Origin: Paractinoplanes pyxinae
Lineage (GTDB): Bacteria > Actinomycetota > Actinomycetes > Mycobacteriales > Micromonosporaceae
Assembly: GCF_026626335.1 (NCBI RefSeq)
Contig: NZ_JAPNTZ010000007.1
Location: 186,001-250,000, forward strand
DNA: 64,000 nucleotides
Direction: 5' to 3'
Shown here: piece by piece, positions 1 through 64,000 of the stretch
Layout: every line of letters begins with the position of its first letter
Numbering within the stretch: the first letter of the stretch is position 1
Notes under the pieces: generated by a model
The model's input: the letters and a program-made list of their open reading frames with translations, nothing else
What the model was told of the DNA's origin: nothing
Databases searched by the model: none
Made by a program: the position numbers and the translations under genes

Positions 1-1458
1 CTCGGTGACCCGGGTCGTGTAGTCGACGCCGACACCGTTGAGCTCACGCAGCAGGATCTCTTGCATGCGCAGCCGGTTGCCGGTGGTGAACCGGTCGCGA
101 GGCAGATAGATCAGGCACGAGATGAACCGGCCGTAGCCGTCGCGGCGCAGGAACAGCCGCAGCTGGCGGCGCCCGGCCATCCGCAGGACGCCGATCACCG
201 CCTCGTACAGGTCATCGGTCTTGATCTGGAAAAGCTCGTCGCGCGGATACGTCTCGAGAATCTGCAACAGGTCTTTGCCGGAGTGCCCGCGCGGCGAGAG
301 GCCGGAGCGGTCGAGCACCTCGCGCACCTTGCGCCGCACCACCGGTAGCTCGCGCACGCTGGTGCGATAGGCCGACGAGCTGAACAGGCCCAGGAATCGG
401 CGCTCGCCGATCACCTCGCCCGCCTCGTCGAAGACCTTGACGCCGATGTAGTCCAGATAGGCCGACCGGTGCACGGTGGCTCGCGAGTTGGCCTTGGTGA
501 TCACCAGCAGCCGCTTCTCGAGCGCGCGCTGGAAGGCCTCGTCGGTCATCGTGGAGAGCTTGCGCGGCTTGCTGTCACCCCGCAAAATGCCCAAACCGGT
601 TCCCGGTACGCCCGTGAGGACATCGCCTTCGAGGCGGTACTCACGGTAGCCGAGGAACGTGAAGTGGTCGTGGGCCAGCCACTTGAGCAGCTCGATCGAG
701 TCGGTGACGTCCTTGTCGGGCACCGGCAGCCGCCGCTCGGAACCGCGGTGGGCGGCCAGCTCGTCGGCGATCACGAGGGCCCGCTGACGCATGCGCGGCC
801 AGTCCTCGACGGCGTCGCGCACGTCGGTCAGCACCCGGCGCACCTCGTTGAGCAGCTGCTCACGGGCCTCGCCGTTGCGGATCGGGTCGATCTCGATCCG
901 GATCCAGCTCTCGACCAGGTCGCCGTCGATCGCGTCGTCGGGCTCGACATCGGCGGCGAGCTCGCCCAGGGCGCCCAGCGGCTCCCGGCGGACGACGATC
1001 AAGGGGTGCACCAGCAGGTGAACCTGCTGCTGGTGGGCCGAGAGCAGGGCGATCACGGAGTCGACCAGGAACGGCATGTCGTCGGTGACGATCTGCAGGA
1101 TGCTGTGGCACTGCGAGCCGGTCGGCGCCGTGATGGCCAGCTTCAGCTCGCCCGGCAGACGCGTCGCGGCCAGCTCACGGTGGCTGATCGCGGCGTCGTA
1201 CATCTCTTGTGGGGTCAGCCCCACCAGTTCCTCGTCCGGCGCGAACCGCCAGAACCGCCCGACCAGCAGGGCCGTGGCGTGGTCGTCGCCCGCCACCTCC
1301 ACCGCCTGGGCGATCAGCCGCTCCCCGTTCGGAAGCGTCTCGTCGAGCTCGCCCTCCTCGGCGCTGGCGCCCAGGCGGCCGGTCAGGGCCAGCCCTGGTC
1401 CGGCGATGAGGTCGTGCTCGGCATCGGATTCGGTCGCTGCCTCGTCGGCGACAGCCAT
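1..1458 (-). CDS. NAD-dependent glutamate dehydrogenase, large class (N-terminal part, runs off the left edge)
   Basis: Oxidative deamination of L-glutamate to 2-oxoglutarate with NAD+, a cytosolic catabolic step (family knowledge). The first 486 codons are present, open from the ATG at 1458 to the window edge, so the catalytic Rossmann region lies outside. Residues 118-135 (HSILQIVTDDMPFLVDSV) and about 455-473 (YLPRDRFTTGNRLRMQEIL) are stretches I recognise from the N-terminal ACT-like and middle regions of the 180-kDa class. The start follows a poor ribosome site and faces the divergent penicillin-binding protein gene across 211 bases. The family assignment comes from sequence recognition of the N-terminal half only; activity cannot be judged here. 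Confidence 0.88.
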   Translation of the reverse strand, partial: MAVADEAATESDAEHDLIAGPGLALTGRLGASAEEGELDETLPNGERLIAQAVEVAGDDHATALLVGRFWRFAPDEELVGLTPQEMYDAAISHRELAATRLPGELKLAITAPTGSQCHSILQIVTDDMPFLVDSVIALLSAHQQQVHLLVHPLIVVRREPLGALGELAADVEPDDAIDGDLVESWIRIEIDPIRNGEAREQLLNEVRRVLTDVRDAVEDWPRMRQRALVIADELAAHRGSERRLPVPDKDVTDSIELLKWLAHDHFTFLGYREYRLEGDVLTGVPGTGLGILRGDSKPRKLSTMTDEAFQRALEKRLLVITKANSRATVHRSAYLDYIGVKVFDEAGEVIGERRFLGLFSSSAYRTSVRELPVVRRKVREVLDRSGLSPRGHSGKDLLQILETYPRDELFQIKTDDLYEAVIGVLRMAGRRQLRLFLRRDGYGRFISCLIYLPRDRFTTGNRLRMQEILLRELNGVGVDYTTRVTE

Positions 1459-1669
1459 GGCTCTGGCGCTCCCCTCACCCACGACATTGTGGGTACGAAC
1501 GTGTCGAGGACAGCCTAGAACCCCGTGCCGGGGCCTAGGAGAGGCGAGGTCCGAACGCGTCCGATGGGCGGGAGATCCGACCTGACCCGCTGGCCACGGG
1601 TCAGCGGAACGTGCATTCGTTCACTACCGTCACCTACGATCCGCCCGATACCCGGCGAAAGGGGTTCCC
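1459..1669. promoter_or_regulatory. Divergent intergenic region with three inverted repeats
   Basis: The spacer between the divergent glutamate dehydrogenase and penicillin-binding protein genes. CCTAG at 1514-1518 pairs with CTAGG at 1535-1539, with CCCC/GGGG inside. TGACCCG at 1583-1589 pairs with CGGGTCA at 1597-1603. CCCAC pairs with GTGGG near 1479-1496. These could be operators or mRNA hairpins. No convincing -35/-10 pair was identified. Confidence 0.35.
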
Positions 1670-3574
1670 ATGCACCGCGGTCCGTACCGGTCCGTCCGCC
1701 GCGCCCTCGCGGCCACCGCCACCCTGGCGTTGCTGACCGGCGTACTCGCGGGGTGCTCGGGCGACGGCCCCGACGGCACACTCGACGACTTCCTGGCCGG
1801 CTGGAAGAGCGGCGACCTCAGCAAGGTCGGCTTCGTCGGCGCCGACGGCGGCAAGATCGCCGCGCCGCAGGTGCTGGAACAGATCAGGACCTACTCGGGT
1901 GACCTGGCCAAACAGCCGCTCACCGTCACCGCCGAGGGCGAGCCCAAGACCACCGGCGACGACGCGACCAGCGCGATCAAGCTCGACTGGACCCTGCCGG
2001 GCGACGTCAAATGGTCGTACCCGAGCACGGTCCGCCTGACCAAGCGGAACACCGACGGCTGGCGCGTGGTCTGGGAGCCGGCGATCCTGCAGGCCGACCT
2101 CGAAAGCGGCGACAAGCTGGGCCTCAAGCGGCTGCCGGCCGAGCGGGCCAGCATCCTCGACGCCGCGGGGAAACCGATCGTCACGCCGCGCACGGTCATC
2201 TCGATCGGCGTCGAGCCGCAGAAGGTCACCGACCTCGCCAAGCTGCGCACCGGCCTGGCCGCCCAGTTCAAGAAGATCGGCGTCACGGTCGACACGTCCA
2301 ACCTGGCCGAACGGGTCAAGAACGCCGACCCGAAAGCCTTCCTCGAGTTGATCACCCTGCGCGAGCCCGACTACAACAAGATCCGCGCCGGCCTAGAGGC
2401 GCTCGACGGCACGGCCTTCATCACCAGCGAGCGCCCCCTCGCGCCCAGCCGGGTGTTCGCCCGAGCCCTGCTCGGCACGGTCGACGAGGCCACGGCCGAA
2501 GACCTCGAGAAAAACCCGCAGACGCTGGTTCAAGGCGACACGGTCGGGCACGGCGGCCTGCAGCAGAAGTACGACGCCGCCCTGCGCGGCACGGCCGGCG
2601 TCTCGGTGCTGAAGGGCGAAACCACCCTCTTCAAGTCGGATCCGGTAGCCGGCAAGCCGCTCAAGACCACCCTGGACGTGAAGACGCAGCTCGCGGCCGA
2701 CCAGGCACTCACAATTCAGAAGCAGCCCAGCTCGCTGGTCGCCCTGAAGGTCAGCGACGGCTCGGTGCTCGCGGTGGCCAACGGCCCCGAGGGCGGCACG
2801 GTCAACACGGCCCTCACCGGCCAGGTGGCGCCCGGCTCGACCTTCAAGGCCATTTCCGCGTACGGAATTCTGCAGAAAAAGGTGGCGACGGCCGACACCA
2901 CGGTCAACTGCCCCAAGACCGCCGCGGTGGGCGGCCGCCAGTTCAAGAACTCCCACGACGAGGCCTTCGGCCCGGTGCCCTTCCACGTCGACTTCGCCAA
3001 GTCGTGCAACACCGCGTTCGTCGGCCTGGCCCCCAAACTAGGCGCCGACGGCCTGCGCTCGGCCGCCGAGGCGCTGGGCATCGGCGGGAAGTGGGACCTC
3101 GGAGTCGAGGCCTTCAGCGGCAAACTCTCCCCCGCCGACAGCCCCACCGAACTGGCCGCGGCCACCTTCGGCCAGGGCGCCACCGCCGTAAGCCCCCTGA
3201 CCATGGCCAGCGCAACGTCGGCCATCGCCCGCGGCCAGTTCAAGCAGCCCCGCCTGGTGCTCGACCCGGCCCCCGCCGCCCCCGCCGCCGACGGCGCCAA
3301 GCTGGACGCCGCCGCGGTGACCGCCCTGCGCAAGATGATGCGCGAGGTGGTCACGGCCGGAACGGCAACAGCCTTGAAGGACGCCCCCGGCGGCCCCGTA
3401 CACGGAAAGACCGGAACGGCCGAGTTCAGCGAGGCCACCGAGGACACCCACTCCTGGTTCATCGGCTACCAGGGCGACGTGGCCTTCGCCGTGATGGTCC
3501 AGAAGGGCGGCGCGGGTTCCGAGGCTGCGGTGCCGGTGGTGGAACGTTTCCTGCAAAACCTGGCCAAGAACTGA
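1670..3574 (+). CDS. Penicillin-binding protein, lipoprotein, MecA_N/NTF2-like plus transpeptidase
   Basis: A class B-type D,D-transpeptidase that cross-links peptidoglycan on the outer face of the membrane. The 634-residue protein starts with a lipoprotein signal ending in LAGC (lipobox near residue 29). An NTF2-like MecA_N-type domain follows (about 35-150), then a dimerisation region, then the transpeptidase. All three penicillin-binding motifs are visible: STFK with the nucleophile Ser390, SCN at 445-447, and KTG at 580-582. GAAAGGGG lies 8-10 bases before the ATG. Similar PBPs occur singly in many actinomycetes and are distinct from the divisome PBP of the dcw cluster. A UUCG-loop terminator follows the stop closely. 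The gene stands alone, so a specific physiological role cannot be inferred. Confidence 0.93.
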   Translation: MHRGPYRSVRRALAATATLALLTGVLAGCSGDGPDGTLDDFLAGWKSGDLSKVGFVGADGGKIAAPQVLEQIRTYSGDLAKQPLTVTAEGEPKTTGDDATSAIKLDWTLPGDVKWSYPSTVRLTKRNTDGWRVVWEPAILQADLESGDKLGLKRLPAERASILDAAGKPIVTPRTVISIGVEPQKVTDLAKLRTGLAAQFKKIGVTVDTSNLAERVKNADPKAFLELITLREPDYNKIRAGLEALDGTAFITSERPLAPSRVFARALLGTVDEATAEDLEKNPQTLVQGDTVGHGGLQQKYDAALRGTAGVSVLKGETTLFKSDPVAGKPLKTTLDVKTQLAADQALTIQKQPSSLVALKVSDGSVLAVANGPEGGTVNTALTGQVAPGSTFKAISAYGILQKKVATADTTVNCPKTAAVGGRQFKNSHDEAFGPVPFHVDFAKSCNTAFVGLAPKLGADGLRSAAEALGIGGKWDLGVEAFSGKLSPADSPTELAAATFGQGATAVSPLTMASATSAIARGQFKQPRLVLDPAPAAPAADGAKLDAAAVTALRKMMREVVTAGTATALKDAPGGPVHGKTGTAEFSEATEDTHSWFIGYQGDVAFAVMVQKGGAGSEAAVPVVERFLQNLAKN

Positions 3575-3585
3575 CCTGATTTACG

Positions 3586-3601
3586 CGCCGCTTCGGCGGC
3601 G
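3586..3601 (+). terminator. Hairpin with UUCG tetraloop after the PBP gene
   Basis: CGCCGC at 3586-3591 pairs with GCGGCG at 3596-3601 across a TTCG loop, starting 11 bases after the PBP stop codon. No U-tract follows, as is common in GC-rich actinomycetes. Confidence 0.6.
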
Positions 3602-3911
3602 TTCGCCGAGTTTCCGCGACGCCCTGATTTCAAGGCTGCAGCCGGGAAGAGGACGCGCAGCAGCGCAGCGATCGTTGCCGGTTGGAGATCAGGCCGTCGC
3701 CTGCTCGACGCAGAGCGTTCGCTGCCCGGGACCCTCGAGAGCTGAGAGCCTTACCAGACGCCGGGCCTGATGTCCGTCGTTGCTCACAGCCCTGTGGACG
3801 ACCGGGCCCACACCCAGGTGGATCACGTAACGTCCTGCCCCACGCCCCGAGGCGGGCGGGGGCTCGGGATGGCGCGGTGAGGCGAAATCTTGATCAGGAA
3901 CGCGGGTTCGG
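3602..3911. other. Intergenic stretch with no recognisable content
   Basis: About 310 bases between the convergent PBP and arginase-family genes. The open frames here have no recognisable protein, good ribosome site or codon bias. No tRNA, repeat or mobile-element end was seen. Confidence 0.6.
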
Positions 3912-6536
3912 TCAGGCGATGTCGGCCGGCTCGTCGGAGCCGAGTTCGAACGCGGGGCGCTGTACCGGGAGGGAGAAGCTTTCGCGCTCGTCGGTGACTC
4001 GGGGGCGCAGCATGCCGGGGCGGGTCGCGGGTAGCGGCTCCGAATCGAGCAGCGGAGCCTGACCGAGCGGCCGCGGAATCATCCGGGTGGCTTCGGCTTC
4101 GCCAGTGGGCTCGTTCGCGGTTTCCAGCTGGTCGTCGGACCGCTGGCTTGTCGAGTCGGCGATCGCTGTCGGGTCGTCCATCGACTCCTGACTGGACAGA
4201 TCGCCGGCTTCCATCACACCGGAATGCGCGGCGTGTGCGTCGGAAATCAGGTCGGCATCGAGCTCCGAATCCGCGTCGGAGCCGGCAACGTCCGCCTCGG
4301 ATTGCGGATCGGCGTCCGGATCTGGGTCGGCGTCGGAAGGCGTGGCGTCGGGCTGGGGGAACTCGGCTTCCGGGCGGCCGGGGTGTTCGGCGGGGAGTTC
4401 GTCGGCCTCCTCGACGCCCAGCAGGGTGGTGGCTGGGATGGCGACCTCTTCGGGGGCCTCGGGAAGGCCCTCGGACATGCCGGCGGCGGCCAGGGACACG
4501 CTTCCGGCCGCTCCGGCGGCGCGGCGGCGTTCCCATTCGCGTTGGTGGGCCTCGCGGCCGCTGGCCTCTTGGGCGCCGCTGCCGCTGCTGGAGTCATCGG
4601 AGACGGCGGAAAGGTGGCGGTTCAGGCGCGCGGCCGGCTCGGGCCGGTTGAGGCTCGCAAAGAGGTCAGAACGTTTCAAACCGCCAGCAAGCCGGGCGCG
4701 ATCGAGGCCCGAGTCAGGCTCGGACCGGGTCGGGCTGCTCGGCGCGGTCTCGCCGTCGTCGTCCGAATCGGAACGGCCGAGGCGGGCCGGCTCGGAGCGG
4801 TCCGGGTCACCCGCCTCGGAGCGGTCCGGGTCGCCCGCCTCGGAGCGGTCCGGGTCATCAGGCTCGGAGCGGTCCGATTCGTCAGCCCCGAACCGGTCCA
4901 AGCCGCTCGACGCGGACGGGTTTGAGCCACCGGTTTCAGACCGGCCCAGACCACCGGGCTCGGAGGGGTTCGAACCGATCAACTCGGACCGGCCCAAGCC
5001 ACCCGGCTCGGACGGATCCGAACCGCCCTCCCCAGACCGATTCAGACCACCAGGCTCGGGGCGGTTCAGGCCACCTGGCTCGATGCGGTTGAGACCACCT
5101 GGCTCCGTGCGGTTCAAGCCGCCCGGCTCGGAACGGTTCAAGCCACCCGGCTCGGGACGGTTCAAGCCACCCGGCTCGGGACGGTTCAAGCCGCCCGGCT
5201 CGGGGCGGTTCAGGCCGGCCGCTCGCTCGGGGCGCTTGAAGCCGGCGGCCAGATCCAAGCCGTTCAGGCGGTCGGCCAGCCGGGGTCGGCTGGGCGCGCC
5301 GACGGGCTCGCGGGGAGCGTCGTCCGCTGAGGGCTCCGGCCGGTCGTCGGTGGCGGAAGGCTGCTCGTCAGAGGCGGAAGGCTGCACGTCGGTGGCGGAA
5401 CGCTGCTCGTCAGAGGCGGGCTGCCCGTCGGCCGACTGCGGACTGTCGTCGTCGGTGGCTTCCGCGGCGTCGGGAACGTCGGTGGGCTCGGCGCTTTCGG
5501 CGGAGGGAGAGTGGTCGGCGGGAGCGGGGGTCAGGCGGTTGAGGAGGTTGCGGGCGGCCGGGCTCTGGACGGCCTCGGGGCGGTTGAGGTCGGCCCGGGC
5601 GGCGATCAGATCGGGGCGCGGGGTCACCGTGTGGGCGGCGGCCAGGCCGGCCGTCACGGTGCTGACGATCTCGGCCGCGTAGGCGCCGTCGAGGTCGTAG
5701 TCGGGGTCGAAGACGGTGATCTCGACGCCGAGGCAGTGCGGGGACTCGACCAGGCCGGCCAGCAGGATTTCGAGCTCCGGGAAGGCGATGCCGCCGGGGG
5801 ACGGCGCATCGACGGCCGGCATCACGGCCGGGTCCAGCACGTCGACGTCGACGTGGACCCAGTAGCCGGCGCAGTCGACCAGCTGGTCTCGGGCCCACTG
5901 GGCGCTGCGTGCGGCGCCTTCGGCTCGTAGCGCGGGGACCGGGCGGGTGACGATGCCGGCGGCCTGCAGGTCGAGGCGGTATTCGTCCTGGGCGCGGATG
6001 CCCATGACCACCACGTCGATGTCGCGGAAGTAGGGGCGGCGGCCCTCGATGGCGGCCAGGTCGGCCTGGCCGCGGCCGGTGACCAGGGCCAGGTCCTCGC
6101 CGGCGGCGGCGCCCACATAGGACGCGTTGCCGGGGTGGCGGAAGTCGGAGTGGCCGTCGACGAAGACCAGGCCGATGCGGCCGCCGACCGCCTCGCCCAG
6201 GCGGTGCATGGCCAGGCCGGAGCCCAGGACGATCGAGCAGTCGCCGCCCAGGACGACCGGGAACTCGCCCGCGTCGAGGATGGCGCCGATGCGGTCGGCC
6301 AGCGCCCGCGAGTAGGCCGCGATCTGGGGCGCCATGGCCACGCCGTCGCCCGGCCGCCAGTCCCCGGCGTCGTAGCGGGGCGGGGTCAGGCAGCCGGCGT
6401 CGCGGGCGTCGAGCTTGGCCAGCAGCCCGTGGTCGCGCAGGGCCCCGGGCGCCTTGGCGCACCCCGGCACCGACGTCACGGTCGGCGGGCGCAGACCGAG
6501 ATTGGACGGTGCGTCGAGGACGGCGATGCGGCGCAC
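3912..6536 (-). CDS. Arginase/agmatinase-family hydrolase with a ~560-residue low-complexity repeat tail
   Basis: Residues 1-310 form a ureohydrolase domain (binuclear Mn2+ hydrolysis of guanidino compounds, family knowledge). The motifs are GGDCS (97-101), DGHSD (127-131), HVDVDVLDP (228-236) and a late E272. The usual first metal ligand His of GGDHS is Cys100. Arginase-family proteins are normally about 280-320 residues, but this one has 874. The rest is disordered, rich in S, D, E, P and G, and contains an octapeptide array of the type GGLNRPEP (about 437-500, decaying to about 585). The start is GTG at 6536 with GGGAG 8 bases before it. It lies 15 bases downstream of the YbbN gene, so probably in one operon. 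Substrate and tail function are unknown. The frame is unbroken, so the tail is not an obvious assembly artefact. Confidence 0.85.
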   Translation of the reverse strand: MRRIAVLDAPSNLGLRPPTVTSVPGCAKAPGALRDHGLLAKLDARDAGCLTPPRYDAGDWRPGDGVAMAPQIAAYSRALADRIGAILDAGEFPVVLGGDCSIVLGSGLAMHRLGEAVGGRIGLVFVDGHSDFRHPGNASYVGAAAGEDLALVTGRGQADLAAIEGRRPYFRDIDVVVMGIRAQDEYRLDLQAAGIVTRPVPALRAEGAARSAQWARDQLVDCAGYWVHVDVDVLDPAVMPAVDAPSPGGIAFPELEILLAGLVESPHCLGVEITVFDPDYDLDGAYAAEIVSTVTAGLAAAHTVTPRPDLIAARADLNRPEAVQSPAARNLLNRLTPAPADHSPSAESAEPTDVPDAAEATDDDSPQSADGQPASDEQRSATDVQPSASDEQPSATDDRPEPSADDAPREPVGAPSRPRLADRLNGLDLAAGFKRPERAAGLNRPEPGGLNRPEPGGLNRPEPGGLNRSEPGGLNRTEPGGLNRIEPGGLNRPEPGGLNRSGEGGSDPSEPGGLGRSELIGSNPSEPGGLGRSETGGSNPSASSGLDRFGADESDRSEPDDPDRSEAGDPDRSEAGDPDRSEPARLGRSDSDDDGETAPSSPTRSEPDSGLDRARLAGGLKRSDLFASLNRPEPAARLNRHLSAVSDDSSSGSGAQEASGREAHQREWERRRAAGAAGSVSLAAAGMSEGLPEAPEEVAIPATTLLGVEEADELPAEHPGRPEAEFPQPDATPSDADPDPDADPQSEADVAGSDADSELDADLISDAHAAHSGVMEAGDLSSQESMDDPTAIADSTSQRSDDQLETANEPTGEAEATRMIPRPLGQAPLLDSEPLPATRPGMLRPRVTDERESFSLPVQRPAFELGSDEPADIA
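4780..5235 (-). repeat. 24-bp tandem repeat encoding GGLNRPEP octapeptides
   Basis: An in-frame minisatellite inside the arginase-family gene. The nearly identical 24-bp units lie at about 5040-5225, and diverged units (GGLGRSE, GDPDRSEA types) continue to about 4780. Near-identity at DNA level in the core points to recent unit duplication, so copy number may vary between strains. Confidence 0.85.
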
Positions 6537-6551
6537 GGGGCGGCTCCCTGC

Positions 6552-7487
6552 CTAGAAGAGGGCGCTGGCCAGGGCGCGCCGGGCTCCGGCGACCGCGGGG
6601 TCGTCGGGGCCGGCCACGCTGAACAGCGAGAGCAGGTGCTTGCGGACGGCCTCGCGCTCGTCGCCCGAGGTGCGCTTGACCAGGGCCACCAGCCGGGCGT
6701 ACGCCTTGTCGGCGTCGCCGCTGAGCACTTCGATGTCGGCCGCCAGGCGCTGGGCGTCGATGTCGTCGGGCGAGGCGTCGGCCTTGGCCACGGCGGTGGC
6801 CGGGTCGGCGCCGGTGATGCGGCGGTAGAGCTCGACCTGGGCCAGGCCGGACTCGGCGGCCGCGTCGGCCGGGTGCTCGGCCAGGATCTTGCGGTAGGCC
6901 GCCTCGGCCTCGTCGAGGTCGCCCACCATGAGGGCGTCGTCGGCCGCGTCGAGCCGGGGGTCGGCCGGCGCCTCGACCGAGACCCCGCCCGCCTTTAGCA
7001 CCGCGTCGATGTACTGCTTGACCTGGGCCTCGGGCAGCACGCCGGTGAAGCCCTCGACGAGCTGGCCGTTGACCACGGCGACGACCATCGGGATGCCCTG
7101 CACGCGCAGCGCCTGAGCGAGGCGCGGGTTGGCGTCCACATCGACCTTGCCCAGCACCCACGAGCCGCCGCCCGCCGCGGCCAGCCGCTCGAGGATCGGC
7201 GACAGCTGCTTGCACGGCTCGCACCAGTCGGCCCAGAAGTCGAGGACGACCGGGGTGCTCAGCGACCGCTCGAGCACCGTGGTCTGGAAGTTGGCCTCGG
7301 TGACGTCGATGATCGTCTCGGGGGCGATGCCGCCGGGCAGGCCGCCGGGGATGGGGCCGGACGGGCCGTCGTCGGGCTGGCTGGGGGCGGCGGGCTGGGC
7401 CGCCGGGGACGGGGCCGGTGCCCGCAGCGCGCTGAGATCGACCGCGCCGCGGGTGAAGATCGACGGAGTGGTCCGTGGGTCGCTCAT
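6552..7487 (-). CDS. Thioredoxin-domain co-chaperone of the YbbN type
   Basis: A cytosolic thioredoxin-fold protein with a C-terminal helical repeat region (311 residues). A proline-rich N-terminus (1-55) leads into a thioredoxin domain with [10 protein letters not shown], redox-active Cys89 and Cys92, then the cis-Pro region (IPMVV). TPR-like helices fill about 170-311. This layout matches YbbN/CnoX-type proteins, which hold substrates for chaperones. Unlike E. coli YbbN it keeps both cysteines, so thiol chemistry is possible. The ATG at 7487 lies right after a weak AGG. The arginase-family gene follows 15 bases downstream. Confidence 0.88.
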
Positions 7488-7587
7488 GGTTACCTAGTCT
7501 CGCACGCTGACAAGGCGCTCCGTCGCGCCGTGGGACAGCTGATATCGGACGTCACAGGAGCACGTTTCCGCCGATCCTCGGCCCTGC

Positions 7588-7612
7588 CGGGCGGATCCGC
7601 AAGATCCGCCCG
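7588..7612 (-). terminator. Hairpin downstream of icmA
   Basis: A perfect 10-bp stem, 7588-7597 pairing with 7603-7612, around a 5-base loop. It lies about 40 bases past the icmA stop on the minus strand and upstream of the YbbN gene. No U-tract follows; the role as terminator is inferred from position. Confidence 0.5.
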
Positions 7613-7650
7613 ACCGCCACGCCTTTTGTCCGATTTGAAGGCGAGAGACC

Positions 7651-9324
7651 TCAGAACCGGGCGGGCTCCCGATAGATCCCCCACTCGTCCTTCAGCACCC
7701 CGCAGATCTCGCCCAGCGTCGCCTCGGCCCGGGCCGCGTCGAGCATGGCGGGAATCATGTTCTCGCCAGTGCGGGCCAGCTCCACCATCCGGTCGAGAGC
7801 CGCCTTCACACGTACGGGATCACGCTGCGACCGCCGGGCCCCGAGCGCACGGTTCTGTTCCACCTCGACCTCGTGCGACACCCGCAGGATCTCGAGCTCT
7901 TTGGCCACGGTGCTGGTGTGGGCGTTGACCCCGACCGTACGTTTGTCGCCCTTCTCGACCGCCTGCTGGTACACGAACGCCGCCTCGGCGATGTTGGACG
8001 TGAACCAGCCGTCCTCGATGCCGCGCAGGATGCCGGCCGTGATCGAGCCGTCCTCACCCAGTTCGCGGATGCGCGCGAAGATCTCTTCGGCCTCGGCCTC
8101 GATGCGGTCGGTCAGTTCTTCCAGGTACCAGGAGCCGCCGAGCGGGTCGGCCACGTTGACCACACCCGTCTCTTCCATGATCACCTGCTGGGTGCGCAGC
8201 GCGATCTCGGCCGACTCGTCGGTGGGCAGGGCCAGCGTCTCGTCGAGCGCGTTGGTGTGCAGCGAATTCGTGCCCCCGAGCACGGCGGCCAGCGCCTCGA
8301 CCGCCGTACGGACGACGTTGTTGACCGGCTGTTGCGCGGTCAGCGAGACACCGGCCGTCTGCGTGTGGAACTTCAGCCACAACGCCTTCTCACTGGTCGC
8401 GCCGTAGTCGTCGCGCAGGTGGCGGGCCCAGATGCGGCGGGCCGCCCGGAACTTGGCGATCTCTTCGAAGAAGTCGATGTGCGCGTCGAAGAAGAAGCTC
8501 AGGCCGGGCGCGAACTGGTTGACGTCGAGCCCGCGCGAGAGCCCCAGTTCGACGTACCCGAAACCGTCGGCCAGCGTGTACGCCAGCTCCTGCGCCGCGG
8601 TCGAGCCGGCCTCACGGATGTGGTAGCCGCTGACCGAGAGCGGTTTGTAGCGCGGGATCTCGCGGGCGCAGTACTCCATCAGGTCGCCGATCAGGCGCAG
8701 GTGCGGCTCGGGCTGGAACAGCCACTCCTTCTGCGCGATGTACTCCTTGAAGATGTCGGTCTGCAGCGTGCCGTCGAGCTTGTGCAGGTCGGCGCCCTGA
8801 CGCTCGGCCGCCACCAGGTACATGCAGAAGATCGGCACGGCCGGGCCCGAGATGGTCATGCTGGTCGTGGTCTTCTCGAGGTCGATGCCGTCGAAGAGCA
8901 CGTCCATGTCGGCCGCCGAGTCGATGGCGACGCCGCAGTGCCCGACCTCGCCGGCCGACTGGGTGTCGTCGGAGTCGCGGCCCATCAGCGTCGGCATGTC
9001 GAACGCGACGCTCAGGCCGCCCCCGCCCGCGGCCAGGATCATCTTGTAGCGCTCGTTGGTCTGCCGCGCGTTGCCGAAGCCGGCGAACTGCCGGATCGTC
9101 CACGTGCGCCCCCGATAGCCGGTCGGGTAGAGGCCCCGTGTGTACGGGAACTCGCCCGGCCAGCCGATGCGGTCGAAGCCTGGATAGCCGGCCCCGGCGG
9201 GCGGGCCGTACACCGGCTCGACCGTCGCACCGGAGAGAGTCGTGAAGTCGGCGTCCCGTTTGCGGGCGGCGTCGTAGCGCCGCTGCCAGCGCTCGCGTCC
9301 GGCGGCGATGTCGGCTGCGTCCAT
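7651..9324 (-). CDS. icmA: Isobutyryl-CoA mutase large subunit (IcmA type)
   Basis: The substrate-binding subunit of a B12-dependent acyl-CoA mutase that interconverts isobutyryl-CoA and n-butyryl-CoA, linking valine and butyrate metabolism. The ATG at 9324 gives 557 residues, the length of known IcmA; an alternative ATG is at 9333. With this start the specificity residues are Phe80 (in TIRQFAGF) and Gln198 (in DIFKEYIAQ). Those are the IcmA pair; methylmalonyl-CoA mutase has Tyr and Arg there. There is no C-terminal B12-binding domain, so a separate IcmB small subunit is required and none is encoded in this window. The chaperone GTPase MeaB is encoded about 3 kb away. Confidence 0.92.
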   Translation of the reverse strand: MDAADIAAGRERWQRRYDAARKRDADFTTLSGATVEPVYGPPAGAGYPGFDRIGWPGEFPYTRGLYPTGYRGRTWTIRQFAGFGNARQTNERYKMILAAGGGGLSVAFDMPTLMGRDSDDTQSAGEVGHCGVAIDSAADMDVLFDGIDLEKTTTSMTISGPAVPIFCMYLVAAERQGADLHKLDGTLQTDIFKEYIAQKEWLFQPEPHLRLIGDLMEYCAREIPRYKPLSVSGYHIREAGSTAAQELAYTLADGFGYVELGLSRGLDVNQFAPGLSFFFDAHIDFFEEIAKFRAARRIWARHLRDDYGATSEKALWLKFHTQTAGVSLTAQQPVNNVVRTAVEALAAVLGGTNSLHTNALDETLALPTDESAEIALRTQQVIMEETGVVNVADPLGGSWYLEELTDRIEAEAEEIFARIRELGEDGSITAGILRGIEDGWFTSNIAEAAFVYQQAVEKGDKRTVGVNAHTSTVAKELEILRVSHEVEVEQNRALGARRSQRDPVRVKAALDRMVELARTGENMIPAMLDAARAEATLGEICGVLKDEWGIYREPARF

Positions 9325-9396
9325 GCCCGACATCCTAGAGCCATTCCTGAACGATCGCTAAGGCCAGTTTGGCGACCGAGAAGAAGCCACACAGGG

Positions 9397-10008
9397 TCAA
9401 TCCGGCCGCGCCGGGCTGAACTCCGCGAGCGTCTGCTGGATCAGCTCGAGATCCCAGGTCAGCGCGCCCGAGTCCAGATCGGCCACCACCGCGCGCAGCC
9501 ACGCGATCTCGGCCGTGAGCACGGCCGCGCGGTACTCGTCCTCGATCAGGAACAGCCGGGGCAGGCCCGGCGGCGCCGCCGCGCGCATGGCCGCGACCTT
9601 GGCCGCCAGCACCTCGGCCCGGCGGTCGAGCAGGTCACGGACGTCGCCCGGGTCCATCAGGGCGATGAAGGCCAGCGCGGCCGGGAACTCGGGGAACTCG
9701 CGGGCCGGGGTGGGCAGCGCGCTCACGAGCCAGTTCCTGAGGGTGGCCGAGCCGTCCTCGGTGATCTCGTAGACCGTGCGCTCGGGCCGGCCGGCCTCGC
9801 GCGCGGTGCTGCCCCGGCGGACCAGGCCGTCCCGCTCGAGCCGGTCGAGCGCCTGGTAGACGCTGTTGCGCTGGGCCACGTTGACGAGCTGGTCCTGCCC
9901 TCTTTCCTTGATCATCTGCTGCATCCGGTACGGGTGCGTGGGCGCCTCGATGAGCAGCGCCAGCAGCAGCATGCCCAGCGTCGAGCGCCGGGGTTCGGAG
10001 GTGGCCAC
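9397..10008 (-). CDS. PadR-family transcriptional regulator
   Basis: A 203-residue DNA-binding protein. The N-terminal winged helix-turn-helix (about 10-85, with HPYRMQQMI and the wing region GLVRRGSTAREAGRPERTVY) is typical of PadR, followed by a helical dimerisation domain. It is divergent from a flavin monooxygenase gene. The 53-base gap contains three copies of the heptamer TAGTCAT, two of them in inverted orientation, so it most likely controls the monooxygenase and possibly itself. PadR proteins usually release DNA on binding a small aromatic or drug-like ligand (family knowledge); the ligand here is unknown. Confidence 0.88.
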   Translation of the reverse strand: MATSEPRRSTLGMLLLALLIEAPTHPYRMQQMIKERGQDQLVNVAQRNSVYQALDRLERDGLVRRGSTAREAGRPERTVYEITEDGSATLRNWLVSALPTPAREFPEFPAALAFIALMDPGDVRDLLDRRAEVLAAKVAAMRAAAPPGLPRLFLIEDEYRAAVLTAEIAWLRAVVADLDSGALTWDLELIQQTLAEFSPARPD

Positions 10009-10025
10009 CGATCAAGCCTAAGGGG

Positions 10026-10068
10026 TTGACCGTGCATAGTCATACGATGGATAGTCATTGCATGACTA
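10026..10068 (+). promoter_or_regulatory. Promoter and PadR operator, probably for a leaderless transcript
   Basis: TTGACC at 10026-10031 and GATAGT at 10050-10055, 18 bases apart, form a -35/-10 pair. The ATG at 10062 then lies at the expected transcription start, which suggests a leaderless mRNA. TAGTCAT occurs at 10037-10043 and 10052-10058, and its inverse ATGACTA at 10062-10068. The last two make the palindrome TAGTCATTGCATGACTA, which covers the -10 and the start codon. Confidence 0.6.
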
Positions 10069-11246
10069 AGCCAATCGCACTGATCGCCGGCGGCGGCATC
10101 GCCGGCACTGTCGCCGCGCTCGCCCTGCAGCGGGCCGGCTGGGCGCCCCGCGTCTTCGAGGCCCGCTCCCCCGGCGCCGGCGAGCTCGGCGCGTTCCTCA
10201 CCGTGGCCGTGAACGGCCTGTCCGCCCTGCGCGCGCTCGACCTCGACCCGTCCGTCGTCACGGCGGCCGGCTTCCCGACCCCGAAGCTGACGATGCTCAA
10301 CGGCAGCGGTCGCGAGTTGGCCGTGCTGCCCCTGGGCGGTCCGGCCGAGGACGGCACCACCACCACGACGATCAAGCGGGCCGACCTCTACGCGGCGTTG
10401 CGCGCGGCGGCCACCGAGCGGGGCATTCCCATCGAGTACGGCAAGGCCCTGCGCGGCTTCACCGAGGGACCGGGCGGGGTGAGCATCACCTTCGCCGACG
10501 GGTCAGGCGCCGAGGGTGAGCTCCTGGTCGGGGCGGACGGGATCCAATCGCGTACGCGGGAACTGCTCGACCCCGACGGCCCGGCGCCGCAGTACCTGGG
10601 CCTGCTGAACGCGGGCGGCTTCACCGACGGACCGGTGGCCGCAGCGGCCGGTCAGGCGCCCGGCATGGTGCACATGGCGTTCGGCAAGCGGGCGTTCTTC
10701 GGCTGGACCACGGCGCCCGACGGCTCGATCTGGTGGTTCGCCAACCCGCCGCGCAAGCAGCCGGTGCGGCCGGGCGAGTTCACGGAGGAGTCGTGGCGTG
10801 CGTACCTGATCGAGCTCTTCGAGGGCGATGCCACGCCGGCCGCGGCCATCGTCCGGGCCACGCCCGAGGTGCTCGGCCCGTGGAACACCGACGACCTCAA
10901 GCGCGTGCCGACCTGGCGGACCCGGCGGGCCGTGCTGATCGGCGACGCCGCCCACGCGGTCGCGCCGTCATCGGGTCAGGGCGCGTCAATGGCGTTCGAG
11001 GACGCGGTCACCCTGGGGCTCTGCCTCGACGGCACGACCGACCCGGCCGACGGACTCGCCGCCTACGAGCAGCGGCGCCGCCGCCGGGTCGAGCGGATCG
11101 TCGCGGTCGGCCGGCGCAACGGCAGCGGCAAGACGGCCGGCCCGGTCGGAGCGGCCATCCGGGACGCCATGTTCCCGTTGTTCATGAAGCTCGCGTACCG
11201 CAAGGGCGACCCGCAGGCCTGGATCCTCGACCACCGGCTCACTTGA
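10062..11246 (+). CDS. FAD-dependent monooxygenase, aromatic hydroxylase class A
   Basis: A 394-residue single-component flavoprotein hydroxylase of the PHBH/TetX fold. The dinucleotide motif GGGIAGTVAALALQRAGW lies near the N-terminus. VGADGIQSRTR gives the DG motif, and IGDAAHAVAPSSGQGASMAF the GD motif contacting FAD ribose. The ATG at 10062 is chosen over an in-frame TTG at 10026 because the region between them holds the promoter and operator. It is divergent from the PadR gene, which suggests ligand-induced expression for detoxifying or modifying an aromatic compound. TetX-like proteins degrade tetracyclines, but nothing here proves the substrate. Confidence 0.87.
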   Translation: MTKPIALIAGGGIAGTVAALALQRAGWAPRVFEARSPGAGELGAFLTVAVNGLSALRALDLDPSVVTAAGFPTPKLTMLNGSGRELAVLPLGGPAEDGTTTTTIKRADLYAALRAAATERGIPIEYGKALRGFTEGPGGVSITFADGSGAEGELLVGADGIQSRTRELLDPDGPAPQYLGLLNAGGFTDGPVAAAAGQAPGMVHMAFGKRAFFGWTTAPDGSIWWFANPPRKQPVRPGEFTEESWRAYLIELFEGDATPAAAIVRATPEVLGPWNTDDLKRVPTWRTRRAVLIGDAAHAVAPSSGQGASMAFEDAVTLGLCLDGTTDPADGLAAYEQRRRRRVERIVAVGRRNGSGKTAGPVGAAIRDAMFPLFMKLAYRKGDPQAWILDHRLT

Positions 11247-11370
11247 GAGCTTTTCGGTCACTCTTAGTAAGAATCCGGTCGACGGCCGATACCGCCGTTC
11301 ACCCGGTCGGCAACCACTCCGCAACGCCCTAAGCTGGGACTACGTCATCGCTACGAAGGGAGGGGACACC

Positions 11371-11844
11371 ATGGTCAACCCCGTCACGTTCCCCCGGGCG
11401 GCCGGCACCACGGCCACCTATCTTCACCCTCTGTTGCAGTCGACGGTGCTGCAGTCGACGGTCCTGGCGGCCGCGGCCAAGCCGGCCGAGGCAGCGCCGA
11501 GCGTCGTGCAGGCCCAGACGCCGGCCGTGCCCGCGGTGGCCGCCGTGCAGCCGACCGCCGCCTACGCCGACAGCCTGGCCCGCGACGCCGCCACCGCGGT
11601 GCGCACGGCCACGATGACCGCCAAGACCTCGCGCAGCAACGAGCGGGCGGCCGATGTCGACCCGTTCGACGAGCTGGCCCGCCAGGCGATCATCGACCGC
11701 ACCTCGTCCCAGGTCGGCGTGCTGCTGACCCGGGCCGCGGCCGAGCGCCGGGTCGCCCTGACCTCGGGGCTGCCGGCGTCCCGCCTGGCCCAGATCGACA
11801 CCACCACGTCCCGCCTCTACCACGCGCTGGACGTGCTGATCTGA
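11371..11844 (+). CDS. Hypothetical Ala-rich protein of 157 residues
   Basis: I do not recognise this family. GAAGGGAGGGG sits 8 bases before the ATG, so translation is likely. The first 75 residues are Ala/Val/Pro/Gln-rich and low complexity, including a duplicated LLQSTVLQSTVL. A helical, charged C-terminal half (about 80-157) contains DPFDELARQAIIDRTSSQ. There is no signal peptide of normal form and no obvious membrane helix. It lies between the monooxygenase and the convergent meaB, with only 4 bases separating its stop from that of meaB. No function is inferred. Confidence 0.65.
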   Translation: MVNPVTFPRAAGTTATYLHPLLQSTVLQSTVLAAAAKPAEAAPSVVQAQTPAVPAVAAVQPTAAYADSLARDAATAVRTATMTAKTSRSNERAADVDPFDELARQAIIDRTSSQVGVLLTRAAAERRVALTSGLPASRLAQIDTTTSRLYHALDVLI

Positions 11845-11848
11845 GGCG

Positions 11849-12802
11849 CTACAGGCCCTTGATCAGCTCTTCGGCGGCCGCGTAGGGGTCGAGCTCGCCC
11901 TTCGCGACCGCCGCCGCGAGCGTGCTCAACGCCGTCCCCTCGCGCAGGTCGCCGATGCGGGCGCGCAAAGTGCCCAGGGCGATCGCCTCGACCTCGACCG
12001 AGGCCCGGCGCTCCCGCCGGGCCTGCAGGGCGTCGTTGGCCTCCATCCAGGCCCGGTGCTTCTCGATCGCGGCCACGACGTCGTCGATGCCCTCGCTCTT
12101 GACCGCCGTCGCCCGCACCACCAGCGGCCGCCAGTCGCCCGGGGCGCGTTCGCCGAGGCCGAGCATGCCCTGGATGTCGCGGTAGGTGGCGTCGGCGCCG
12201 GGCCGGTCGGCCTTGTTGATGACGAACACGTCGGCCACCTCGAGCACCCCGGCCTTGACCGCCTGGATGGCGTCGCCCATGCCCGGCGCGAGCAGCACCA
12301 GCGTCGTGTCGGCGAGCGAGGCGATCTCGACCTCGGCCTGGCCCACCCCGACCGTCTCGACCAGGATCACCTCGCAGCCGGCGCCCTCCAGAACACGTAC
12401 GGCCTGGGGTGTCGCCGCCGCCAGACCGCCGAGCTGACCCCGGCTGGACATCGAGCGGATGTAGACGCCGGGATCGGTGGTGTGGTCCTGCATGCGGATC
12501 CGGTCGCCCAGGATGGCCCCGCCGGTGAACGGGCTCGACGGGTCGACTGCGAGCACCCCGACCCGCTTGCCGCTCGCCCGCAGCGCGCGCACCAGTTCGT
12601 TGGTGGTGGTCGACTTGCCCACGCCGGGTGAACCGGTCAGCCCGACGACCTGGGCGTTTCCCGCGTACGGGGCCAGCGCGGCAGCCACCTGCGGGAGCGC
12701 CGGATGACCGTTCTCGACCAGGCTGATCAGCCGGGCCACCGACCGCGCGTCACCGCCCCGCGCCTTGGCCACCAGCGCTTCGACGTCGTGCCCCGGACTC
12801 AC
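11849..12802 (-). CDS. meaB: Mutase-associated GTPase chaperone MeaB
   Basis: A G3E-family P-loop GTPase that gates cofactor loading and protects the B12 mutase from inactivation. It has 317 residues. Visible motifs are Walker [10 protein letters not shown], the VDPSS switch region, [12 protein letters not shown], and NKAD for guanine specificity. The GTG start at 12802 overlaps the thiolase stop by four bases (GTGA), indicating translational coupling. A longer open frame through the thiolase region is only a shadow. Likely partners are methylmalonyl-CoA mutase elsewhere in the genome and IcmA in this window. Confidence 0.93.
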
Positions 12803-13983
12803 GCCCCGGCAGCCTTGATGATCAGCGCGTCGCCCTGGCCACCGCCGCCGCACAGGCCGGCCGCGCCGTAGGTGCCGCCCCGGCGCTGCAGCTCGAGCGC
12901 CAGCGTGAACACCAGCCGGGCGCCCGACATGCCGATCGGATGGCCCAGCGCGATCGCCCCGCCGTTGACGTTGACGATCTCCTCGTCGACCTTGAGCTCG
13001 CGCATCGACTGCAGCACGACCTGGGCGAAGGCCTCGTTCATCTCGATCAGGTCGAGGTCTTCGACGGCCAGGTCGGTCTTGCTCAGCGCGTGCTTGATGG
13101 CGTTGGCCGGCTGCGACTGCAGCGAGTTGTCGGGGCCGGCCACGTTGCCGTGGGCGACGATCTCGGCCAGCCAGCGCAGCCCGAGCTCCTCGGCCTTGGC
13201 CTTGCTCATCACCACGACCGCGGCCGCGCCGTCCGAGATCGGCGACGAGCTGCCCGCGGTGATCGTGCCGCCGGGGGTGAAGGCGGGCCGAAGCTTGGAC
13301 AGCGACTCGGCGGTGGCGTCGGGCCGCACGCCCTCGTCGGTGTCGACGACCGGGTCGTCGGCCCGCTGACCGGCCCGGACCGGCACGATCTCTTCGGCGA
13401 AGCGGCCCTCGCGCTGGGCGGCGGCCGCGCGCCGGTGGCTGAGCGCGGCGAACGCGTCCTGCTCGGCCCGGGTGATGCCCAGGGCGACGCCGCTGCGCTC
13501 GGTCGACTCGCCCATCGAGGTGCCGTCCCACGGGTCGATCAGACCGTCGTACGCGGTGTGGTCGCGCACCAGCACGTCGCCGAACTTGATGCCCTGGCGC
13601 TGGGTCATCAGCAGGTGGGGCGCGTTGGTCATCGATTCCATGCCGCCGGCCACGACGATGTCGAACTCGCCGGCCCGGATCAGCTGATCGGCCAGCGCGA
13701 TCGCGTCGAGCCCGGACAGGCACACCTTGTTGACGGTGAGGGCGGGGGTGGTCATCGGGATGCCGGCCGCGACCGCCGCCTGGCGGGCCGTGATCTGGCC
13801 GCCGCCGGCCTGCAGCACCTGGCCCATGATGACGTACTGCACCTGATCGGGCCGGACGCCGCCGCGCGAGAGGGCGGCCTCGATCGCGTAGCCGCCGAGC
13901 GTGGTGGCCGGCAGGTTCTTGAGGTTGCCGAGCAGGCGGCCCATGGGGGTGCGGGCGCCGCTCACGATCACCGAGCTGACCAC
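12799..13983 (-). CDS. Acetyl-CoA C-acetyltransferase (thiolase II)
   Basis: Condenses or cleaves acetyl-CoA/acetoacetyl-CoA in the cytosol. The 394-residue length is typical. The nucleophile is Cys88 in NKVCLSG; the second motif is [14 protein letters not shown] and the third CGGGGQGDA, carrying the base Cys. The GTG start at 13983 has GGAAG 8 bases before it. It is the first gene of a two-gene operon with meaB and is divergent from methylmalonyl-CoA epimerase, so the locus links C4 and C3 acyl-CoA traffic. Biosynthetic versus degradative direction cannot be told from sequence. Confidence 0.93.
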
Positions 13984-14055
13984 GGTCTTGGCTTCCGTTC
14001 TGCCGAGGAGGAGTGCTGCCGCGCGGGGACGATGGGGGGACCCCGCGTTGGCCTT

Positions 14056-14065
14056 AACGGCCGTT
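14056..14065. promoter_or_regulatory. Palindrome AACGGCCGTT between thiolase and epimerase genes
   Basis: A perfect 10-bp palindrome in the 99-base divergent spacer. It lies 18 bases before the epimerase ATG and next to ACTAAT (14074-14079), a possible -10. It could be an operator shared by both directions; this is based on position only. Confidence 0.3.
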
Positions 14066-14082
14066 CAGGCAAGACTAATAGG

Positions 14083-14571
14083 ATGACCGAGCTTCCACCT
14101 AGTGCCACTTACCCCGAGAATGTCACATCCGGCGAGGTAGGGCTGCTGCGAGTTGATCACGTCGGCATCGCCGTGGCCGACCTGGACGCCGCGATGACCT
14201 TCTATGCCGACACCTTCGGGCTGCGGTGCGTGCACGAGGAGGCCAACGAGGAGCAGGGCGTGCGGGAAGCGATGCTGGCGGTCGGCGACGGCGCCGGCCC
14301 GCGCATCCAGTTGCTCGCGCCGCTGCGGCCCGACTCCGCCATCGCCAAGTTCCTCGACCGCAGCGGTCCCGGGCTGCAGCAGCTGGCCTACACCGTGGCC
14401 GACGTCGAGGCCGCCTCGGCCGCGCTGCGCGCCCGCGGTCTGCGTCTGCTCTACGACACCCCGCGCCGCGGCACCGCCGGGTCGCGGATCAACTTCGTGC
14501 ACCCGAAGGACGCCGGCGGTGTTCTGGTGGAATTGGTGGAGCCTGCCCGGCTTGATGACCCTAAAGGGTGA
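14083..14571 (+). CDS. mce: Methylmalonyl-CoA epimerase
   Basis: Interconverts (2R)- and (2S)-methylmalonyl-CoA, connecting propionyl-CoA carboxylation or succinyl-CoA rearrangement to the mutase. It is a 162-residue VOC-fold metalloenzyme. RVDHVGIAVADLDAAMTFY opens the first beta-alpha unit and HPKDAGGVLVELVEP supplies the C-terminal Glu. The mid-protein GLQQLAYTV carries Gln-Gln where propionibacterial enzymes have His. The same Gln form, as I recall, occurs in streptomycete homologs. The ATG at 14083 gives a short extension (about 22 residues) before the VOC core. It is divergent from the thiolase-meaB operon. Confidence 0.92.
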   Translation: MTELPPSATYPENVTSGEVGLLRVDHVGIAVADLDAAMTFYADTFGLRCVHEEANEEQGVREAMLAVGDGAGPRIQLLAPLRPDSAIAKFLDRSGPGLQQLAYTVADVEAASAALRARGLRLLYDTPRRGTAGSRINFVHPKDAGGVLVELVEPARLDDPKG

Positions 14572-14593
14572 ATCATCCTGACGGAAGGGCAGC

Positions 14594-14606
14594 ATCCTGG
14601 CAGGAT
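14594..14606. promoter_or_regulatory. Inverted repeat ATCCTG-G-CAGGAT with an upstream half-site
   Basis: A 13-bp palindrome in the 260-base gap before the first coiled-coil gene. A further ATCCTG lies at 14575-14580, 19 bases upstream in the same phase. It may be an operator; no regulator can be assigned. The rest of the gap shows nothing recognisable. Confidence 0.25.
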
Positions 14607-14831
14607 TTCGAAGCAGGGCGGGCCGTGCCGCCGGTCCTCGTTCGACGGTGCTCCGGCCAACCCCGGATACAGCAGGTGACGACGGGCCGGACATGGCCCG
14701 CCGCCCGGGTGGCGTGCTCCGGCCGAACGGTGGACCTGCGGCATCGCGGGCCTGCTCAAAGCTGATCTACGTGTCTTTTCCGATGCACGTCCGGTCTTGC
14801 GTGGCTCGTGCGTCTTCGCCAGGATGGCCCA

Positions 14832-16136
14832 ATGCCCCAGCAGCAGGATCAGAATTTGGCGTTCTTCGACACCGCGAACTCCCAGCACGACTTCACCGTC
14901 GTGCTCCGCGGGTACGACCGCGGGCAGGTGGACGCCCACCTCGGCCGCCTAGTCGCCGCGCTCAACCAGTCCGAGCAGGCCCGTGGCGAGGCCGAGCAGC
15001 GGATGAACGACGCCCAGCGCCGCCTGCGCCAGGCCGAGCAACGGCTCAACGCGGTCGAGCAGAAGCTGGCCGACAGCAACAAGCTGCTGGAAGAGAACAA
15101 CCGGCCGACGCTCTCCGGGCTGGGCACCCGGGTCGAGCAGATCCTGCGGCTGGCCGAGGAACAGGCCAACGACCACCGGAGCGAGGCGAAGCGAGAGTCC
15201 GAGGGCATCCTCTCCGCCGCCCGCCTCGAGGCCCGCGAGATCACCGACAAGGCGCGGGCCGAGGCCGCCGCCATGAAGGCCACCGCCGAGCGCGAGGCCG
15301 GCCAGGTGCGCACCCACGCCGAGCGTGAGGCGGCCGAGGCCCGGGTGCAGGCCCGGCGCGAGGCCGACACGCTGCGCTCCGACGCCGACCGCGAGACCAA
15401 GCAGCTGCGTACGGTCACCGCGCACGAGGTGGCCGAGCTCAAGTCCACGGTCGAGCGTGAGGTCGCCTCGCTGCGGGCCACGGCCGAGCGCGAGATCACC
15501 CAGCAGCGGGCCAAGGCTTCCCGCGAGGCGGAAGAGAAGCGCGCCGAGGCGACCAAGCTGCTCACCGACGCCCGCGACAAGCGCGACAAAGACCTGCAGG
15601 CCCTCGCGCTCGAGATCGCCGAGCGGCGCGAGAAGGCCGAGCGCGAGGAATCGCAGCGCCACGCCGCCCAGGTCAGCGCCACGCAGAAGATGGTGGCCGA
15701 GGCCGAGGAGCGCGCCCGCGCCGCCGAGGACCGCTCGAAGGAGATCTCCCAGCGGGCCGAGCAGCGCCGCATCGAGTCCGAGCGCAACGCGGCCGAGACC
15801 ACCGACAAGGCCCGCGCCCTGGCCGAGAAGACGATCAGCGAGGCCCGGGCCGAGGCGCAGCGTCAGCTCAGCGAGGCCCGCAGCGAGGCCGAGCTCACCA
15901 CCCAGGCCGCCAAGCGCGAGGTGGAAGACCTGACCCGCCAGAAGGACGCGGTCACCAACCAGCTCGGCCAGATGCTGTCCGGCCTGTCCGGCCTGGTGCC
16001 CGGCGTCGGTCCGGCCAAGGCCGCCGAGGCCGCGGCCAAGGCGGCCGAGGCGGCGCCCGCTCCGCGCGGCCCCGAGGCTCCGAAGCCGGCCGCCGAGGCC
16101 GACAGCAAGCCGGTGCCGGCCAAGACGAATTCCTGA
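14832..16136 (+). CDS. DivIVA-domain coiled-coil protein, FilP/Scy-like
   Basis: A cytoplasmic filament-forming type of protein (434 residues). The N-terminus FTVVLRGYDRGQVDAHLGRL is a DivIVA-like membrane/pole-targeting motif. About 330 residues of almost unbroken coiled coil follow, rich in A, E and R with repeating REAxxxRxxAERE-type units. The C-terminus is an Ala/Pro-rich tail. In Streptomyces, related proteins (FilP, Scy, once labelled cellulose-binding) organise polar growth and the hyphal skeleton. The ATG at 14832 is chosen because the DivIVA motif follows at the usual distance. A paralog lies directly downstream, separated by a terminator, so the two are independently transcribed. 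Confidence 0.85.
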   Translation: MPQQQDQNLAFFDTANSQHDFTVVLRGYDRGQVDAHLGRLVAALNQSEQARGEAEQRMNDAQRRLRQAEQRLNAVEQKLADSNKLLEENNRPTLSGLGTRVEQILRLAEEQANDHRSEAKRESEGILSAARLEAREITDKARAEAAAMKATAEREAGQVRTHAEREAAEARVQARREADTLRSDADRETKQLRTVTAHEVAELKSTVEREVASLRATAEREITQQRAKASREAEEKRAEATKLLTDARDKRDKDLQALALEIAERREKAEREESQRHAAQVSATQKMVAEAEERARAAEDRSKEISQRAEQRRIESERNAAETTDKARALAEKTISEARAEAQRQLSEARSEAELTTQAAKREVEDLTRQKDAVTNQLGQMLSGLSGLVPGVGPAKAAEAAAKAAEAAPAPRGPEAPKPAAEADSKPVPAKTNS

Positions 16137-16220
16137 CGCGCCGACCGGCGCCCCAGCGGTTGCGACCTTCATCCGGGTGCGCGACCGTGGGTGGCGCGCG
16201 GTCACCAGCCATCGATGCGG

Positions 16221-16249
16221 GGCCGTATCGGAGTTTCTCCGGTACGGCC
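16221..16249 (+). terminator. Strong hairpin between the two coiled-coil genes
   Basis: A 13-bp stem with one G-T pair, 16221-16233 with 16237-16249, around a TTT loop. It is followed by the T-containing TCGCTCGTT. It lies 85 bases after the first coiled-coil gene and 127 before the second. Confidence 0.75.
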
Positions 16250-16375
16250 TCGCTCGTTGCGGGTTAGCCCGGTTGGCGCAAGCAGGGTCAGACAAATCAC
16301 AACTAGACGCATACTCCGCCCGGGAGGGTGTGTATCCCCCCGAGGCCGGACCCCGCGTATGTGAGGATGGACAGC

Positions 16376-17851
16376 ATGTCGCACGGCGGTGAAATCCTTG
16401 GTCTCGGCGGAGACGCGGCCACCGAACCCAGCTTCGACATCGCTCTCCGGGGCTACGAGAAGAAGCAGGTCGAACGCTACGTCGCCCGGGCCGAGAACGA
16501 GATCGCCGCGCTGGCGGCCGAGCGCGAGCAGGCGTACTCGCAGATGCAGGCCATGAACGCGCAGATCGAGCGCCTCCAGCAAGAGGTGGTGCAGGTCCGC
16601 AAGCAGAACGGCTTGGGCGCCGAGGTCTCGTTCCGCCACCTGGGCCCGCGGGTCGAGCAGATCCTGGCCCTGGCCGAGGAACAGGCCGAGGCGATCAAGG
16701 CATCGGCCACCGACGACATCGCCGGCCGCCTGGCCGAAGCCGAGCGCATCCGGGCCGAGGCCGAGGGCCACGCCCACAACGGCATTCGCGACTTCGAGAT
16801 CGCGCTGGCCGCCCGCCGGGCCGAGGAGGAGCGGGCCGACGCGGCCAAGCGCGCCGCCTCGGACAAGGCGCTGGCCGCGGCCCGGCAGTCGGCCGAGCAG
16901 ATGCGGGCTGAGGCGGAAAACACGCTCACCCGGGCCCGGGCCGACGCTCAGCAGCTCACCGAGCAGACGGCGCAGCAGGCCATGCGGGTCCGCGCCGAGG
17001 CCGACGGCTACGTGAAGTCGACCCGGATGCAGGCCGATCAAGAGATCAAGGCGCTGCGCGACAAGACCCAGCAAGAGATCAACGCCCAGCGCGCCGCGGC
17101 CGACCGGGCCCACGCCGAGCAGACGGCCGCCATCGAGCAAGACCTGGACAAGAAGCGTCAGGCCGCCGCGCAAGAGCTGGCCCAGATGCGGGCCGGCGTC
17201 GAGAAGCAGTGCGCCGACCTGCGCAGCGAGGCCGACCGCTACGCCGAAGAGGTGCTGCGCCGCTCCGAGGAGCAGGCCGGCGCCGCCCGTAAAGAGATCG
17301 CCGGTCAGCAAGAGAAGATCGCCGAGGCCGGCCGCGAGCTCGAGGCGGCCCGGGTAAAGGTGGCCGAGGCCGAGCGTGACCTGGCCGCCGCCCAGGGCCG
17401 GGCCCGGGCCGGCGCCGACGAGGCCGCCCAGGTCGACAAGCGCCTGGTCACCGTCCGCAAAGAGCTCGAGTCCGAGCTGGCCCGGCTGGCCGAGGCCAAG
17501 CAGGCCGGCGAGGCCGCCGAGCGGCACGCCGCCGACGTCCGCCGCCAGGTGCAGAAAGAGGCCAAGCGGGTGGCCGAACTGGCCGCGGCCGCGGTGCTCG
17601 CCGCGGCTGGCTCATCCGACGAGCCGGACGAGACCGCCGACGACTCCACCGGCCCGGTCGGCGCCCACGCCGCCGACTCCTCCGGCCCGGCCGGCGCTCA
17701 CGCCGCCGACGACGCCGCCGCTCCGGGCGGCGCCCATGCGGCCGACAAGCCGGCCGGCCCGGCCGACAAGGCGGCCGCCCCGGCCAAGGTCACGGCGTCG
17801 GCCAAGGTGACCGTCCCGCCGGCCTCCCGAGTGGGCGCCGACGCCGAGTAG
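16376..17851 (+). CDS. Second DivIVA-domain coiled-coil protein
   Basis: A 491-residue paralog of the preceding gene. FDIALRGYEKKQVERYVARAE is the DivIVA-type motif. A region with PRVEQILALAEEQAE, matching TRVEQILRLAEEQAN of the first protein, precedes about 330 residues of coiled coil. The tail (about 425-491) is low complexity, with repeated GAHAAD units and many Ala/Pro/Lys. GAGG at 16362-16365 suits the ATG at 16376 rather than the ATG at 16367. A role in polar growth or cytoskeleton is inferred from the family. Two diverged copies side by side suggest hetero-filaments or divided roles. Confidence 0.83.
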   Translation: MSHGGEILGLGGDAATEPSFDIALRGYEKKQVERYVARAENEIAALAAEREQAYSQMQAMNAQIERLQQEVVQVRKQNGLGAEVSFRHLGPRVEQILALAEEQAEAIKASATDDIAGRLAEAERIRAEAEGHAHNGIRDFEIALAARRAEEERADAAKRAASDKALAAARQSAEQMRAEAENTLTRARADAQQLTEQTAQQAMRVRAEADGYVKSTRMQADQEIKALRDKTQQEINAQRAAADRAHAEQTAAIEQDLDKKRQAAAQELAQMRAGVEKQCADLRSEADRYAEEVLRRSEEQAGAARKEIAGQQEKIAEAGRELEAARVKVAEAERDLAAAQGRARAGADEAAQVDKRLVTVRKELESELARLAEAKQAGEAAERHAADVRRQVQKEAKRVAELAAAAVLAAAGSSDEPDETADDSTGPVGAHAADSSGPAGAHAADDAAAPGGAHAADKPAGPADKAAAPAKVTASAKVTVPPASRVGADAE

Positions 17852-17928
17852 TACGCGTGCGATAGCGTCGCGCCGTAACTGTTCGGCCGGCGCGGAAACC
17901 ACCGGCTCCCACCCCTGTGGAGGAACCG

Positions 17929-19065
17929 GTGGCTCAGGACGAGGATCTGCCGGTCGAGACGCCGGCTCCGGACGACGACGAGGCACTCGACAAACCGGCC
18001 GAAGACCACTTGGCGGGCCGCTTCGGCCGGCCCGGCCCACCGCTCGACCGCCGCAATCCGTTCATGATCGGGTTGCTGGGCGGACTGGGCATCATCCTCG
18101 CGTACGCGATCTTTCTGGGCCTGCGCAACGCGGCCGGCATCCTCGTCCTGATCTTCATCGCGCTCTTCCTGGCCATCGGGCTCAACCCGGCGGTGGTCCG
18201 GCTGCGCAGCTGGGGCGTCCCGCGCGGGTTCGCCGTGGCGATCGTGGCGCTCTCCGTGGTCGCGCTGCTCGCCGGTGGCATCGTCGCGCTGATCCCGCCG
18301 CTGGTCAGCCAGACCACCCAGCTCGTCGAGAACGTCCCCGAATACATCCAGAGCCTGCAGCGCAACGAGACGATCAACGAGCTGGTCCAGCGGTACGACA
18401 TCGTCAACCGGGTGACCAGCGCGCTCAACGCGGGCACGGTCGGCAACGCGGTGGGCGGCGTGGTCGGCGTGGGCCGCATGCTGGCCGGCACGATCTTCAA
18501 CCTGCTCACCGTGCTGGTGCTGACCATCTATTTCATGGCCTCGTTCGACCGGATCCGCGAGACGGGCTATTCGCTGGTGCCGGCCTCGCGCCGGGTGCGG
18601 GTGCGACTGCTCACCGACGAGATCCTGACCAAGGTCGGGGCGTACATGGTCGGCGCGATCTCGATCGCCGTGCTGGCCGGGGCCAGCACCTGGTTCCTGG
18701 CCGTGATCCTCGGGCTGGCCTACCCGTTCGCGCTGGCCGTGGTGGTGGCCATCACCGACCTGATCCCGCAGATCGGGGCCACGCTGGGCGCGATCATCGT
18801 GAGCCTGGTCGGCTTCGCCTCGTCGCTGACCGACGGCATCATCTGCGCGGTGTTCTTCCTGCTCTACCAGCAGATCGAGAACTATCTGATCTATCCGAAC
18901 GTGATGCGCCGCTCGGTGAAGGTCAGCGACGTGGCGGCCGTGGTGGCCGCGCTGCTCGGGGTGGCGCTGTTCGGCGTGGTGGGCGCGCTGGTGGCGATCC
19001 CGATGGTGGCCGCCATCCAGCTGATCATGCGTGAGGTGATCGTGCCGAGCCAGGAAGCCCGGTGA
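17929..19065 (+). CDS. AI-2E family transporter (YdiK/TqsA/YhhQ-like permease)
   Basis: A polytopic inner-membrane protein (378 residues). The cytoplasmic N-terminus is acidic. Paired helices at about 50-110 precede a central amphipathic region (about 150-205) and four to five C-terminal helices with the family signature DLIPQIGATLGAI. GGAGG at 17919-17923 lies five bases before the GTG at 17929; an in-frame GTG at 17917 overlaps that site and is less likely. The family name comes from autoinducer-2 export by TqsA, but many members are Na+/H+ antiporters or have unknown cargo. It is convergent with the hydrolase, with zero bases between the stops. Confidence 0.88.
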   Translation: MAQDEDLPVETPAPDDDEALDKPAEDHLAGRFGRPGPPLDRRNPFMIGLLGGLGIILAYAIFLGLRNAAGILVLIFIALFLAIGLNPAVVRLRSWGVPRGFAVAIVALSVVALLAGGIVALIPPLVSQTTQLVENVPEYIQSLQRNETINELVQRYDIVNRVTSALNAGTVGNAVGGVVGVGRMLAGTIFNLLTVLVLTIYFMASFDRIRETGYSLVPASRRVRVRLLTDEILTKVGAYMVGAISIAVLAGASTWFLAVILGLAYPFALAVVVAITDLIPQIGATLGAIIVSLVGFASSLTDGIICAVFFLLYQQIENYLIYPNVMRRSVKVSDVAAVVAALLGVALFGVVGALVAIPMVAAIQLIMREVIVPSQEAR

Positions 19066-19854
19066 TCACTCCGGCATCGGCACCTGCTTGAAGGCGGAGG
19101 TCGTCCGGTCCGCGTAGGCGTTCATGTCGCCCGTCTCCATCGGACCTTCCCACGTACGCGGCAACGGCACCGCCACCGCCGGCGCGACCCGCTGCACGAT
19201 CTCGTCCAGCACCTTCTCGGCGTCACCGACCCACAGGTGCTTGCCGCCCGCCACCGGCAGCACCTCGCACTGCGGCACAGCGGCGAACCGCTCCTGCGCC
19301 TCGGCCGGGCGCAGGTAGTCGTCGAACTCGGGCACGATCGCGGTCAGCGGCTTGCCGTCGGCGGCCCAGGCGGCCAGATGCTCCGGCTGCGAGAAGCGCA
19401 GCGGCGGCGACAGCAGGATCGCGCCGGCCACGGCCGGGTCGAGCCCGTGCATCAGCGTCAGGTCGGTGCCGAACGACCAGCCGACCAGCCAGATGTTGGG
19501 CAGGTCGGCGAACTCGGCGTACTCGATGGCCGCGGCCACGTCGTACTTCTCGTCGACGCCCTTCGAGAACGCGCCCTCGCTGGTGCCGCGCACGCTGGAC
19601 GTGCCGCGCGTGTTGAAGCGCAGCACGGCGATCCCGGCCAGCGCGGGCAGCCGCCAGGCCGCCTTGCGGAAGACGTGGCTGTCCATCATGCCGCCGTGGG
19701 TGGGCAGCGGGTGCAGGCAGATCAGGGTGGCCACGGGCTCGCGGTCGAGCGGGCGGGCCAGCTCGCCGACGAGGGTGAGGCCGTCGGCGGTCTGCAACTC
19801 GATGTCCTCGCGGTGCGCGGGCAGGATCGAGTTGGCGCGAATCGGTTGGGTCAT
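19066..19854 (-). CDS. Alpha/beta hydrolase, dienelactone-hydrolase-like
   Basis: A cytosolic serine hydrolase of 262 residues. LICLHPLPTHGGMMDSHV sits at the oxyanion-hole strand and VGWSFGTD is the nucleophile elbow (GxSxG form GWSFG). A late Asp (VPEFDDYLRP) and His (GGKHLWVG) complete the triad. The ATG at 19854 gives the conserved N-terminus; the frame extending to 20109 overlaps another gene and is a shadow. It sits 17 bases after the small CxxC gene, so probably one operon. The substrate is unknown; the alkyl-ester/xylan-esterase-like annotation common in this family is not supported by any special motif here. Confidence 0.82.
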   Translation of the reverse strand: MTQPIRANSILPAHREDIELQTADGLTLVGELARPLDREPVATLICLHPLPTHGGMMDSHVFRKAAWRLPALAGIAVLRFNTRGTSSVRGTSEGAFSKGVDEKYDVAAAIEYAEFADLPNIWLVGWSFGTDLTLMHGLDPAVAGAILLSPPLRFSQPEHLAAWAADGKPLTAIVPEFDDYLRPAEAQERFAAVPQCEVLPVAGGKHLWVGDAEKVLDEIVQRVAPAVAVPLPRTWEGPMETGDMNAYADRTTSAFKQVPMPE

Positions 19855-19871
19855 GTGTCTCAGGGTTCCTT

Positions 19872-20210
19872 TTATCCGTAGCGCGGGGCGTTGCGGGAGC
19901 GCTCCACGCCCGGGCCGCGCCGGTCGCGGGCCTTCCAGCAACCGGTGTGCCAGTGCCGCCGGTCGGTCTCGTCGCCCCGGCCGTCGATCGGCCACGCCAC
20001 CACGTGCGCCACGCCGGGCCGGATCTCTTGCATGCAGCCGGGACACCGGTACGTCTTCGCGGCGGCCCCGCCGAAGATCGACCGCACCATCCACTCGCCG
20101 TCCTGCCACTGCTGCACACCCTCGATGCCCTTGCGGACCCGTTCGTCGGTCAGCGCCCGGGGCGGCTCGGCGCCGGGGCGGCGGCGAGAGTGGTTACGGC
20201 GGGGACTCAC
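19872..20210 (-). CDS. Small conserved actinobacterial protein with a CxxC/His cluster
   Basis: 112 residues with a basic N-terminus (SPRRNHSRRRP). CPGCMQEI, HVVAWP and a later HWHTGCW make a plausible zinc-binding knuckle. The C-terminus ends in VERSRNAPRYG, a tail I recall from streptomycete homologs labelled ATP/GTP-binding without evidence. The GTG at 20210 is chosen because the conserved SPRR block follows it; a frame to 20345 overlaps the divergent dehydrogenase. Its function is unknown. Cysteine spacing suggests a metal-binding or nucleic-acid role, and co-transcription with the hydrolase is likely. Confidence 0.75.
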   Translation of the reverse strand: MSPRRNHSRRRPGAEPPRALTDERVRKGIEGVQQWQDGEWMVRSIFGGAAAKTYRCPGCMQEIRPGVAHVVAWPIDGRGDETDRRHWHTGCWKARDRRGPGVERSRNAPRYG

Positions 20211-20286
20211 ATTTACCAGCGTACGGGTAACGCCGATCACGCTCGGCTCGTGACTCGCGGGTAACAAGCGAATTACACTCGCGTTC

Positions 20287-21777
20287 ATGACCGCTACCCG
20301 AGTGCCCGGCCAGCCGGTCGTCGAAGACGGCGTACTGATCTCCACGAACCCCGCCTCGGGGGCGGAGGCCGGCCGGGTGCCGGTCGCCGACGTCGAGGCC
20401 GTGAACGAGACCGTCCGCCGCGCCGCCGAGGCCGCACTCTGGTGGCAGGCCCTGGGCTACGACGGCCGCCGCGAGCGGCTGCTGCGCTGGCGCTCGCTGA
20501 TCGTCCGCCGGATCGACGAGCTGGCCCAGCTGACCAGCCTCGAGACCGGCAAACCGGCCGCCGACGCGATCGTCGAGGGCACCGCCGCCGTCGAGCATCT
20601 CGACTGGGCCGCCCACAACGCCAGACGGGTGCTCGGGCCGCGCAAGGTGCGCACCCGCCTGCTGACCGCCGAGCACTCCGGCCACCTGGAATACCAGCCG
20701 TACGGTGTGGTGGGCGTCATCGGCCCCTGGAACTACCCGATCCTCACCCCGGTCGGCCCGATCAGCGGCGCGCTGGCGGCCGGCAACGCGGTGGTCTTCA
20801 AGCCCAGCGAGTACACCCCGATCGTCGGCCAGTGGCTGGTCGACACGTTCGCCGAGGTGGTGCCCGAGCAGCCGGTGCTGCAGGCGGTGCACGGGCTGGG
20901 CGACACCGGGGCCGCGCTGTGCCGCTCGGGCGTGGGCAAGATGGCGTTCACCGGCTCCACCGCCACCGCCAAGAAGGTGCTGGCCGCCTGCGCCGAAAAC
21001 CTGGTTCCGGCCGTGATCGAGGCCGGCGGCAAGGACGCGCTGATCGTCGACGCCGACGCCGACATCCCGGCCGCGGCCGAGGCGGCGGTGTGGGGCTCCA
21101 TGACCAACGCCGGCCAGACGTGCATCGGCATCGAGCGGGTCTACGCGGTCGCGCCGGTCTACGACGCGTTCGTGAGCGCCGTCGTCGAAAAGGCAGGCCA
21201 ATTGCGTACGGGTGAAGAGATCGGCCCCATCACGATGCCCCGCCAGATCGACATCATCCGCGACCACATCGACGACGCCCTGGCCAAGGGCGGCCGGGCC
21301 GTGCTGGGCGGCTCCGACGCCGTGCAGCCGCCGTACGTCTCCCCCACCGTCCTGGTCGACGTGCCGGCCGACTCCCGCGAGATCAGCGACGAGACGTTCG
21401 GGCCGACGCTCACCATCACCAAGGTGGCCGACGCCGACGAGGCCGTCGAAAAGGCCAACAGCACCGCGTACGGGCTGGGCGGGGCGGTCTTCGGCCGGAA
21501 GAACGCGCTGCGCATCGCCCGCAAGCTGCGCTCCGGCATGGTCGCCGTCAACTCGACGCTCACCTTCGTGGGCATGGGCAACCTGCCGTTCGGCGGCGTC
21601 GGCGAGTCCGGCTTCGGCCGCATCCACGGCGAGGACGGGCTGCGCGAGTTCGCCCGGGCCAAGTCGATCACCGTACGCCGGGGACCTTCGGTTCTGCCCG
21701 CGATGACCTTCGAGCGCACACCCGCGCAGGTGGCCACCATCGTCAAGGCACTGCGGATTCTTTACGGGCGCAAGTAA
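20287..21777 (+). CDS. Aldehyde dehydrogenase family protein
   Basis: NAD(P)+-dependent oxidation of an aldehyde to an acid (496 residues, normal family length). VVGVIGPWNYPIL is the cofactor strand and KPSEYTP the Lys-Pro-Ser motif. GSTATAKK is the Rossmann turn. IEAGGKD holds the general base Glu and NAGQTCIG the nucleophilic Cys. PFGGVGESGFGR near the C-terminus fits the succinate-semialdehyde / class-3 branch, but the substrate cannot be fixed. It is divergent from the small CxxC gene across 76 bases and lies 17 bases upstream of the ABC gene, so they may be co-transcribed. Confidence 0.92.
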   Translation: MTATRVPGQPVVEDGVLISTNPASGAEAGRVPVADVEAVNETVRRAAEAALWWQALGYDGRRERLLRWRSLIVRRIDELAQLTSLETGKPAADAIVEGTAAVEHLDWAAHNARRVLGPRKVRTRLLTAEHSGHLEYQPYGVVGVIGPWNYPILTPVGPISGALAAGNAVVFKPSEYTPIVGQWLVDTFAEVVPEQPVLQAVHGLGDTGAALCRSGVGKMAFTGSTATAKKVLAACAENLVPAVIEAGGKDALIVDADADIPAAAEAAVWGSMTNAGQTCIGIERVYAVAPVYDAFVSAVVEKAGQLRTGEEIGPITMPRQIDIIRDHIDDALAKGGRAVLGGSDAVQPPYVSPTVLVDVPADSREISDETFGPTLTITKVADADEAVEKANSTAYGLGGAVFGRKNALRIARKLRSGMVAVNSTLTFVGMGNLPFGGVGESGFGRIHGEDGLREFARAKSITVRRGPSVLPAMTFERTPAQVATIVKALRILYGRK

Positions 21778-21794
21778 CTGCTACCGTCCGTGAA

Positions 21795-22442
21795 GTGGTG
21801 GATCATCCCGCTGTCGAGGTCGACGGCCTGCATGTCGGCTATGGCTCCACACCCGTACTGGTGGGTGTCTCGCTGACCGTCCCGCGCGGCCAGGGCGTCT
21901 GCGTGGTCGGCGAGAACGGCATCGGCAAGTCGACGCTGCTGCGCTGCGTGAGCGGCCTGCAGCAGCCCGACGAGGGCACCATCCACGTCTTCGGCGGCGA
22001 CCCCGGCGCCACCCCCGAGTTCTGGCGGGCCGTGGTGACCACGGTCGAGCCGCCCACCTGGTATCCCGGCCTGACCGCGCGCGAGCACGCCGAACTGGTG
22101 TGCCGCGCCCACGGCCAGGATCCCGACCAAGCCGGCGTCGACGAGGCGCTGGAACGCTTCGGGCTGGCCAACCACGCCGACGCCATCCCACCCTCGCTCT
22201 CATCCGGTCAGAAACAGCGCCTGGTGCTGGCCATCGCCCTGCTGCGCCCGAGTTCCCTGCTCATCCTCGACGAGCCCGAGCAACGCCTCGACCGCGAGGG
22301 CCGGGCCGACGTGGCCGGCCTGCTCGCCGACTACGTCGAGGGCGGCGGCTCCCTGCTGATGGCCAGCCACGACGACTCGTTCGCCCAGGCCTCCGGCGCC
22401 GCCATCACCACCATGGAATCGCTCAGCGCGGTCACGCCATGA
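21795..22442 (+). CDS. ABC transporter ATP-binding protein
   Basis: A 215-residue nucleotide-binding subunit. Walker A is GENGIGKST. The signature is LSSGQKQRL, a variant of LSGGQ. Walker B is LLILDEPEQRLD, followed by the H-loop region MASHDDS. The protein is compact, without a C-terminal regulatory domain. Starts at GTG 21795 or 21798 are possible; no strong ribosome site is visible. The permease start overlaps its stop by four bases (ATGA). Exporter direction is inferred from the fused-permease neighbour and the lack of a binding protein. Confidence 0.9.
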   Translation: MVDHPAVEVDGLHVGYGSTPVLVGVSLTVPRGQGVCVVGENGIGKSTLLRCVSGLQQPDEGTIHVFGGDPGATPEFWRAVVTTVEPPTWYPGLTAREHAELVCRAHGQDPDQAGVDEALERFGLANHADAIPPSLSSGQKQRLVLAIALLRPSSLLILDEPEQRLDREGRADVAGLLADYVEGGGSLLMASHDDSFAQASGAAITTMESLSAVTP

Positions 22443-23932
22443 CCGTCGTCCCCCTGGCCCCCGTCCGCCGGTGGATCAGCCGCACCCAGTCCGCCCACCG
22501 CGAGCGCGGCGCGACTCTCGGCAGCCTCTACGTGGGCGTCCTGACCATCGCGATCATCGGCGGCATGTTCCACCGCCAGGTGGGCGAGATCTTCTGGCCA
22601 CCCACCCCCGACGCTTCGGCCCTGGCCGCCGCATCCCTGGTCGCGGTCATCTACGGCCTGCTCTACCTAGCGCTCCGCCGGTTCGGCCCGCTGGCCCTGA
22701 GCCGCCCCGCCGCGTCCTGGCTGCTGCCGGCCCCGGTCAGCCGTCGCCGCCTGCTCCTGCCGTCCCTGCGCATCACCGCCATCGTGGCCACGGTGATCGG
22801 CGCCGTGGCCGCCCTGGCCATCGCCGGCCACGCGGCCCCCCGCTCCGAGGCCGGCGACGAGGTAGCCCTGCTGGTGACCGGCGGCGCCTTGATCGGCCTG
22901 GCCCTGCTGCTGATCGCGACAGCCGCCCAGGCCGGCGGCCGCTGGGGCCTGGTGCTGGACCGGGTGGTGGGCGTGGTGTTCGCGGCCGGACTGGCCGGCC
23001 TGGTGGTGTCCACGACGCTCGACGAGCCCGCATCGGTCGACCGCTGGCCCACAGTCGCCGTTCTGGGCCCCGCCGTCGGCGTGGCCGCGGTGGTGGTGCT
23101 GGCCGTACTCGCCCTGGTGATCCGCTCGTTGGCCGCGACCCCGAGCGACCGCATCCTCGATGCCTCCCGCACCGCCGGCACCCTCTTCGACACCGCCTTC
23201 GGCATCGAGCCTTCGTTCCTGACCGACATGATCGAACGCCGCTACTGGGCCCGGCGGCGGCTGCGCTCGACCCGCCTGTTCCCCCGCCTGCCGGTGCTGG
23301 TGGCCCAGGACGTGCTGCTCACCCTGCGCCGCCGCAGCCGCCTGCTGTGGCTGCTGTTAGGCGCCTCCCTGCCGGTCCTGCTCGGGTCCGCCCCGGGCTG
23401 GGTGCTGGGAGCGGCCGTGCTGGTCGGCCTGCTGATCGCCGGCATGACCGCCACCGGCAACGTCAAAACCGACGCCGGCAACCCGGTGCTGCTGCGCCTG
23501 CTCGGACTCTCCTCCCGCCAAGCCGTCCTGCAGCGCCTGTGGGTGCCGGGCGTGCTGGCCTCGCTGTGGGCCGCCTTCGCCCTGACCCTGCTCGACGTCG
23601 TCGGCGACCTGTCCGCCGGCCCGTGGTGGGCGCTCGGCCTGGTCCTGGGCCCGGTCGGCGCAGCCGCCGCCGTCCACCGAGCCCGAGTCGGCTTCGTCCG
23701 CAACGAACTGCTGCCGCTCGACACGCCGATGGGCACGTTGTCGACCGGCCCGCTGGTCAACGCCGTCATGGGCCCCGACATGCTGCTGCTGGGCATCCCG
23801 GCCTGGATAGCCATCGCCCAGGGCCACCTCGACTGGTCCACGGTCCTGATCCAAGCCGTGATCGGCGGAGCCGGCGCCCGCTTCTACCTGTCCGGCACAA
23901 CCGGCGACGACCGCACCGAGCTCTCGCATTAG
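22439..23932 (+). CDS. ABC transporter permease, multi-spanning
   Basis: A 497-residue integral membrane protein with about 10-12 hydrophobic segments and a soluble loop near residues 225-280 (EPSFLTDMIERRYWARRRL). The ATG at 22439 overlaps the ATPase stop. Long frames extending upstream are shadows. It resembles large actinobacterial permeases of bacteriocin- or drug-export pairs, but I recognise no specific family. Its 3' end overlaps the convergent small membrane gene by four bases. Confidence 0.83.
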   Translation: MTVVPLAPVRRWISRTQSAHRERGATLGSLYVGVLTIAIIGGMFHRQVGEIFWPPTPDASALAAASLVAVIYGLLYLALRRFGPLALSRPAASWLLPAPVSRRRLLLPSLRITAIVATVIGAVAALAIAGHAAPRSEAGDEVALLVTGGALIGLALLLIATAAQAGGRWGLVLDRVVGVVFAAGLAGLVVSTTLDEPASVDRWPTVAVLGPAVGVAAVVVLAVLALVIRSLAATPSDRILDASRTAGTLFDTAFGIEPSFLTDMIERRYWARRRLRSTRLFPRLPVLVAQDVLLTLRRRSRLLWLLLGASLPVLLGSAPGWVLGAAVLVGLLIAGMTATGNVKTDAGNPVLLRLLGLSSRQAVLQRLWVPGVLASLWAAFALTLLDVVGDLSAGPWWALGLVLGPVGAAAAVHRARVGFVRNELLPLDTPMGTLSTGPLVNAVMGPDMLLLGIPAWIAIAQGHLDWSTVLIQAVIGGAGARFYLSGTTGDDRTELSH

Positions 23933-24222
23933 TCGCGTGCCGAATCTCGAACGGTTTTGCGCGGCCTCCGTGTCACCGACGGAACGATTTCGCCTACCGG
24001 AGGTGATTCATCCGCCGGCCGCTCCAGTTCAGCGACAGCCTTGATGATCGCTGGACGATCTTCGGGCTTGACGTCCTTGAGGGCTTCCACAAGGTTCTTG
24101 TTGCGGCTTCCCGCCCGGATCTTCTCGCGCCAGACCTTAAAGCCCAAGCCCATGGCGGTCATCAGTGCCGTACTTACGGTTCCGCTCAGCACGAGCCAGA
24201 TCGCAGGGTCCTCAATCCCCAC
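23929..24222 (-). CDS. Small hypothetical membrane protein (97 residues)
   Basis: I do not recognise the family. One N-terminal hydrophobic helix (about 8-29, IWLVLSGTVSTALMTAMGLG) is followed by a charged cytosolic tail with ALKDVKPEDRPAIIKAVAELE and a basic C-terminus. The frame is open with an ATG at 24222 and overlaps the permease 3' end by four bases. Codon use is less GC-biased than that of its neighbours, as in the whole 23.9-24.8 kb patch, which hints at acquired DNA. It could encode a phage-like or plasmid-like accessory product. Confidence 0.55.
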   Translation of the reverse strand: MGIEDPAIWLVLSGTVSTALMTAMGLGFKVWREKIRAGSRNKNLVEALKDVKPEDRPAIIKAVAELERPADESPPVGEIVPSVTRRPRKTVRDSARD

Positions 24223-24466
24223 AGCGCCGCTCCTCGACTCGGTTGGTCGAGAAGTGCGCAGGGCTCAGCTCGACCAGTTCATGACTGGTGAAGCTGAGAT
24301 CCCGCACCGACTGCGCAAGAACTCAGGTACTACACGGTCTGCCTCAAGACCGTTTCCAACGCTTGTAGTCTCGGCTCTCAACTTGCGCGGTGCTCCCACA
24401 ACACCCCAGGAGTCCGGCAGTCGGCACGACCTCCCTGGACCGACTCATGTGGCTCTGACAAGCCCC
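24223..24466. other. Intergenic, lower-GC stretch without identified genes
   Basis: Several stop codons occur in all frames and no ribosome site or recognisable peptide was seen. It was scanned for tRNA arms and repeat ends without success. It is part of a patch whose base composition is visibly more AT-rich than the flanks. Confidence 0.5.
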
Positions 24467-24664
24467 ATGGACGACCCACACCGGAATTTATGCGTAGAAA
24501 TCTATAGCTCCGGCGGCGCACACGCAGGTTACCTGACCGCTGCGGCCGACGGCCAGACTCATAACGGCACGTCAGCCGACCCAGGGACGATAAAGCGAAC
24601 CGACCCGAAGACACTGCTGGCCAGACTTCTGACCGAGCTCCTTAGGCTGCGCCCGTTCGCTTGA
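24467..24664 (+). CDS. Possible small protein (65 residues)
   Basis: The ATG at 24467 opens a frame whose peptide includes CVEIYSSGGAHAGYLTAAAD and RTDPKTLLARLLTELLRL. It looks like a short beta hairpin followed by an amphipathic helix, more protein-like than the surrounding shadow frames. The ribosome site is weak. No family is recognised. It could equally be a random frame. Confidence 0.35.
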   Translation: MDDPHRNLCVEIYSSGGAHAGYLTAAADGQTHNGTSADPGTIKRTDPKTLLARLLTELLRLRPFA

Positions 24665-24710
24665 TCGCAAGGCGACCCTCGCGCTTCCCGCCAGAAGCGG
24701 AATCGGATGA

Positions 24711-24803
24711 TCAGGTTGCTGCGCCGGACAGAGATATCAACGTGGCCGCGAACATGCCACTGAGCGGAGTCAAGCCGATGCCGCTGATTTCAAAGATTGA
24801 CTC
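24711..24803 (-). pseudogene. C-terminal remnant of a paralog of the FtsK-partner membrane protein
   Basis: On the minus strand, directly after nucS, the peptide ISGIGLTPLSGMFAATLISL continues to SGAAT and a stop at 24711. It aligns without gaps to the last 25 residues of the membrane protein encoded at 30148-30897 (IGGIGLTLLGGMIAATLMSL and onward), with 17 of 25 identical by eye, and ends within one residue of the same point. There is no start codon of its own. It lies in the same frame as nucS, just past the nucS TGA. I read it as the tail of a lost copy. Confidence 0.55.
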
Positions 24804-24815
24804 AAGACCCGAGCC

Positions 24816-25475
24816 TCAGAACAGCGTGAGCTCGTCCCGCTCCATGCCGCGCAGCTTGTCGTAATCCACGACCACACAGCGGATGCCTCGGTCGGTGGCC
24901 AGCACGCGGGCCTGCGGCTTGATCTCCTGAGCGGCGAAAACACCCTGCACCGGCGCCAGCAGCGGGTCGCGGTTCATCAGTTCGAGGTAGCGGGTCAGCT
25001 GCTCCACTCCGTCGATCTCGCCTCGGCGCTTCACCTCGATGGCTACCGACTTGCCCGTGGCGTCCTTGCACAGCAGGTCGACCGGGCCGATGGCCGTCAT
25101 GAACTCGCGGCGGACCAGGGTCCAGCCCTCGCCGAACGTTTCCGGGTGCGCGGCCAGCAGCTCTTGCAGGTGGGCCTCGACCCCGTCCTTCACCAGGCCC
25201 GGGTCGACACCCAACTCGTACGAGGTGTCCTGGAAGATCTCTTCGAGGGTGATCCGGAGCTCTTCGCCCGCCTTGTTCACCACTTTCCAGACGCCCGGTG
25301 CCTCCTGCAGTTTGCAGGGCGGGCTCATCCAGTTCAGCGGCTTGTAGGCACGGTCGTCGGCGTGGATGGAGACCGAGCCGTCGGCCTTCACCATCACCAG
25401 GCGCACGGCCGTGGGCAGGTGGGCGGACAACCGTCCGACGTAGTCGACGGAGCATTTCGCGATGACCAGACGCAC
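24816..25475 (-). CDS. nucS: Mismatch-specific endonuclease NucS (EndoMS)
   Basis: Cuts both strands at mismatches and is the actinobacterial substitute for MutS/MutL repair. It has 219 residues. An N-terminal DNA-binding/dimerisation domain is followed by a RecB-like nuclease core, with GPVDLLCKD (Asp133) and VAIEVKRRG (Glu147, Lys149) as catalytic residues. The extreme C-terminus ELTLF resembles a beta-clamp-binding motif, as needed for activation by DnaN. The ATG at 25475 starts directly at the conserved MRLVIA. A membrane-protein remnant follows in frame after the stop. Confidence 0.95.
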
Positions 25476-25536
25476 CGGACGACAGTACCTGCACCGGCGC
25501 TGAGCGAGACAAGCGGCGGTTTGTCATTCTGGAGTT

Positions 25537-26151
25537 GTGCTCGAAGCGCTCACCGGCACCGGCCTGGCCGCATCCGCCGGGCTCAATGCCTACATCCCCC
25601 TGATCACCATGGGCGTGCTCGCCCGCTACACCGACACGATCGACCTGCCGACCGGCTGGAGCTGGCTGTCCAACGGTTGGACCCTGCTCATCCTGGCCCT
25701 GCTGCTGGCCATCGAGGTGGTGGCGGACAAGGTGCCGGTGGTCGACCACGTGAACGACGTCGTGCAGACCGTGGTGCGGCCGACCGCGGGCGGTCTGGCC
25801 TTCGGCGCCGGTTCTTCCTCCGAGACGGTGACGGTCAGCGACCCCGGCTCGTTCTTCGGCTCGCATCAGTGGGTGCCGATCGCGGCCGGCGTGGTGATCG
25901 CGCTCGTCGTGCACGGCGTCAAGGCGGCGTCGCGGCCCGTGGTGAACACCACAACGGCCGGTTTCGGGGCGCCGGTGGCGAGCACGGCGGAGGACATCGG
26001 CAGTGTTGTGATGTCCGTTCTGGCCATTCTGCTGCCGATATTGGTCCTGGTCGGACTGGTGGCGATGGTGTTCGCGGCCGTCTGGGTGGTGCGCCGCCGA
26101 CGGCGCCGGAAGGCAGTGTCCGCTTCCGGCGAGCGTCAGCTGTTTGGTTGA
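25537..26151 (+). CDS. DUF4126 membrane protein
   Basis: 204 residues with four to five hydrophobic helices. GTGLAASAGLNAYIPLITMG at the N-terminus is characteristic of DUF4126, and a later repeat (SRPVVNTTTAGFGAPVASTA) belongs to the same domain. The C-terminus is basic (VVRRRRRRKAV). The GTG at 25537 is the first start before the conserved block. Function is unknown in the family. It overlaps or abuts the next membrane gene, so coupled translation is likely. Confidence 0.8.
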   Translation: MLEALTGTGLAASAGLNAYIPLITMGVLARYTDTIDLPTGWSWLSNGWTLLILALLLAIEVVADKVPVVDHVNDVVQTVVRPTAGGLAFGAGSSSETVTVSDPGSFFGSHQWVPIAAGVVIALVVHGVKAASRPVVNTTTAGFGAPVASTAEDIGSVVMSVLAILLPILVLVGLVAMVFAAVWVVRRRRRRKAVSASGERQLFG

Positions 26152-26159
26152 CTCTTCCG

Positions 26160-27506
26160 GTGCCCGCCCTCGCCGTTCCCGCCTTCGCCCTGACGTGGTG
26201 GGCCGCCTGCTACCTGGCCGGCCGCGATCCGGTTCGGCCGGCGGCGCTGCGGGCGGCGGCTGCGCTTCTGGCGTACGCGGTGGGGGTGGCACTGTGGACC
26301 GTCGACGCTGACGGCACGGCGGCGCAGGTGCTGTTCTGCGTGCCCGCCCTGCTGTGGGCGGGCACGGCGGTGGCTCTGCTGCCGTCGTCGGTGCCCGAGC
26401 GGCGGCAGATCGACCTGGGCTGGATGATCCTCGGCGGCCCGTTTGTGGTGATGGCGGCGCTGCTGCCGGCGGCCGGCCGGCTGGTAGTGGTGGCCCCGCT
26501 GCTGGGCGGGCTGATTCTGTTGTGGCGGTTCCGCGATCAGGTGCGGCCGCCGATGCTCACTTCCGCCCTGGCCGTCGCGGCCACCCTGTACGCCCTGGCC
26601 TTGGCCGCCCTGCTGCTGCCGGTCGACCTGGGCTGGTCCGGCCTGGTGGTCGCGGCGATGGGGCTCGACCTGCTGATTCTCGGGTTCCTGGTCGCCGTGT
26701 CGGAGACGGTGGACGCCGGTGAGCGGCTGCGGCCCGACCTGATCCGGTCGGCCACCGCGGCCGTGATGGCCACCGTGCTGGTGGGCGGGCCGGTGGCGGT
26801 CACCCTGCTGGCGATCGACGACGAGCCGGTGCTGACGTTCCTGCAGTTCGCCCTGCTGGCCGTGGTGATGACCGTGACCGGGCTGGGCGGGCCGGTGCGC
26901 CGCGGGCTCGACCTGCTGGCCTTCCACTCCGACGATCGGCTGCGCCGCCACCGGTCTTCCCTGTTGCAGCTGGCCGAGGCGCTGCCCCGGCATCAGTCGC
27001 GCCGCCGGTTGCCGGCCACGGCCGAGCAGGATTTTCTGCGGTACGCGCGGCAGGCCCTGGACAATTTCGGCAACCTGGGCCGTCTGATGCGCAGCCCGCT
27101 CACCGACCTGCCCGCCGTCGACCGGCGGCTGACCGGGCGGGCGCTCGACCAGCCGCTCGAACGGGCGACCGAGCTGCGGGCGGTGCTGCGTGAGGGCGTC
27201 ACCAGCCTGCGCCCGGCCGGCGAGTTCGAGACCGGTGACGAGTGGCGGCACTACAACGCGCTGCACGTCTGCTCGGTGCTCGGTCTCAACCCGTACGCCC
27301 GAACCCGGACCGACGGCCTGGAGCGCGAGACCCGGCAGGCGGTCGAGTGGATCCGGCAGTACGTGCCGCGCGGCACCCTGCGGCGCTGGCACAACGAGGC
27401 GGCCGATCTGGTGGCGGCCCGCCTGTGGCAAGAGATGACCACGCCGGACGCCCGTGGGGTGGCTCGGCCACGGGGTAACCGGACCGCGCCGACACGCAGC
27501 ACATAA
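26160..27506 (+). CDS. Hypothetical membrane protein with a helical cytosolic C-terminal half
   Basis: I do not recognise the family. About eight hydrophobic segments fill residues 1-245. A soluble, Arg- and Leu-rich region of about 200 residues follows, with RRLPATAEQDFLRYARQAL and EWRHYNALHVCSVLGLNPYA. A GTG at 26160 gives 448 residues; a TTG at 26148 would overlap the DUF4126 stop (TTGA) and is a fair alternative. No clear ribosome site is present, which supports coupling to the upstream gene. It ends 57 bases before the FtsK-like ATPase gene, which seems to have its own promoter. Confidence 0.7.
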   Translation: MPALAVPAFALTWWAACYLAGRDPVRPAALRAAAALLAYAVGVALWTVDADGTAAQVLFCVPALLWAGTAVALLPSSVPERRQIDLGWMILGGPFVVMAALLPAAGRLVVVAPLLGGLILLWRFRDQVRPPMLTSALAVAATLYALALAALLLPVDLGWSGLVVAAMGLDLLILGFLVAVSETVDAGERLRPDLIRSATAAVMATVLVGGPVAVTLLAIDDEPVLTFLQFALLAVVMTVTGLGGPVRRGLDLLAFHSDDRLRRHRSSLLQLAEALPRHQSRRRLPATAEQDFLRYARQALDNFGNLGRLMRSPLTDLPAVDRRLTGRALDQPLERATELRAVLREGVTSLRPAGEFETGDEWRHYNALHVCSVLGLNPYARTRTDGLERETRQAVEWIRQYVPRGTLRRWHNEAADLVAARLWQEMTTPDARGVARPRGNRTAPTRST

Positions 27507-27530
27507 TCTCCTCATCCGTACGCAAATCGG

Positions 27531-27536
27531 TAAAAT
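27531..27536 (+). promoter_or_regulatory. Probable -10 element (TAAAAT) of the FtsK-like cassette
   Basis: TAAAAT stands out in a locally AT-richer 57-base gap. GGGGGA at 27554-27559 is the ribosome site before the GTG at 27564. No good -35 was found at the usual spacing. Confidence 0.4.
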
Positions 27537-27563
27537 CCCCCATCATGCGCTACGGGGGAACGG

Positions 27564-30161
27564 GTGCCTAGCCACCGCAATGAGCTGGTCGCGGCCGTCC
27601 GGCGAGAGTTGGCCGAGGCGCGCGGAGCGGCCCGGGCGGTGCTGGCCGAGGCGGAGTCGGCCCGCGGCGAGGCTCAGAACCGCCGTCGGCTGGTCCGGGA
27701 GGCGTACGCGACCTGCCTCAACCAGCTCGCCGAGGCCCGCGACGCCGCCCGCCGGGACATCCAGCGCCGCTTTCAGTTCGAGTCGTCGCGGCTGGCCGGG
27801 AACGTGCGGCACCTGGCCGCGCTGAGTGCGAGCGGTGCGGCCGGGCTGCCCTGGCGCATGTGGTCGCCGACCGAGCCCGAGCCCGGCGCCCGTCCCGGCC
27901 TGCTCCGCATCGGCACGCTGACCGTGGACGACACCGCGGCCCTGCCCGCGCTGATCCCGTTCCTGGACGCGGCCCACCTCAACCTCGCCGGGCCGGCCGA
28001 CGAGACGGACGCGGTGATCACCGGGCTGCTGCTGCGCGCGCTCGGCACCACCCGCCCGGGCGACGTGCAGCTCACCATCTACGACCCCGAGTACCTGGGC
28101 GGCACGCTGGCCTCGTTCGCCCCGCTCGGCGTCTCGTTCGTCGGGCCGGGCAGCCTGGGCACGACGCTGGACGAGCTGGTCGAGCACATCTGCCGGGTCA
28201 ACGAGACGGTGCTGGCCGGCGAGCACCAGTCGCTGGCCGATCTGACCGCGGCCACCACCGGTCCGCGGGCCGAGCCGTGGCGGGTGATCGTGCTGCTGGC
28301 CGACTCGGCCACCGTCGGCGAGCTGACCAACGGGCAACGGGCCCAGCTCGACCGGATCGTGCGCACCGGCGTCGCTTGCGGGGTCCATCTCGTCGTACGC
28401 GGTCTGGAACTGACCGAACACCCCAGCGTGCGCCGCCTGACCGTGCGCGACCAGACCGCCACCTGCGATCTCACCGGCGACCTGGAGATCCGCCTCGACC
28501 CGCCACCCCCGGCCGAGCGGGTGACCTCGTTCTGCCGGGCCGCCGCCGAACGCCTGCGGGCCGGACCGCCACCGGCCCGGCTGGCCGATCTCGAGCCGCG
28601 CGAGTTCTGGGCCGAGTCGTCGGCGCACGGGCTGGTGGCGCCGATCGGCGACAGCACCGACGGCACGCTCATCGAGGTGCCGCTGGGCGACGACCCGCCG
28701 CACGCGCTGATCGGCGGGCCGTCCGGATCGGGCAAGACCAACCTGATCTACGCCTGGCTGGCCGGGTTGGCCACCCGCTACGGGCCCGAGGAACTGGCCC
28801 TCTACCTGCTCGACTTCAAGGAAGGCGTGTCGTTCGCGCGGTTCGTGCCCGGCCCGCGCGACCCGGGCTGGCTGCCCCAGGTGCGCCTGGCCGGCATCAA
28901 CGTCAACGGCGACCGCGAGTTCGGCCTGGCCATGCTGCGGCACCTGAGCGAGGAGCTGCGGACCCGGGCCCAGGCGGCCAAGCGGGTGGACGCGTCCAAA
29001 CTGGCCGAGCTGCGGGCCGAGGACCCCAACGGGCACTGGCCGCGGATCGTCGCGGTGATCGACGAGTTCCAGGTGCTGCTCTCGGGCCGGGACGCCGTGG
29101 CCGACGAGGCGGTCACCCTGCTCGAGGATCTGGCCCGCCGCGGCCGCTCGCAGGGAATCCACCTGATCCTGGCCTCGCAGGACGTCTCCGGCATCGAGGC
29201 GCTCTGGGGCCGCTCCGGCCTGATCGGACAGTTCACGCTGCGCATCGCCCTGCCCAAGGCCCGCCGCATCCTGGCCGACGACAATCTGGCCGCCGCCGTG
29301 ATCCCTCGCTTCCACGCGGTGGTCAACACCCAGTCCGGTACGTCGGGAGCCAACCAGATCGTGCGGCTGCCCGACGCCGGGGACCGGCTGGTCTGGCGCA
29401 GCCTGCAACGCCGCCTGTGGCGCGACCGCCCGGACGGCTGCGAGGAGCCCCGCCTGTTCGACGGCGACGCCGTGCCGTTGCTGCCCGAGTCGTGCCGCCC
29501 GTCCGGCCCGGTGCCCAGCGCCGAGTCGCCGGTCGGCTCGTCGCCGGGCGCGGTGCTGGGCGAGCGGATCGACGTGGCCGCCCGGCCGGCTCGGCTGCGG
29601 CTGGGCCGCATGCCTGGGCGCAACCTGGCCGTGCTCGGCACCCGCACCGACGAGGCTTGCGACGTACTCGCGGCGGCTGCGTTGTCGCTGGCCGCGCAGG
29701 GTCCGGCGCACTTCAGCATCGTCTGCCTGGACCAGGACGCGTCCCGGCCGGCCGCGCGGCTGATGGCCGAGCTGCCGTCGGCCGACTGGTGCGACGGGCC
29801 GCCCGAGCTCACCGAGAGCGCTGTCCCGCACTACGTGATCGGCTACGCCTTGGACGCCACCGCCGACGTCTCGCTCCGGCAACTGCTGGCCGACGGGCCC
29901 GAGCGCCGTACGCACGTACTGGGCTGGTGGCGGTCGGTGAACCGCTTGCGCGACTCCCTGGGCGGCGTGGGCGCCCGCCTCGACCCGATCGGCGCCTGGG
30001 TGGCGCTCGACGTGCAGGGGGCCGACCTGGCCCCGCTCTATCCCCAGCCCGGCGGGCCGGCCTGGTATCCGCGCACCCGGCGGGCGCTGTTCTTCGACCG
30101 CTCGGTGCACCGAACCCCGGAAGTCATCGTCCCGTACGAGGTGAACAGTGACCACACGTGA
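27564..30161 (+). CDS. FtsK/SpoIIIE-type ATPase with coiled-coil N-terminus
   Basis: 865 residues. An N-terminal coiled coil covers about 1-75. A first ATPase-like domain without Walker A follows (about 100-330, with DVQLTIYDPEYLGG). Next is the active FtsK/SpoIIIE domain with Walker A GGPSGSGKTN (Lys391), LYLLDFKEGVSF, Walker B VAVIDEFQVLL (Asp500, Glu501) and RRGRSQGIHLILASQD. A third, degenerate ATPase-like domain follows (about 670-800, RNLAVLGTRTDEACDVL). The tandem plan with one live site resembles EccC-type or DNA-translocase motors. No ESX substrates or conjugation genes are nearby. It overlaps its membrane partner by 14 bases. DNA or protein translocation is an inference; the cargo is unknown. 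Confidence 0.82.
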   Translation: MPSHRNELVAAVRRELAEARGAARAVLAEAESARGEAQNRRRLVREAYATCLNQLAEARDAARRDIQRRFQFESSRLAGNVRHLAALSASGAAGLPWRMWSPTEPEPGARPGLLRIGTLTVDDTAALPALIPFLDAAHLNLAGPADETDAVITGLLLRALGTTRPGDVQLTIYDPEYLGGTLASFAPLGVSFVGPGSLGTTLDELVEHICRVNETVLAGEHQSLADLTAATTGPRAEPWRVIVLLADSATVGELTNGQRAQLDRIVRTGVACGVHLVVRGLELTEHPSVRRLTVRDQTATCDLTGDLEIRLDPPPPAERVTSFCRAAAERLRAGPPPARLADLEPREFWAESSAHGLVAPIGDSTDGTLIEVPLGDDPPHALIGGPSGSGKTNLIYAWLAGLATRYGPEELALYLLDFKEGVSFARFVPGPRDPGWLPQVRLAGINVNGDREFGLAMLRHLSEELRTRAQAAKRVDASKLAELRAEDPNGHWPRIVAVIDEFQVLLSGRDAVADEAVTLLEDLARRGRSQGIHLILASQDVSGIEALWGRSGLIGQFTLRIALPKARRILADDNLAAAVIPRFHAVVNTQSGTSGANQIVRLPDAGDRLVWRSLQRRLWRDRPDGCEEPRLFDGDAVPLLPESCRPSGPVPSAESPVGSSPGAVLGERIDVAARPARLRLGRMPGRNLAVLGTRTDEACDVLAAAALSLAAQGPAHFSIVCLDQDASRPAARLMAELPSADWCDGPPELTESAVPHYVIGYALDATADVSLRQLLADGPERRTHVLGWWRSVNRLRDSLGGVGARLDPIGAWVALDVQGADLAPLYPQPGGPAWYPRTRRALFFDRSVHRTPEVIVPYEVNSDHT

Positions 30162-30897
30162 CCGCCAGCCGATCGGCCGCGACTACCAGCTGATGGTCAG
30201 CGCCCTGGCCGAGGCCACCCGCCGCCGCGACGCCGCCCTCGGCAACGCCGAACAGTCGTACCAGGAAAGCTCGGCCCAGGCCGGCGGCGAACTGGCCCGA
30301 GCCGAGGGCGACGCCCTGTCGGCCGACCAGTGGGCCGGCGCCGCCGCCGCGCAGGTGCTCGACGTGGACCGCGAAGCCGCCCACCTGTGGGACCAGCTAC
30401 GCCGAGCGCGGGGCTTGCGCGTACGAACCCTGGGCGACCTCCCCGAGCCGGTCCCCGTGGACCTGCTGCCCCGCGCGGCCCTGACCAGCGCACCCGAGTC
30501 CCTGGACCGGCCACCCACCCGCCAATCCCCCCGGGCCCTGCTCGACAAGGCGGCCGAACGCATCGACCAGACGATCCGCCCGGCCGGCCGCCGATCCCTG
30601 CCCCGCTGGTCGCTGCCGCTGCTGCCTTTGCTGGGCGCGGTGGTGGCCGCACTGGCCGGCCTGGTCGGTTCGGGCCTGGTCTCGTTCGGCAGCACCGGCG
30701 TCCCGGGCGGCTCGGTGATCCGCCTCGCGGGCTGGCTCGCCTTCCTGGTGGCGCCTTCGGCCGGAGTCCCCGTGGCCGCGTTCTTCGCCCACCGCCGCCT
30801 GCAGGCCCGCGTCGACATCGGCGGCATCGGCCTGACCCTGCTCGGCGGCATGATCGCCGCCACATTGATGTCGCTGGCCTTCGCCTCAACCCGCTGA
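30148..30897 (+). CDS. Coiled-coil membrane partner of the FtsK-like ATPase
   Basis: 249 residues. The N-terminal 100 residues are a charged helix rich in A, E and R. A Pro-rich linker leads to three hydrophobic segments (about 155-178, 186-212, 225-247) ending in SLAFASTR. Like the ATPase it carries an N-terminal coiled coil, so the two could pair through it and dock the motor at the membrane. Its start lies 14 bases inside the ATPase gene. The last 25 residues have a paralogous remnant after nucS. The family is unknown to me. The 3' end overlaps the convergent pseudogene. Confidence 0.72.
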   Translation: MTTRDRQPIGRDYQLMVSALAEATRRRDAALGNAEQSYQESSAQAGGELARAEGDALSADQWAGAAAAQVLDVDREAAHLWDQLRRARGLRVRTLGDLPEPVPVDLLPRAALTSAPESLDRPPTRQSPRALLDKAAERIDQTIRPAGRRSLPRWSLPLLPLLGAVVAALAGLVGSGLVSFGSTGVPGGSVIRLAGWLAFLVAPSAGVPVAAFFAHRRLQARVDIGGIGLTLLGGMIAATLMSLAFASTR

Positions 30898-32340
30898 AAG
30901 CGAGACCTCGGCTCCCACGGTTTGAAGCTGCGCATCACGTCCTCGTACGGGTCACGCCCGATCGGAGCGGTGCAGCGGTTGTCGATCTGCGCGACCACGC
31001 CGGTGAGCCGGTCCAGGGAAGCCTTGCCCGTTGTCGGCCGCGGTGGTGAAGTGATAGCGCACGCGGAAGTTCCCTGACGTGTCGCGGCTCGGGAAGCAGA
31101 GGCCCGCCGAGTTCGGCTTGCGGAACCGCTCGTACACCTTGTCCTGGCAGGACTTGTCCAAGCTGGTGGCGCCCAGCGGGTTGTTGCGCACGCACCCACG
31201 AGAGCATCGGCGACCCCGGAGTCCGGGTTCACGGTGACGTTGCTGGGTACGCGTTGAACAGAGCGGCCACGGTGCCGGTGTGGCTCGCCGCCACGTCGAC
31301 TCGGCCGGTCTCGAGGTCGACCCAGATGGAACCTTTTGCTCTTGGCCGCGTCGGCCGGGGGGAAGCGCCCCGGTCGTTGCCGAATCCGAGCAGGTCGATC
31401 CGCTTGGCTGCGATGTACATGTTGATCCGCAGACAGCCCCAACCGGGACGAGGCTTGATCGCCGTGGCGGCCCGGCTCCGGGTCCGGCAGTAACTGCCGT
31501 CGTTGAACTCGATCGGAACCTCGCAGACGTTCTCCAGCACGTGCCGGGGCTCGGACCGGCCCTTGTTCCCGTTCGCGTCGACCACGTCGACCGCGACGAA
31601 TCGGGCCAGGTCGGCCGGCCGGGTGCGATACGTCGCGCCCGCCGCTCCGGCGATGGGGGTGCGATTGGTGGCGTCGAGCGCGGTACAGCGAAGCCAAGCG
31701 TAGGACCGCAGCGGCGCACTGAAGTTCCCTTCGACCTTCCAGATGGAGGCGACGCGCAGGGCACCTACCGTCCGAAGGGTCAGCGTGACCGGACCGGGCG
31801 GCGCCGACGTGGTCGGTATCGGGGTGGGCGCTGGTCCCGAGCCCGGTGCCGCCGTGATACTCAGCTGACCGTCGCCATCGTTCGACGCGTACACCGGCTC
31901 GTCGACCGGGTCGATGACGTGGCTGGCTCCCGCACCACCGCCACCCGGACTGCCGCCGCCGCTGTCACCTCCGCCGCCACCGCCTCCGATCGGGCTGGAC
32001 GGGTCGCCGCCTCGGCCACGTCCCGCCTCGACGCCACCGCCCTTGACGGATGATCCGCCGCCACCACCGGCCACCATGCTCCGCGGGTGCCACGCCCGGT
32101 CCGGGCGCCCGCGAAGGTGCTGGTGCCGCCGCCGATGCTTTTGCCCGCTTTCAATTCGCCGCAATTGAGTGCACCGCAGCCGTCCCGGTTGCCGCCTCGG
32201 CCACCGACCAGAACCGCGAGCACCTGACCCGGGGTCACCGTCACCGTGGCGGTGACGTCGGCGCCGTCGCCGGCTCGAGCCGTCCCGGTGCCGCCCTGAG
32301 CGCCTGTGGCCGGATGCTGACGGAGGTCACGCCGTCCGCC
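30886..32340 (-). pseudogene. Frameshifted gene for a Gly-rich secreted-type protein
   Basis: Coding-quality peptides run along the minus strand but jump between frames at least five times: DGVTSVSI; then VTATVTVTPGQVLAVLVGG; then a Gly-rich stretch with SMVAGGGGG; then an Ig-like or Cys-containing part (WKVEGNFSAPLRSYAWLRC, GWGCLRINMYIAAKR); then NVTVNPDSGVADAL; then DKSCQDKVYERFRKPNSAG; then RLTGVVAQIDNRC; and AQLQTVGAEVSLSAG before a stop at 30886. The order matches a single Gly-rich extracellular protein of a kind seen in actinomycetes. Neighbouring genes are intact, so true decay is more likely than poor sequence. Function is not assignable. Confidence 0.7.
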
Positions 32341-32711
32341 TGTGCGCACCGTCCGGATGGTTGACCACCTACGGGTGCGTAGCTGGAGGCCGGAGTGAGA
32401 GCCAAGCCGAGGAGGCGGCGGGCGTCCTGGGTGCGTAGGAGGCGGGACAGGTGCGACGGGTACCAGCGGGTGCCGCCGGCCGGGGTTTGGACTCCGTCGG
32501 CGTTGAGGTGGGCGCATATCTCGGTCAGGCGGGCGCCGGCGGCTCGGGCCGTCACCACTCGTACGAGGACGTCGTCGGGGCAGCGGCGCGGGCGGCCCAG
32601 GCGCACGCCCTGGCGTCGCAGCGCGGCCAGGGCCTCGATCGTGCGCTCCGCGATCAGGCGGCGGCGCAGCTCCTCGGGCGTCACGACCGGGGCGGGGCGC
32701 TGGCGGATCAT
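32241..32711 (-). pseudogene. Truncated serine recombinase (Hin-like C-terminal part)
   Basis: The peptide ERTIEALAALRRQGVRLGRP and the following helix-turn-helix part (EICAHLNADGVQTPAGGTRW, YPSHLSRLL) match the linker and DNA-binding end of resolvase/invertase proteins. The whole catalytic domain with its serine nucleophile is missing. The ATG at 32711 overlaps the stop of the small membrane gene upstream (ATGA), so the frame may still be translated as a 156-residue protein. Its last 30 residues run into the decayed Gly-rich gene (ADGVTSVSI). It may be a scar of an integrated element, or a domesticated DNA-binding protein. Confidence 0.65.
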
Positions 32712-32893
32712 CGGGCGTTCCGCAGGAAGGTGAGCAGCTGGCGCAGGATGCCGGCCGCGTGCCGGCGCACCTCGGCTCGGGGGTGGAACAGCGTGACGGC
32801 GAGGGTCAGCCCGACGTAGAGGACGAAGGCGCCGAGTGCGACGGCGGCGACCCAGCCCAGTGCCGGGCCCATTTTCTCTAGTAGCAGGAACAC
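32708..32893 (-). CDS. Small single-pass membrane protein (61 residues)
   Basis: One long hydrophobic helix (ALGWVAAVALGAFVLYVGLT) and a basic amphipathic tail (FHPRAEVRRHAAGILRQLL). AAAGG lies 8 bases before the GTG at 32893; an ATG at 32872 would give 54 residues. It overlaps the recombinase fragment by four bases. Unknown family, probably part of the same accessory remnant. Confidence 0.5.
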   Translation of the reverse strand: MFLLLEKMGPALGWVAAVALGAFVLYVGLTLAVTLFHPRAEVRRHAAGILRQLLTFLRNAR

Positions 32894-33096
32894 GACGGCC
32901 ACCTTTCGAGTGCCATAGCGAAGCAGCCCCCACAGCCCAGCGCGATACAAAACCAGGGGAATTGCCTTCAGCTACGGCACCCGGTTGCCGCCGGGTGTCG
33001 TGTCTTGGTTCGAAGGTAGACCCGGCTCGCCGCTTTCCGGTAAAGGGTCGCCCGCGCGGGACGGCGGAATGCGGGCCCGCCCCTTACGGTCATGGC

Positions 33097-33936
33097 ATGG
33101 AGCCGGCTATCCGCGTGCGTGGGCTGCGGAAGACCTATGCGGGGAGCCCCGCCGTCGACGGGGTGGATCTCGAGGTGGGGCGGGGTGAGGTGTTCGCTCT
33201 GCTCGGGCCGAACGGGGCGGGCAAGACGACCACTGTGGAGATCCTCGAGGGGTTCCGGAAGCGGGACTCGGGCGAGGTCAGCGTGCTCGGGGCCGACCCC
33301 GCCACGCACCCGCCGCGGGATCGGGTGGGCATCGTCCTGCAGGGGACCGGGGAGTTCGACGAGTTGACCGTGGGTGAGGTCGTCCGGCATTTCGCCCGCT
33401 ACTACTCGCGGCCGGACGACCCGGTGGCCGTGATCGAGCGGGTCGGGCTGAAGGACAAGGCCAAGGCCCGTACGCACACGCTCTCCGGTGGACAGAAGCG
33501 GCGCCTGGACGTGGCGCTCGGGATCGTGGGACGGCCTGAGCTGCTGTTCCTCGACGAGCCCACGACCGGCTTCGACCCTGAGGCGCGCCGGGAGTTCTGG
33601 CAGCTCATCCGCGACCTGCAGACCGGCGGCACCACGATCGTGCTGACCACCCACTATCTGGAAGAGGCCGAGGCGCTGGCCGACCGGGTGGGGGTGATCG
33701 CGCGGGGCCGTCTCATCGCTGTCGACACTCCGGCCCAACTGGGTGATCGCGAGTCGGCCCGTGCCACGGTCTCCTGGCGTACGCGGGAAGGGGTCTTGGA
33801 AAGCGAGCGGACTGCCACACCGACGCAGTTCGTGAGCGAGCTGGCCCGGCAGTTCGACGGCGAGGTGCCGGCGTTGACCGTGACCCGCCCGACCCTGGAG
33901 GACGTCTACCTCGAGATGATCGGAGTCGCGCCGTGA
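33097..33936 (+). CDS. ABC transporter ATP-binding protein, DrrA-like
   Basis: The ATPase subunit of a drug/antibiotic-type exporter, 279 residues. Walker A is GPNGAGKTT, the signature LSGGQKRRLDVAL and Walker B LLFLDEPTTGFDPEAR. A C-terminal region of about 70 residues, ending in RPTLEDVYLEMIGVAP, is typical of the DrrA/NodI branch. The ATG at 33097 begins at the conserved IRVRGLRKTY; upstream frames are shadows. It overlaps the permease by four bases. It could serve self-resistance or lipid export; no biosynthetic genes are adjacent. Confidence 0.92.
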   Translation: MEPAIRVRGLRKTYAGSPAVDGVDLEVGRGEVFALLGPNGAGKTTTVEILEGFRKRDSGEVSVLGADPATHPPRDRVGIVLQGTGEFDELTVGEVVRHFARYYSRPDDPVAVIERVGLKDKAKARTHTLSGGQKRRLDVALGIVGRPELLFLDEPTTGFDPEARREFWQLIRDLQTGGTTIVLTTHYLEEAEALADRVGVIARGRLIAVDTPAQLGDRESARATVSWRTREGVLESERTATPTQFVSELARQFDGEVPALTVTRPTLEDVYLEMIGVAP

Positions 33937-34718
33937 TCAGCCTCGGCTACCACCAGGGGCTCCTGGAGGCCAAGCAGTTCCTGCGCAGCCGGGAGCAGGT
34001 CGTGTTCACGCTCGCCTTCCCGGCCATCCTGATCACCGTCTTCGGGTCGATCTTCAAGGGGGACATCGGCGCGGGGGTCGGCTTCACGCAGTACTTCGTC
34101 ACCGGCATGATCGGGACGGGTCTGATGACGGCCGGTTTCCAGTCGCTGGCCATCCAGATCCCGGCCGAGCGTGACCGCGGCGTGCTCAAGCGTTTCCTCG
34201 GCACCCCGATGCCCCGGTGGGTCTACTTCGCGGGCAAGGTGATCATGGTCGGCTTCATCGCCGTGCTCGAGACGGTGATCCTGCTCACCGTGGCCACCCT
34301 GTTCTTCGGGCTCGAGCTGCCCAGCACCGGCGACAAGTGGCTGACCTTCCTGTGGGTGTCGGTGCTCGGCATCACCGCCTGCACGCTGTGCGGGGTGGCC
34401 TTCTCGTCGGTCGCCCGCACCGGCCGCAGCGCGCCCGCCGTGGTCACCCCGGTCGCGCTGGTGCTTCAGTTCATCTCCGGCGTGTTCTTCGTCTTCACCA
34501 GCCTGCCCGGCTGGATGCAGACCGTGGCCGGGTTCTTCCCGCTCAAGTGGCTGTGCCAGGGTCTACGCTCGGTGTTCCTGCCGGAGTCGTTCGGCGCGCA
34601 GGAGCCCGGCGGCTCGTTCGACCTGCCCCGGGTGGCGATCGTGCTGGGCGTGTGGTGCGTGGTCGCGCTGCTCCTCTGTCTGACGACGTTCAAGTGGACG
34701 ACCAAACGCGACGGCTGA
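33933..34718 (+). CDS. ABC-2 type permease, DrrB-like
   Basis: A 261-residue membrane subunit with six helices. EAKQFLRSREQVVFTLAFPA is the amphipathic entry typical of ABC-2 permeases, and the segment ISGVFFVFTSLPGWMQTVAG holds the family signature. The GTG start at 33933 overlaps the ATPase stop (GTGA). It forms a complete half-size exporter with the preceding gene. The cargo is unknown. Confidence 0.92.
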   Translation: MISLGYHQGLLEAKQFLRSREQVVFTLAFPAILITVFGSIFKGDIGAGVGFTQYFVTGMIGTGLMTAGFQSLAIQIPAERDRGVLKRFLGTPMPRWVYFAGKVIMVGFIAVLETVILLTVATLFFGLELPSTGDKWLTFLWVSVLGITACTLCGVAFSSVARTGRSAPAVVTPVALVLQFISGVFFVFTSLPGWMQTVAGFFPLKWLCQGLRSVFLPESFGAQEPGGSFDLPRVAIVLGVWCVVALLLCLTTFKWTTKRDG

Positions 34719-34793
34719 GTCTGACAGGCTTGACCGAGGGCACCGGCGGGTAAACCGGGCTGATTCGTCACAACAAAGGAGTTGGTCGCCGCC

Positions 34794-36089
34794 ATGGGCG
34801 GATATGGCTGGCAGATCGTCCTCGTGATCGTCCTGGTGCTGCTCAACGCGGCCTTCTCGGGCAGCGAGATGGCCCTGATCTCGCTGCGGGACAGCCAGTT
34901 GCAGCGGCTCGAGCGGCAGTCGCGCACCGGGCGCACGCTGGCCAAGCTGGCCCGCGACCCGAACCGGTTCCTGGCCACCATCCAGATCGGCATCACGCTG
35001 GCCGGCTTCCTGGCTTCCGCCTCGGCCGCGGTCTCGCTGGCCAAGCCGCTGACCGGCCCGCTCGGCTTCCTCGGCGACGCCGCCAACCCGGTGGCGATCG
35101 TGCTGGTCACCATCGTGCTGACCTTCTTCACGCTGGTCGTGGGCGAGCTGGCCCCCAAGCGCATCGCCATGCAGCGGGCCGAGGGGTGGGCGCTGGTCGT
35201 GGCCCGGCCGCTCGACATGCTGGCCACGCTGTCCCGCCCGGCGGTCTGGCTTCTCGGCAAGTCGACCGACATGATAGTCCGGATCACCGGCAACGACCCC
35301 GAGGGCGGACGGGAAGAGGTGACCACGGAGGAGATCCGCGACCTGGTCACCCAGCAGCAAGAGTTCACCCCTGAGCAGCGCACGATCATCAGCGGCGCCT
35401 TCGAGATCGCCGACCGCATCCTGCGCGAGATCCTCGTACCGCGAAGGGACGTTCTGGTCGTCTCGGCGGAGGCACCCTCGCACGAGGCACTGCAGCAGCT
35501 GATCGCCGGCGGCCACTCGCGGGCGCCGGTCACCGGGCCGATGGGCCTGGACGACGTGCTCGGCATCGTGCACCTGCGCGACCTGGTGGACGCCGACGGT
35601 CCGGTACGCGGTCACATGTACGCCCCGCTGTTCCTGCCCGAGACGCTGAAGGTGTCCGACGCGATGCGCCAGATGCGCGTCCAGCGGCAGCAGCTGGCCC
35701 TGGTGGTCGACGAGCGCGGCGCCATCGACGGCATCGTGACCATGGAAGACCTGGTCGAAGAGGTCGTGGGCGAGATCTACGACGAGACCGACCGGGACGT
35801 GCAGTCGATAGTCCGCGAGCCCGACGGCGCGATGCTGCTGCCCGGCACGTTCCCGATCCACGACCTGCCCGACATCGGGGTCGACGTCGAGCGGCTGGAC
35901 GAGGGCGACTACACCACGGTGGCCGGCCTGGTGCTGGCCCACCTGGGGCACATCCCGACCGAGGCGGGCGAGGTGGTCGAGATCGACGGGCACACGGCCG
36001 AGGTCGTCGAGGTCACCGGGCGCGCGATCACCAAAGTGCGGTTGCGGGTGGCCACGCGCGACCGCGAGGAGCAGGAGCAGAACTCCTAG
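34794..36089 (+). CDS. CNNM/CorC-type transmembrane protein (DUF21, CBS pair, CorC_HlyC)
   Basis: A 431-residue membrane protein of the family often mislabelled hemolysin. The DUF21 membrane domain with three to four helices covers 1-190 and includes SGSEMALISLRDSQLQRL. Two CBS domains occupy about 205-325, and the CorC_HlyC domain about 340-425 (LPGTFPIHDLPDIG). Homologs export Mg2+ or bind nucleotides through CBS. GGAG at 34778-34781 favours the ATG at 34794 (12 bases) over the TTG at 34782, which abuts it. It overlaps the convergent hypothetical gene by four bases. Confidence 0.9.
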   Translation: MGGYGWQIVLVIVLVLLNAAFSGSEMALISLRDSQLQRLERQSRTGRTLAKLARDPNRFLATIQIGITLAGFLASASAAVSLAKPLTGPLGFLGDAANPVAIVLVTIVLTFFTLVVGELAPKRIAMQRAEGWALVVARPLDMLATLSRPAVWLLGKSTDMIVRITGNDPEGGREEVTTEEIRDLVTQQQEFTPEQRTIISGAFEIADRILREILVPRRDVLVVSAEAPSHEALQQLIAGGHSRAPVTGPMGLDDVLGIVHLRDLVDADGPVRGHMYAPLFLPETLKVSDAMRQMRVQRQQLALVVDERGAIDGIVTMEDLVEEVVGEIYDETDRDVQSIVREPDGAMLLPGTFPIHDLPDIGVDVERLDEGDYTTVAGLVLAHLGHIPTEAGEVVEIDGHTAEVVEVTGRAITKVRLRVATRDREEQEQNS

Positions 36090-36397
36090 CTGGTGCCCTT
36101 GAAGGCGACCGAGAGGACGGCGTGCGCGACGAGCACAGCCCGGTCCATCGTGTCGTACGGGCCGACGTGCAGCTCGACGGCGTGGGTGCCGAAGATCGCC
36201 CGCACCGTCCAGCTGTTGGGGTGCCGGTCGTCCTCACGGCTGTGGTTGACCACGACCTGGGTGGCCGACCGAATGTTCACGGCCGACCACCTGTCCTCCG
36301 TCGTGCCCCACGACCGGAACCAGCCCGGCGCGACGGCCAGGGCGCCCTTGCTCGCCTCGGCCAGCGCCCACTGCATGTCCATGCCCGTTTTGCTCAC
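36086..36397 (-). CDS. Hypothetical protein (103 residues)
   Basis: I do not recognise it. No membrane helix or signal peptide is present. The sequence suggests a small alpha/beta protein, with SATQVVVNHSRED, WTVRAIFGTHAVELHVGPYD and TMDRAVLVAHAVLSV. Starts at ATG 36397 or 36382 are possible. It is convergent with the CorC-type gene (four-base overlap) and sits 20 bases upstream of the 3-hydroxybutyryl-CoA dehydrogenase 3' end on its other side. The coding frame is well supported by GC3 bias. Confidence 0.65.
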   Translation of the reverse strand: MSKTGMDMQWALAEASKGALAVAPGWFRSWGTTEDRWSAVNIRSATQVVVNHSREDDRHPNSWTVRAIFGTHAVELHVGPYDTMDRAVLVAHAVLSVAFKGTS

Positions 36398-36417
36398 ATA
36401 AGGCAGGCTACGCGACC

Positions 36418-37266
36418 TCAGTACGTGTAGAAGCCCTTGCCGCTCTTGCGGCCCAGGTCACCGGCCTGAACCATGCGCTGCAGCAGCTCGGGCGGGAAGA
36501 ACTTCTCGTCCGCGGTGTCCCGGTAGATGTTGCTCGCCGCGTTGAGCATGACGTCGAGGCCGGTCAGGTCGACCGTGGCCAGCGGGCCCATCGAGTGCCC
36601 GAAGCCCAGCTTCATCACCGTGTCGAGGTCGGCCGGGCTGACCACGCCCGACTCGACCAGCTTGACCGCCTCGACCAGGATCGCCGAGAAGAGCCGGTTG
36701 GAGACGAAGCCGGCCACGTCCCGCTTGACCTCGACGCAGGTCTTGCCCACCTCTTCGGCGTACGCGCGGGCCGCGGCCAGCGTCTCGTCGGAGGTCTGGT
36801 AGCCGCGGACCAGTTCGACCAGCTTCATCATCGGCACCGGCGAGAAGAAGTGGATGCCGACGACCGACTCGGGCCGGGCGGTCACCGTGGCGATCTGGGT
36901 GATCGGGATGGCCGAGGTGTTGGTGCCGAGCACGGCGTCGGCCTTGCAGATCTTGTCGAGGGCGCGGAAGACCTCGTGCTTGGCCTCGACCTTCTCGTAG
37001 ATGGCCTCGACCACCACGTCGGCGTCGGCGGCCGCCTCGAGGTCGGTGGTGGGAGTGATCCGGGCGAGGGTCGCCTCGGCTTCCTCCTCGGTGATCTTGC
37101 CCTTGGCCGCGAACCGGCTCAGCGAGTCGCGGATCGCCGCCATGCCGCGGCCGGTCGCCGCGTCGTCCACGTCGCGCATGGTGACCTGCCACCCGGCCTG
37201 GGCCGAGACCTGCGCGATGCCGGAACCCATCAGTCCGGAGCCGATGACCGCCAAACGACCCGCCAT
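36418..37266 (-). CDS. 3-hydroxybutyryl-CoA dehydrogenase
   Basis: NAD(P)-dependent interconversion of 3-hydroxybutyryl-CoA and acetoacetyl-CoA, in butyrate, PHB or ethylmalonyl-type pathways. It has 282 residues. The nucleotide motif is GSGLMGSGIAQ. IHFFSPVPMMKLVELV contains the catalytic His, VAGFVSNRLFSAIL the Asn, and LGFGHSMGPLATVDLTGLD the C-terminal domain signature. AGGAG lies nine bases before the ATG at 37266; a GTG at 37275 abuts the ribosome site and is unlikely. It fits functionally with the thiolase at 12.8-14.0 kb and IcmA. Confidence 0.92.
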   Translation of the reverse strand: MAGRLAVIGSGLMGSGIAQVSAQAGWQVTMRDVDDAATGRGMAAIRDSLSRFAAKGKITEEEAEATLARITPTTDLEAAADADVVVEAIYEKVEAKHEVFRALDKICKADAVLGTNTSAIPITQIATVTARPESVVGIHFFSPVPMMKLVELVRGYQTSDETLAAARAYAEEVGKTCVEVKRDVAGFVSNRLFSAILVEAVKLVESGVVSPADLDTVMKLGFGHSMGPLATVDLTGLDVMLNAASNIYRDTADEKFFPPELLQRMVQAGDLGRKSGKGFYTY

Positions 37267-37404
37267 GAAACGCACTCCTCTGTGACGCCGGAAACAACAA
37301 GCTCACCCTAGCGGGGTTACTGAACGGAAACTCAGGCCAGGGGTGGCCACTCTATCGGGGCAATTCGCCGTAAAAACGCCCGTCGCCGGTGCGAGACTGT
37401 GCCC

Positions 37405-37743
37405 ATGGCGTCAGGGAACGGCTGGTACCTCATCGGGCCGTTGATCGCCGTCGGCCTGGTCGGCTTCCTCGGGGCGCTCTTCTGGCGCATGGGCCTGCAG
37501 TGGACGGCCGCCCGCGAGCCCGACCCGGCCCCGGACGGCTTGACCATCTTCTACGAGCGGGAGCCCGACTACGGCCTGCTCTGCCCGGCCGCGGTCACGG
37601 CGGACGCGGAGGTGGCCGACGAGATCCGGCGCCGGCTGGGGGACGCCGGGATCCGAGCCACCCACACGTACGACCGGGAAGGGCGCACCGTCGTGCTGGT
37701 CTTCGCCGACCAGGTCGAGGAAGCCCGGCGGCTGGCCCTCTGA
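37405..37743 (+). CDS. Small membrane-anchored hypothetical protein
   Basis: 112 residues. One N-terminal helix (WYLIGPLIAVGLVGFLGALF) is followed by a soluble domain with YGLLCPAAVTADAEVADEI and GRTVVLVFADQVEEARRLAL. The latter looks like a small ferredoxin-like fold, similar in pattern to signal-transducing DUF2007 proteins, but I would not assign it. Starts at ATG 37405 or GTG 37399 are possible. Its stop is one base from the convergent murA stop. Confidence 0.68.
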   Translation: MASGNGWYLIGPLIAVGLVGFLGALFWRMGLQWTAAREPDPAPDGLTIFYEREPDYGLLCPAAVTADAEVADEIRRRLGDAGIRATHTYDREGRTVVLVFADQVEEARRLAL

Positions 37744-37744
37744 A

Positions 37745-39031
37745 TCAGAAGTCGAACGTCGGCTCGGGAACGTCGGCCCGTTCCACCTCGACGCCCAGCT
37801 TGGCCAGGTCGTTGACGAAGTCGGGGTAGCCGCGGTCGATGTGGTGCACCTCGCCGACCTCGGTGACGCCCTCGGCGCACAGGCCTGCGATGACCAGCCC
37901 GGCCCCGGCCCGGATGTCGGTCGCCCGCACCGGCGCCCCGGACAGCCGCTCGCGACCGTTGACGACCGCGTGGTGGCCGTCGGTGCGGATGTCGGCGCCG
38001 AGGCGGACCATCTCGTTCACGAACATGAAGCGGCCGTCGAAGATGTTCTCGGTCACCAGCGACGAGCCCTCGGCCACCGAGGCCAGGCCGAGCGCCATGG
38101 GCAGCAGGTCGGTCGCGAACCCGGGGTACGGCAGCGTCACGATGTCGACCGCCTTGGGCCGCCCGGACATGCGTACGCGGAACTGGTTGTCACCCGGCTC
38201 GACCGTCGCACCCGCCGTGACCAGCTTGTCCAGGGCAAGATCGAGAAATTCGGGGCGTACGCCGTTCACCACCACGTCGCCCCGGGTCATCGCCGAGGCG
38301 AAGGCCCAGGTGCCACCCACGATCCGGTCGCCGATCGTGCGGTGCCGCACCGGCTGCAGGCCGTCGACACCCTCGATGGTCAGCGTCGACGTGCCGGCGC
38401 CGTCGATCCGCGCGCCCATCGCCGTCAGCATCTCGCAGATGTCGACGATCTCGGGCTCGCGGGCGGCGTTGTCGATCTCGGTCACGCCCTTGGCCAGCAC
38501 GGCCGCCATCAGCAGGTTCTCGGTGGCGCCGACGCTCGGGAAGTCCAGCCAGATCTTGCCGCCGCGCAGGCCGCTGGGGGCCGAGGCGATGACGAAGCCG
38601 TGCTCGCCCGAGATCTGCGCGCCCATCCGGGCCAGGCCCGAGACGTGCATGTCGAGACCACGCGAGCCGATCATGTCGCCACCGGGCAGGGCGACCCGGA
38701 CATAGCCCGTACGCGCGAGGAGCGGCCCGAGTACGCAGATGGACGCCCGCAGGCGGCGCACCAGGTCGTAGTCGGCCTCGCTGCCCGGCTCGGCCGGCAC
38801 GTCGATGGTGGCCTGACCGCCCTCGAGCGTCACCTGGCAGCCCAGCCGGCGCAGCACCTCAGCCATGATCGCGATGTCGGTGATGCGCGGAACGTTCTCG
38901 ACGACGCTGCGGCCGGGCGCCAGCAGGGCCACCGCCATCAGCTTGAGCGCCGAGTTCTTGGCCCCGCCCACGGTGACCTCACCGGTCAGCGGCGTGCCGC
39001 CCTTCACCCTGATCACATCCACGCGGGCCAT
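37745..39031 (-). CDS. murA: UDP-N-acetylglucosamine 1-carboxyvinyltransferase MurA (Asp-type)
   Basis: The first committed step of peptidoglycan synthesis: enolpyruvyl transfer from PEP to UDP-GlcNAc in the cytosol. It has 428 residues. The N-terminal [11 protein letters not shown] carries the Lys-Asn pair. The catalytic loop reads [10 protein letters not shown], with Asp119 where E. coli MurA has Cys115. That substitution is the one known to make mycobacterial MurA insensitive to fosfomycin. The ATG at 39031 starts seven residues before the conserved core; an ATG at 39049 is also in frame. It is divergent from the cobalamin adenosyltransferase gene across 96 bases. Confidence 0.95.
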
Positions 39032-39127
39032 GGTATGGGCCAGCCGCACCCGCCCGCTCCGTAGGGTCCGGTTCGATCACCGCCCGGACCGGCGAGGGCC
39101 GGCCGGACATGCCGTTAGGCTCGGCTG

Positions 39128-39703
39128 ATGGCCGTTCACCTCACCCGCATCTACACCCGAGCCGGCGACGCCGGGCAGACCCGCCTGGGCAACAACGAGG
39201 TCGCCGACAAGACCGATCCGCGCATCGTCGCGTACGCCGACGCCGACGAGTGCAACGCCGCGCTGGGAGTGGCGCTCGCCCTCGGTGACCTGCCGCCGGA
39301 CGTCCGGAAGGTGCTGACGGCCATCCAGAACGATCTCTTCGACGTCGGGGCCGACCTGTGCAACCCCGAGACCGAGAACCCGCCCTACCCGCCCCTGCGG
39401 ATCACCGACGAGTACGTGACCCGCCTCGAGGGCTGGTGCGACCAGTTCAACGAGAAGCTGCCCGCTCTCGACAGTTTCGTCCTGCCGGGTGGCACCCCGG
39501 GGGCGGCGCTGTTGCATGTGGCCCGCACGGTGGCCCGCCGGGCCGAGCGCTCGACCTGGACGCTGCTGAGGGCCGACCCCGAGCGGACGAGCGACCTGCC
39601 CGCGAAGTACCTGAACCGCCTGTCCGACCTGCTGTTCATCCTGTCCCGCACGGCCAACCCGGGCGGCGACGTGAAGTGGGTGCCGGGCGGCGGCGCGGCC
39701 TGA
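39128..39703 (+). CDS. Cob(I)alamin adenosyltransferase, PduO type
   Basis: Transfers adenosyl from ATP to cob(I)alamin to make coenzyme B12. It has 191 residues, a five-helix bundle. The N-terminal ATP loop is YTRAGDAGQTRLG, KTDPRIVAYADADECNAALG is the conserved subunit-interface stretch, and PGGTPGAALLHVARTVARRAER the C-terminal signature. It is a natural supplier for IcmA and methylmalonyl-CoA mutase. The VOC gene follows with a TGATG overlap, so the two form an operon. Confidence 0.93.
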   Translation: MAVHLTRIYTRAGDAGQTRLGNNEVADKTDPRIVAYADADECNAALGVALALGDLPPDVRKVLTAIQNDLFDVGADLCNPETENPPYPPLRITDEYVTRLEGWCDQFNEKLPALDSFVLPGGTPGAALLHVARTVARRAERSTWTLLRADPERTSDLPAKYLNRLSDLLFILSRTANPGGDVKWVPGGGAA

Positions 39704-40092
39704 TGCTGCACCACGTCGAGCTGTGGGTGCCGGACCTGGCCGGCGCGGCCGGGCCGTGGGGCTGGCTGCTGGGTGAGCTGGGCTGGAAGCCGTACCAGGA
39801 CTGGCCGGGCGGCCGGTCCTGGCTGTGCGAGGGCGTCTATCTGGTGCTCGAGCAGTCGCCGGCGCTGTCGGGCGACGTGCACGACCGGCTCGCGCCGGGG
39901 CTGAACCACCTGGCCTTCAACGCGGGCAGCCGGGCCGAGGTGGACCGCCTGACCACTGAGTCGGCCGATCACGGCTGGGCCCTGCTCTTCCCCGATCGTC
40001 ACCCCCGCGCCGGCGGTCCTGACTCGTACGCCGCCTATCTCGAGGACGCGTGGGGCTTCGAGGTCGAGCTGCAGAGCGGAAAACCCGAATGA
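39703..40092 (+). CDS. VOC (glyoxalase/bleomycin-resistance fold) family protein
   Basis: A 129-residue single VOC unit pair. LHHVELWVPDLAGAAGPWGW begins the first beta-alpha-beta module, and GLNHLAFNAGSRAEVDRL the second, with the putative metal His. A late Glu (WGFEVELQSG) completes the set, so metal binding is plausible. The ATG overlaps the adenosyltransferase stop by one base. The substrate is unknown; such small members include dioxygenases, epimerases and drug-binding proteins. It is followed by the attenuator region of the PheS-like gene. Confidence 0.85.
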   Translation: MLHHVELWVPDLAGAAGPWGWLLGELGWKPYQDWPGGRSWLCEGVYLVLEQSPALSGDVHDRLAPGLNHLAFNAGSRAEVDRLTTESADHGWALLFPDRHPRAGGPDSYAAYLEDAWGFEVELQSGKPE

Positions 40093-40111
40093 CGCACGTC
40101 GCCCCGGGTGT

Positions 40112-40117
40112 CACCAT
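40112..40117 (+). promoter_or_regulatory. Possible -10 for the leader-peptide transcript
   Basis: CACCAT at 40112-40117 with ATGACG at 40089-40094 (17-base spacing) would place the transcription start on the leader ATG at 40124, giving a leaderless leader peptide. Both hexamers are weak matches. Confidence 0.3.
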
Positions 40118-40123
40118 CGAGGC

Positions 40124-40174
40124 ATGACCGCACGCGCAGCCTCTTTTGCCCGGCCCCTCCCGGCGGCCGGCTGA
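40124..40174 (+). CDS. Leader peptide MTARAASFARPLPAAG
   Basis: A 16-codon frame upstream of the PheS-like gene. Codons 7 and 8 are TCT TTT. TTT is a rare Phe codon in this DNA, where TTC is normal, so this is a plausible control codon. The following bases 40164-40169 (CGGCCG) are the first of three mutually pairing segments. A ribosome waiting near codon 8 would leave that segment free, while one reaching the stop at 40172-40174 would cover it. The amino acid sensed is inferred, not shown; Phe, Arg or Pro codons all sit in the right place. Confidence 0.6.
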   Translation: MTARAASFARPLPAAG

Positions 40175-40191
40175 TCTGCGCTTTCTTGTTC

Positions 40192-40216
40192 ACGGCCGTC
40201 CCATCGGGGCGGCCGT
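40192..40216 (+). terminator. Attenuator hairpin with T-rich tail
   Basis: An 11-bp stem with one G-T pair, 40192-40202 with 40206-40216, and a three-base loop, followed by TCTCGTTTCC. Each arm contains the self-complementary CGGCCG (40193-40198 and 40210-40215). A third CGGCCG inside the leader frame can pair with the first arm instead. This is the layout of transcription attenuation. Confidence 0.75.
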
Positions 40217-40263
40217 TCTCGTTTCCGGCTTCCCCGTTCGCTCTTCAGTCGAAGGAGAAGCTG

Positions 40264-41316
40264 ATGTCTCTCGCCACCGATCTCGCCGTCCGCGACCTCA
40301 CCGACCCGGCTCAGGGCCCGCACGCGATCCAGACGATCGTGCAAGCCGTGCTCGACGCGGCCACCGCCCGCTGGCCGGACGCCGAGCTGGTCGTGCACCG
40401 GGGCGAGCGCATAGTCGACGTGGCCGACAACTACGACCGGCTGGGGTACTCGGCGGAGGCGGCCGCCCGGGACAGCCGCTACACGCGCTACGTCGACGAG
40501 CGGCGGATGCTGCGCTCGCAGACGTCGGCGCTGATTCCGGGAGCGCTGCGGGAACTGACGGCCGGCGAGGCGCTGATCGCCTGCCCGGGCATCGTCTATC
40601 GGCGTGATTCCATCGACCGGCTGCACACCGGCACCCCGCACCAGCTCGACCTCTGGCGCGTCACCCGCGAACCGGCCGAGCTGATCGAGCTGGTGGCGGT
40701 GGCGATGACGGCCGCCCTTCCGGGTACGCCGTGGCGGGTGCATCCGGCCTGTCACACTTACACCACCGACGGGCTCGAGATCGAAGCGTGGTCCGGCGAG
40801 GCCTGGGTGGAGGTCGGCGAGTGCGGGGTGGCGGCCCGGCATCTGTGCGACGGGCTGGCTCTGGGGTTGGGTCTGGACCGGCTGCTCATGCTGCGTAAAG
40901 ACATCGACGACATCCGGCTGCTGCGGTCGGACGATCGCCGGGTGCGCGACCAGATGGCCGACCTGACGCCCTACCGCCCGGTCTCGACGCAACCGGCCGC
41001 CCGGCGCGACCTGTCGGTGGCACTGCCGGCCGGGGTGACCGCCGAAGACCTCGGCGACCAGGTGCGCGAGCTGCTCGGGCCGGATGCGCGCCTGGTCGAG
41101 GAGGTGACGATCGAATCGATCACCTCGCCGGAGGTGCTGCCGGCGGCCTCCCGGGCACGGCTGGGCATCCGCGACGACGAGGTGAATGTGCTGGTCCGCG
41201 TCGTGCTGCGCGACTTGCACCGGGCGCTGCCCCGCCAACGCGTCAACGCCCTGCGCGACCGCCTCTACGAGGGGCTGATGGCCAGGAGCTCGCCGTCGAT
41301 GACGGTCACGGCCTGA
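40264..41316 (+). CDS. srmL: PheS-related ligase with FDX-ACB-like C-terminal domain (SrmL-type)
   Basis: 350 residues resembling a monomeric Phe-tRNA synthetase. The class II core carries motif 2-like YRRDSIDRLHTGTPHQLDLW and motif 3-like GLGLDRLLMLRKDIDDIRLL. The last ~95 residues (RRDLSVALPAGVTAEDLGDQ to the end) match the FDX-ACB anticodon-binding fold. The true pheST pair is not here. From memory, NCBI calls this family PheS-related mystery ligase SrmL. AAGGAG precedes the ATG at 40264. It may ligate an amino acid to a non-tRNA acceptor or charge tRNA under special conditions; the leader attenuator suggests amino-acid or tRNA sensing. Its 3' end overlaps phzF-like by 52 bases in antisense. 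Confidence 0.82.
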   Translation: MSLATDLAVRDLTDPAQGPHAIQTIVQAVLDAATARWPDAELVVHRGERIVDVADNYDRLGYSAEAAARDSRYTRYVDERRMLRSQTSALIPGALRELTAGEALIACPGIVYRRDSIDRLHTGTPHQLDLWRVTREPAELIELVAVAMTAALPGTPWRVHPACHTYTTDGLEIEAWSGEAWVEVGECGVAARHLCDGLALGLGLDRLLMLRKDIDDIRLLRSDDRRVRDQMADLTPYRPVSTQPAARRDLSVALPAGVTAEDLGDQVRELLGPDARLVEEVTIESITSPEVLPAASRARLGIRDDEVNVLVRVVLRDLHRALPRQRVNALRDRLYEGLMARSSPSMTVTA

Positions 41317-42080
41317 CCCGTGAGCAGGGTGCGGTCGCCGCGCAGCGAGACCCGGACCAGGCCGCCGCGGGCCGAGGCCTGGTAGCCGACCATTTCGGTG
41401 CGGCCGCCCAGCTTCTCGGACCAGAACGGGGCCAGCGCGGTGTGGGCGCTGCCGGTCACCGGGTCCTCGCCCACTCCGGCCGCAGCGCCGAAGAAGCGGG
41501 AGACGAAGTCGTAGCCGGCGTCGGGGTCGTCGGCCCGGGCGGTCACGATGACGCCGCGCTGCTCGTAGCCGGCCAGCGTGCGCAGGTCGGGCGTCAGCGC
41601 GCGGACGGCGGCCTCGTCGTACAGCTCCAGCAGCAGGTCGTCGGTGTTCGGGCCGGTGTGGTGCACCGAGACGGGCGTGGCCCCGAGCACGTCGAGCAGT
41701 TCGGGATCCGGGGCTACGGGAGCCAGCGGGGCGGTCGGGAAGTCGAGCGTGTACCAGCCCTTCTCCCCCGCGGTGGCGCTCAGCACGCCGCTACGGGTCG
41801 TGAACCGTACGGTGCCGTCGACGGCCAGCACGTGGGCGGTCGCGAGCGTGGCGTGGCCGCACAGGGCCACCTCGACGGCGGGAGTGAACCAGCGCAACGC
41901 GTAGTCGGCCCCGGCGTCCCGCAGCGGGTGGACGAAGGCCGTCTCGGACAGGTTCACCTCGGCCGCGACCCGGGCCATCCACTCGTCGGCGGGAAACTCG
42001 GGCTGGTCGAGCACCACGACCCCGGCCGGGTTGCCCGCGAAGGGACGGTCGGTGAAGGCGTCGACGATTCGGATGCGCAT
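41265..42080 (-). CDS. PhzF-family isomerase/epimerase
   Basis: 271 residues with a diaminopimelate-epimerase-like double-hotdog fold. AFTDRPFAGNPAGVVVLD is the N-terminal signature. NLSETAF carries the catalytic Glu, ALCGHATLATAHVLA the first half-site loop, and GVGEDPVTGSAHTALAPFW the second. PhzF acts in phenazine biosynthesis, but most members have unknown small-molecule substrates. No other phenazine genes are present, so a phenazine role is not supported. The stop lies inside the 3' end of the PheS-like gene (52-base convergent overlap). Confidence 0.9.
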   Translation of the reverse strand: MRIRIVDAFTDRPFAGNPAGVVVLDQPEFPADEWMARVAAEVNLSETAFVHPLRDAGADYALRWFTPAVEVALCGHATLATAHVLAVDGTVRFTTRSGVLSATAGEKGWYTLDFPTAPLAPVAPDPELLDVLGATPVSVHHTGPNTDDLLLELYDEAAVRALTPDLRTLAGYEQRGVIVTARADDPDAGYDFVSRFFGAAAGVGEDPVTGSAHTALAPFWSEKLGGRTEMVGYQASARGGLVRVSLRGDRTLLTGQAVTVIDGELLAISPS

Positions 42081-42142
42081 GGCTCGACGCTAGAAGGGAC
42101 GGCCGGCCACGGCGAGGGCCAATCCGGGGTCGGCGGCCGGAA

Positions 42143-42610
42143 CTACTGCTCTATCGGGTCGGGGCGGATGGCCGGGCGCGGGGCGACGCTGCCGGGCTGG
42201 CCGGGCGGCGCGGCCTCGAGCCAGGAGAGGAAGCCGGTCACCGTGGACTCGGCCATCGCGATCTCGATCTCGTCGAGGGTGGTGGCCAGGCGAAGGATCA
42301 CCCAGTGGCCGGGCATGGTCAGCCGCTCAGGACCCTCGGGCAGCCGGCGGCCCGCGACAGTGGTCGACGAGCGGTCGAGCGTGCGCTTGGGGCGGAAGGC
42401 GAAGCTGAACATGCGGTGGATCCGCAGCGTGCCGCCGGCGAACTGGCCGATCGCGGTGGACCAGCCCCGGCCCGGCACGAGCGTGCTGACCCGGATCTGC
42501 AGGCGAATGGTTCCGCCGCCGGCCATGAGCAGCCGGCGGCGGAAGAAGACCAGGAAAAGAAGCGCGAGCAGCGCGACGACGCAGATTCCGAAGACTTCCA
42601 GAATCCGCAT
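42143..42610 (-). CDS. DUF2550 membrane-anchored protein
   Basis: 155 residues: a single N-terminal helix (VFGICVVALLALLFLVFFRRR) and a cytosolic domain with WSTAIGQFAGGTLRIHRMFS and RLTMPGHWVILRL. DUF2550 genes regularly follow atpC in actinobacteria, as here (eight bases downstream). The function is unknown. It shares the atpC transcript, which in this genome starts at or before the LCP gene. Confidence 0.88.
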   Translation of the reverse strand: MRILEVFGICVVALLALLFLVFFRRRLLMAGGGTIRLQIRVSTLVPGRGWSTAIGQFAGGTLRIHRMFSFAFRPKRTLDRSSTTVAGRRLPEGPERLTMPGHWVILRLATTLDEIEIAMAESTVTGFLSWLEAAPPGQPGSVAPRPAIRPDPIEQ

Positions 42611-42618
42611 CGCCGGAG

Positions 42619-42900
42619 TCAGTGGGACTCGGGGGTGGCGGGCGTGGCGCTCTCGGCCAGGACGGTCACGCCGTCGGCGTCGATCGAGAGGAAGCCGCCC
42701 GATACGTCGTAGGTGAGCTGCTCGCCGCCGGCGAGCTTGACGCGCACCTGAGACGGCTCTTTGAGCAGGCCCAGGAGCGGCGAGTGACCCGGCAGCACAC
42801 CGATCTCACCCTCGGTGGTGCGCGCGACGAGCATCTCGGCCTCGCCGGACCAGACACGCTCCTCGACGGCGACGACCTTGACGGGCAGCTGGTTGGCCAC
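42619..42900 (-). CDS. atpC: F1Fo ATP synthase epsilon subunit
   Basis: Central-stalk regulatory subunit, 93 residues. This is the short actinobacterial form with the beta-sandwich (LPVKVVAVEERVWSGEAEML, TTEGEIGVLPGHSPLLGLL), while the C-terminal helical arm is nearly absent. The GTG at 42900 has GGGAG six bases before it; a TTG at 42927 is less likely. It is separated from atpD by the LCP gene and a strong terminator, so it is not on the main atp transcript. A short C-terminus is known to lack the inhibitory arm seen in E. coli. Confidence 0.95.
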   Translation of the reverse strand: MANQLPVKVVAVEERVWSGEAEMLVARTTEGEIGVLPGHSPLLGLLKEPSQVRVKLAGGEQLTYDVSGGFLSIDADGVTVLAESATPATPESH

Positions 42901-42993
42901 GCTGTCTCCCTGTTCAGGCTGCTTCAACTATTGGGTGAAGTCTAAACGGCGCCCCCGGCCGCGGTGGTAGGGGGTGGCGACTACCACAAGTGA

Positions 42994-44115
42994 TCAGCTG
43001 TTGGTGTTGATGTATTCGGGGTTGCGGAAGATGAAGTCACGCACCGTGTCCTGCCGGACGGAGGCGAAGAACTGCTTCGCGGTCGCGTCCAGTTCCTCGC
43101 CCCGGTACTTGCCGTTGTCGATGATCGAGCTGCCGGGCAGCTTGATCAGTGTCATGTCGTCGGAGCGGATGTTCTTCATCGCGAACGCCCAGTCGACCAC
43201 GCTGTGGCCGTTGCCGTCGAAGATGAGCGCCTTGCCGGCCGCCTTGAGCACCTTGTCGAGCTTGGCCGGGTTGGTGACCACGTTCTTGCTGAGCGCCTGC
43301 TTGGCCATCGCCTTGATGAACTGCTGCTGGTGCCGCTGACGGTCGTAGTCGCCCCGGGGCAGGCCGTAGCGCTGCCGCACGAAGTCGAGGGCCTGCCACG
43401 CCTCGAGGTGATAGGTGCCCTTCTTGTATTCCGCCTGCGGGCCGTAGTACGGGTGCGCGCACGAGTTGTCGGCGCAGCGGGACAGGCGCGGGCGGGGCTT
43501 GCCGTTGGGCTGCAGGTGTTCCGACTTCACGTTCTGGTCGATGGTCATGGTGACGCCGCCCATGGCCTCGACGATGGCCTTGAAGCCGTTGAAGTTGATG
43601 ATCGCGCCGGCGTCGAAGGTGGGGATGCCGGTGAGCTGGCCGACCGTCTTGGCCAGCAGGTCGAAGCCTTGGACGACGTCATGCTTGCCGTTGCCGACGG
43701 CGCTGCCGTAGCCCATGGCCGCGTTGATCTTGGAGCGGCCGCCCTTGAAGCCGGTCTTCTCGAACGGCGGGATGTCGACCACCAGGTCGCGCGGGATCGA
43801 GAACAGGTACGCCTGCTTCATGTCGGCCGGGATGTGGGCCACGATGATCGAGTCGGACAGCGGGGTCTGCTCGTCGGTGCGCGGGTCGATGCCGACCAGC
43901 AGGATGTTCAGCGGGCCCTTGATGTCTGACACCTTCTGCTCGGCGCCGGCCGCGGCCGCATTGCCGAACAGATCCTGCGTCTCAATGGCGCCGGCGTAGC
44001 GCGACACCAGCACCTGCTGGGCCACCAGGGCCCCGCCGGCCACGACCATGAGCACGCAGCCGAAGATGGCGCACAGACGGGCCCACAGGGGCGTCCGCTT
44101 CGAAGACTTCGCCAC
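42994..44115 (-). CDS. LytR-CpsA-Psr (LCP) family glycopolymer transferase
   Basis: Attaches glycopolymers (teichoic acid, arabinogalactan-type) to peptidoglycan on the outer face of the membrane. It has 373 residues. A cytosolic basic start leads to one membrane helix (about 12-34) and the LCP catalytic domain, with LLVGIDPRTD, SDSIIVAHIP and FSIPRDLVVDIP (conserved Asp/Arg set for the lipid pyrophosphate), then ALDFVRQRYGLPRGDYDRQR. The GTG at 44115 has GGGGAG six bases before it. It sits between atpD and atpC, right after a terminator, so it heads an LCP-atpC-DUF2550 transcript. Confidence 0.92.
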   Translation of the reverse strand: MAKSSKRTPLWARLCAIFGCVLMVVAGGALVAQQVLVSRYAGAIETQDLFGNAAAAGAEQKVSDIKGPLNILLVGIDPRTDEQTPLSDSIIVAHIPADMKQAYLFSIPRDLVVDIPPFEKTGFKGGRSKINAAMGYGSAVGNGKHDVVQGFDLLAKTVGQLTGIPTFDAGAIINFNGFKAIVEAMGGVTMTIDQNVKSEHLQPNGKPRPRLSRCADNSCAHPYYGPQAEYKKGTYHLEAWQALDFVRQRYGLPRGDYDRQRHQQQFIKAMAKQALSKNVVTNPAKLDKVLKAAGKALIFDGNGHSVVDWAFAMKNIRSDDMTLIKLPGSSIIDNGKYRGEELDATAKQFFASVRQDTVRDFIFRNPEYINTNS

Positions 44116-44219
44116 GTGCTCCCCTTCGATCCAGGCCGATGGTCAAGAGTAACCAGCACCGGCGACCCCCGCGCGCTACAACCACCACAAATCGGACATG
44201 GTTACGGCCGTAAACGCGA

Positions 44220-44250
44220 AACCGCGCCGACCATCACGGTCGGCGCGGTT
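44220..44250 (-). terminator. Strong terminator after atpD
   Basis: A perfect 13-bp stem, 44220-44232 with 44238-44250, with a five-base loop. On the minus strand it lies 22 bases past the atpD stop and is followed by TCGCGTTT. It cuts the ATP synthase cluster before the LCP and atpC genes. Confidence 0.85.
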
Positions 44251-44271
44251 CCGGTAACGCTGAGGCTGAGG

Positions 44272-46643
<2,372 letters not shown>

Positions 46644-46645
46644 GA

Positions 46646-48295
<1,650 letters not shown>

Positions 48296-48384
48296 CCTCT
48301 GCCTTCTCTGTCTAGCTCGGGACGTTCCCGCCACCGAGGGGCCTGCTCAACCGGGCTGCTTCCGCGACCGGCCGAGGGAAAAAA

Positions 48385-49206
48385 CTACTTCGCGAATGCC
48401 TGCTTGGCGGCGTTGAGCCGGCGCAGGATCGTGCCGTCGTAGAGGTCGGAGCCGACCCGGACACTGACGCCGCCGATGATCGCGGGATCGACGTCGACCT
48501 TCAGCGAGACCGCACGGCCGTAGATGTCGGACAACTTGGCAGCCAGCGCCTGCTCGTCGGCGTCGGTGAGCGGCTTGGCGACCGTCACGTACGCGACCTC
48601 ACGGTCGCGCTTGGCGGCGGTCAGCTCCACCAACCGGGTCAACGACGACTCGAAGCCACGGCCCCCGAAACCCTCGAGGGCGATCTCGGCGAGCCGCACC
48701 GTGGCCGGCTGGGCCTTGCCCTTGAGCAAGTCCTCCACCAGCTTAACGCGGCGTTCGATCGGCGCACCTGGATCGCTGAGCGTGACGGCGAGCTGGGAGT
48801 TGCCCGAGACGATCTGCCCGAAGCGGAACAGCTCGTCCTCGATGTCGGCCAGCTTGCCGTCCTTGCCGGCCGCGTCCAGCACGGCGTCGGCGCCGAGCCG
48901 CTCCACGCTGTCGAGCAGCTCGGCCGGCCGGGAGAACCGGCCCGCCACGAGGGTGCCCACCGTTTCGAGCACGACCTCGGAGACCTTGCCCGACAGCAGC
49001 GAGCGGACCAGCCCGGCCCGGTCGGCGCCCGGGCGCGACGGGTCGATCAGCGCCCGGCGCAGCCGAGGCTGGGCCCGGAGCAGGCCGGCCACCGACAGGA
49101 TCTCGTCGGCGGCCGTCGCGACCTGCGCGGCCGTGGCCGAGGCGGTGCCGGCGGCGAACTTCGCGCTGGCCTCGGCCGTGGCCTGCTGGCTGACGCTCGA
49201 CGCCAT
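48385..49206 (-). CDS. atpH: F1Fo ATP synthase delta subunit
   Basis: Peripheral-stalk connector, 273 residues, longer than the E. coli protein (about 177) but normal for streptomycete-type delta. The extended N-terminal helical part is rich in Ala and Ser; the C-terminal domain shows DVDPAIIGGVSVRVGSDLYD, the most conserved stretch. It is not fused to a b-type domain as in mycobacteria. The ATG overlaps the atpF stop (TGATG). Confidence 0.95.
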   Translation of the reverse strand: MASSVSQQATAEASAKFAAGTASATAAQVATAADEILSVAGLLRAQPRLRRALIDPSRPGADRAGLVRSLLSGKVSEVVLETVGTLVAGRFSRPAELLDSVERLGADAVLDAAGKDGKLADIEDELFRFGQIVSGNSQLAVTLSDPGAPIERRVKLVEDLLKGKAQPATVRLAEIALEGFGGRGFESSLTRLVELTAAKRDREVAYVTVAKPLTDADEQALAAKLSDIYGRAVSLKVDVDPAIIGGVSVRVGSDLYDGTILRRLNAAKQAFAK

Positions 49207-49769
49207 CAGCGCCGCCCGCCCGCCGAGCCGGCCGTGCCGAGCTCGTTGATGAACCGCTCCACGGTGCCCCGGCTGCGCGCCTCGTCGGCAAGGCTCTCGC
49301 CGACGATCTTGCCGGCCAGGTCGACCGCCAGCGATCCGACCTCGGAGCGGAGCTCACGCACGATGCTCTCGCGCTGCGCGGCGAGCTGCTCCTGGCCCGC
49401 GCCGATGATCCGGTCGGACTCTTCCCGCGCCTTGGCCAGGATGTCCTGCCGGATGCCCTCGGCGTCGGCCCGGGCCTCGTCGCGGATGCGCGCGGCCTCG
49501 GTGCGAGCCTCGGCCAACTGGGCCTTGTACTGCTCGAGGAGCTGGTTGGCCTCGGCCTGGGCGGCCTCGGCGCGCTTGATGCCGCCCTCGATCGCGTCCA
49601 CCCGCGCCGCGAAGGTCTTCTCCATCATGGGGAAGACGAACTTCATCAGGACGAAGCAGAGGATGGCGAAGGCGATGGTGCCAACAACGATCTCCTGCCA
49701 GAGCGGGATGATCGGGTTGTGCTCCGTGGCGCCCTCTTCGGCGGCGACGGTCAGAACTTCGGTGATCAT
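49206..49769 (-). CDS. atpF: F1Fo ATP synthase b subunit
   Basis: Peripheral-stalk subunit, 187 residues: an N-terminal membrane helix (IVVGTIAFAILCFVLMKFVF) and a long charged helix (AQLAEARTEAARIRDEARAD and onward). AGGAGG lies six bases before the ATG at 49769; the GTG at 49775 would overlap the spacer. Confidence 0.96.
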   Translation of the reverse strand: MITEVLTVAAEEGATEHNPIIPLWQEIVVGTIAFAILCFVLMKFVFPMMEKTFAARVDAIEGGIKRAEAAQAEANQLLEQYKAQLAEARTEAARIRDEARADAEGIRQDILAKAREESDRIIGAGQEQLAAQRESIVRELRSEVGSLAVDLAGKIVGESLADEARSRGTVERFINELGTAGSAGGRR

Positions 49770-49794
49770 GGACACCTCCTAACGAGGCTGCACG

Positions 49795-50058
<264 letters not shown>

Positions 50059-50105
50059 TCACGCGGGACGACAAACGGGGTGTTGCGGGGTGAAGCGGGA
50101 ACTGC

Positions 50106-50900
50106 TCAGTGCTCGTCGGCGAGCGCGCCCTGGACGTAGCTCGCGGTCAGCACCGTGAAGACGTAGGCCTGGAGGCAGATGACCAGGAACTCCAGGAAGG
50201 TCAGGGCGATGGTCATCGCCCACGAGACGATCGAGAACGGCGCGAACCAGACGTTGGCGTTCAGCATCGCGAAGCCGCCCAGCGTGAACACCAGCAGCAG
50301 CATGTGGCCGGCGAACATGTTGGCGAAGAGACGGACGGCGAGCGAGAACGGCCGCACGAGGAACGTCGAGAAGAACTCGATCGGGATCAGCAGCGGCAGG
50401 ATGAACCACGGCGCCGGCGGGATCAGCGCGTGCTTGAAGTACTTCAAGCCGCCGTGGTGCTTCATGCCGACGTAGATGAACATGACGTAGCTGATGACCG
50501 CGAGGATGGCCGGGAACGCGATGTGCGAGTTCGGCGAGATCTGCGCGAGCGGCACGATGGCCCAGAAGTTCATCAGCAGGATGAACACGAACAGCGACGT
50601 GAGGTAAGGCGCGAAGTTGACGCCGCGCTTGCCCAGCATGTCGACCGCGATGTTATTGCGGACGAAGCCGTAGATGCTCTCGGCGAGCCACTGCTTCTTG
50701 GTCGGCACCAACTGCGGCTTCCGGTACGTGACCAGGAAGAAGATGATGATGGCGGCGACCGACACCCACATCAGCGCCGTGATCTTGGTGAACCAGTACG
50801 AGTTGTGCTCGTTCCACGGCAGGATGCTGGGCAGGTAGAAGTCCTCGACACTCGGCGGGAACGGAACATCCGCTGCGAGGACGATCGACTGACCGATCAC
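50106..50900 (-). CDS. atpB: F1Fo ATP synthase a subunit
   Basis: Stator proton channel, 264 residues, five to six helices. The essential Arg is Arg190 in LAVRLFANMFAGH. NFWAIVPLAQISPNSHIAF and PIEFFSTFLVRPFSLAV are conserved segments. The start is GTG at 50900 with GGAAGGG upstream. The long N-terminal periplasmic part (1-40) is normal for actinobacteria. Confidence 0.96.
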   Translation of the reverse strand: MIGQSIVLAADVPFPPSVEDFYLPSILPWNEHNSYWFTKITALMWVSVAAIIIFFLVTYRKPQLVPTKKQWLAESIYGFVRNNIAVDMLGKRGVNFAPYLTSLFVFILLMNFWAIVPLAQISPNSHIAFPAILAVISYVMFIYVGMKHHGGLKYFKHALIPPAPWFILPLLIPIEFFSTFLVRPFSLAVRLFANMFAGHMLLLVFTLGGFAMLNANVWFAPFSIVSWAMTIALTFLEFLVICLQAYVFTVLTASYVQGALADEH

Positions 50901-50914
50901 CGTAGCCCTTCCTG

Positions 50915-51148
50915 TCAGGCGCCAAGACGGCGCACGATGAGGTAGACACCGCCGCCGACACCGAGGACAGCGCCGATACCGGCGAAGATGCCCGAAGTGC
51001 CGACCCAGTGATCAACCAGCCAACCGATCGCTCCCCACACCAACATGCCCGAGAGAAGGTAAGCGACCGCCGTCATTCCCATGCCCGTGTCGGGCGGGGG
51101 CTGGTCGTCGTCACCGCTGGGTTTCCTGGGAGGTTCTTGACCGGTCAT
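50915..51148 (-). CDS. AtpZ/AtpI-like small membrane protein of the ATP synthase cluster
   Basis: 77 residues: a polar Pro/Asp-rich start (PPRKPSGDDDQPPP) and two helices (AVAYLLSGMLVWGAIGWLVD, FAGIGAVLGVGGGVYLIV). The first helix pattern with GWLVD matches the AtpZ family, which assists ring assembly or Mg2+ handling. The ATG at 51148 is chosen; the longer frame upstream lacks a ribosome site. It ends 14 bases before atpB. Confidence 0.82.
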   Translation of the reverse strand: MTGQEPPRKPSGDDDQPPPDTGMGMTAVAYLLSGMLVWGAIGWLVDHWVGTSGIFAGIGAVLGVGGGVYLIVRRLGA

Positions 51149-51357
51149 GACGGCCCGAACGATATCAGCAGGAAAGACAAGGCTAAGCGGGACCCCCCGC
51201 ACAACCGAAGCTGTCCAGGCGTCAGGGATCCCGCAACTGGAAGGACACGGTACTCCCCCTTCGCCATAACCCGACAAGCCATAAGCGTTCACGTCACCGT
51301 TTCGTGGTCAACAAACCACGAATGGTGCGCTGACGAGGCGAAACGCCCGCAAGACGA
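51149..51357. promoter_or_regulatory. Spacer holding the likely main atp promoter and a hairpin
   Basis: A 209-base gap inside the minus-strand cluster. It contains TTCGTGGT (51301-51308) pairing with ACCACGAA (51315-51322) around a six-base loop, 36 bases past the AtpI-like stop. This could be a terminator for that gene or an operator. No confident -35/-10 was found, although the length suggests a promoter for AtpZ-like to atpD. Confidence 0.45.
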
Positions 51358-51867
51358 TCAGTTCGGGCGACTCACTTTGTGGAACCACCACGCCTGGACC
51401 GCCGTCCAGACCACCACGCCCGCGACAATTCCCCACCCGAGCGCGTTCTTGCCCGGCCATTGGGCCGAAACCCCGAATGCCAGCACGACGCCCAGCGCGC
51501 TGTATTTGAGCACGTAGGTGAACAACGCCAGCGGCATCAGCAGGGCCGGTCGCACGGTGTCGGCCCACGCAATGACGAGCGTCGACATCGTAAAACTAAC
51601 CGTCACAATCAGCACGCCGGCGGCGGCGCCCAGAGCCGCGGGCGCTCCCCCGGCGAAGAAGCCGGCCGACGCGGCGCACATCAGCAGAGCGAACGAGACG
51701 GCGCTGAGGAACGGCAGGTGGGCCACCCGCCAGCGCGGGTCGGCGGGCAGCGGCGGCAGGTCGGGCAGGGGGAGGTCGTCCTCCTCCTGCTGCTTCTTCG
51801 CCTGCTCACGCTGGAAGGCCAGCGCCCGCTGTCGTTCCAGCTCGAACTCGTCGATCTCGGTATTCAC
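51358..51867 (-). CDS. AtpI-like four-helix membrane protein
   Basis: 169 residues. The charged N-terminus (ERQRALAFQREQAKKQQEED) is followed by four helices ending in VVWTAVQAWWFHKVSRPN. Position before atpB and topology fit AtpI of the ATP synthase operon. AGGAGG six bases before the GTG at 51867. The gene lies 64 bases downstream of glyA and may be read through from it. Confidence 0.75.
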   Translation of the reverse strand: MNTEIDEFELERQRALAFQREQAKKQQEEDDLPLPDLPPLPADPRWRVAHLPFLSAVSFALLMCAASAGFFAGGAPAALGAAAGVLIVTVSFTMSTLVIAWADTVRPALLMPLALFTYVLKYSALGVVLAFGVSAQWPGKNALGWGIVAGVVVWTAVQAWWFHKVSRPN

Positions 51868-51931
51868 GCTGAGCCTCCTGCGGCATGCCCTCCTGGCCCG
51901 ACAACCGCTTCGCTCATTCCGGTGCAGTCGC

Positions 51932-53221
51932 TCATGCCATCACCTCCTGCCGGCCGTACGCCGGGAACCGGCGCACCAGGCCGGCCACCTCGTCCGCGGC
52001 GTCGGCCAGCCGGGCGGCCCCGGCCGTCGTGTCCGGATCGCTGCGCACGGCGACGCCGATCAGACCGGCGATCTGCCGCATCTCGCCCTCGCGCATGCCC
52101 TGGGTGGTCACGCCGGCCGTGCCCACCCGGATGCCCGAGGCCACCGCGGGTCGCTCCGGATCGTACGGGATGGCATTTTTGTTGATGGTGATGCGGGCCA
52201 GCTCGCACCTCGCCTCGGCGTCCCGGCCGGACACGCCGAGGCCGCGCAGATCGGCCAGGGCCAGGTGGGTGTCGGTGCCGCCGGAGACGGGCCGCATGCC
52301 CTCGGCGGTCAGCCCGGCGGTGAGCGCCTGGGCGTTGCGGACGACCTGCTGGGCGTACGTGCGGAAACCCGGCAGCGACGCCTCGCGCAGGGCCACCGCC
52401 TTGGCCGCGACCACGTGCATCATCGGGCCGCCCTGGCTGAACGGGAAGACGGCCTTGTCGATCCGCTGGGCCAGCTCGGCCCGGCACAGGATCATCCCGC
52501 CGCGCGGGCCCCGCAGCACCTTGTGCGTGGTGCAGGTGACCACGTCGGCGTGCGGCACCGGCGACGGGACGGCCCGGCCGGCCACCAGGCCGATGAAGTG
52601 CGCGGCGTCGACCACCAGGTAGGCGCCCACCTCGTCGGCGATCTCGCGGAACCGGGCGAAGTCGATCAGGCGGGGGTACGCGGTGGCCCCGCACATGATG
52701 ATCTTCGGGCGATGGGCCCGGGCGAGGTCGCGTACCTCGTCGTAGTCGATCTGCTCGGTGTCGGGGCAGACCCGGTAGCCGATGGGGTGGAACCACTTCC
52801 CGCTGAAGTTGACCCGGCTGCCGTGGGTCAGGTGGCCGCCGTGCGAGAGCTCCATGGCCAGCACCGGGTCGCCCGGCTCGGCCAGGGCCGCGTACGCCGC
52901 GAGGTTGGCCGCCGCCCCCGAGTGCGGCTGGACGTTGGCGTGCTCGGCGCCGAACAGCTCTTTCGCGCGCTCCACGGCCAGCCGTTCGGCGCGGTCGGCC
53001 TCGCCGCAACCGCCGTAGTAGCGCTCGCCCGGATAACCTTCGGCGTACTTGTCGGCCAGGGTCGAGCCGAGCGCGGCCAGCACGGCCGGGGAGGTGAAGT
53101 TCTCGCTGGCGATCAGCTGCAGCCCGCCGCGCTGACGGTCGACCTCGGCCAGCAGGACGTGGGCGATCTCCGGATCGGCACGCTCGAGCGCGGTGAAATC
53201 CGGCCCCCAGAAGGTGTCCAC
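51932..53221 (-). CDS. glyA: Serine hydroxymethyltransferase
   Basis: PLP enzyme converting serine plus THF to glycine plus methylene-THF; cytosolic one-carbon supply. It has 429 residues. IASENFTSPAVLAALGS and YAEGYPGERYYGGC lie near the N-terminus. HGGHLTHG holds the PLP-stacking His, VVDAAHFIGLVAG the Asp-x-x-His pair, and VTCTTHKVLRGPRGG the Schiff-base Lys. GGGAGG lies shortly before the GTG at 53221. The ATP synthase cluster follows. The start is preferred over an in-frame codon at 53242 because of the ribosome site. Confidence 0.95.
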   Translation of the reverse strand: MDTFWGPDFTALERADPEIAHVLLAEVDRQRGGLQLIASENFTSPAVLAALGSTLADKYAEGYPGERYYGGCGEADRAERLAVERAKELFGAEHANVQPHSGAAANLAAYAALAEPGDPVLAMELSHGGHLTHGSRVNFSGKWFHPIGYRVCPDTEQIDYDEVRDLARAHRPKIIMCGATAYPRLIDFARFREIADEVGAYLVVDAAHFIGLVAGRAVPSPVPHADVVTCTTHKVLRGPRGGMILCRAELAQRIDKAVFPFSQGGPMMHVVAAKAVALREASLPGFRTYAQQVVRNAQALTAGLTAEGMRPVSGGTDTHLALADLRGLGVSGRDAEARCELARITINKNAIPYDPERPAVASGIRVGTAGVTTQGMREGEMRQIAGLIGVAVRSDPDTTAGAARLADAADEVAGLVRRFPAYGRQEVMA

Positions 53222-53301
53222 GTGCCCTCCCCGAGTAGGCAACGTCGCCGGTTTCGAGCATATGGCTTACCAGGGGCCTTTCGAGGGCACAGTCTGCGTT
53301 T

Positions 53302-54756
53302 ATGCGGTGCTTGGTGACCGGTGCGACCGGATACATCGGCGGGCGGCTCGCGCCCCGCCTGCTCGAGGCCGGCCACGAGGTGCGATGTCTGACCCGGAGT
53401 GTGGGCCGCCTGCGCGACGTCCCGTGGGTGGGCCAGGTCGAGGTGGCGGAGGGCGATCTCAACAAGCCGGAGACGCTGACCGCGGCCATGGAGGGCGTCG
53501 ACGTGGCGTACTTCCTGATGCATTCGCTGGGCCAGAAGAATTTCGAGGAGCTGGACCGGCAGGCGGCGGAGATCTTCGCGGCGGCGGCCAAGGCGGCCGG
53601 CGTCTCGCGCATCGTCTACCTGGGCGGTCCCGAGACGCCGCCGGACGAAAAACCTTCCCCGCACCTGCGGTCGCGGGCCGAGGTGGCGCGGATTCTGCTG
53701 GCCAGCGGGGTGCCGACGGCCGTGCTGCGGGCTCCGGTGATCATCGGCTCCGGCTCGGCGTCGTTCGAGATGCTGCGCCACCTCACCGAGCGCCTGCCGA
53801 TCATGGTGACCCCGCGCTGGGTCAGCAACCGGATCCAGCCCGTCGCCGTCCGGGACGTGCTGCGCTACCTGATCGCCGCGGCCGGCCTGCCGCCCGAGGT
53901 CAACCGCGGCTTCGACGTCGGCGGCAAGGACGTGCTGACGTACGCCCAGATGATGCAGGGGTACGCCCATGTGGCCGGCCTGCGCAAGCGGGTGATCCTG
54001 CCGGTGCGCCCGCTGAGCCCGTGGCTGTCGGCCCACTGGGTCGGCGTGGTCACGCCGGTGCCCAACTCCATCGCCCGCCCGCTGGTGGCCAGCCTGATCC
54101 ACGAGGCGGTGGCCCACGAGGACGACATCCGCGAGTACTCGCCGGAGGAGCCGCTCGGCTTCGAGCAGTCGGTCCGGGTCGCGCTCGGCAAGATCCGCGA
54201 CGCCAACGTCGAGACCCGCTGGTCGAACGCGGCCGGCCGGGACTGGGCGGCCGAGCCGCTGCCCTCGGACCCGGCCTGGTCGGGCGGCAGCATCTACGTC
54301 GACGAGCGCTGCCGCGAGGTGAAGGCCCCGGTCGATGCGCTGTGGCGGGTCATCGAGGGGGTCGGCGGGGACAACGGCTGGTACTCGTTCCCGCTGGCCT
54401 GGTCGGTCCGCGGCTGGCTCGACCGGCTGGTCGGCGGGGTCGGGCTGCGCCGGGGGCGGCGCGACCGGCAGCACCTGCGGGTGGGCGAGGCGCTGGACTG
54501 GTGGCGGGTCGAGGAGGTCGAGCCGGGCAAGGTGCTGCGGCTGCGGGCCGAGATGAAGGTGCCGGGGCGGGCCTGGCTCGAGATGTGCGCGTCGCCCGAC
54601 GGCAAAGGCGGCAGCGTCTATCGGCAGAAGGCCATCTTCCTGCCGCGAGGGCTGGCCGGGCACGCGTACTGGGCCTCGGTGCTGCCCTTCCACGGGTTCA
54701 TCTTCAACGGCATGGCCCGCAACATCGCCCGGGGCGCCGAGTCCCCCGCTACTTAG
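53302..54756 (+). CDS. NAD(P)-binding SDR-like protein with DUF2867 C-terminal domain
   Basis: 484 residues. N-terminal atypical SDR domain (about 1-300) with VTGATGYIGGRLAPRL; it lacks the classic YxxxK. The C-terminal half (about 330-484, YVDERCREVKAPVDALWRVI to FHGFIFNGMARNIARGA) matches DUF2867, a START/SRPBCC-type cavity. Substrate unknown; family members are thought to modify quinones or carotenoids. No ribosome site is seen; TTACCA (53267-53272) and CAGTCT (53290-53295) could place the transcript start on the ATG. It overlaps the convergent sua5 by eight bases. Confidence 0.82.
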   Translation: MRCLVTGATGYIGGRLAPRLLEAGHEVRCLTRSVGRLRDVPWVGQVEVAEGDLNKPETLTAAMEGVDVAYFLMHSLGQKNFEELDRQAAEIFAAAAKAAGVSRIVYLGGPETPPDEKPSPHLRSRAEVARILLASGVPTAVLRAPVIIGSGSASFEMLRHLTERLPIMVTPRWVSNRIQPVAVRDVLRYLIAAAGLPPEVNRGFDVGGKDVLTYAQMMQGYAHVAGLRKRVILPVRPLSPWLSAHWVGVVTPVPNSIARPLVASLIHEAVAHEDDIREYSPEEPLGFEQSVRVALGKIRDANVETRWSNAAGRDWAAEPLPSDPAWSGGSIYVDERCREVKAPVDALWRVIEGVGGDNGWYSFPLAWSVRGWLDRLVGGVGLRRGRRDRQHLRVGEALDWWRVEEVEPGKVLRLRAEMKVPGRAWLEMCASPDGKGGSVYRQKAIFLPRGLAGHAYWASVLPFHGFIFNGMARNIARGAESPAT

Positions 54757-55696
54757 CGGCGGCTCGGCCCAGGCGGTCGCGGACGGCCAGCCAGTCCTCG
54801 GTGCCGGGCGGCTGCTGAACCAGGATCGTCGTCACGCCGGCGTCGTCGAGGCGGTGCAGGGCGGCGTAGAGGTCGGCCGCGTACTCGCGCGGATCGCCGG
54901 AAAGAACCTCGGCGCCCTCGACCCCGGCCGTCTCATAGGTGAGGACACCGACCGATTCGTCGCGGGCTTCTTCCCGTACGTCATCAACCAGCACCAGCCG
55001 GGCCCGGGGCGCATAGTGCCGGCGGCTCATGCCCGGCGACGGGCGAACGGCCCCGTCCGACGGCCCGTCGTCCTCGGGCAGGATGATCGGCCCGGCGATG
55101 TCCCGCAGCTCCCGCAGCGGAATGGCGCCCGGCCGCAGCAGCCGCGGGTCGTCGCCGGTCACGTCGATCACCGTCGACTCGATGCCCCACGACGCCGGCC
55201 CGCCGTCGAGCACCAGCGGCACGTCGGGCAGGCTGCGCAGCACGTGCTCGGCCGTGGTGGGCGAGATGCCCTCGGACCGGTTGGCGCTGGGCGCGGCCAG
55301 CGCGAGCCCGGACTCTTCGAGCAGCCGCAGGGCCACCTCGTGGTCGGGGATGCGGATGGCGATCGTGTCGTTGCTCGCGCCGACGCCGGACAGGTGCCGG
55401 GCCCGGGGCAGCACCAGGGTGAGCGGGCCGGGCCAGAACTGCGCGGCCAGCTCGTTGGCCGAGCGCGGCCACGACTCGGCCAGCTCACGGGCGGCCTCGA
55501 CGTTGGCCACGTGCACGATCAGCGGGTTCCAGGACGGCCGGTTCTTGAGCCGGTAGATCTCGCCCACCGCCTTCTCGGAGAACGCGTCGGCGCCCAGGCC
55601 GTAGACCGTCTCGGTGGGGAAGGCGACCACCGACTCGGCCCGCAGCACCTCGACGGCGCGCCGGAACCCGTCGGCGTCGGGCCGGACGATCGTCAC
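54749..55696 (-). CDS. L-threonylcarbamoyladenylate synthase, long Sua5 form
   Basis: Makes threonylcarbamoyl-AMP for t6A37 of tRNAs, from Thr, bicarbonate and ATP. It has 315 residues: an N-terminal YrdC domain with FPTETVYGLGADAF, the basic loop LKNRPSWNPLIVHV and PSANRSEGISPT, followed by a C-terminal Sua5 domain (about 225-315). The GTG at 55696 overlaps the phosphatase stop (GTGA). A second, short YrdC gene lies two genes upstream in the same operon. This copy keeps the substrate-binding loop, so it is the better candidate for t6A synthesis. Confidence 0.93.
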   Translation of the reverse strand: MTIVRPDADGFRRAVEVLRAESVVAFPTETVYGLGADAFSEKAVGEIYRLKNRPSWNPLIVHVANVEAARELAESWPRSANELAAQFWPGPLTLVLPRARHLSGVGASNDTIAIRIPDHEVALRLLEESGLALAAPSANRSEGISPTTAEHVLRSLPDVPLVLDGGPASWGIESTVIDVTGDDPRLLRPGAIPLRELRDIAGPIILPEDDGPSDGAVRPSPGMSRRHYAPRARLVLVDDVREEARDESVGVLTYETAGVEGAEVLSGDPREYAADLYAALHRLDDAGVTTILVQQPPGTEDWLAVRDRLGRAAAK

Positions 55697-56286
55697 GGCA
55701 GCAGGAGCACGGCGAACGGGACCGTCGTGTCCTCGATCTCGTCGCCGATGCGCTGGAAGGTGGAATCGCCCCGGCCCCACGGGTCGTCGAGGTCGTCGCC
55801 CGGGCGCGGACCGTCGTCGCCGCGCAGGACGCGCACGGCCTCGACGATGGCGACCCCGCGGGCGTGCACGGCGTCGGGCTTCGGCTCGGCCGCGGGCAGC
55901 GCGTTCGCGTCGACCCCGGCCAGCAGCCGGCCGAACTCGCCGGTGACGAACGTGCGGGCGGCCGCGTCGGGGCGCAGGGCGACCACGTAGTCGTACTGGT
56001 CGGCGGTGGCGGTGAGGATCAGGTCGGCCTCGTCGATGAAGTCGCCGCGCAGCTTGCGGGCCTCGAAGCCGTCGTCGGAGCCGCCCCGGGCCAGCACCTG
56101 CCGGGCCGCGGGCGGGTTCATCTCCTCACCCTCGTGCCAGCCACCGGTGCCCGCGCTGACGCTGCGGACCAGCTGTTCGCCCTGCTCACCGGCCCGGTCG
56201 CGGACGGCCCGGGCCAGCAGCCGCTCGGCCATGGGCGACCGGCAGATGTTGCCCATGCAGATGTGCAGGACGGTGAAGGGGGCCAC
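55693..56286 (-). CDS. Low-molecular-weight protein-tyrosine phosphatase
   Basis: 197 residues. The P-loop CMGNICRS (Cys10 to Arg16) is at the N-terminus and the general-acid loop DDPWG near residue 170. It is longer than the typical 150-160 residues, with an insertion before the acid loop. Probably regulates protein tyrosine phosphorylation or exopolysaccharide-linked kinases; no partner kinase is adjacent. It lies one base after the short YrdC gene and overlaps the Sua5 gene, in an operon with t6A and release-factor genes. Confidence 0.92.
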   Translation of the reverse strand: MAPFTVLHICMGNICRSPMAERLLARAVRDRAGEQGEQLVRSVSAGTGGWHEGEEMNPPAARQVLARGGSDDGFEARKLRGDFIDEADLILTATADQYDYVVALRPDAAARTFVTGEFGRLLAGVDANALPAAEPKPDAVHARGVAIVEAVRVLRGDDGPRPGDDLDDPWGRGDSTFQRIGDEIEDTTVPFAVLLLP

Positions 56287-56287
56287 C

Positions 56288-56932
56288 TCAGGCCTCCGGA
56301 GCCAGCAGCTCGGGCACGACGTCGCGCAGCTTCTCGATCGGGATCGCGCCCGCCCGCAGCACCTGCGGCGCCTCGCCGCTGACGTCGACGATCGTGCTCG
56401 GCGCCGGGTCGTGCGCGGGGCCCGCCTCGAGATAGACCCGGACCGCGTACTCGAGCTGGTCGCGCGCCGCCTCGGCGGTGGCCGGCGCGGGCGAGCCGAC
56501 CTTGTTGGCCGTGGTGACCGCCATCGGGCCGACCGCGCGCAGCACCTCGAGCGCGACCGGGTGCAGCGGCATGCGCACGGCGATGCGGCCGCCGGTCTCG
56601 CCCAGGTCCCACTGCAGGCTGGGCGAATGCTCGACGTAGAGGGTCAGCGCGCCCGGCCAGAACGCGTCGGCCAGCTCACGGGCCGCCTTGGGCAGCGAGT
56701 AGACCAGGCCGTCGAGCGTGTGGCGGGAACCGACCAGCACGGGCGGCGGAACGAAGTCGGTGACGCTGCGCGCGTGGTGCAGCGCGGTGATCGCGTGCGG
56801 GGTGAACGCGTCCGCCCCGACGCCGTACACCGTGTCGGTCGGCATGACGACCAGCTCACCGCTCTTGACCGCCTCGACGGCGGCGGCGATGCCGCGATCC
56901 CGGTCCGCGGTGGTACGGCAGTCGTAGAGCAT
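56288..56932 (-). CDS. Short Sua5/YciO/YrdC-family protein, altered binding loop
   Basis: 214 residues, single YrdC domain. The opening motif MPTDTVYGVGADAF and the later TTANKVGSPAPAT are kept. The basic loop that normally reads KGRGRD in actinobacterial short forms, or KNRP in long ones, is ARSVTDFVPPPVLVG here, so the Lys/Arg residues that hold substrate are absent. By position (after prmC) it is the counterpart of M. tuberculosis Rv1301. It may have lost t6A activity to the long paralog or taken a regulatory role. The ATG at 56932 is preferred over the GTG at 56935. Confidence 0.9.
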   Translation of the reverse strand: MLYDCRTTADRDRGIAAAVEAVKSGELVVMPTDTVYGVGADAFTPHAITALHHARSVTDFVPPPVLVGSRHTLDGLVYSLPKAARELADAFWPGALTLYVEHSPSLQWDLGETGGRIAVRMPLHPVALEVLRAVGPMAVTTANKVGSPAPATAEAARDQLEYAVRVYLEAGPAHDPAPSTIVDVSGEAPQVLRAGAIPIEKLRDVVPELLAPEA

Positions 56933-56970
56933 CACACCGTGCAGTCTGCCATGCGAAGAGAGCGCATCGA

Positions 56971-57828
56971 TCAGGTGCGCCGGGCCGTCGCGTAGCGCGG
57001 CCGCCCGGTGAGGTCGTCATGGGCGGCCACCTCGGCGAACCGGCCGTCGGCGCGCAGCAGCGCGGGGACCGCCTCGCCGTGCACGTCGTCGTGCTCGATC
57101 CCGACCACGCCGCCCGGCTCCAGCAGGGCCGCGGCCAGCGCGATGACCGGCCGGATAACCTCGAGGCCGTCCCCGCCGCCGAAGACCGCCTCGGCCGGGT
57201 CGAGGCCGACCTCGGCCGGCACCTCGGTGGCCGAGGGAACGTAGGGCGGATTGCAGAGCACCACGTTCACGGCGCCGCGCAGCTCCGCCAGCACGCCCGG
57301 ATCGGTCACGTCACCCTCGACCACCTCGACGACCGGATAGCCGGCCGCGTTGCGGCGCAGGTAGGCCAGCGCCGCCGGCGACCGCTCGACCGCGACCACC
57401 CGGGCCGGCCGGGCCTCGTCGGCCACGGCGAGCGCGATCGCTCCCGACCCGCTGCACAGGTCGGCCACCGTCGCGCCCGGCGCGGTGTGCTCGATCCCCC
57501 AGCCGGCGAGGAGTTCCGTCTCGGGTCGTGGGACGAAGACGCCGTCGCCCACCTGAAGTTCGAGATGCCGGAAGGCGGCCGTGCCGACCAGATGTTGCAG
57601 CGGGATCCGCTTGACCCGCTCGGCCACCAGGGCGGTGAACCGGCTCAGCTCGTCGGCCCGCAACGAGTCCATGAGCAGCAACCGCCCACGTGGGACGCCC
57701 AGCACGTGCGCGGCCAGCAGCTCGGCATCGACCCGGGGCGATGCGATCCCGGCGGCGGCGAGATCGGCCACCGCGCTTGCCAGGGCGGCGCTCAGCGAAG
57801 ATCGGGAGATGTTTTCCAAGTCCGGCAC
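56971..57828 (-). CDS. prmC: Release factor glutamine methyltransferase PrmC
   Basis: Methylates the Gln of the GGQ motif in RF1/RF2 with SAM. It has 285 residues: an N-terminal helical release-factor-binding domain (1-85), FVPRPETE at 99-106, the SAM loop DLCSGSGAIALA, and NPPY at 193-196. The GTG start at 57828 has no clear ribosome site. In most actinobacteria it directly follows prfA; here two opposite-strand genes separate them. Confidence 0.94.
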   Translation of the reverse strand: MPDLENISRSSLSAALASAVADLAAAGIASPRVDAELLAAHVLGVPRGRLLLMDSLRADELSRFTALVAERVKRIPLQHLVGTAAFRHLELQVGDGVFVPRPETELLAGWGIEHTAPGATVADLCSGSGAIALAVADEARPARVVAVERSPAALAYLRRNAAGYPVVEVVEGDVTDPGVLAELRGAVNVVLCNPPYVPSATEVPAEVGLDPAEAVFGGGDGLEVIRPVIALAAALLEPGGVVGIEHDDVHGEAVPALLRADGRFAEVAAHDDLTGRPRYATARRT

Positions 57829-57909
57829 GGCATAATCATCTCCACGTCACGTGCGACGCCGACCGGCCGGGTCGGCGACCTGACGCGCGGCACCGGTGGG
57901 AGGCGCCTG

Positions 57910-59433
57910 GTGAGTTGGTTGGACCGGCTCGCGGAAAACGTCGACGAGCTGCGCCGGGCCAACGGGCTGCAGCAGAACGGCCGCTCGGCCGAGGCGCTGC
58001 CGATCCTGGACGACGTGCTGGCCGTGGCCACCGACCCCATGACCCGGGCCTACGCGCTGGTCCAGCGGTTCGGCGCGCTCATCAACCTGGGCCGCATCGC
58101 CGATCTCGCGGCCGCCATGACCACTGCCGACAATGCCGTCCGCGAGCTCCCCGACCCGTATCTGCGCGGCCAGATGCACGCGTTCGCGGCGCTCGGCGCC
58201 CACCTCGAGCGCAATCTGGACCGTGGGGTGACCCATCTGGTGCAGGCGTCGCGCGCGCTCGCCGCCGTCCGCGAGAACGACTCCGAGACGGCCTGGGGCT
58301 GGCACGACCTGGCCATGGCGTATTCCTATCTGGGCTTTCACGGCCACGCGCTGACCGCCATCGAGCAGGCCCGCCAGGTCGGCGTGGCGGCCGGCATCGC
58401 CCCCGAAATCTTCGCGGCGCCCGGCATCCGGCTGCGCAACGCGGTCTCGCTCGACCATCAGGGCGACACCGACGGCTGCCTGCGGGTGCTGCGCGACATC
58501 GACGTCGAACTGGCCCGCTACGTGTCGATCGGGGCCGACCAGCTGCGTCCCGGCAGCCGCGCGGCCTACGGCTACTCGCTGGCCCGCCGGGCCGCCCTGG
58601 GCGAAGAGACCAGCGCCGACGCGGCCGCCTGGCTCACCGGCGGCGGCGACAGCATCCGCACCCGCGACCTGCGCCACCTCGGCCAGGTCTGCCTCACCCT
58701 GGCCGGCGGCAAACCGGAACTGGCTCTGTCCATGCTCGACTCGGTGCCCGTCTCGGCCGAGATCCTGGGCGCGGCCGAGCCGGCCCGGTTGCGCAGCATC
58801 TGCCACGCGGCGGCGGGCGACCACGCCGCCGCCCACGCCGCCGACCGGTACGCGTTCCGGCTCGCCGCCCAGCGCATCGACCGGCTGCGTGAGGGCTATC
58901 TGGACGGTGTCGCGGCCCGGCTCGACGCGCAGGAGACGCAGCGCGACGCCGGCCGCTACGGCGACGAGACCCTGACCGACCCGCTGACCGGCCTGCCCAA
59001 CCGCCGCCAGCTCGAACGCTACGTGGCCACCATGCTGGCCCGGGGCGAGCGCGCGGCGATCGGCGTGTGCGACCTGGTCGGCTTCACCGAGGTCAACGCC
59101 CGGCACGGCCGGCACTGCGGCGACCTGGTGCTGCAGCGCATCGCCGGGGTGCTGAGCCGGGTCATGCGCCGGGGCGACTTCGTGGCCCGGTTCGCCGGCG
59201 ACGAATTCGTGGTGGTGCTGCCGGGCGCGGGCACCACCCAGGCGGCCGAGGTGTCGCGCCGGATCGCCGCCGCCACCAACGCCGAGAACTGGCAGATCCT
59301 GGTGCCGGGCACGCCGATCAGCCTGGCTGCGGGCTGGTCCGAGGTGGGCGCCAACGGGCGTACGCTCAGCGCCGCCCTCGCCGCGGCCGCGGCGAACCGC
59401 CTGCCCAGCCGCCCGCTCAGCGAGATGACCTAG
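57910..59433 (+). CDS. GGDEF-domain protein with TPR-like sensor region (AGDEF variant)
   Basis: 507 residues. Residues 1-330 are tandem helical, TPR-like repeats (ALPILDDVLAVATDPMTRAY and onward). The GGDEF domain covers about 355-500, with DPLTGLPNRRQLERY and the active-site motif FAGDEFVVVLPG, i.e. AGDEF. An inhibitory-site RxxD (RRGD) sits exactly five residues before it, so product feedback is plausible. AGDEF proteins are known with activity in other bacteria, so c-di-GMP synthesis is likely but unproven. GGGAGG lies six bases before the GTG at 57910. It is divergent from prmC. Confidence 0.9.
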   Translation: MSWLDRLAENVDELRRANGLQQNGRSAEALPILDDVLAVATDPMTRAYALVQRFGALINLGRIADLAAAMTTADNAVRELPDPYLRGQMHAFAALGAHLERNLDRGVTHLVQASRALAAVRENDSETAWGWHDLAMAYSYLGFHGHALTAIEQARQVGVAAGIAPEIFAAPGIRLRNAVSLDHQGDTDGCLRVLRDIDVELARYVSIGADQLRPGSRAAYGYSLARRAALGEETSADAAAWLTGGGDSIRTRDLRHLGQVCLTLAGGKPELALSMLDSVPVSAEILGAAEPARLRSICHAAAGDHAAAHAADRYAFRLAAQRIDRLREGYLDGVAARLDAQETQRDAGRYGDETLTDPLTGLPNRRQLERYVATMLARGERAAIGVCDLVGFTEVNARHGRHCGDLVLQRIAGVLSRVMRRGDFVARFAGDEFVVVLPGAGTTQAAEVSRRIAAATNAENWQILVPGTPISLAAGWSEVGANGRTLSAALAAAAANRLPSRPLSEMT

Positions 59434-59441
59434 CTTCCGCC

Positions 59442-60785
59442 ATGAGCACCATCGAGCTCGGCGAGATGCCCACGGCCGACGGCGACCGGCCGGAGCCCGC
59501 GGGTTCGCCCGGTCTCGACCGCCGGCTCGTCCGTCAGGTCGCGCTGGCCCTGGCCGTGGTGCTGTGCGCGGTCGTGCTGGCCGGTTCCGAGGTGCCGCGG
59601 GCCGAGGGCCTTCGTCCGTTGTGGAGTGTCTCGACGGCCGAGGCGCAGGGCACGGCGCTGGGCGCCGACGCCCTCTTCGTCTATCGCACGGCCGATGCCG
59701 TCACCACGATCACGGCACACGACCTGGCCACCGGCGCGGTCCGCTGGCAGCGCCGCGTCAACGGCGCCATCGGGTACATCCAACCGGCCGACGCGGCCGG
59801 GGTGCTGTTGATCCCGACCGAGAGTCAGGTGCTCAAGCTGCCGTCGGCCGGCGACGGCACGACGTTCGAGGCCGAGGTGCACGGCGCGACGATCGCCGTC
59901 TCGAGCCGCACCGGCGAAGAGCTGTGGCGGACCGGGGGCGAACCGTACACGGTGAACGGCGACACCGCCCTGATGACCGAGTTCAGTCCGACAGCCGCGC
60001 TCGGACGGCTGCGGCTGATCCGGCTGAGCGACCGCGCCACGATCTGGAGCCGCGACACCGTCGGCGTCCGGAGCTACGTCTCGCTGCCGATGACCGACCG
60101 CCCGGACAAGGTCGTGACGGCCACCGACCAGGGCGAGGTCAAGGTCTACTCGTACGCCTCGGGCGCGCTGATCACCTCGGCCCGCATCCCCTGGGTCACG
60201 CCGCGGCCCGACGAGGGCTACTTCAACGACCTCAGCGGCACCGGCGACGTCCTGGTGGTCAACCGATCGCAGGCCAACACGTTCGACATGAGCGTCTACC
60301 GCCTCGACACTATGGCCGAGCTGTGGCGCACCTCGCACACCGACGGCTACGCGTTCGCGTGCGGGGCCGCGCTCTGCCTCAACGGCGGCCAGGGCGTGGT
60401 GGCCTACGACCCGGTCACCGGGGTCGAGCGCTGGCGGCTGCCCGACGTCACCAACGCCTGGCAGCTGAGCGCCGACCGGATGGTGGCCGGCGAGGGCACC
60501 GAGAACGGCGAGATGCAGTTGCTTGACGCGACCACCGGCCGCCCGGTCGGTGCGCCGCTCGCGGGCACCCTGGCCTGGGACGGCATGACCGGGCGGACGG
60601 CCATCGTGCTGCGCCCCACGGTGTCGCCGCAGGGCCGCACCGCGGTCACCCGGTGGGACCTGGAAACCGGGCGGTCGTGGCTGCTGGGCACGATCGCCCC
60701 CGTGGGCGGGCCGCCCTGCGCGGTCCGGCCGGGCATCCTGGCCTGTAACCGGGGCGACAGCTACGAGGTCCTGGCCGTCCGGTGA
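59442..60785 (+). CDS. Membrane-anchored PQQ-like beta-propeller protein
   Basis: 447 residues. Cytosolic start, one membrane helix (QVALALAVVLCAVVLAGSEV, about 30-50), then repeated propeller blades with WxxP/AWxx-type strands (TGAVRWQRRVNG, TGEELWRTGGE, TMAELWRTSHTDG, TGVERWRLPDV). Likely extracytoplasmic scaffold or sensor. It lies eight bases after the GGDEF gene, so the pair may couple an outside signal to c-di-GMP, an inference. It is convergent with prfA, 21 bases apart. No PQQ-ligand residues were checked. Confidence 0.82.
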   Translation: MSTIELGEMPTADGDRPEPAGSPGLDRRLVRQVALALAVVLCAVVLAGSEVPRAEGLRPLWSVSTAEAQGTALGADALFVYRTADAVTTITAHDLATGAVRWQRRVNGAIGYIQPADAAGVLLIPTESQVLKLPSAGDGTTFEAEVHGATIAVSSRTGEELWRTGGEPYTVNGDTALMTEFSPTAALGRLRLIRLSDRATIWSRDTVGVRSYVSLPMTDRPDKVVTATDQGEVKVYSYASGALITSARIPWVTPRPDEGYFNDLSGTGDVLVVNRSQANTFDMSVYRLDTMAELWRTSHTDGYAFACGAALCLNGGQGVVAYDPVTGVERWRLPDVTNAWQLSADRMVAGEGTENGEMQLLDATTGRPVGAPLAGTLAWDGMTGRTAIVLRPTVSPQGRTAVTRWDLETGRSWLLGTIAPVGGPPCAVRPGILACNRGDSYEVLAVR

Positions 60786-60806
60786 GCCCGCTCACGGGCG
60801 GGTGCG

Positions 60807-61898
60807 TTACGGGCGGCGGCCGATCTCGGTCTCGCCGGCCAGCCGGGCCGCCCGGTCGGCCTCGGCCAGCGCGTCCAGCACGCCGTCGAGCTCGCCGCCG
60901 AGCACCAGGTCGAGGTTGTACGCGGTGTAGCCGATGCGGTGGTCGGTGATCCGGTTCTGCGGGAAGTTGTAGGTGCGGATCCGCTCCGAGCGGTCGACCG
61001 TGCGCACCTGGGCCTTGCGCGAGTCGGAGGCCGCCGCGTCCGCCTCCTCCTGCGCGATGGCCAGCAGCCGGGAGCGCAGGATGCGCATCGCCGACTCCTT
61101 GTTCTGCAGCTGGCTCTTCTCGTTCTGGCAGCTCACCACCGTGCCGGTGGGGATGTGCGTGATCCGCACGGCCGAGTCGGTGGTGTTGACCGACTGGCCA
61201 CCGGGACCGGACGAGCGGAACACGTCGATCCGCAGGTCGTTGGGCGCGATCTCGAGCTCGACCTCCTCGGCCTCGGGCAGCACCAGCACGCCGGCGGCCG
61301 AGGTGTGGATGCGGCCCTGCGACTCGGTGACCGGAACGCGCTGCACCCGGTGCACGCCGCCCTCCCACTTCATGCGGGACCAGACGCCGTGACCGCCCTC
61401 GGGCACACCCTTGGTGCGGACGCCGATCGAGATGTCCTTGACCCCGCCGAGGTCCGACTCCTGCGAGTCGATCACCTCGATCGCCCAGCCCCGGCGCTCC
61501 GCGTAGCGGGTGTACATGCGCAGCAGGTCGCCGGCGAACAGCGCCGATTCCTGGCCGCCCTCGCCCGCCTTGATCTCGATGATCACGTCCTTGGCGTCGC
61601 TGGGGTCGCGCGGGATCAGCATCTCGCCCAGCTTCTCCTCCAGCGGCGGCAGCGCGGCCGCGACCGACTCGACCTCGGCCGCGAAGGCCGGGTCCTCGGC
61701 CGCCAGCTCCTTGGCCGCGGCCAGGTCGGCCCGGGCCGCCTCGAGCTCGGCGTGGGCGGCGTAGATGGGGGCCAGCTCGGCGAAGCGTCGGCCGACCCGG
61801 CGCACGAGGGCCTGGTCCGAGTGGATGGAGGGGTCTTCCATCCGCTGCTCGAGCGCGGCGTACTCGTCGAGAAGGCTGCTCAGCCGATCGTTGCTCAC
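60807..61898 (-). CDS. prfA: Peptide chain release factor 1
   Basis: Ends translation at UAA and UAG. It has 363 residues. The catalytic GGQ lies at 233-235 in [12 protein letters not shown]. The decoding-domain stretch [18 protein letters not shown] and the RF1-typical [19 protein letters not shown] are present. GGGAG upstream supports the GTG at 61898 over 61913. Normally it is followed by prmC; here prmC lies 3 kb further on. Confidence 0.96.
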
Positions 61899-61933
61899 GG
61901 GTCTCTCCCTCACCGAATTCCGGCCGACATGCG

Positions 61934-61970
61934 AACGGCGCCCGCCCCCGGGTCGGGAACGGGCGCCGTT
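61934..61970 (-). terminator. Hairpin between rpmE and prfA
   Basis: An 11-bp perfect stem, 61934-61944 with 61960-61970, with a 15-base loop that is itself partly self-complementary. It lies seven bases after the rpmE stop on the minus strand and probably limits read-through into prfA. Confidence 0.75.
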
Positions 61971-61977
61971 GAAGCAG

Positions 61978-62202
61978 TTACTTCTTCTTCGCGGCGTTGA
62001 CCTTGGCGTACTTCGCCTGGAACTTCGCGACCCGGCCCGCGGTGTCGAGGACGCGCTGCTTGCCGGTGTAGAACGGGTGGCAGGCGCTGCAGGTCTCGAC
62101 GCGGATCTCGTCGCCCTTGGCGGTGCTGCGGGTCGTGAAAGTGCTGCCGCAGGAGCAGATGACCTCGGTGGTCGTGTACTCCGGGTGAATGCCGCTCTTC
62201 AT
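61978..62202 (-). CDS. rpmE: 50S ribosomal protein L31, zinc-binding (C+) form
   Basis: 74 residues of the large subunit. Four Zn ligands appear as CSCG and CSACH ([26 protein letters not shown]). The start at ATG 62202 matches MKSGIHPEY of homologs. A lysine-rich end (NAAKKK). Under zinc limitation C+ forms can be replaced by C- paralogs elsewhere. Confidence 0.96.
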
Positions 62203-62421
62203 GTTTCTCGGTCCCTCTCGAAAAGTGGTCGCCGGGTCGCATCGAAGCGGGAACCGGAACCTTCTGGCCGATGTACCAGTCTGCCATGCCGCCGCGTCCA
62301 GGCGAAATCGGCGTGACTTGCGGTGTCAACGCCCACCCCGAACCGGGCATTCCCGTCCGTTTTGCCCGAATCTCTGGCGGGCGGCGGCCCAGGTAATCTC
62401 TTGCTCCGGGGGCGCGGAGAC
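62203..62421. promoter_or_regulatory. Divergent spacer between rpmE and the kinase-ligase pair
   Basis: 219 bases. TAATCT near 62394-62399 is a possible -10 for the kinase gene, but its -35 is not at normal spacing. No hairpin of note. A promoter in each direction is assumed from gene orientation. Confidence 0.3.
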
Positions 62422-62886
62422 ATGACGAAACTTCTGATCACGCGGGGCCTGCCGGCGTCGGGCAAGACGACGTTCGCCCGCGCCCTCCAGCCGGACGTGG
62501 TCCGGGTCAACCGCGACGACCTGCGCCGCATGCTGCACGGCCGGCGTCTCTACACCGACCGGGCCGAGCGCGAGGTCACCCTGGTTCAGCGGGCGTCGGT
62601 CGAGGCGCTGTTACGCAAGGGCGTCAGTGTGATCGTCGACGACACCAATCTCGGGGCCGAGGTCGTACGCCGATGGGCCACCCTGGCCGCCCGGCATCAG
62701 GCGACGTTCGAGGTGCACGACTTCACCGGCGTGCCGCTGGAGGAATGCATCCGCCGCGACGCCGGACGCGACCCGGCCGACCACGTCGGTGAGGCCGGCA
62801 TCCGCCGCATGCATCAGCAGTACCTGGCCGGCCGTACTCTTCCGCTGCCACTCCCGTACGCCGAGACCGGAGAACCCGAGCGGTGA
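62422..62886 (+). CDS. P-loop polynucleotide kinase-like protein
   Basis: 154 residues. Walker A GLPASGKTT at 9-17, a DD(L/R) acceptor motif (VNRDDLRRML), VIVDDTNLGAEVVRRWATLA as Walker B and lid, and a C-terminal Arg-rich lid (ECIRRDAGRDPADHVG). This matches the 5'-kinase domain of T4 Pnkp type enzymes, without the phosphatase half. Its stop overlaps the ligase start by four bases. Together they could phosphorylate and rejoin broken RNA 5' ends. Confidence 0.85.
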   Translation: MTKLLITRGLPASGKTTFARALQPDVVRVNRDDLRRMLHGRRLYTDRAEREVTLVQRASVEALLRKGVSVIVDDTNLGAEVVRRWATLAARHQATFEVHDFTGVPLEECIRRDAGRDPADHVGEAGIRRMHQQYLAGRTLPLPLPYAETGEPER

Positions 62887-63485
62887 CGCACCCGCGCACC
62901 CACCACCTGCCCGGCTCGTCCGGCGCCGCCGGCGACCTGACGCAGCCCGATCTGTCCTGGCTGGACGGTGAGCTGGTGGTGACCGAGAAGCTTGACGGCG
63001 GCCTCCTCACCTTCACCCGGGACGCCATCCACGGCCGCTCACCCGGCGACGACGCGCGGCCCTGGGACCGCCCGGCCAAGGCGCTGTGGGCCATGACGTC
63101 GCACCGGATCCCGGACGACTGGCGGGTCTGCGGCGAGTCGATGTGGGCCCGCCGGGGCATCGCGTACTCCGACCTGCCCGGCGTCTTCATCGTCTTCGGC
63201 ATCTGGGACGAGACGGACACGCTGCTCGGCTGGGACGACACGGTCGACTGGGCGCGACGGCTGGAGCTGCCGGTGGTGCCGGTTCTCTATCGCGGCGGCA
63301 GCATCTCCGAGGCCCGGGCGGCCTGGGCCGGTTGCCGCACGCCGCGCAATTCCGAGGGGTACGTCGTCCGCGCGGCCGGCCGCATCCCGGCCGCCGAGTT
63401 CGCGGTGAAGGTGCTGGCCTGGGTGCACGCGGAGCACAAACGCGTTCCGGAACCGGACGACTTCGCCGTCAATGAGTTCGCCTGA
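62883..63485 (+). CDS. RNA ligase-family nucleotidyltransferase
   Basis: 200 residues, the adenylyltransferase core only. Motif I is EKLDGG, with Lys36 as the AMP-accepting residue. Motif III-like FIVFGIWD, motif IV SEGYVVRAA and motif V FAVKVLAW follow. There is no OB-fold or C-terminal domain, so it is a minimal Rnl2-like ligase. The GTG start overlaps the kinase stop (GTGA). It may seal 3'-OH/5'-P ends prepared by the kinase. Its 3' end overlaps the nos gene by 17 bases in antisense. Confidence 0.83.
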   Translation: MTHPRTHHLPGSSGAAGDLTQPDLSWLDGELVVTEKLDGGLLTFTRDAIHGRSPGDDARPWDRPAKALWAMTSHRIPDDWRVCGESMWARRGIAYSDLPGVFIVFGIWDETDTLLGWDDTVDWARRLELPVVPVLYRGGSISEARAAWAGCRTPRNSEGYVVRAAGRIPAAEFAVKVLAWVHAEHKRVPEPDDFAVNEFA

Positions 63486-64000
63486 CCGGACACCCGTCCC
63501 GAGCCAGCGCCGACGCCTCCTCGTCGAGGTAGAAGGCGGGCCGCAGGTCCATCTCGTCGTAGTAGCGGTGGAAGACCGGGGTGATCCCGCCCGACATCGG
63601 CGGCACGATCCACGTCCAGTCGGCGGGCACGCGCCGCCCGGCCTTCTCCTCGTTGCTCAGGTGCTTGAGAAAGCGCCGCGACTCGGTGTGGTGGTCGCTC
63701 ATCTTGATGCCGGCCTTCTCGAACGAGTGCAGCACGGCCACGTTGAGCTCGAGCAGGGCCCGGTCGCGCCACAGCGTCGACTCCCGGCTGGTGTCCAGGC
63801 CCAGCCGGGCCGCCACCACCGGCAGCATGTCGTAGCGGTCGGCGTCGGCCAGGTTGCGGGCGCCGATCTCGGTGCCCAGGTACCAGCCGTTGAACGGGGC
63901 CAGCGGGTAGTGCACGCCGCCGACGGTGAGCCGCATGTTCGAGATGGCCGGTACGGCATGCCAGCGCAGGCCGAGCTCGGCGAACCAGCCGTACTCGGGA
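63469..64000 (-). CDS. nos: Bacterial nitric oxide synthase oxygenase (C-terminal part)
   Basis: Makes NO from arginine using reductase partners; cytosolic haem enzyme. The window has about 177 C-terminal residues; the N-terminal part with the haem Cys lies beyond 64000. NGWYLGTEIGARNLAD is the arginine/haem distal stretch. DRALLELNVAVLHSFEKAGI and DHHTESRRFLKHLSNEE, then DWTWIVPPMSGGITPVFH cover the pterin-side region. No reductase domain follows, as in other bacterial NOS. It shares a 17-base antisense overlap with the ligase gene. Confidence 0.93.
   Translation of the reverse strand, partial: PEYGWFAELGLRWHAVPAISNMRLTVGGVHYPLAPFNGWYLGTEIGARNLADADRYDMLPVVAARLGLDTSRESTLWRDRALLELNVAVLHSFEKAGIKMSDHHTESRRFLKHLSNEEKAGRRVPADWTWIVPPMSGGITPVFHRYYDEMDLRPAFYLDEEASALARDGCPVRRTH

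Follow-up and report, generated by a model that had tools for sequence, protein, structure and literature searches.

A ligase gene related to pheS follows what looks like a leader-peptide attenuator in the window, by which we mean the whole stretch of 64,000 nucleotides of Paractinoplanes pyxinae DNA that was analysed, and the question it raises is which signal such a gene answers to and what its product is for. The protein is a member of the SrmL family (NCBIfam NF051887; 439 bits against a cut-off of 300), whose name carries no function or regulation. We consider it likely that a ribosome-mediated attenuator senses a shortage of Phe-tRNA and turns on an auxiliary ligase for tRNA(Phe), one whose own synthesis needs no Phe. 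As regards regulation, this reading is well supported by the sequence comparisons below; ribosome stalling, the direction in which the switch then turns, and the acylation of tRNA(Phe) with Phe by SrmL we infer. An earlier note on this DNA had argued that the regulation of the ligase would be a clue to the signal sensed, and this argument is strengthened by a ligase nearly free of Phe and by a similar leader upstream of pheST.

Direct reading of 39500-42200 confirmed every coordinate given in the earlier note for a 16-codon leader with TTT as codon 8, three copies of CGGCCG (at 40164, 40193 and 40210), an 11-bp stem and a T-rich tail (Table 1). The hairpin at 40192-40216 (11-pair stem, 3-nt loop, T-rich tail) is the sole terminator-like site between 39900 and 40400, where shuffled sequences gave a mean of 0.2. 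Its putative antiterminator (40162-40169 with 40193-40200, -17.4 kcal/mol) excludes the terminator (-21.7), so that the two are mutually exclusive as in an attenuator, and the choice between pairing segment 1 with 2 or segment 2 with 3 that had been claimed holds in the window. The Phe codon of the putative leader peptide precedes segment 1 and these alternative pairings. TTT had also rightly been called rare: in long high-GC3 ORFs its share of the Phe codons is 2.7% for the window (11 of 405) and 4.1% for the flanks (52 of 1258), and segment 1 begins 2 nt after it. No promoter came up between 39900 and 40400 in a scan with the sigma-70 consensus. Searches of Rfam returned nothing at gathering thresholds in the window except an unrelated L31-Actinobacteria ribosomal protein leader (RF03158, 62227-62263 on the minus strand, 37.8 bits), and no match up to E = 1 for five loci of this attenuator type; seven leader queries had no match in NCBIfam, in a scan covering leaders of 20 residues or more, the window's own being shorter. 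The neighbours are an upstream ORF that ends at 40092 and looks VOC-like by eye, a cobalamin adenosyltransferase (39128-39703) and, on the opposite strand to srmL, a PhzF-like protein (41265-42080).

Table 1 Features of the srmL locus, in positions of the window
Feature	Position	Strand	Detail or basis
-10-like element CACCAT	40112..40117	+	ends 6 nt 5' of the leader ATG
Leader ORF	40124..40174	+	ATG 40124-40126, 16 codons MTARAASFARPLPAAG, TGA 40172-40174
Putative control codon TTT (Phe, leader codon 8)	40145..40147	+	direct reading
Segment 1, 5' arm of 1:2 hairpin	40150..40157	+	2 nt past the control codon; MFE fold of L001
Segment 2, end of leader ORF	40162..40170	+	partner is segment 1 or segment 3
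Segment 3, 5' arm of predicted terminator	40192..40202	+	pairing energies, covariation, terminator scan
Segment 4, 3' arm of predicted terminator	40206..40216	+	pairing energies, covariation, terminator scan
T-rich terminator tail TCTCGTTTCC	40217..40225	+	terminator scan
Shine-Dalgarno-like AAGGAG of srmL	40252..40257	+	direct reading
srmL, PheS-related mystery ligase, 350 aa, zero Phe	40264..41316	+	NF051887 439 bits; PF01409 81.5 bits

For comparison we assembled 71 SrmL loci, of which 44 are from Micromonosporaceae, 19 from one other actinomycete family (f93) and 8 from elsewhere (3 from f91, 2 from f16, 1 from f82, one Kitasatospora and one Polyangiaceae MAG). They were drawn from a search of the genus, in which 21 of 67 genomes matched SrmL strongly (L001-L021), from a scan of named genomes (15 loci), and from searches at the level of the family (200 genomes, 32 above the SrmL cut-off; G081 and G121, above the cut-off, were left out), the phylum (396 genomes, 2 above the cut-off) and the class (394 genomes, 26 above the cut-off). 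Loci with an identical 100-nt upstream stretch were collapsed to give the 71, and L077 was retained though below the SrmL cut-off (292 bits). Loci with a true PheS only (L022-L030 and L078-L104) were kept out of this set and served as controls. Named database matches for SrmL include several Jiangella and Phytoactinopolyspora, and f93 is presumably their family. The srmL frame is short or interrupted in L020 (220 aa), L043 (299 aa) and L077 (270 aa), possibly as a result of decay or assembly errors. The Polyangiaceae MAG (L040), labelled as non-Actinobacteria, carries SrmL and a leader containing RRRFIGPP, with no terminator by the criteria used; transfer or mis-binning are both possible. In Paractinoplanes deccanensis (L037) srmL is present and the attenuator is degenerate, with a leader frame that runs on and no good terminator.

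A leader counterpart could be picked at all 71 loci, with Phe as the sole invariant residue, although this is not an unbiased count because candidates with F..P[PRL] were preferred in the picking (at L010 the second-ranked one was used). As an unbiased test, an F..P[PRL] ORF was found within 300 nt upstream in 67 of the 71 loci and in 52 of 1420 dinucleotide shuffles (3.7%). In 59 leaders Phe is the seventh or eighth codon; 58 leaders encode it by TTT and 13 by TTC (TTT in 33 of the 44 Micromonosporaceae and 18 of the 19 f93 loci), these counts being non-independent because the loci are related. A run of control codons is absent: Phe occurs once in 66 leaders and two or three times in the other five. 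Such a run is common in attenuators but not defining, as TrpL2 of Streptomyces lividans has one control codon according to PMC8079986. At 65 of the 71 loci a [TC]AnnnT motif stops 6-7 nt short of the leader start, with start codon and spacing taken as the best fit among spacings of 4-10, and this -10-like spacing suggests that the srmL leader transcript may be leaderless.

A leader of similar kind precedes the housekeeping pheST of Micromonosporaceae. The genome that contains the window also encodes an ordinary PheS (16 Phe) with a one-Phe leader upstream, and across Micromonosporaceae an F..P leader was found at 38 of 41 readable pheS loci (L025 excluded; none in L169, L171 and L186). These were picked by an F..P rule with a mild preference for endings like P-A-G-R-G; the codon lay outside the rule and is TTT in 38/38, and the peptides read F-x-x-P-A in 38/38 and F-x-[RQ]-P-A in 33/38. 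Within the class, 11 of 27 readable pheST loci (from 30) have an F..[PQ] ORF that by eye is unlike the Micromonosporaceae motif, several of these ORFs resembling the tail of a preceding gene; within the phylum, 15 of 27 loci were readable and gave one match, also unlike the motif. Among the class and phylum loci read, the one-Phe pheST leader is thus not evident beyond Micromonosporaceae. That srmL and pheST both carry a one-Phe leader suggests a putative Phe-tRNA regulon in Micromonosporaceae. By eye, a GCCCGCCGGT-like stretch in many Micromonosporaceae pheST leaders is complementary to a downstream ACCGGCGGGC-like stretch (among the loci viewed is L130:1-420, the region upstream of pheS in the genome of the window), after which comes a GC-rich hairpin without an evident U-tract.

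These peptides share more than Phe, which raises the possibility that the leader is an arrest peptide sensing a drug or metabolite, of a macrolide-type or proline-stalling kind, with Phe as part of the arrest motif. Pro follows three residues past Phe in 69 of the 71 srmL leaders, Arg stands immediately before Phe in 31 of the 71, and F-x-x-P also recurs in the pheST leaders. However, a peptide motif would not need the rare TTT that prevails in both sets (58/71 srmL, 38/38 pheST), the Pro codon falls inside segment 1, so that RNA pairing can explain the Pro, and L038 and L012 lack this Pro; nor does a drug sensor predict a Phe-free product. We regard an arrest peptide as very unlikely. Its proline-stalling form was rejected, as the residue after Pro is variable (Arg in 47 leaders, Pro in 15, others in 9).

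Returning to attenuation by Phe-tRNA, the RNA downstream of the control codon was compared in groups of loci. By fixed criteria a terminator was found in 18 of 19 loci of the Actinoplanes group (6/380 shuffles) and in 19 of 21 loci of a second group of 20 Micromonosporaceae and L129 (4/420 shuffles). By family the counts are 36 of 44 for Micromonosporaceae versus 3 of 27 for all others, and we therefore claim attenuator membership for the window and its family rather than for all SrmL loci. The Micromonosporaceae loci without a terminator by these criteria are L013, L018, L037, L056, L057, L058, L062 and L066; strong hairpins are present in L056 and L058 but fail the tail rule. In the 19 Actinoplanes-group loci 93.1% of cells in the terminator stem are paired, and 11 cells are changed on both sides, a number reached by 0 of 500 shuffles; these cells sit in two pairs of the stem, and 152 of 500 shuffles reach two pairs. 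The antiterminator of this group is paired in 95.2% of cells, with weak covariation (31-33 of 500 shuffles reach the change counts and 13 of 500 the score), and its energy is below the 5th percentile of shuffles at 12 of 18 loci, and at 4 of 19 in the second group. The sequence comparisons proposed in the earlier note came out in its favour, both for the leader and control codon (Phe in all 71 leaders, the F..P[PRL] ORF in 67) and for the stems, which are conserved in close relatives with a covarying terminator stem. In the second group the complementary segments are different (of a CCCCCGG type) and their order is unchanged, a replacement that, read from the sequences, is co-variation that involves segments as a whole. 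When this group was folded to a consensus, the structure was weak at most, which we think is due to alignment shifts.

The f93 loci present another arrangement. A terminator was found in 1 of 19 (18/380 shuffles), and the leader and a segment past its stop can form a 25-pair interaction with 96.4% of cells paired and a covariation score that none of 500 shuffles reached. The segment past the leader stop can also pair with the Shine-Dalgarno region (81.6% of cells paired), with covariation not above that of shuffles. As a suggestion, this family may use the same control codon for a switch at the level of translation, through sequestration of the Shine-Dalgarno sequence.

Another reading of the window would need no regulation of srmL, the hairpin merely ending transcription of the gene before it and the short ORF having arisen by chance. 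The hairpin does lie shortly past the upstream ORF that ends at 40092, but leader, codon and position recur at loci where the upstream sequence is visibly different. The probability of this reading is negligible, and the shuffles contradict it (67/71 versus 3.7% for the leader; 18/19 versus 6/380 for the terminator).

The protein that a Phe-tRNA attenuator would control has itself nearly lost Phe, a property of the window ligase that the earlier note had overlooked. In the window ORF table srmL is given a start at 40108, which brings in 6 Phe encoded in the leader region; translated from 40264, it has none. Across the 71 loci SrmL contains 6 Phe in 25,714 residues, along with 621 Tyr and 321 Trp, and 65 of the 71 proteins have none; three of the 6 Phe lie near a protein end, and three of the 71 proteins are short pieces (L020, L043 and L077). 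An SrmL profile at E <= 1e-60 retained 6,907 of 7,998 scored candidates in a database of 5.8 billion proteins, and in the best 120 of these 6,907 there are 27 Phe in 45,078 residues, with 98 of the 120 free of Phe and Phe the rarest residue (0.06%; next Lys at 0.59%). As controls, the 35 readable of 36 PheS loci have 558 Phe in 10,968 residues (5.1%, at least 10 each), and the 36 window ORFs of at least 200 aa have a mean of 2.77% Phe, none of the 35 other than srmL being Phe-free. PheS is Phe-rich yet similarly led, so the loss of Phe is not a general outcome of attenuation; in SrmL it fits action under severe shortage. Because nearly all of its own Phe has been lost, SrmL could be made during exhaustion of Phe-tRNA. 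A 350-residue enzyme nearly stripped of one amino acid would be an extreme avoidance of the resource whose shortage induces it.

By curated cut-offs SrmL is not a member of the PheRS family: the window protein scores 69.4 bits against TIGR00468 (cut-off 237.45) and 89.3 bits against TIGR00469 (cut-off 258.35), and it passes the class II PheRS-type core domain PF01409 (81.5 bits, cut-off 19.8). We aligned 63 of the 71 SrmL with 62 PheS, leaving out 8 short, extended or insert-bearing SrmL. Twelve positions have Phe in at least 85% of PheS, and all are non-Phe in SrmL (positions 33, 57, 75, 125, 147, 152, 164, 166, 198, 200, 227 and 231 in SrmL numbering; mostly L, Y, R, P, V, L, H, Y, L, L/M, V and M, in that order). 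Two of these changes convert the F-P-F found in 62/62 PheS into H-P-Y (H164 and Y166 in 63/63, P in 62/63), so that the pocket Phe pair, which we take to be F258/F260 of T. thermophilus PheRS, is absent from SrmL. Other changes fixed in 63/63 are HQxE to HQxD (Q in 62/63) and GGCG to GECG, and we presume that F-P-F, HQxE and GGCG contact the substrate in PheRS. Retained residues include R113 and R206 (63/63), presumably the class II motif 2 and motif 3 arginines, H121, Q127 (62/63), E183 and A199, the last of which we take to align with an Ala that helps PheRS to exclude larger side chains. Because the amino-acid pocket of PheRS is altered, Phe may not be the substrate of SrmL.

This pocket bears on two alternatives that keep the sensing of Phe-tRNA and change the reaction. 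In one, SrmL charges no tRNA and makes an aminoacyl-adenylate for the modification of a small molecule or protein during Phe shortage. The presumed substrate-contact positions are altered and also fixed (H-P-Y, HQxD, GECG), the models for PheS and mitochondrial PheRS are far under their cut-offs, and the FDX-ACB domain of the window protein, at 21.6 bits, is under its Pfam cut-off of 31.1. Against this, PF03147 (FDX-ACB) is precomputed in about 95 of 120 listed database relatives (counted by eye), the predicted full-length fold aligns with that of monomeric PheRS over 322 residues, as far as residue 343, and regulation shared with pheST fits tRNA charging best; on balance we find a non-charging enzyme unlikely. 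In the other, once Phe-tRNA is exhausted SrmL loads tRNA(Phe) with a different amino acid, aromatic or similar, as a surrogate. This is compatible with the fixed H-P-Y pocket and with an invariant Glu-186; the retained Ala-199 speaks somewhat against tyrosine as the surrogate. We hold surrogate charging to be quite improbable; if true, Phe codons would temporarily be read otherwise, an induced and conditional change of the code by a nearly Phe-free enzyme.

For the reading we prefer, in which SrmL charges tRNA(Phe) with Phe, the steps could run as follows. Transcription would probably start at or beside the leader ATG. With ample Phe-tRNA(Phe), the ribosome would reach the leader stop and mask segment 2, segments 3 and 4 would form the terminator, and srmL would be off. 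With scarce Phe-tRNA(Phe), the ribosome would stall on the lone UUU and cover segment 1, leaving segment 2 to pair with segment 3, and srmL would be transcribed. SrmL, probably a monomeric relative of PheRS built like the mitochondrial enzyme, would most simply replenish charged tRNA(Phe), as might be needed if the ordinary PheRS were inhibited or performed poorly. The benefit of an extra ligase might lie in inhibition of the main enzyme, in better affinity, or in a surrogate amino acid. Several thousand unstudied SrmL proteins would thereby gain a candidate function, that of a ligase for failed delivery of Phe to the ribosome.

The type of switch is already known, whereas neither a Phe-free synthetase-like target nor the one-Phe leaders of srmL and pheST turned up in the literature searched. 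In this search, for which subscription papers were mostly out of reach, we recognised nothing that dealt with SrmL, a Phe-free synthetase or an actinobacterial Phe leader, and found no report of a Phe-tRNA regulon in Micromonosporaceae. A close likeness is the auxiliary TrpRS1 of Streptomyces coelicolor, a class I enzyme with indolmycin as an inhibitor, which is reportedly controlled by an attenuator (Vecchione and Sello 2010). Both systems have an extra aminoacyl-tRNA synthetase gene, a leader-peptide attenuator and a control codon that matches the synthetase family; they differ in that TrpRS1 concerns tryptophan, class I and a known inhibitor, whereas srmL concerns Phe, class II and a Phe-free protein. 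In enteric bacteria the pheST leader has several Phe codons and controls a genuine PheRS, so that a Phe-codon leader precedes an operon for a Phe-tRNA ligase as it does srmL, with several Phe codons there against one here. Gamma-proteobacterial pheST is named in PMC1262725. In S. lividans, leader peptides lie upstream of trpS, leuS, thrS and alaS, most of them reported to be on leaderless transcripts, and TrpL2 before trpS has one Trp codon and no U-rich stretch; the likeness is a leader before a synthetase gene, and no Phe leader is among the eight of that paper (PMC8079986). A known enzyme of close architecture, human mitochondrial PheRS (PDB 3cmq and 5mgv), has 27% identity to SrmL in structural alignment and differs in its F-P-F pocket, where the Phe-free SrmL has H-P-Y.
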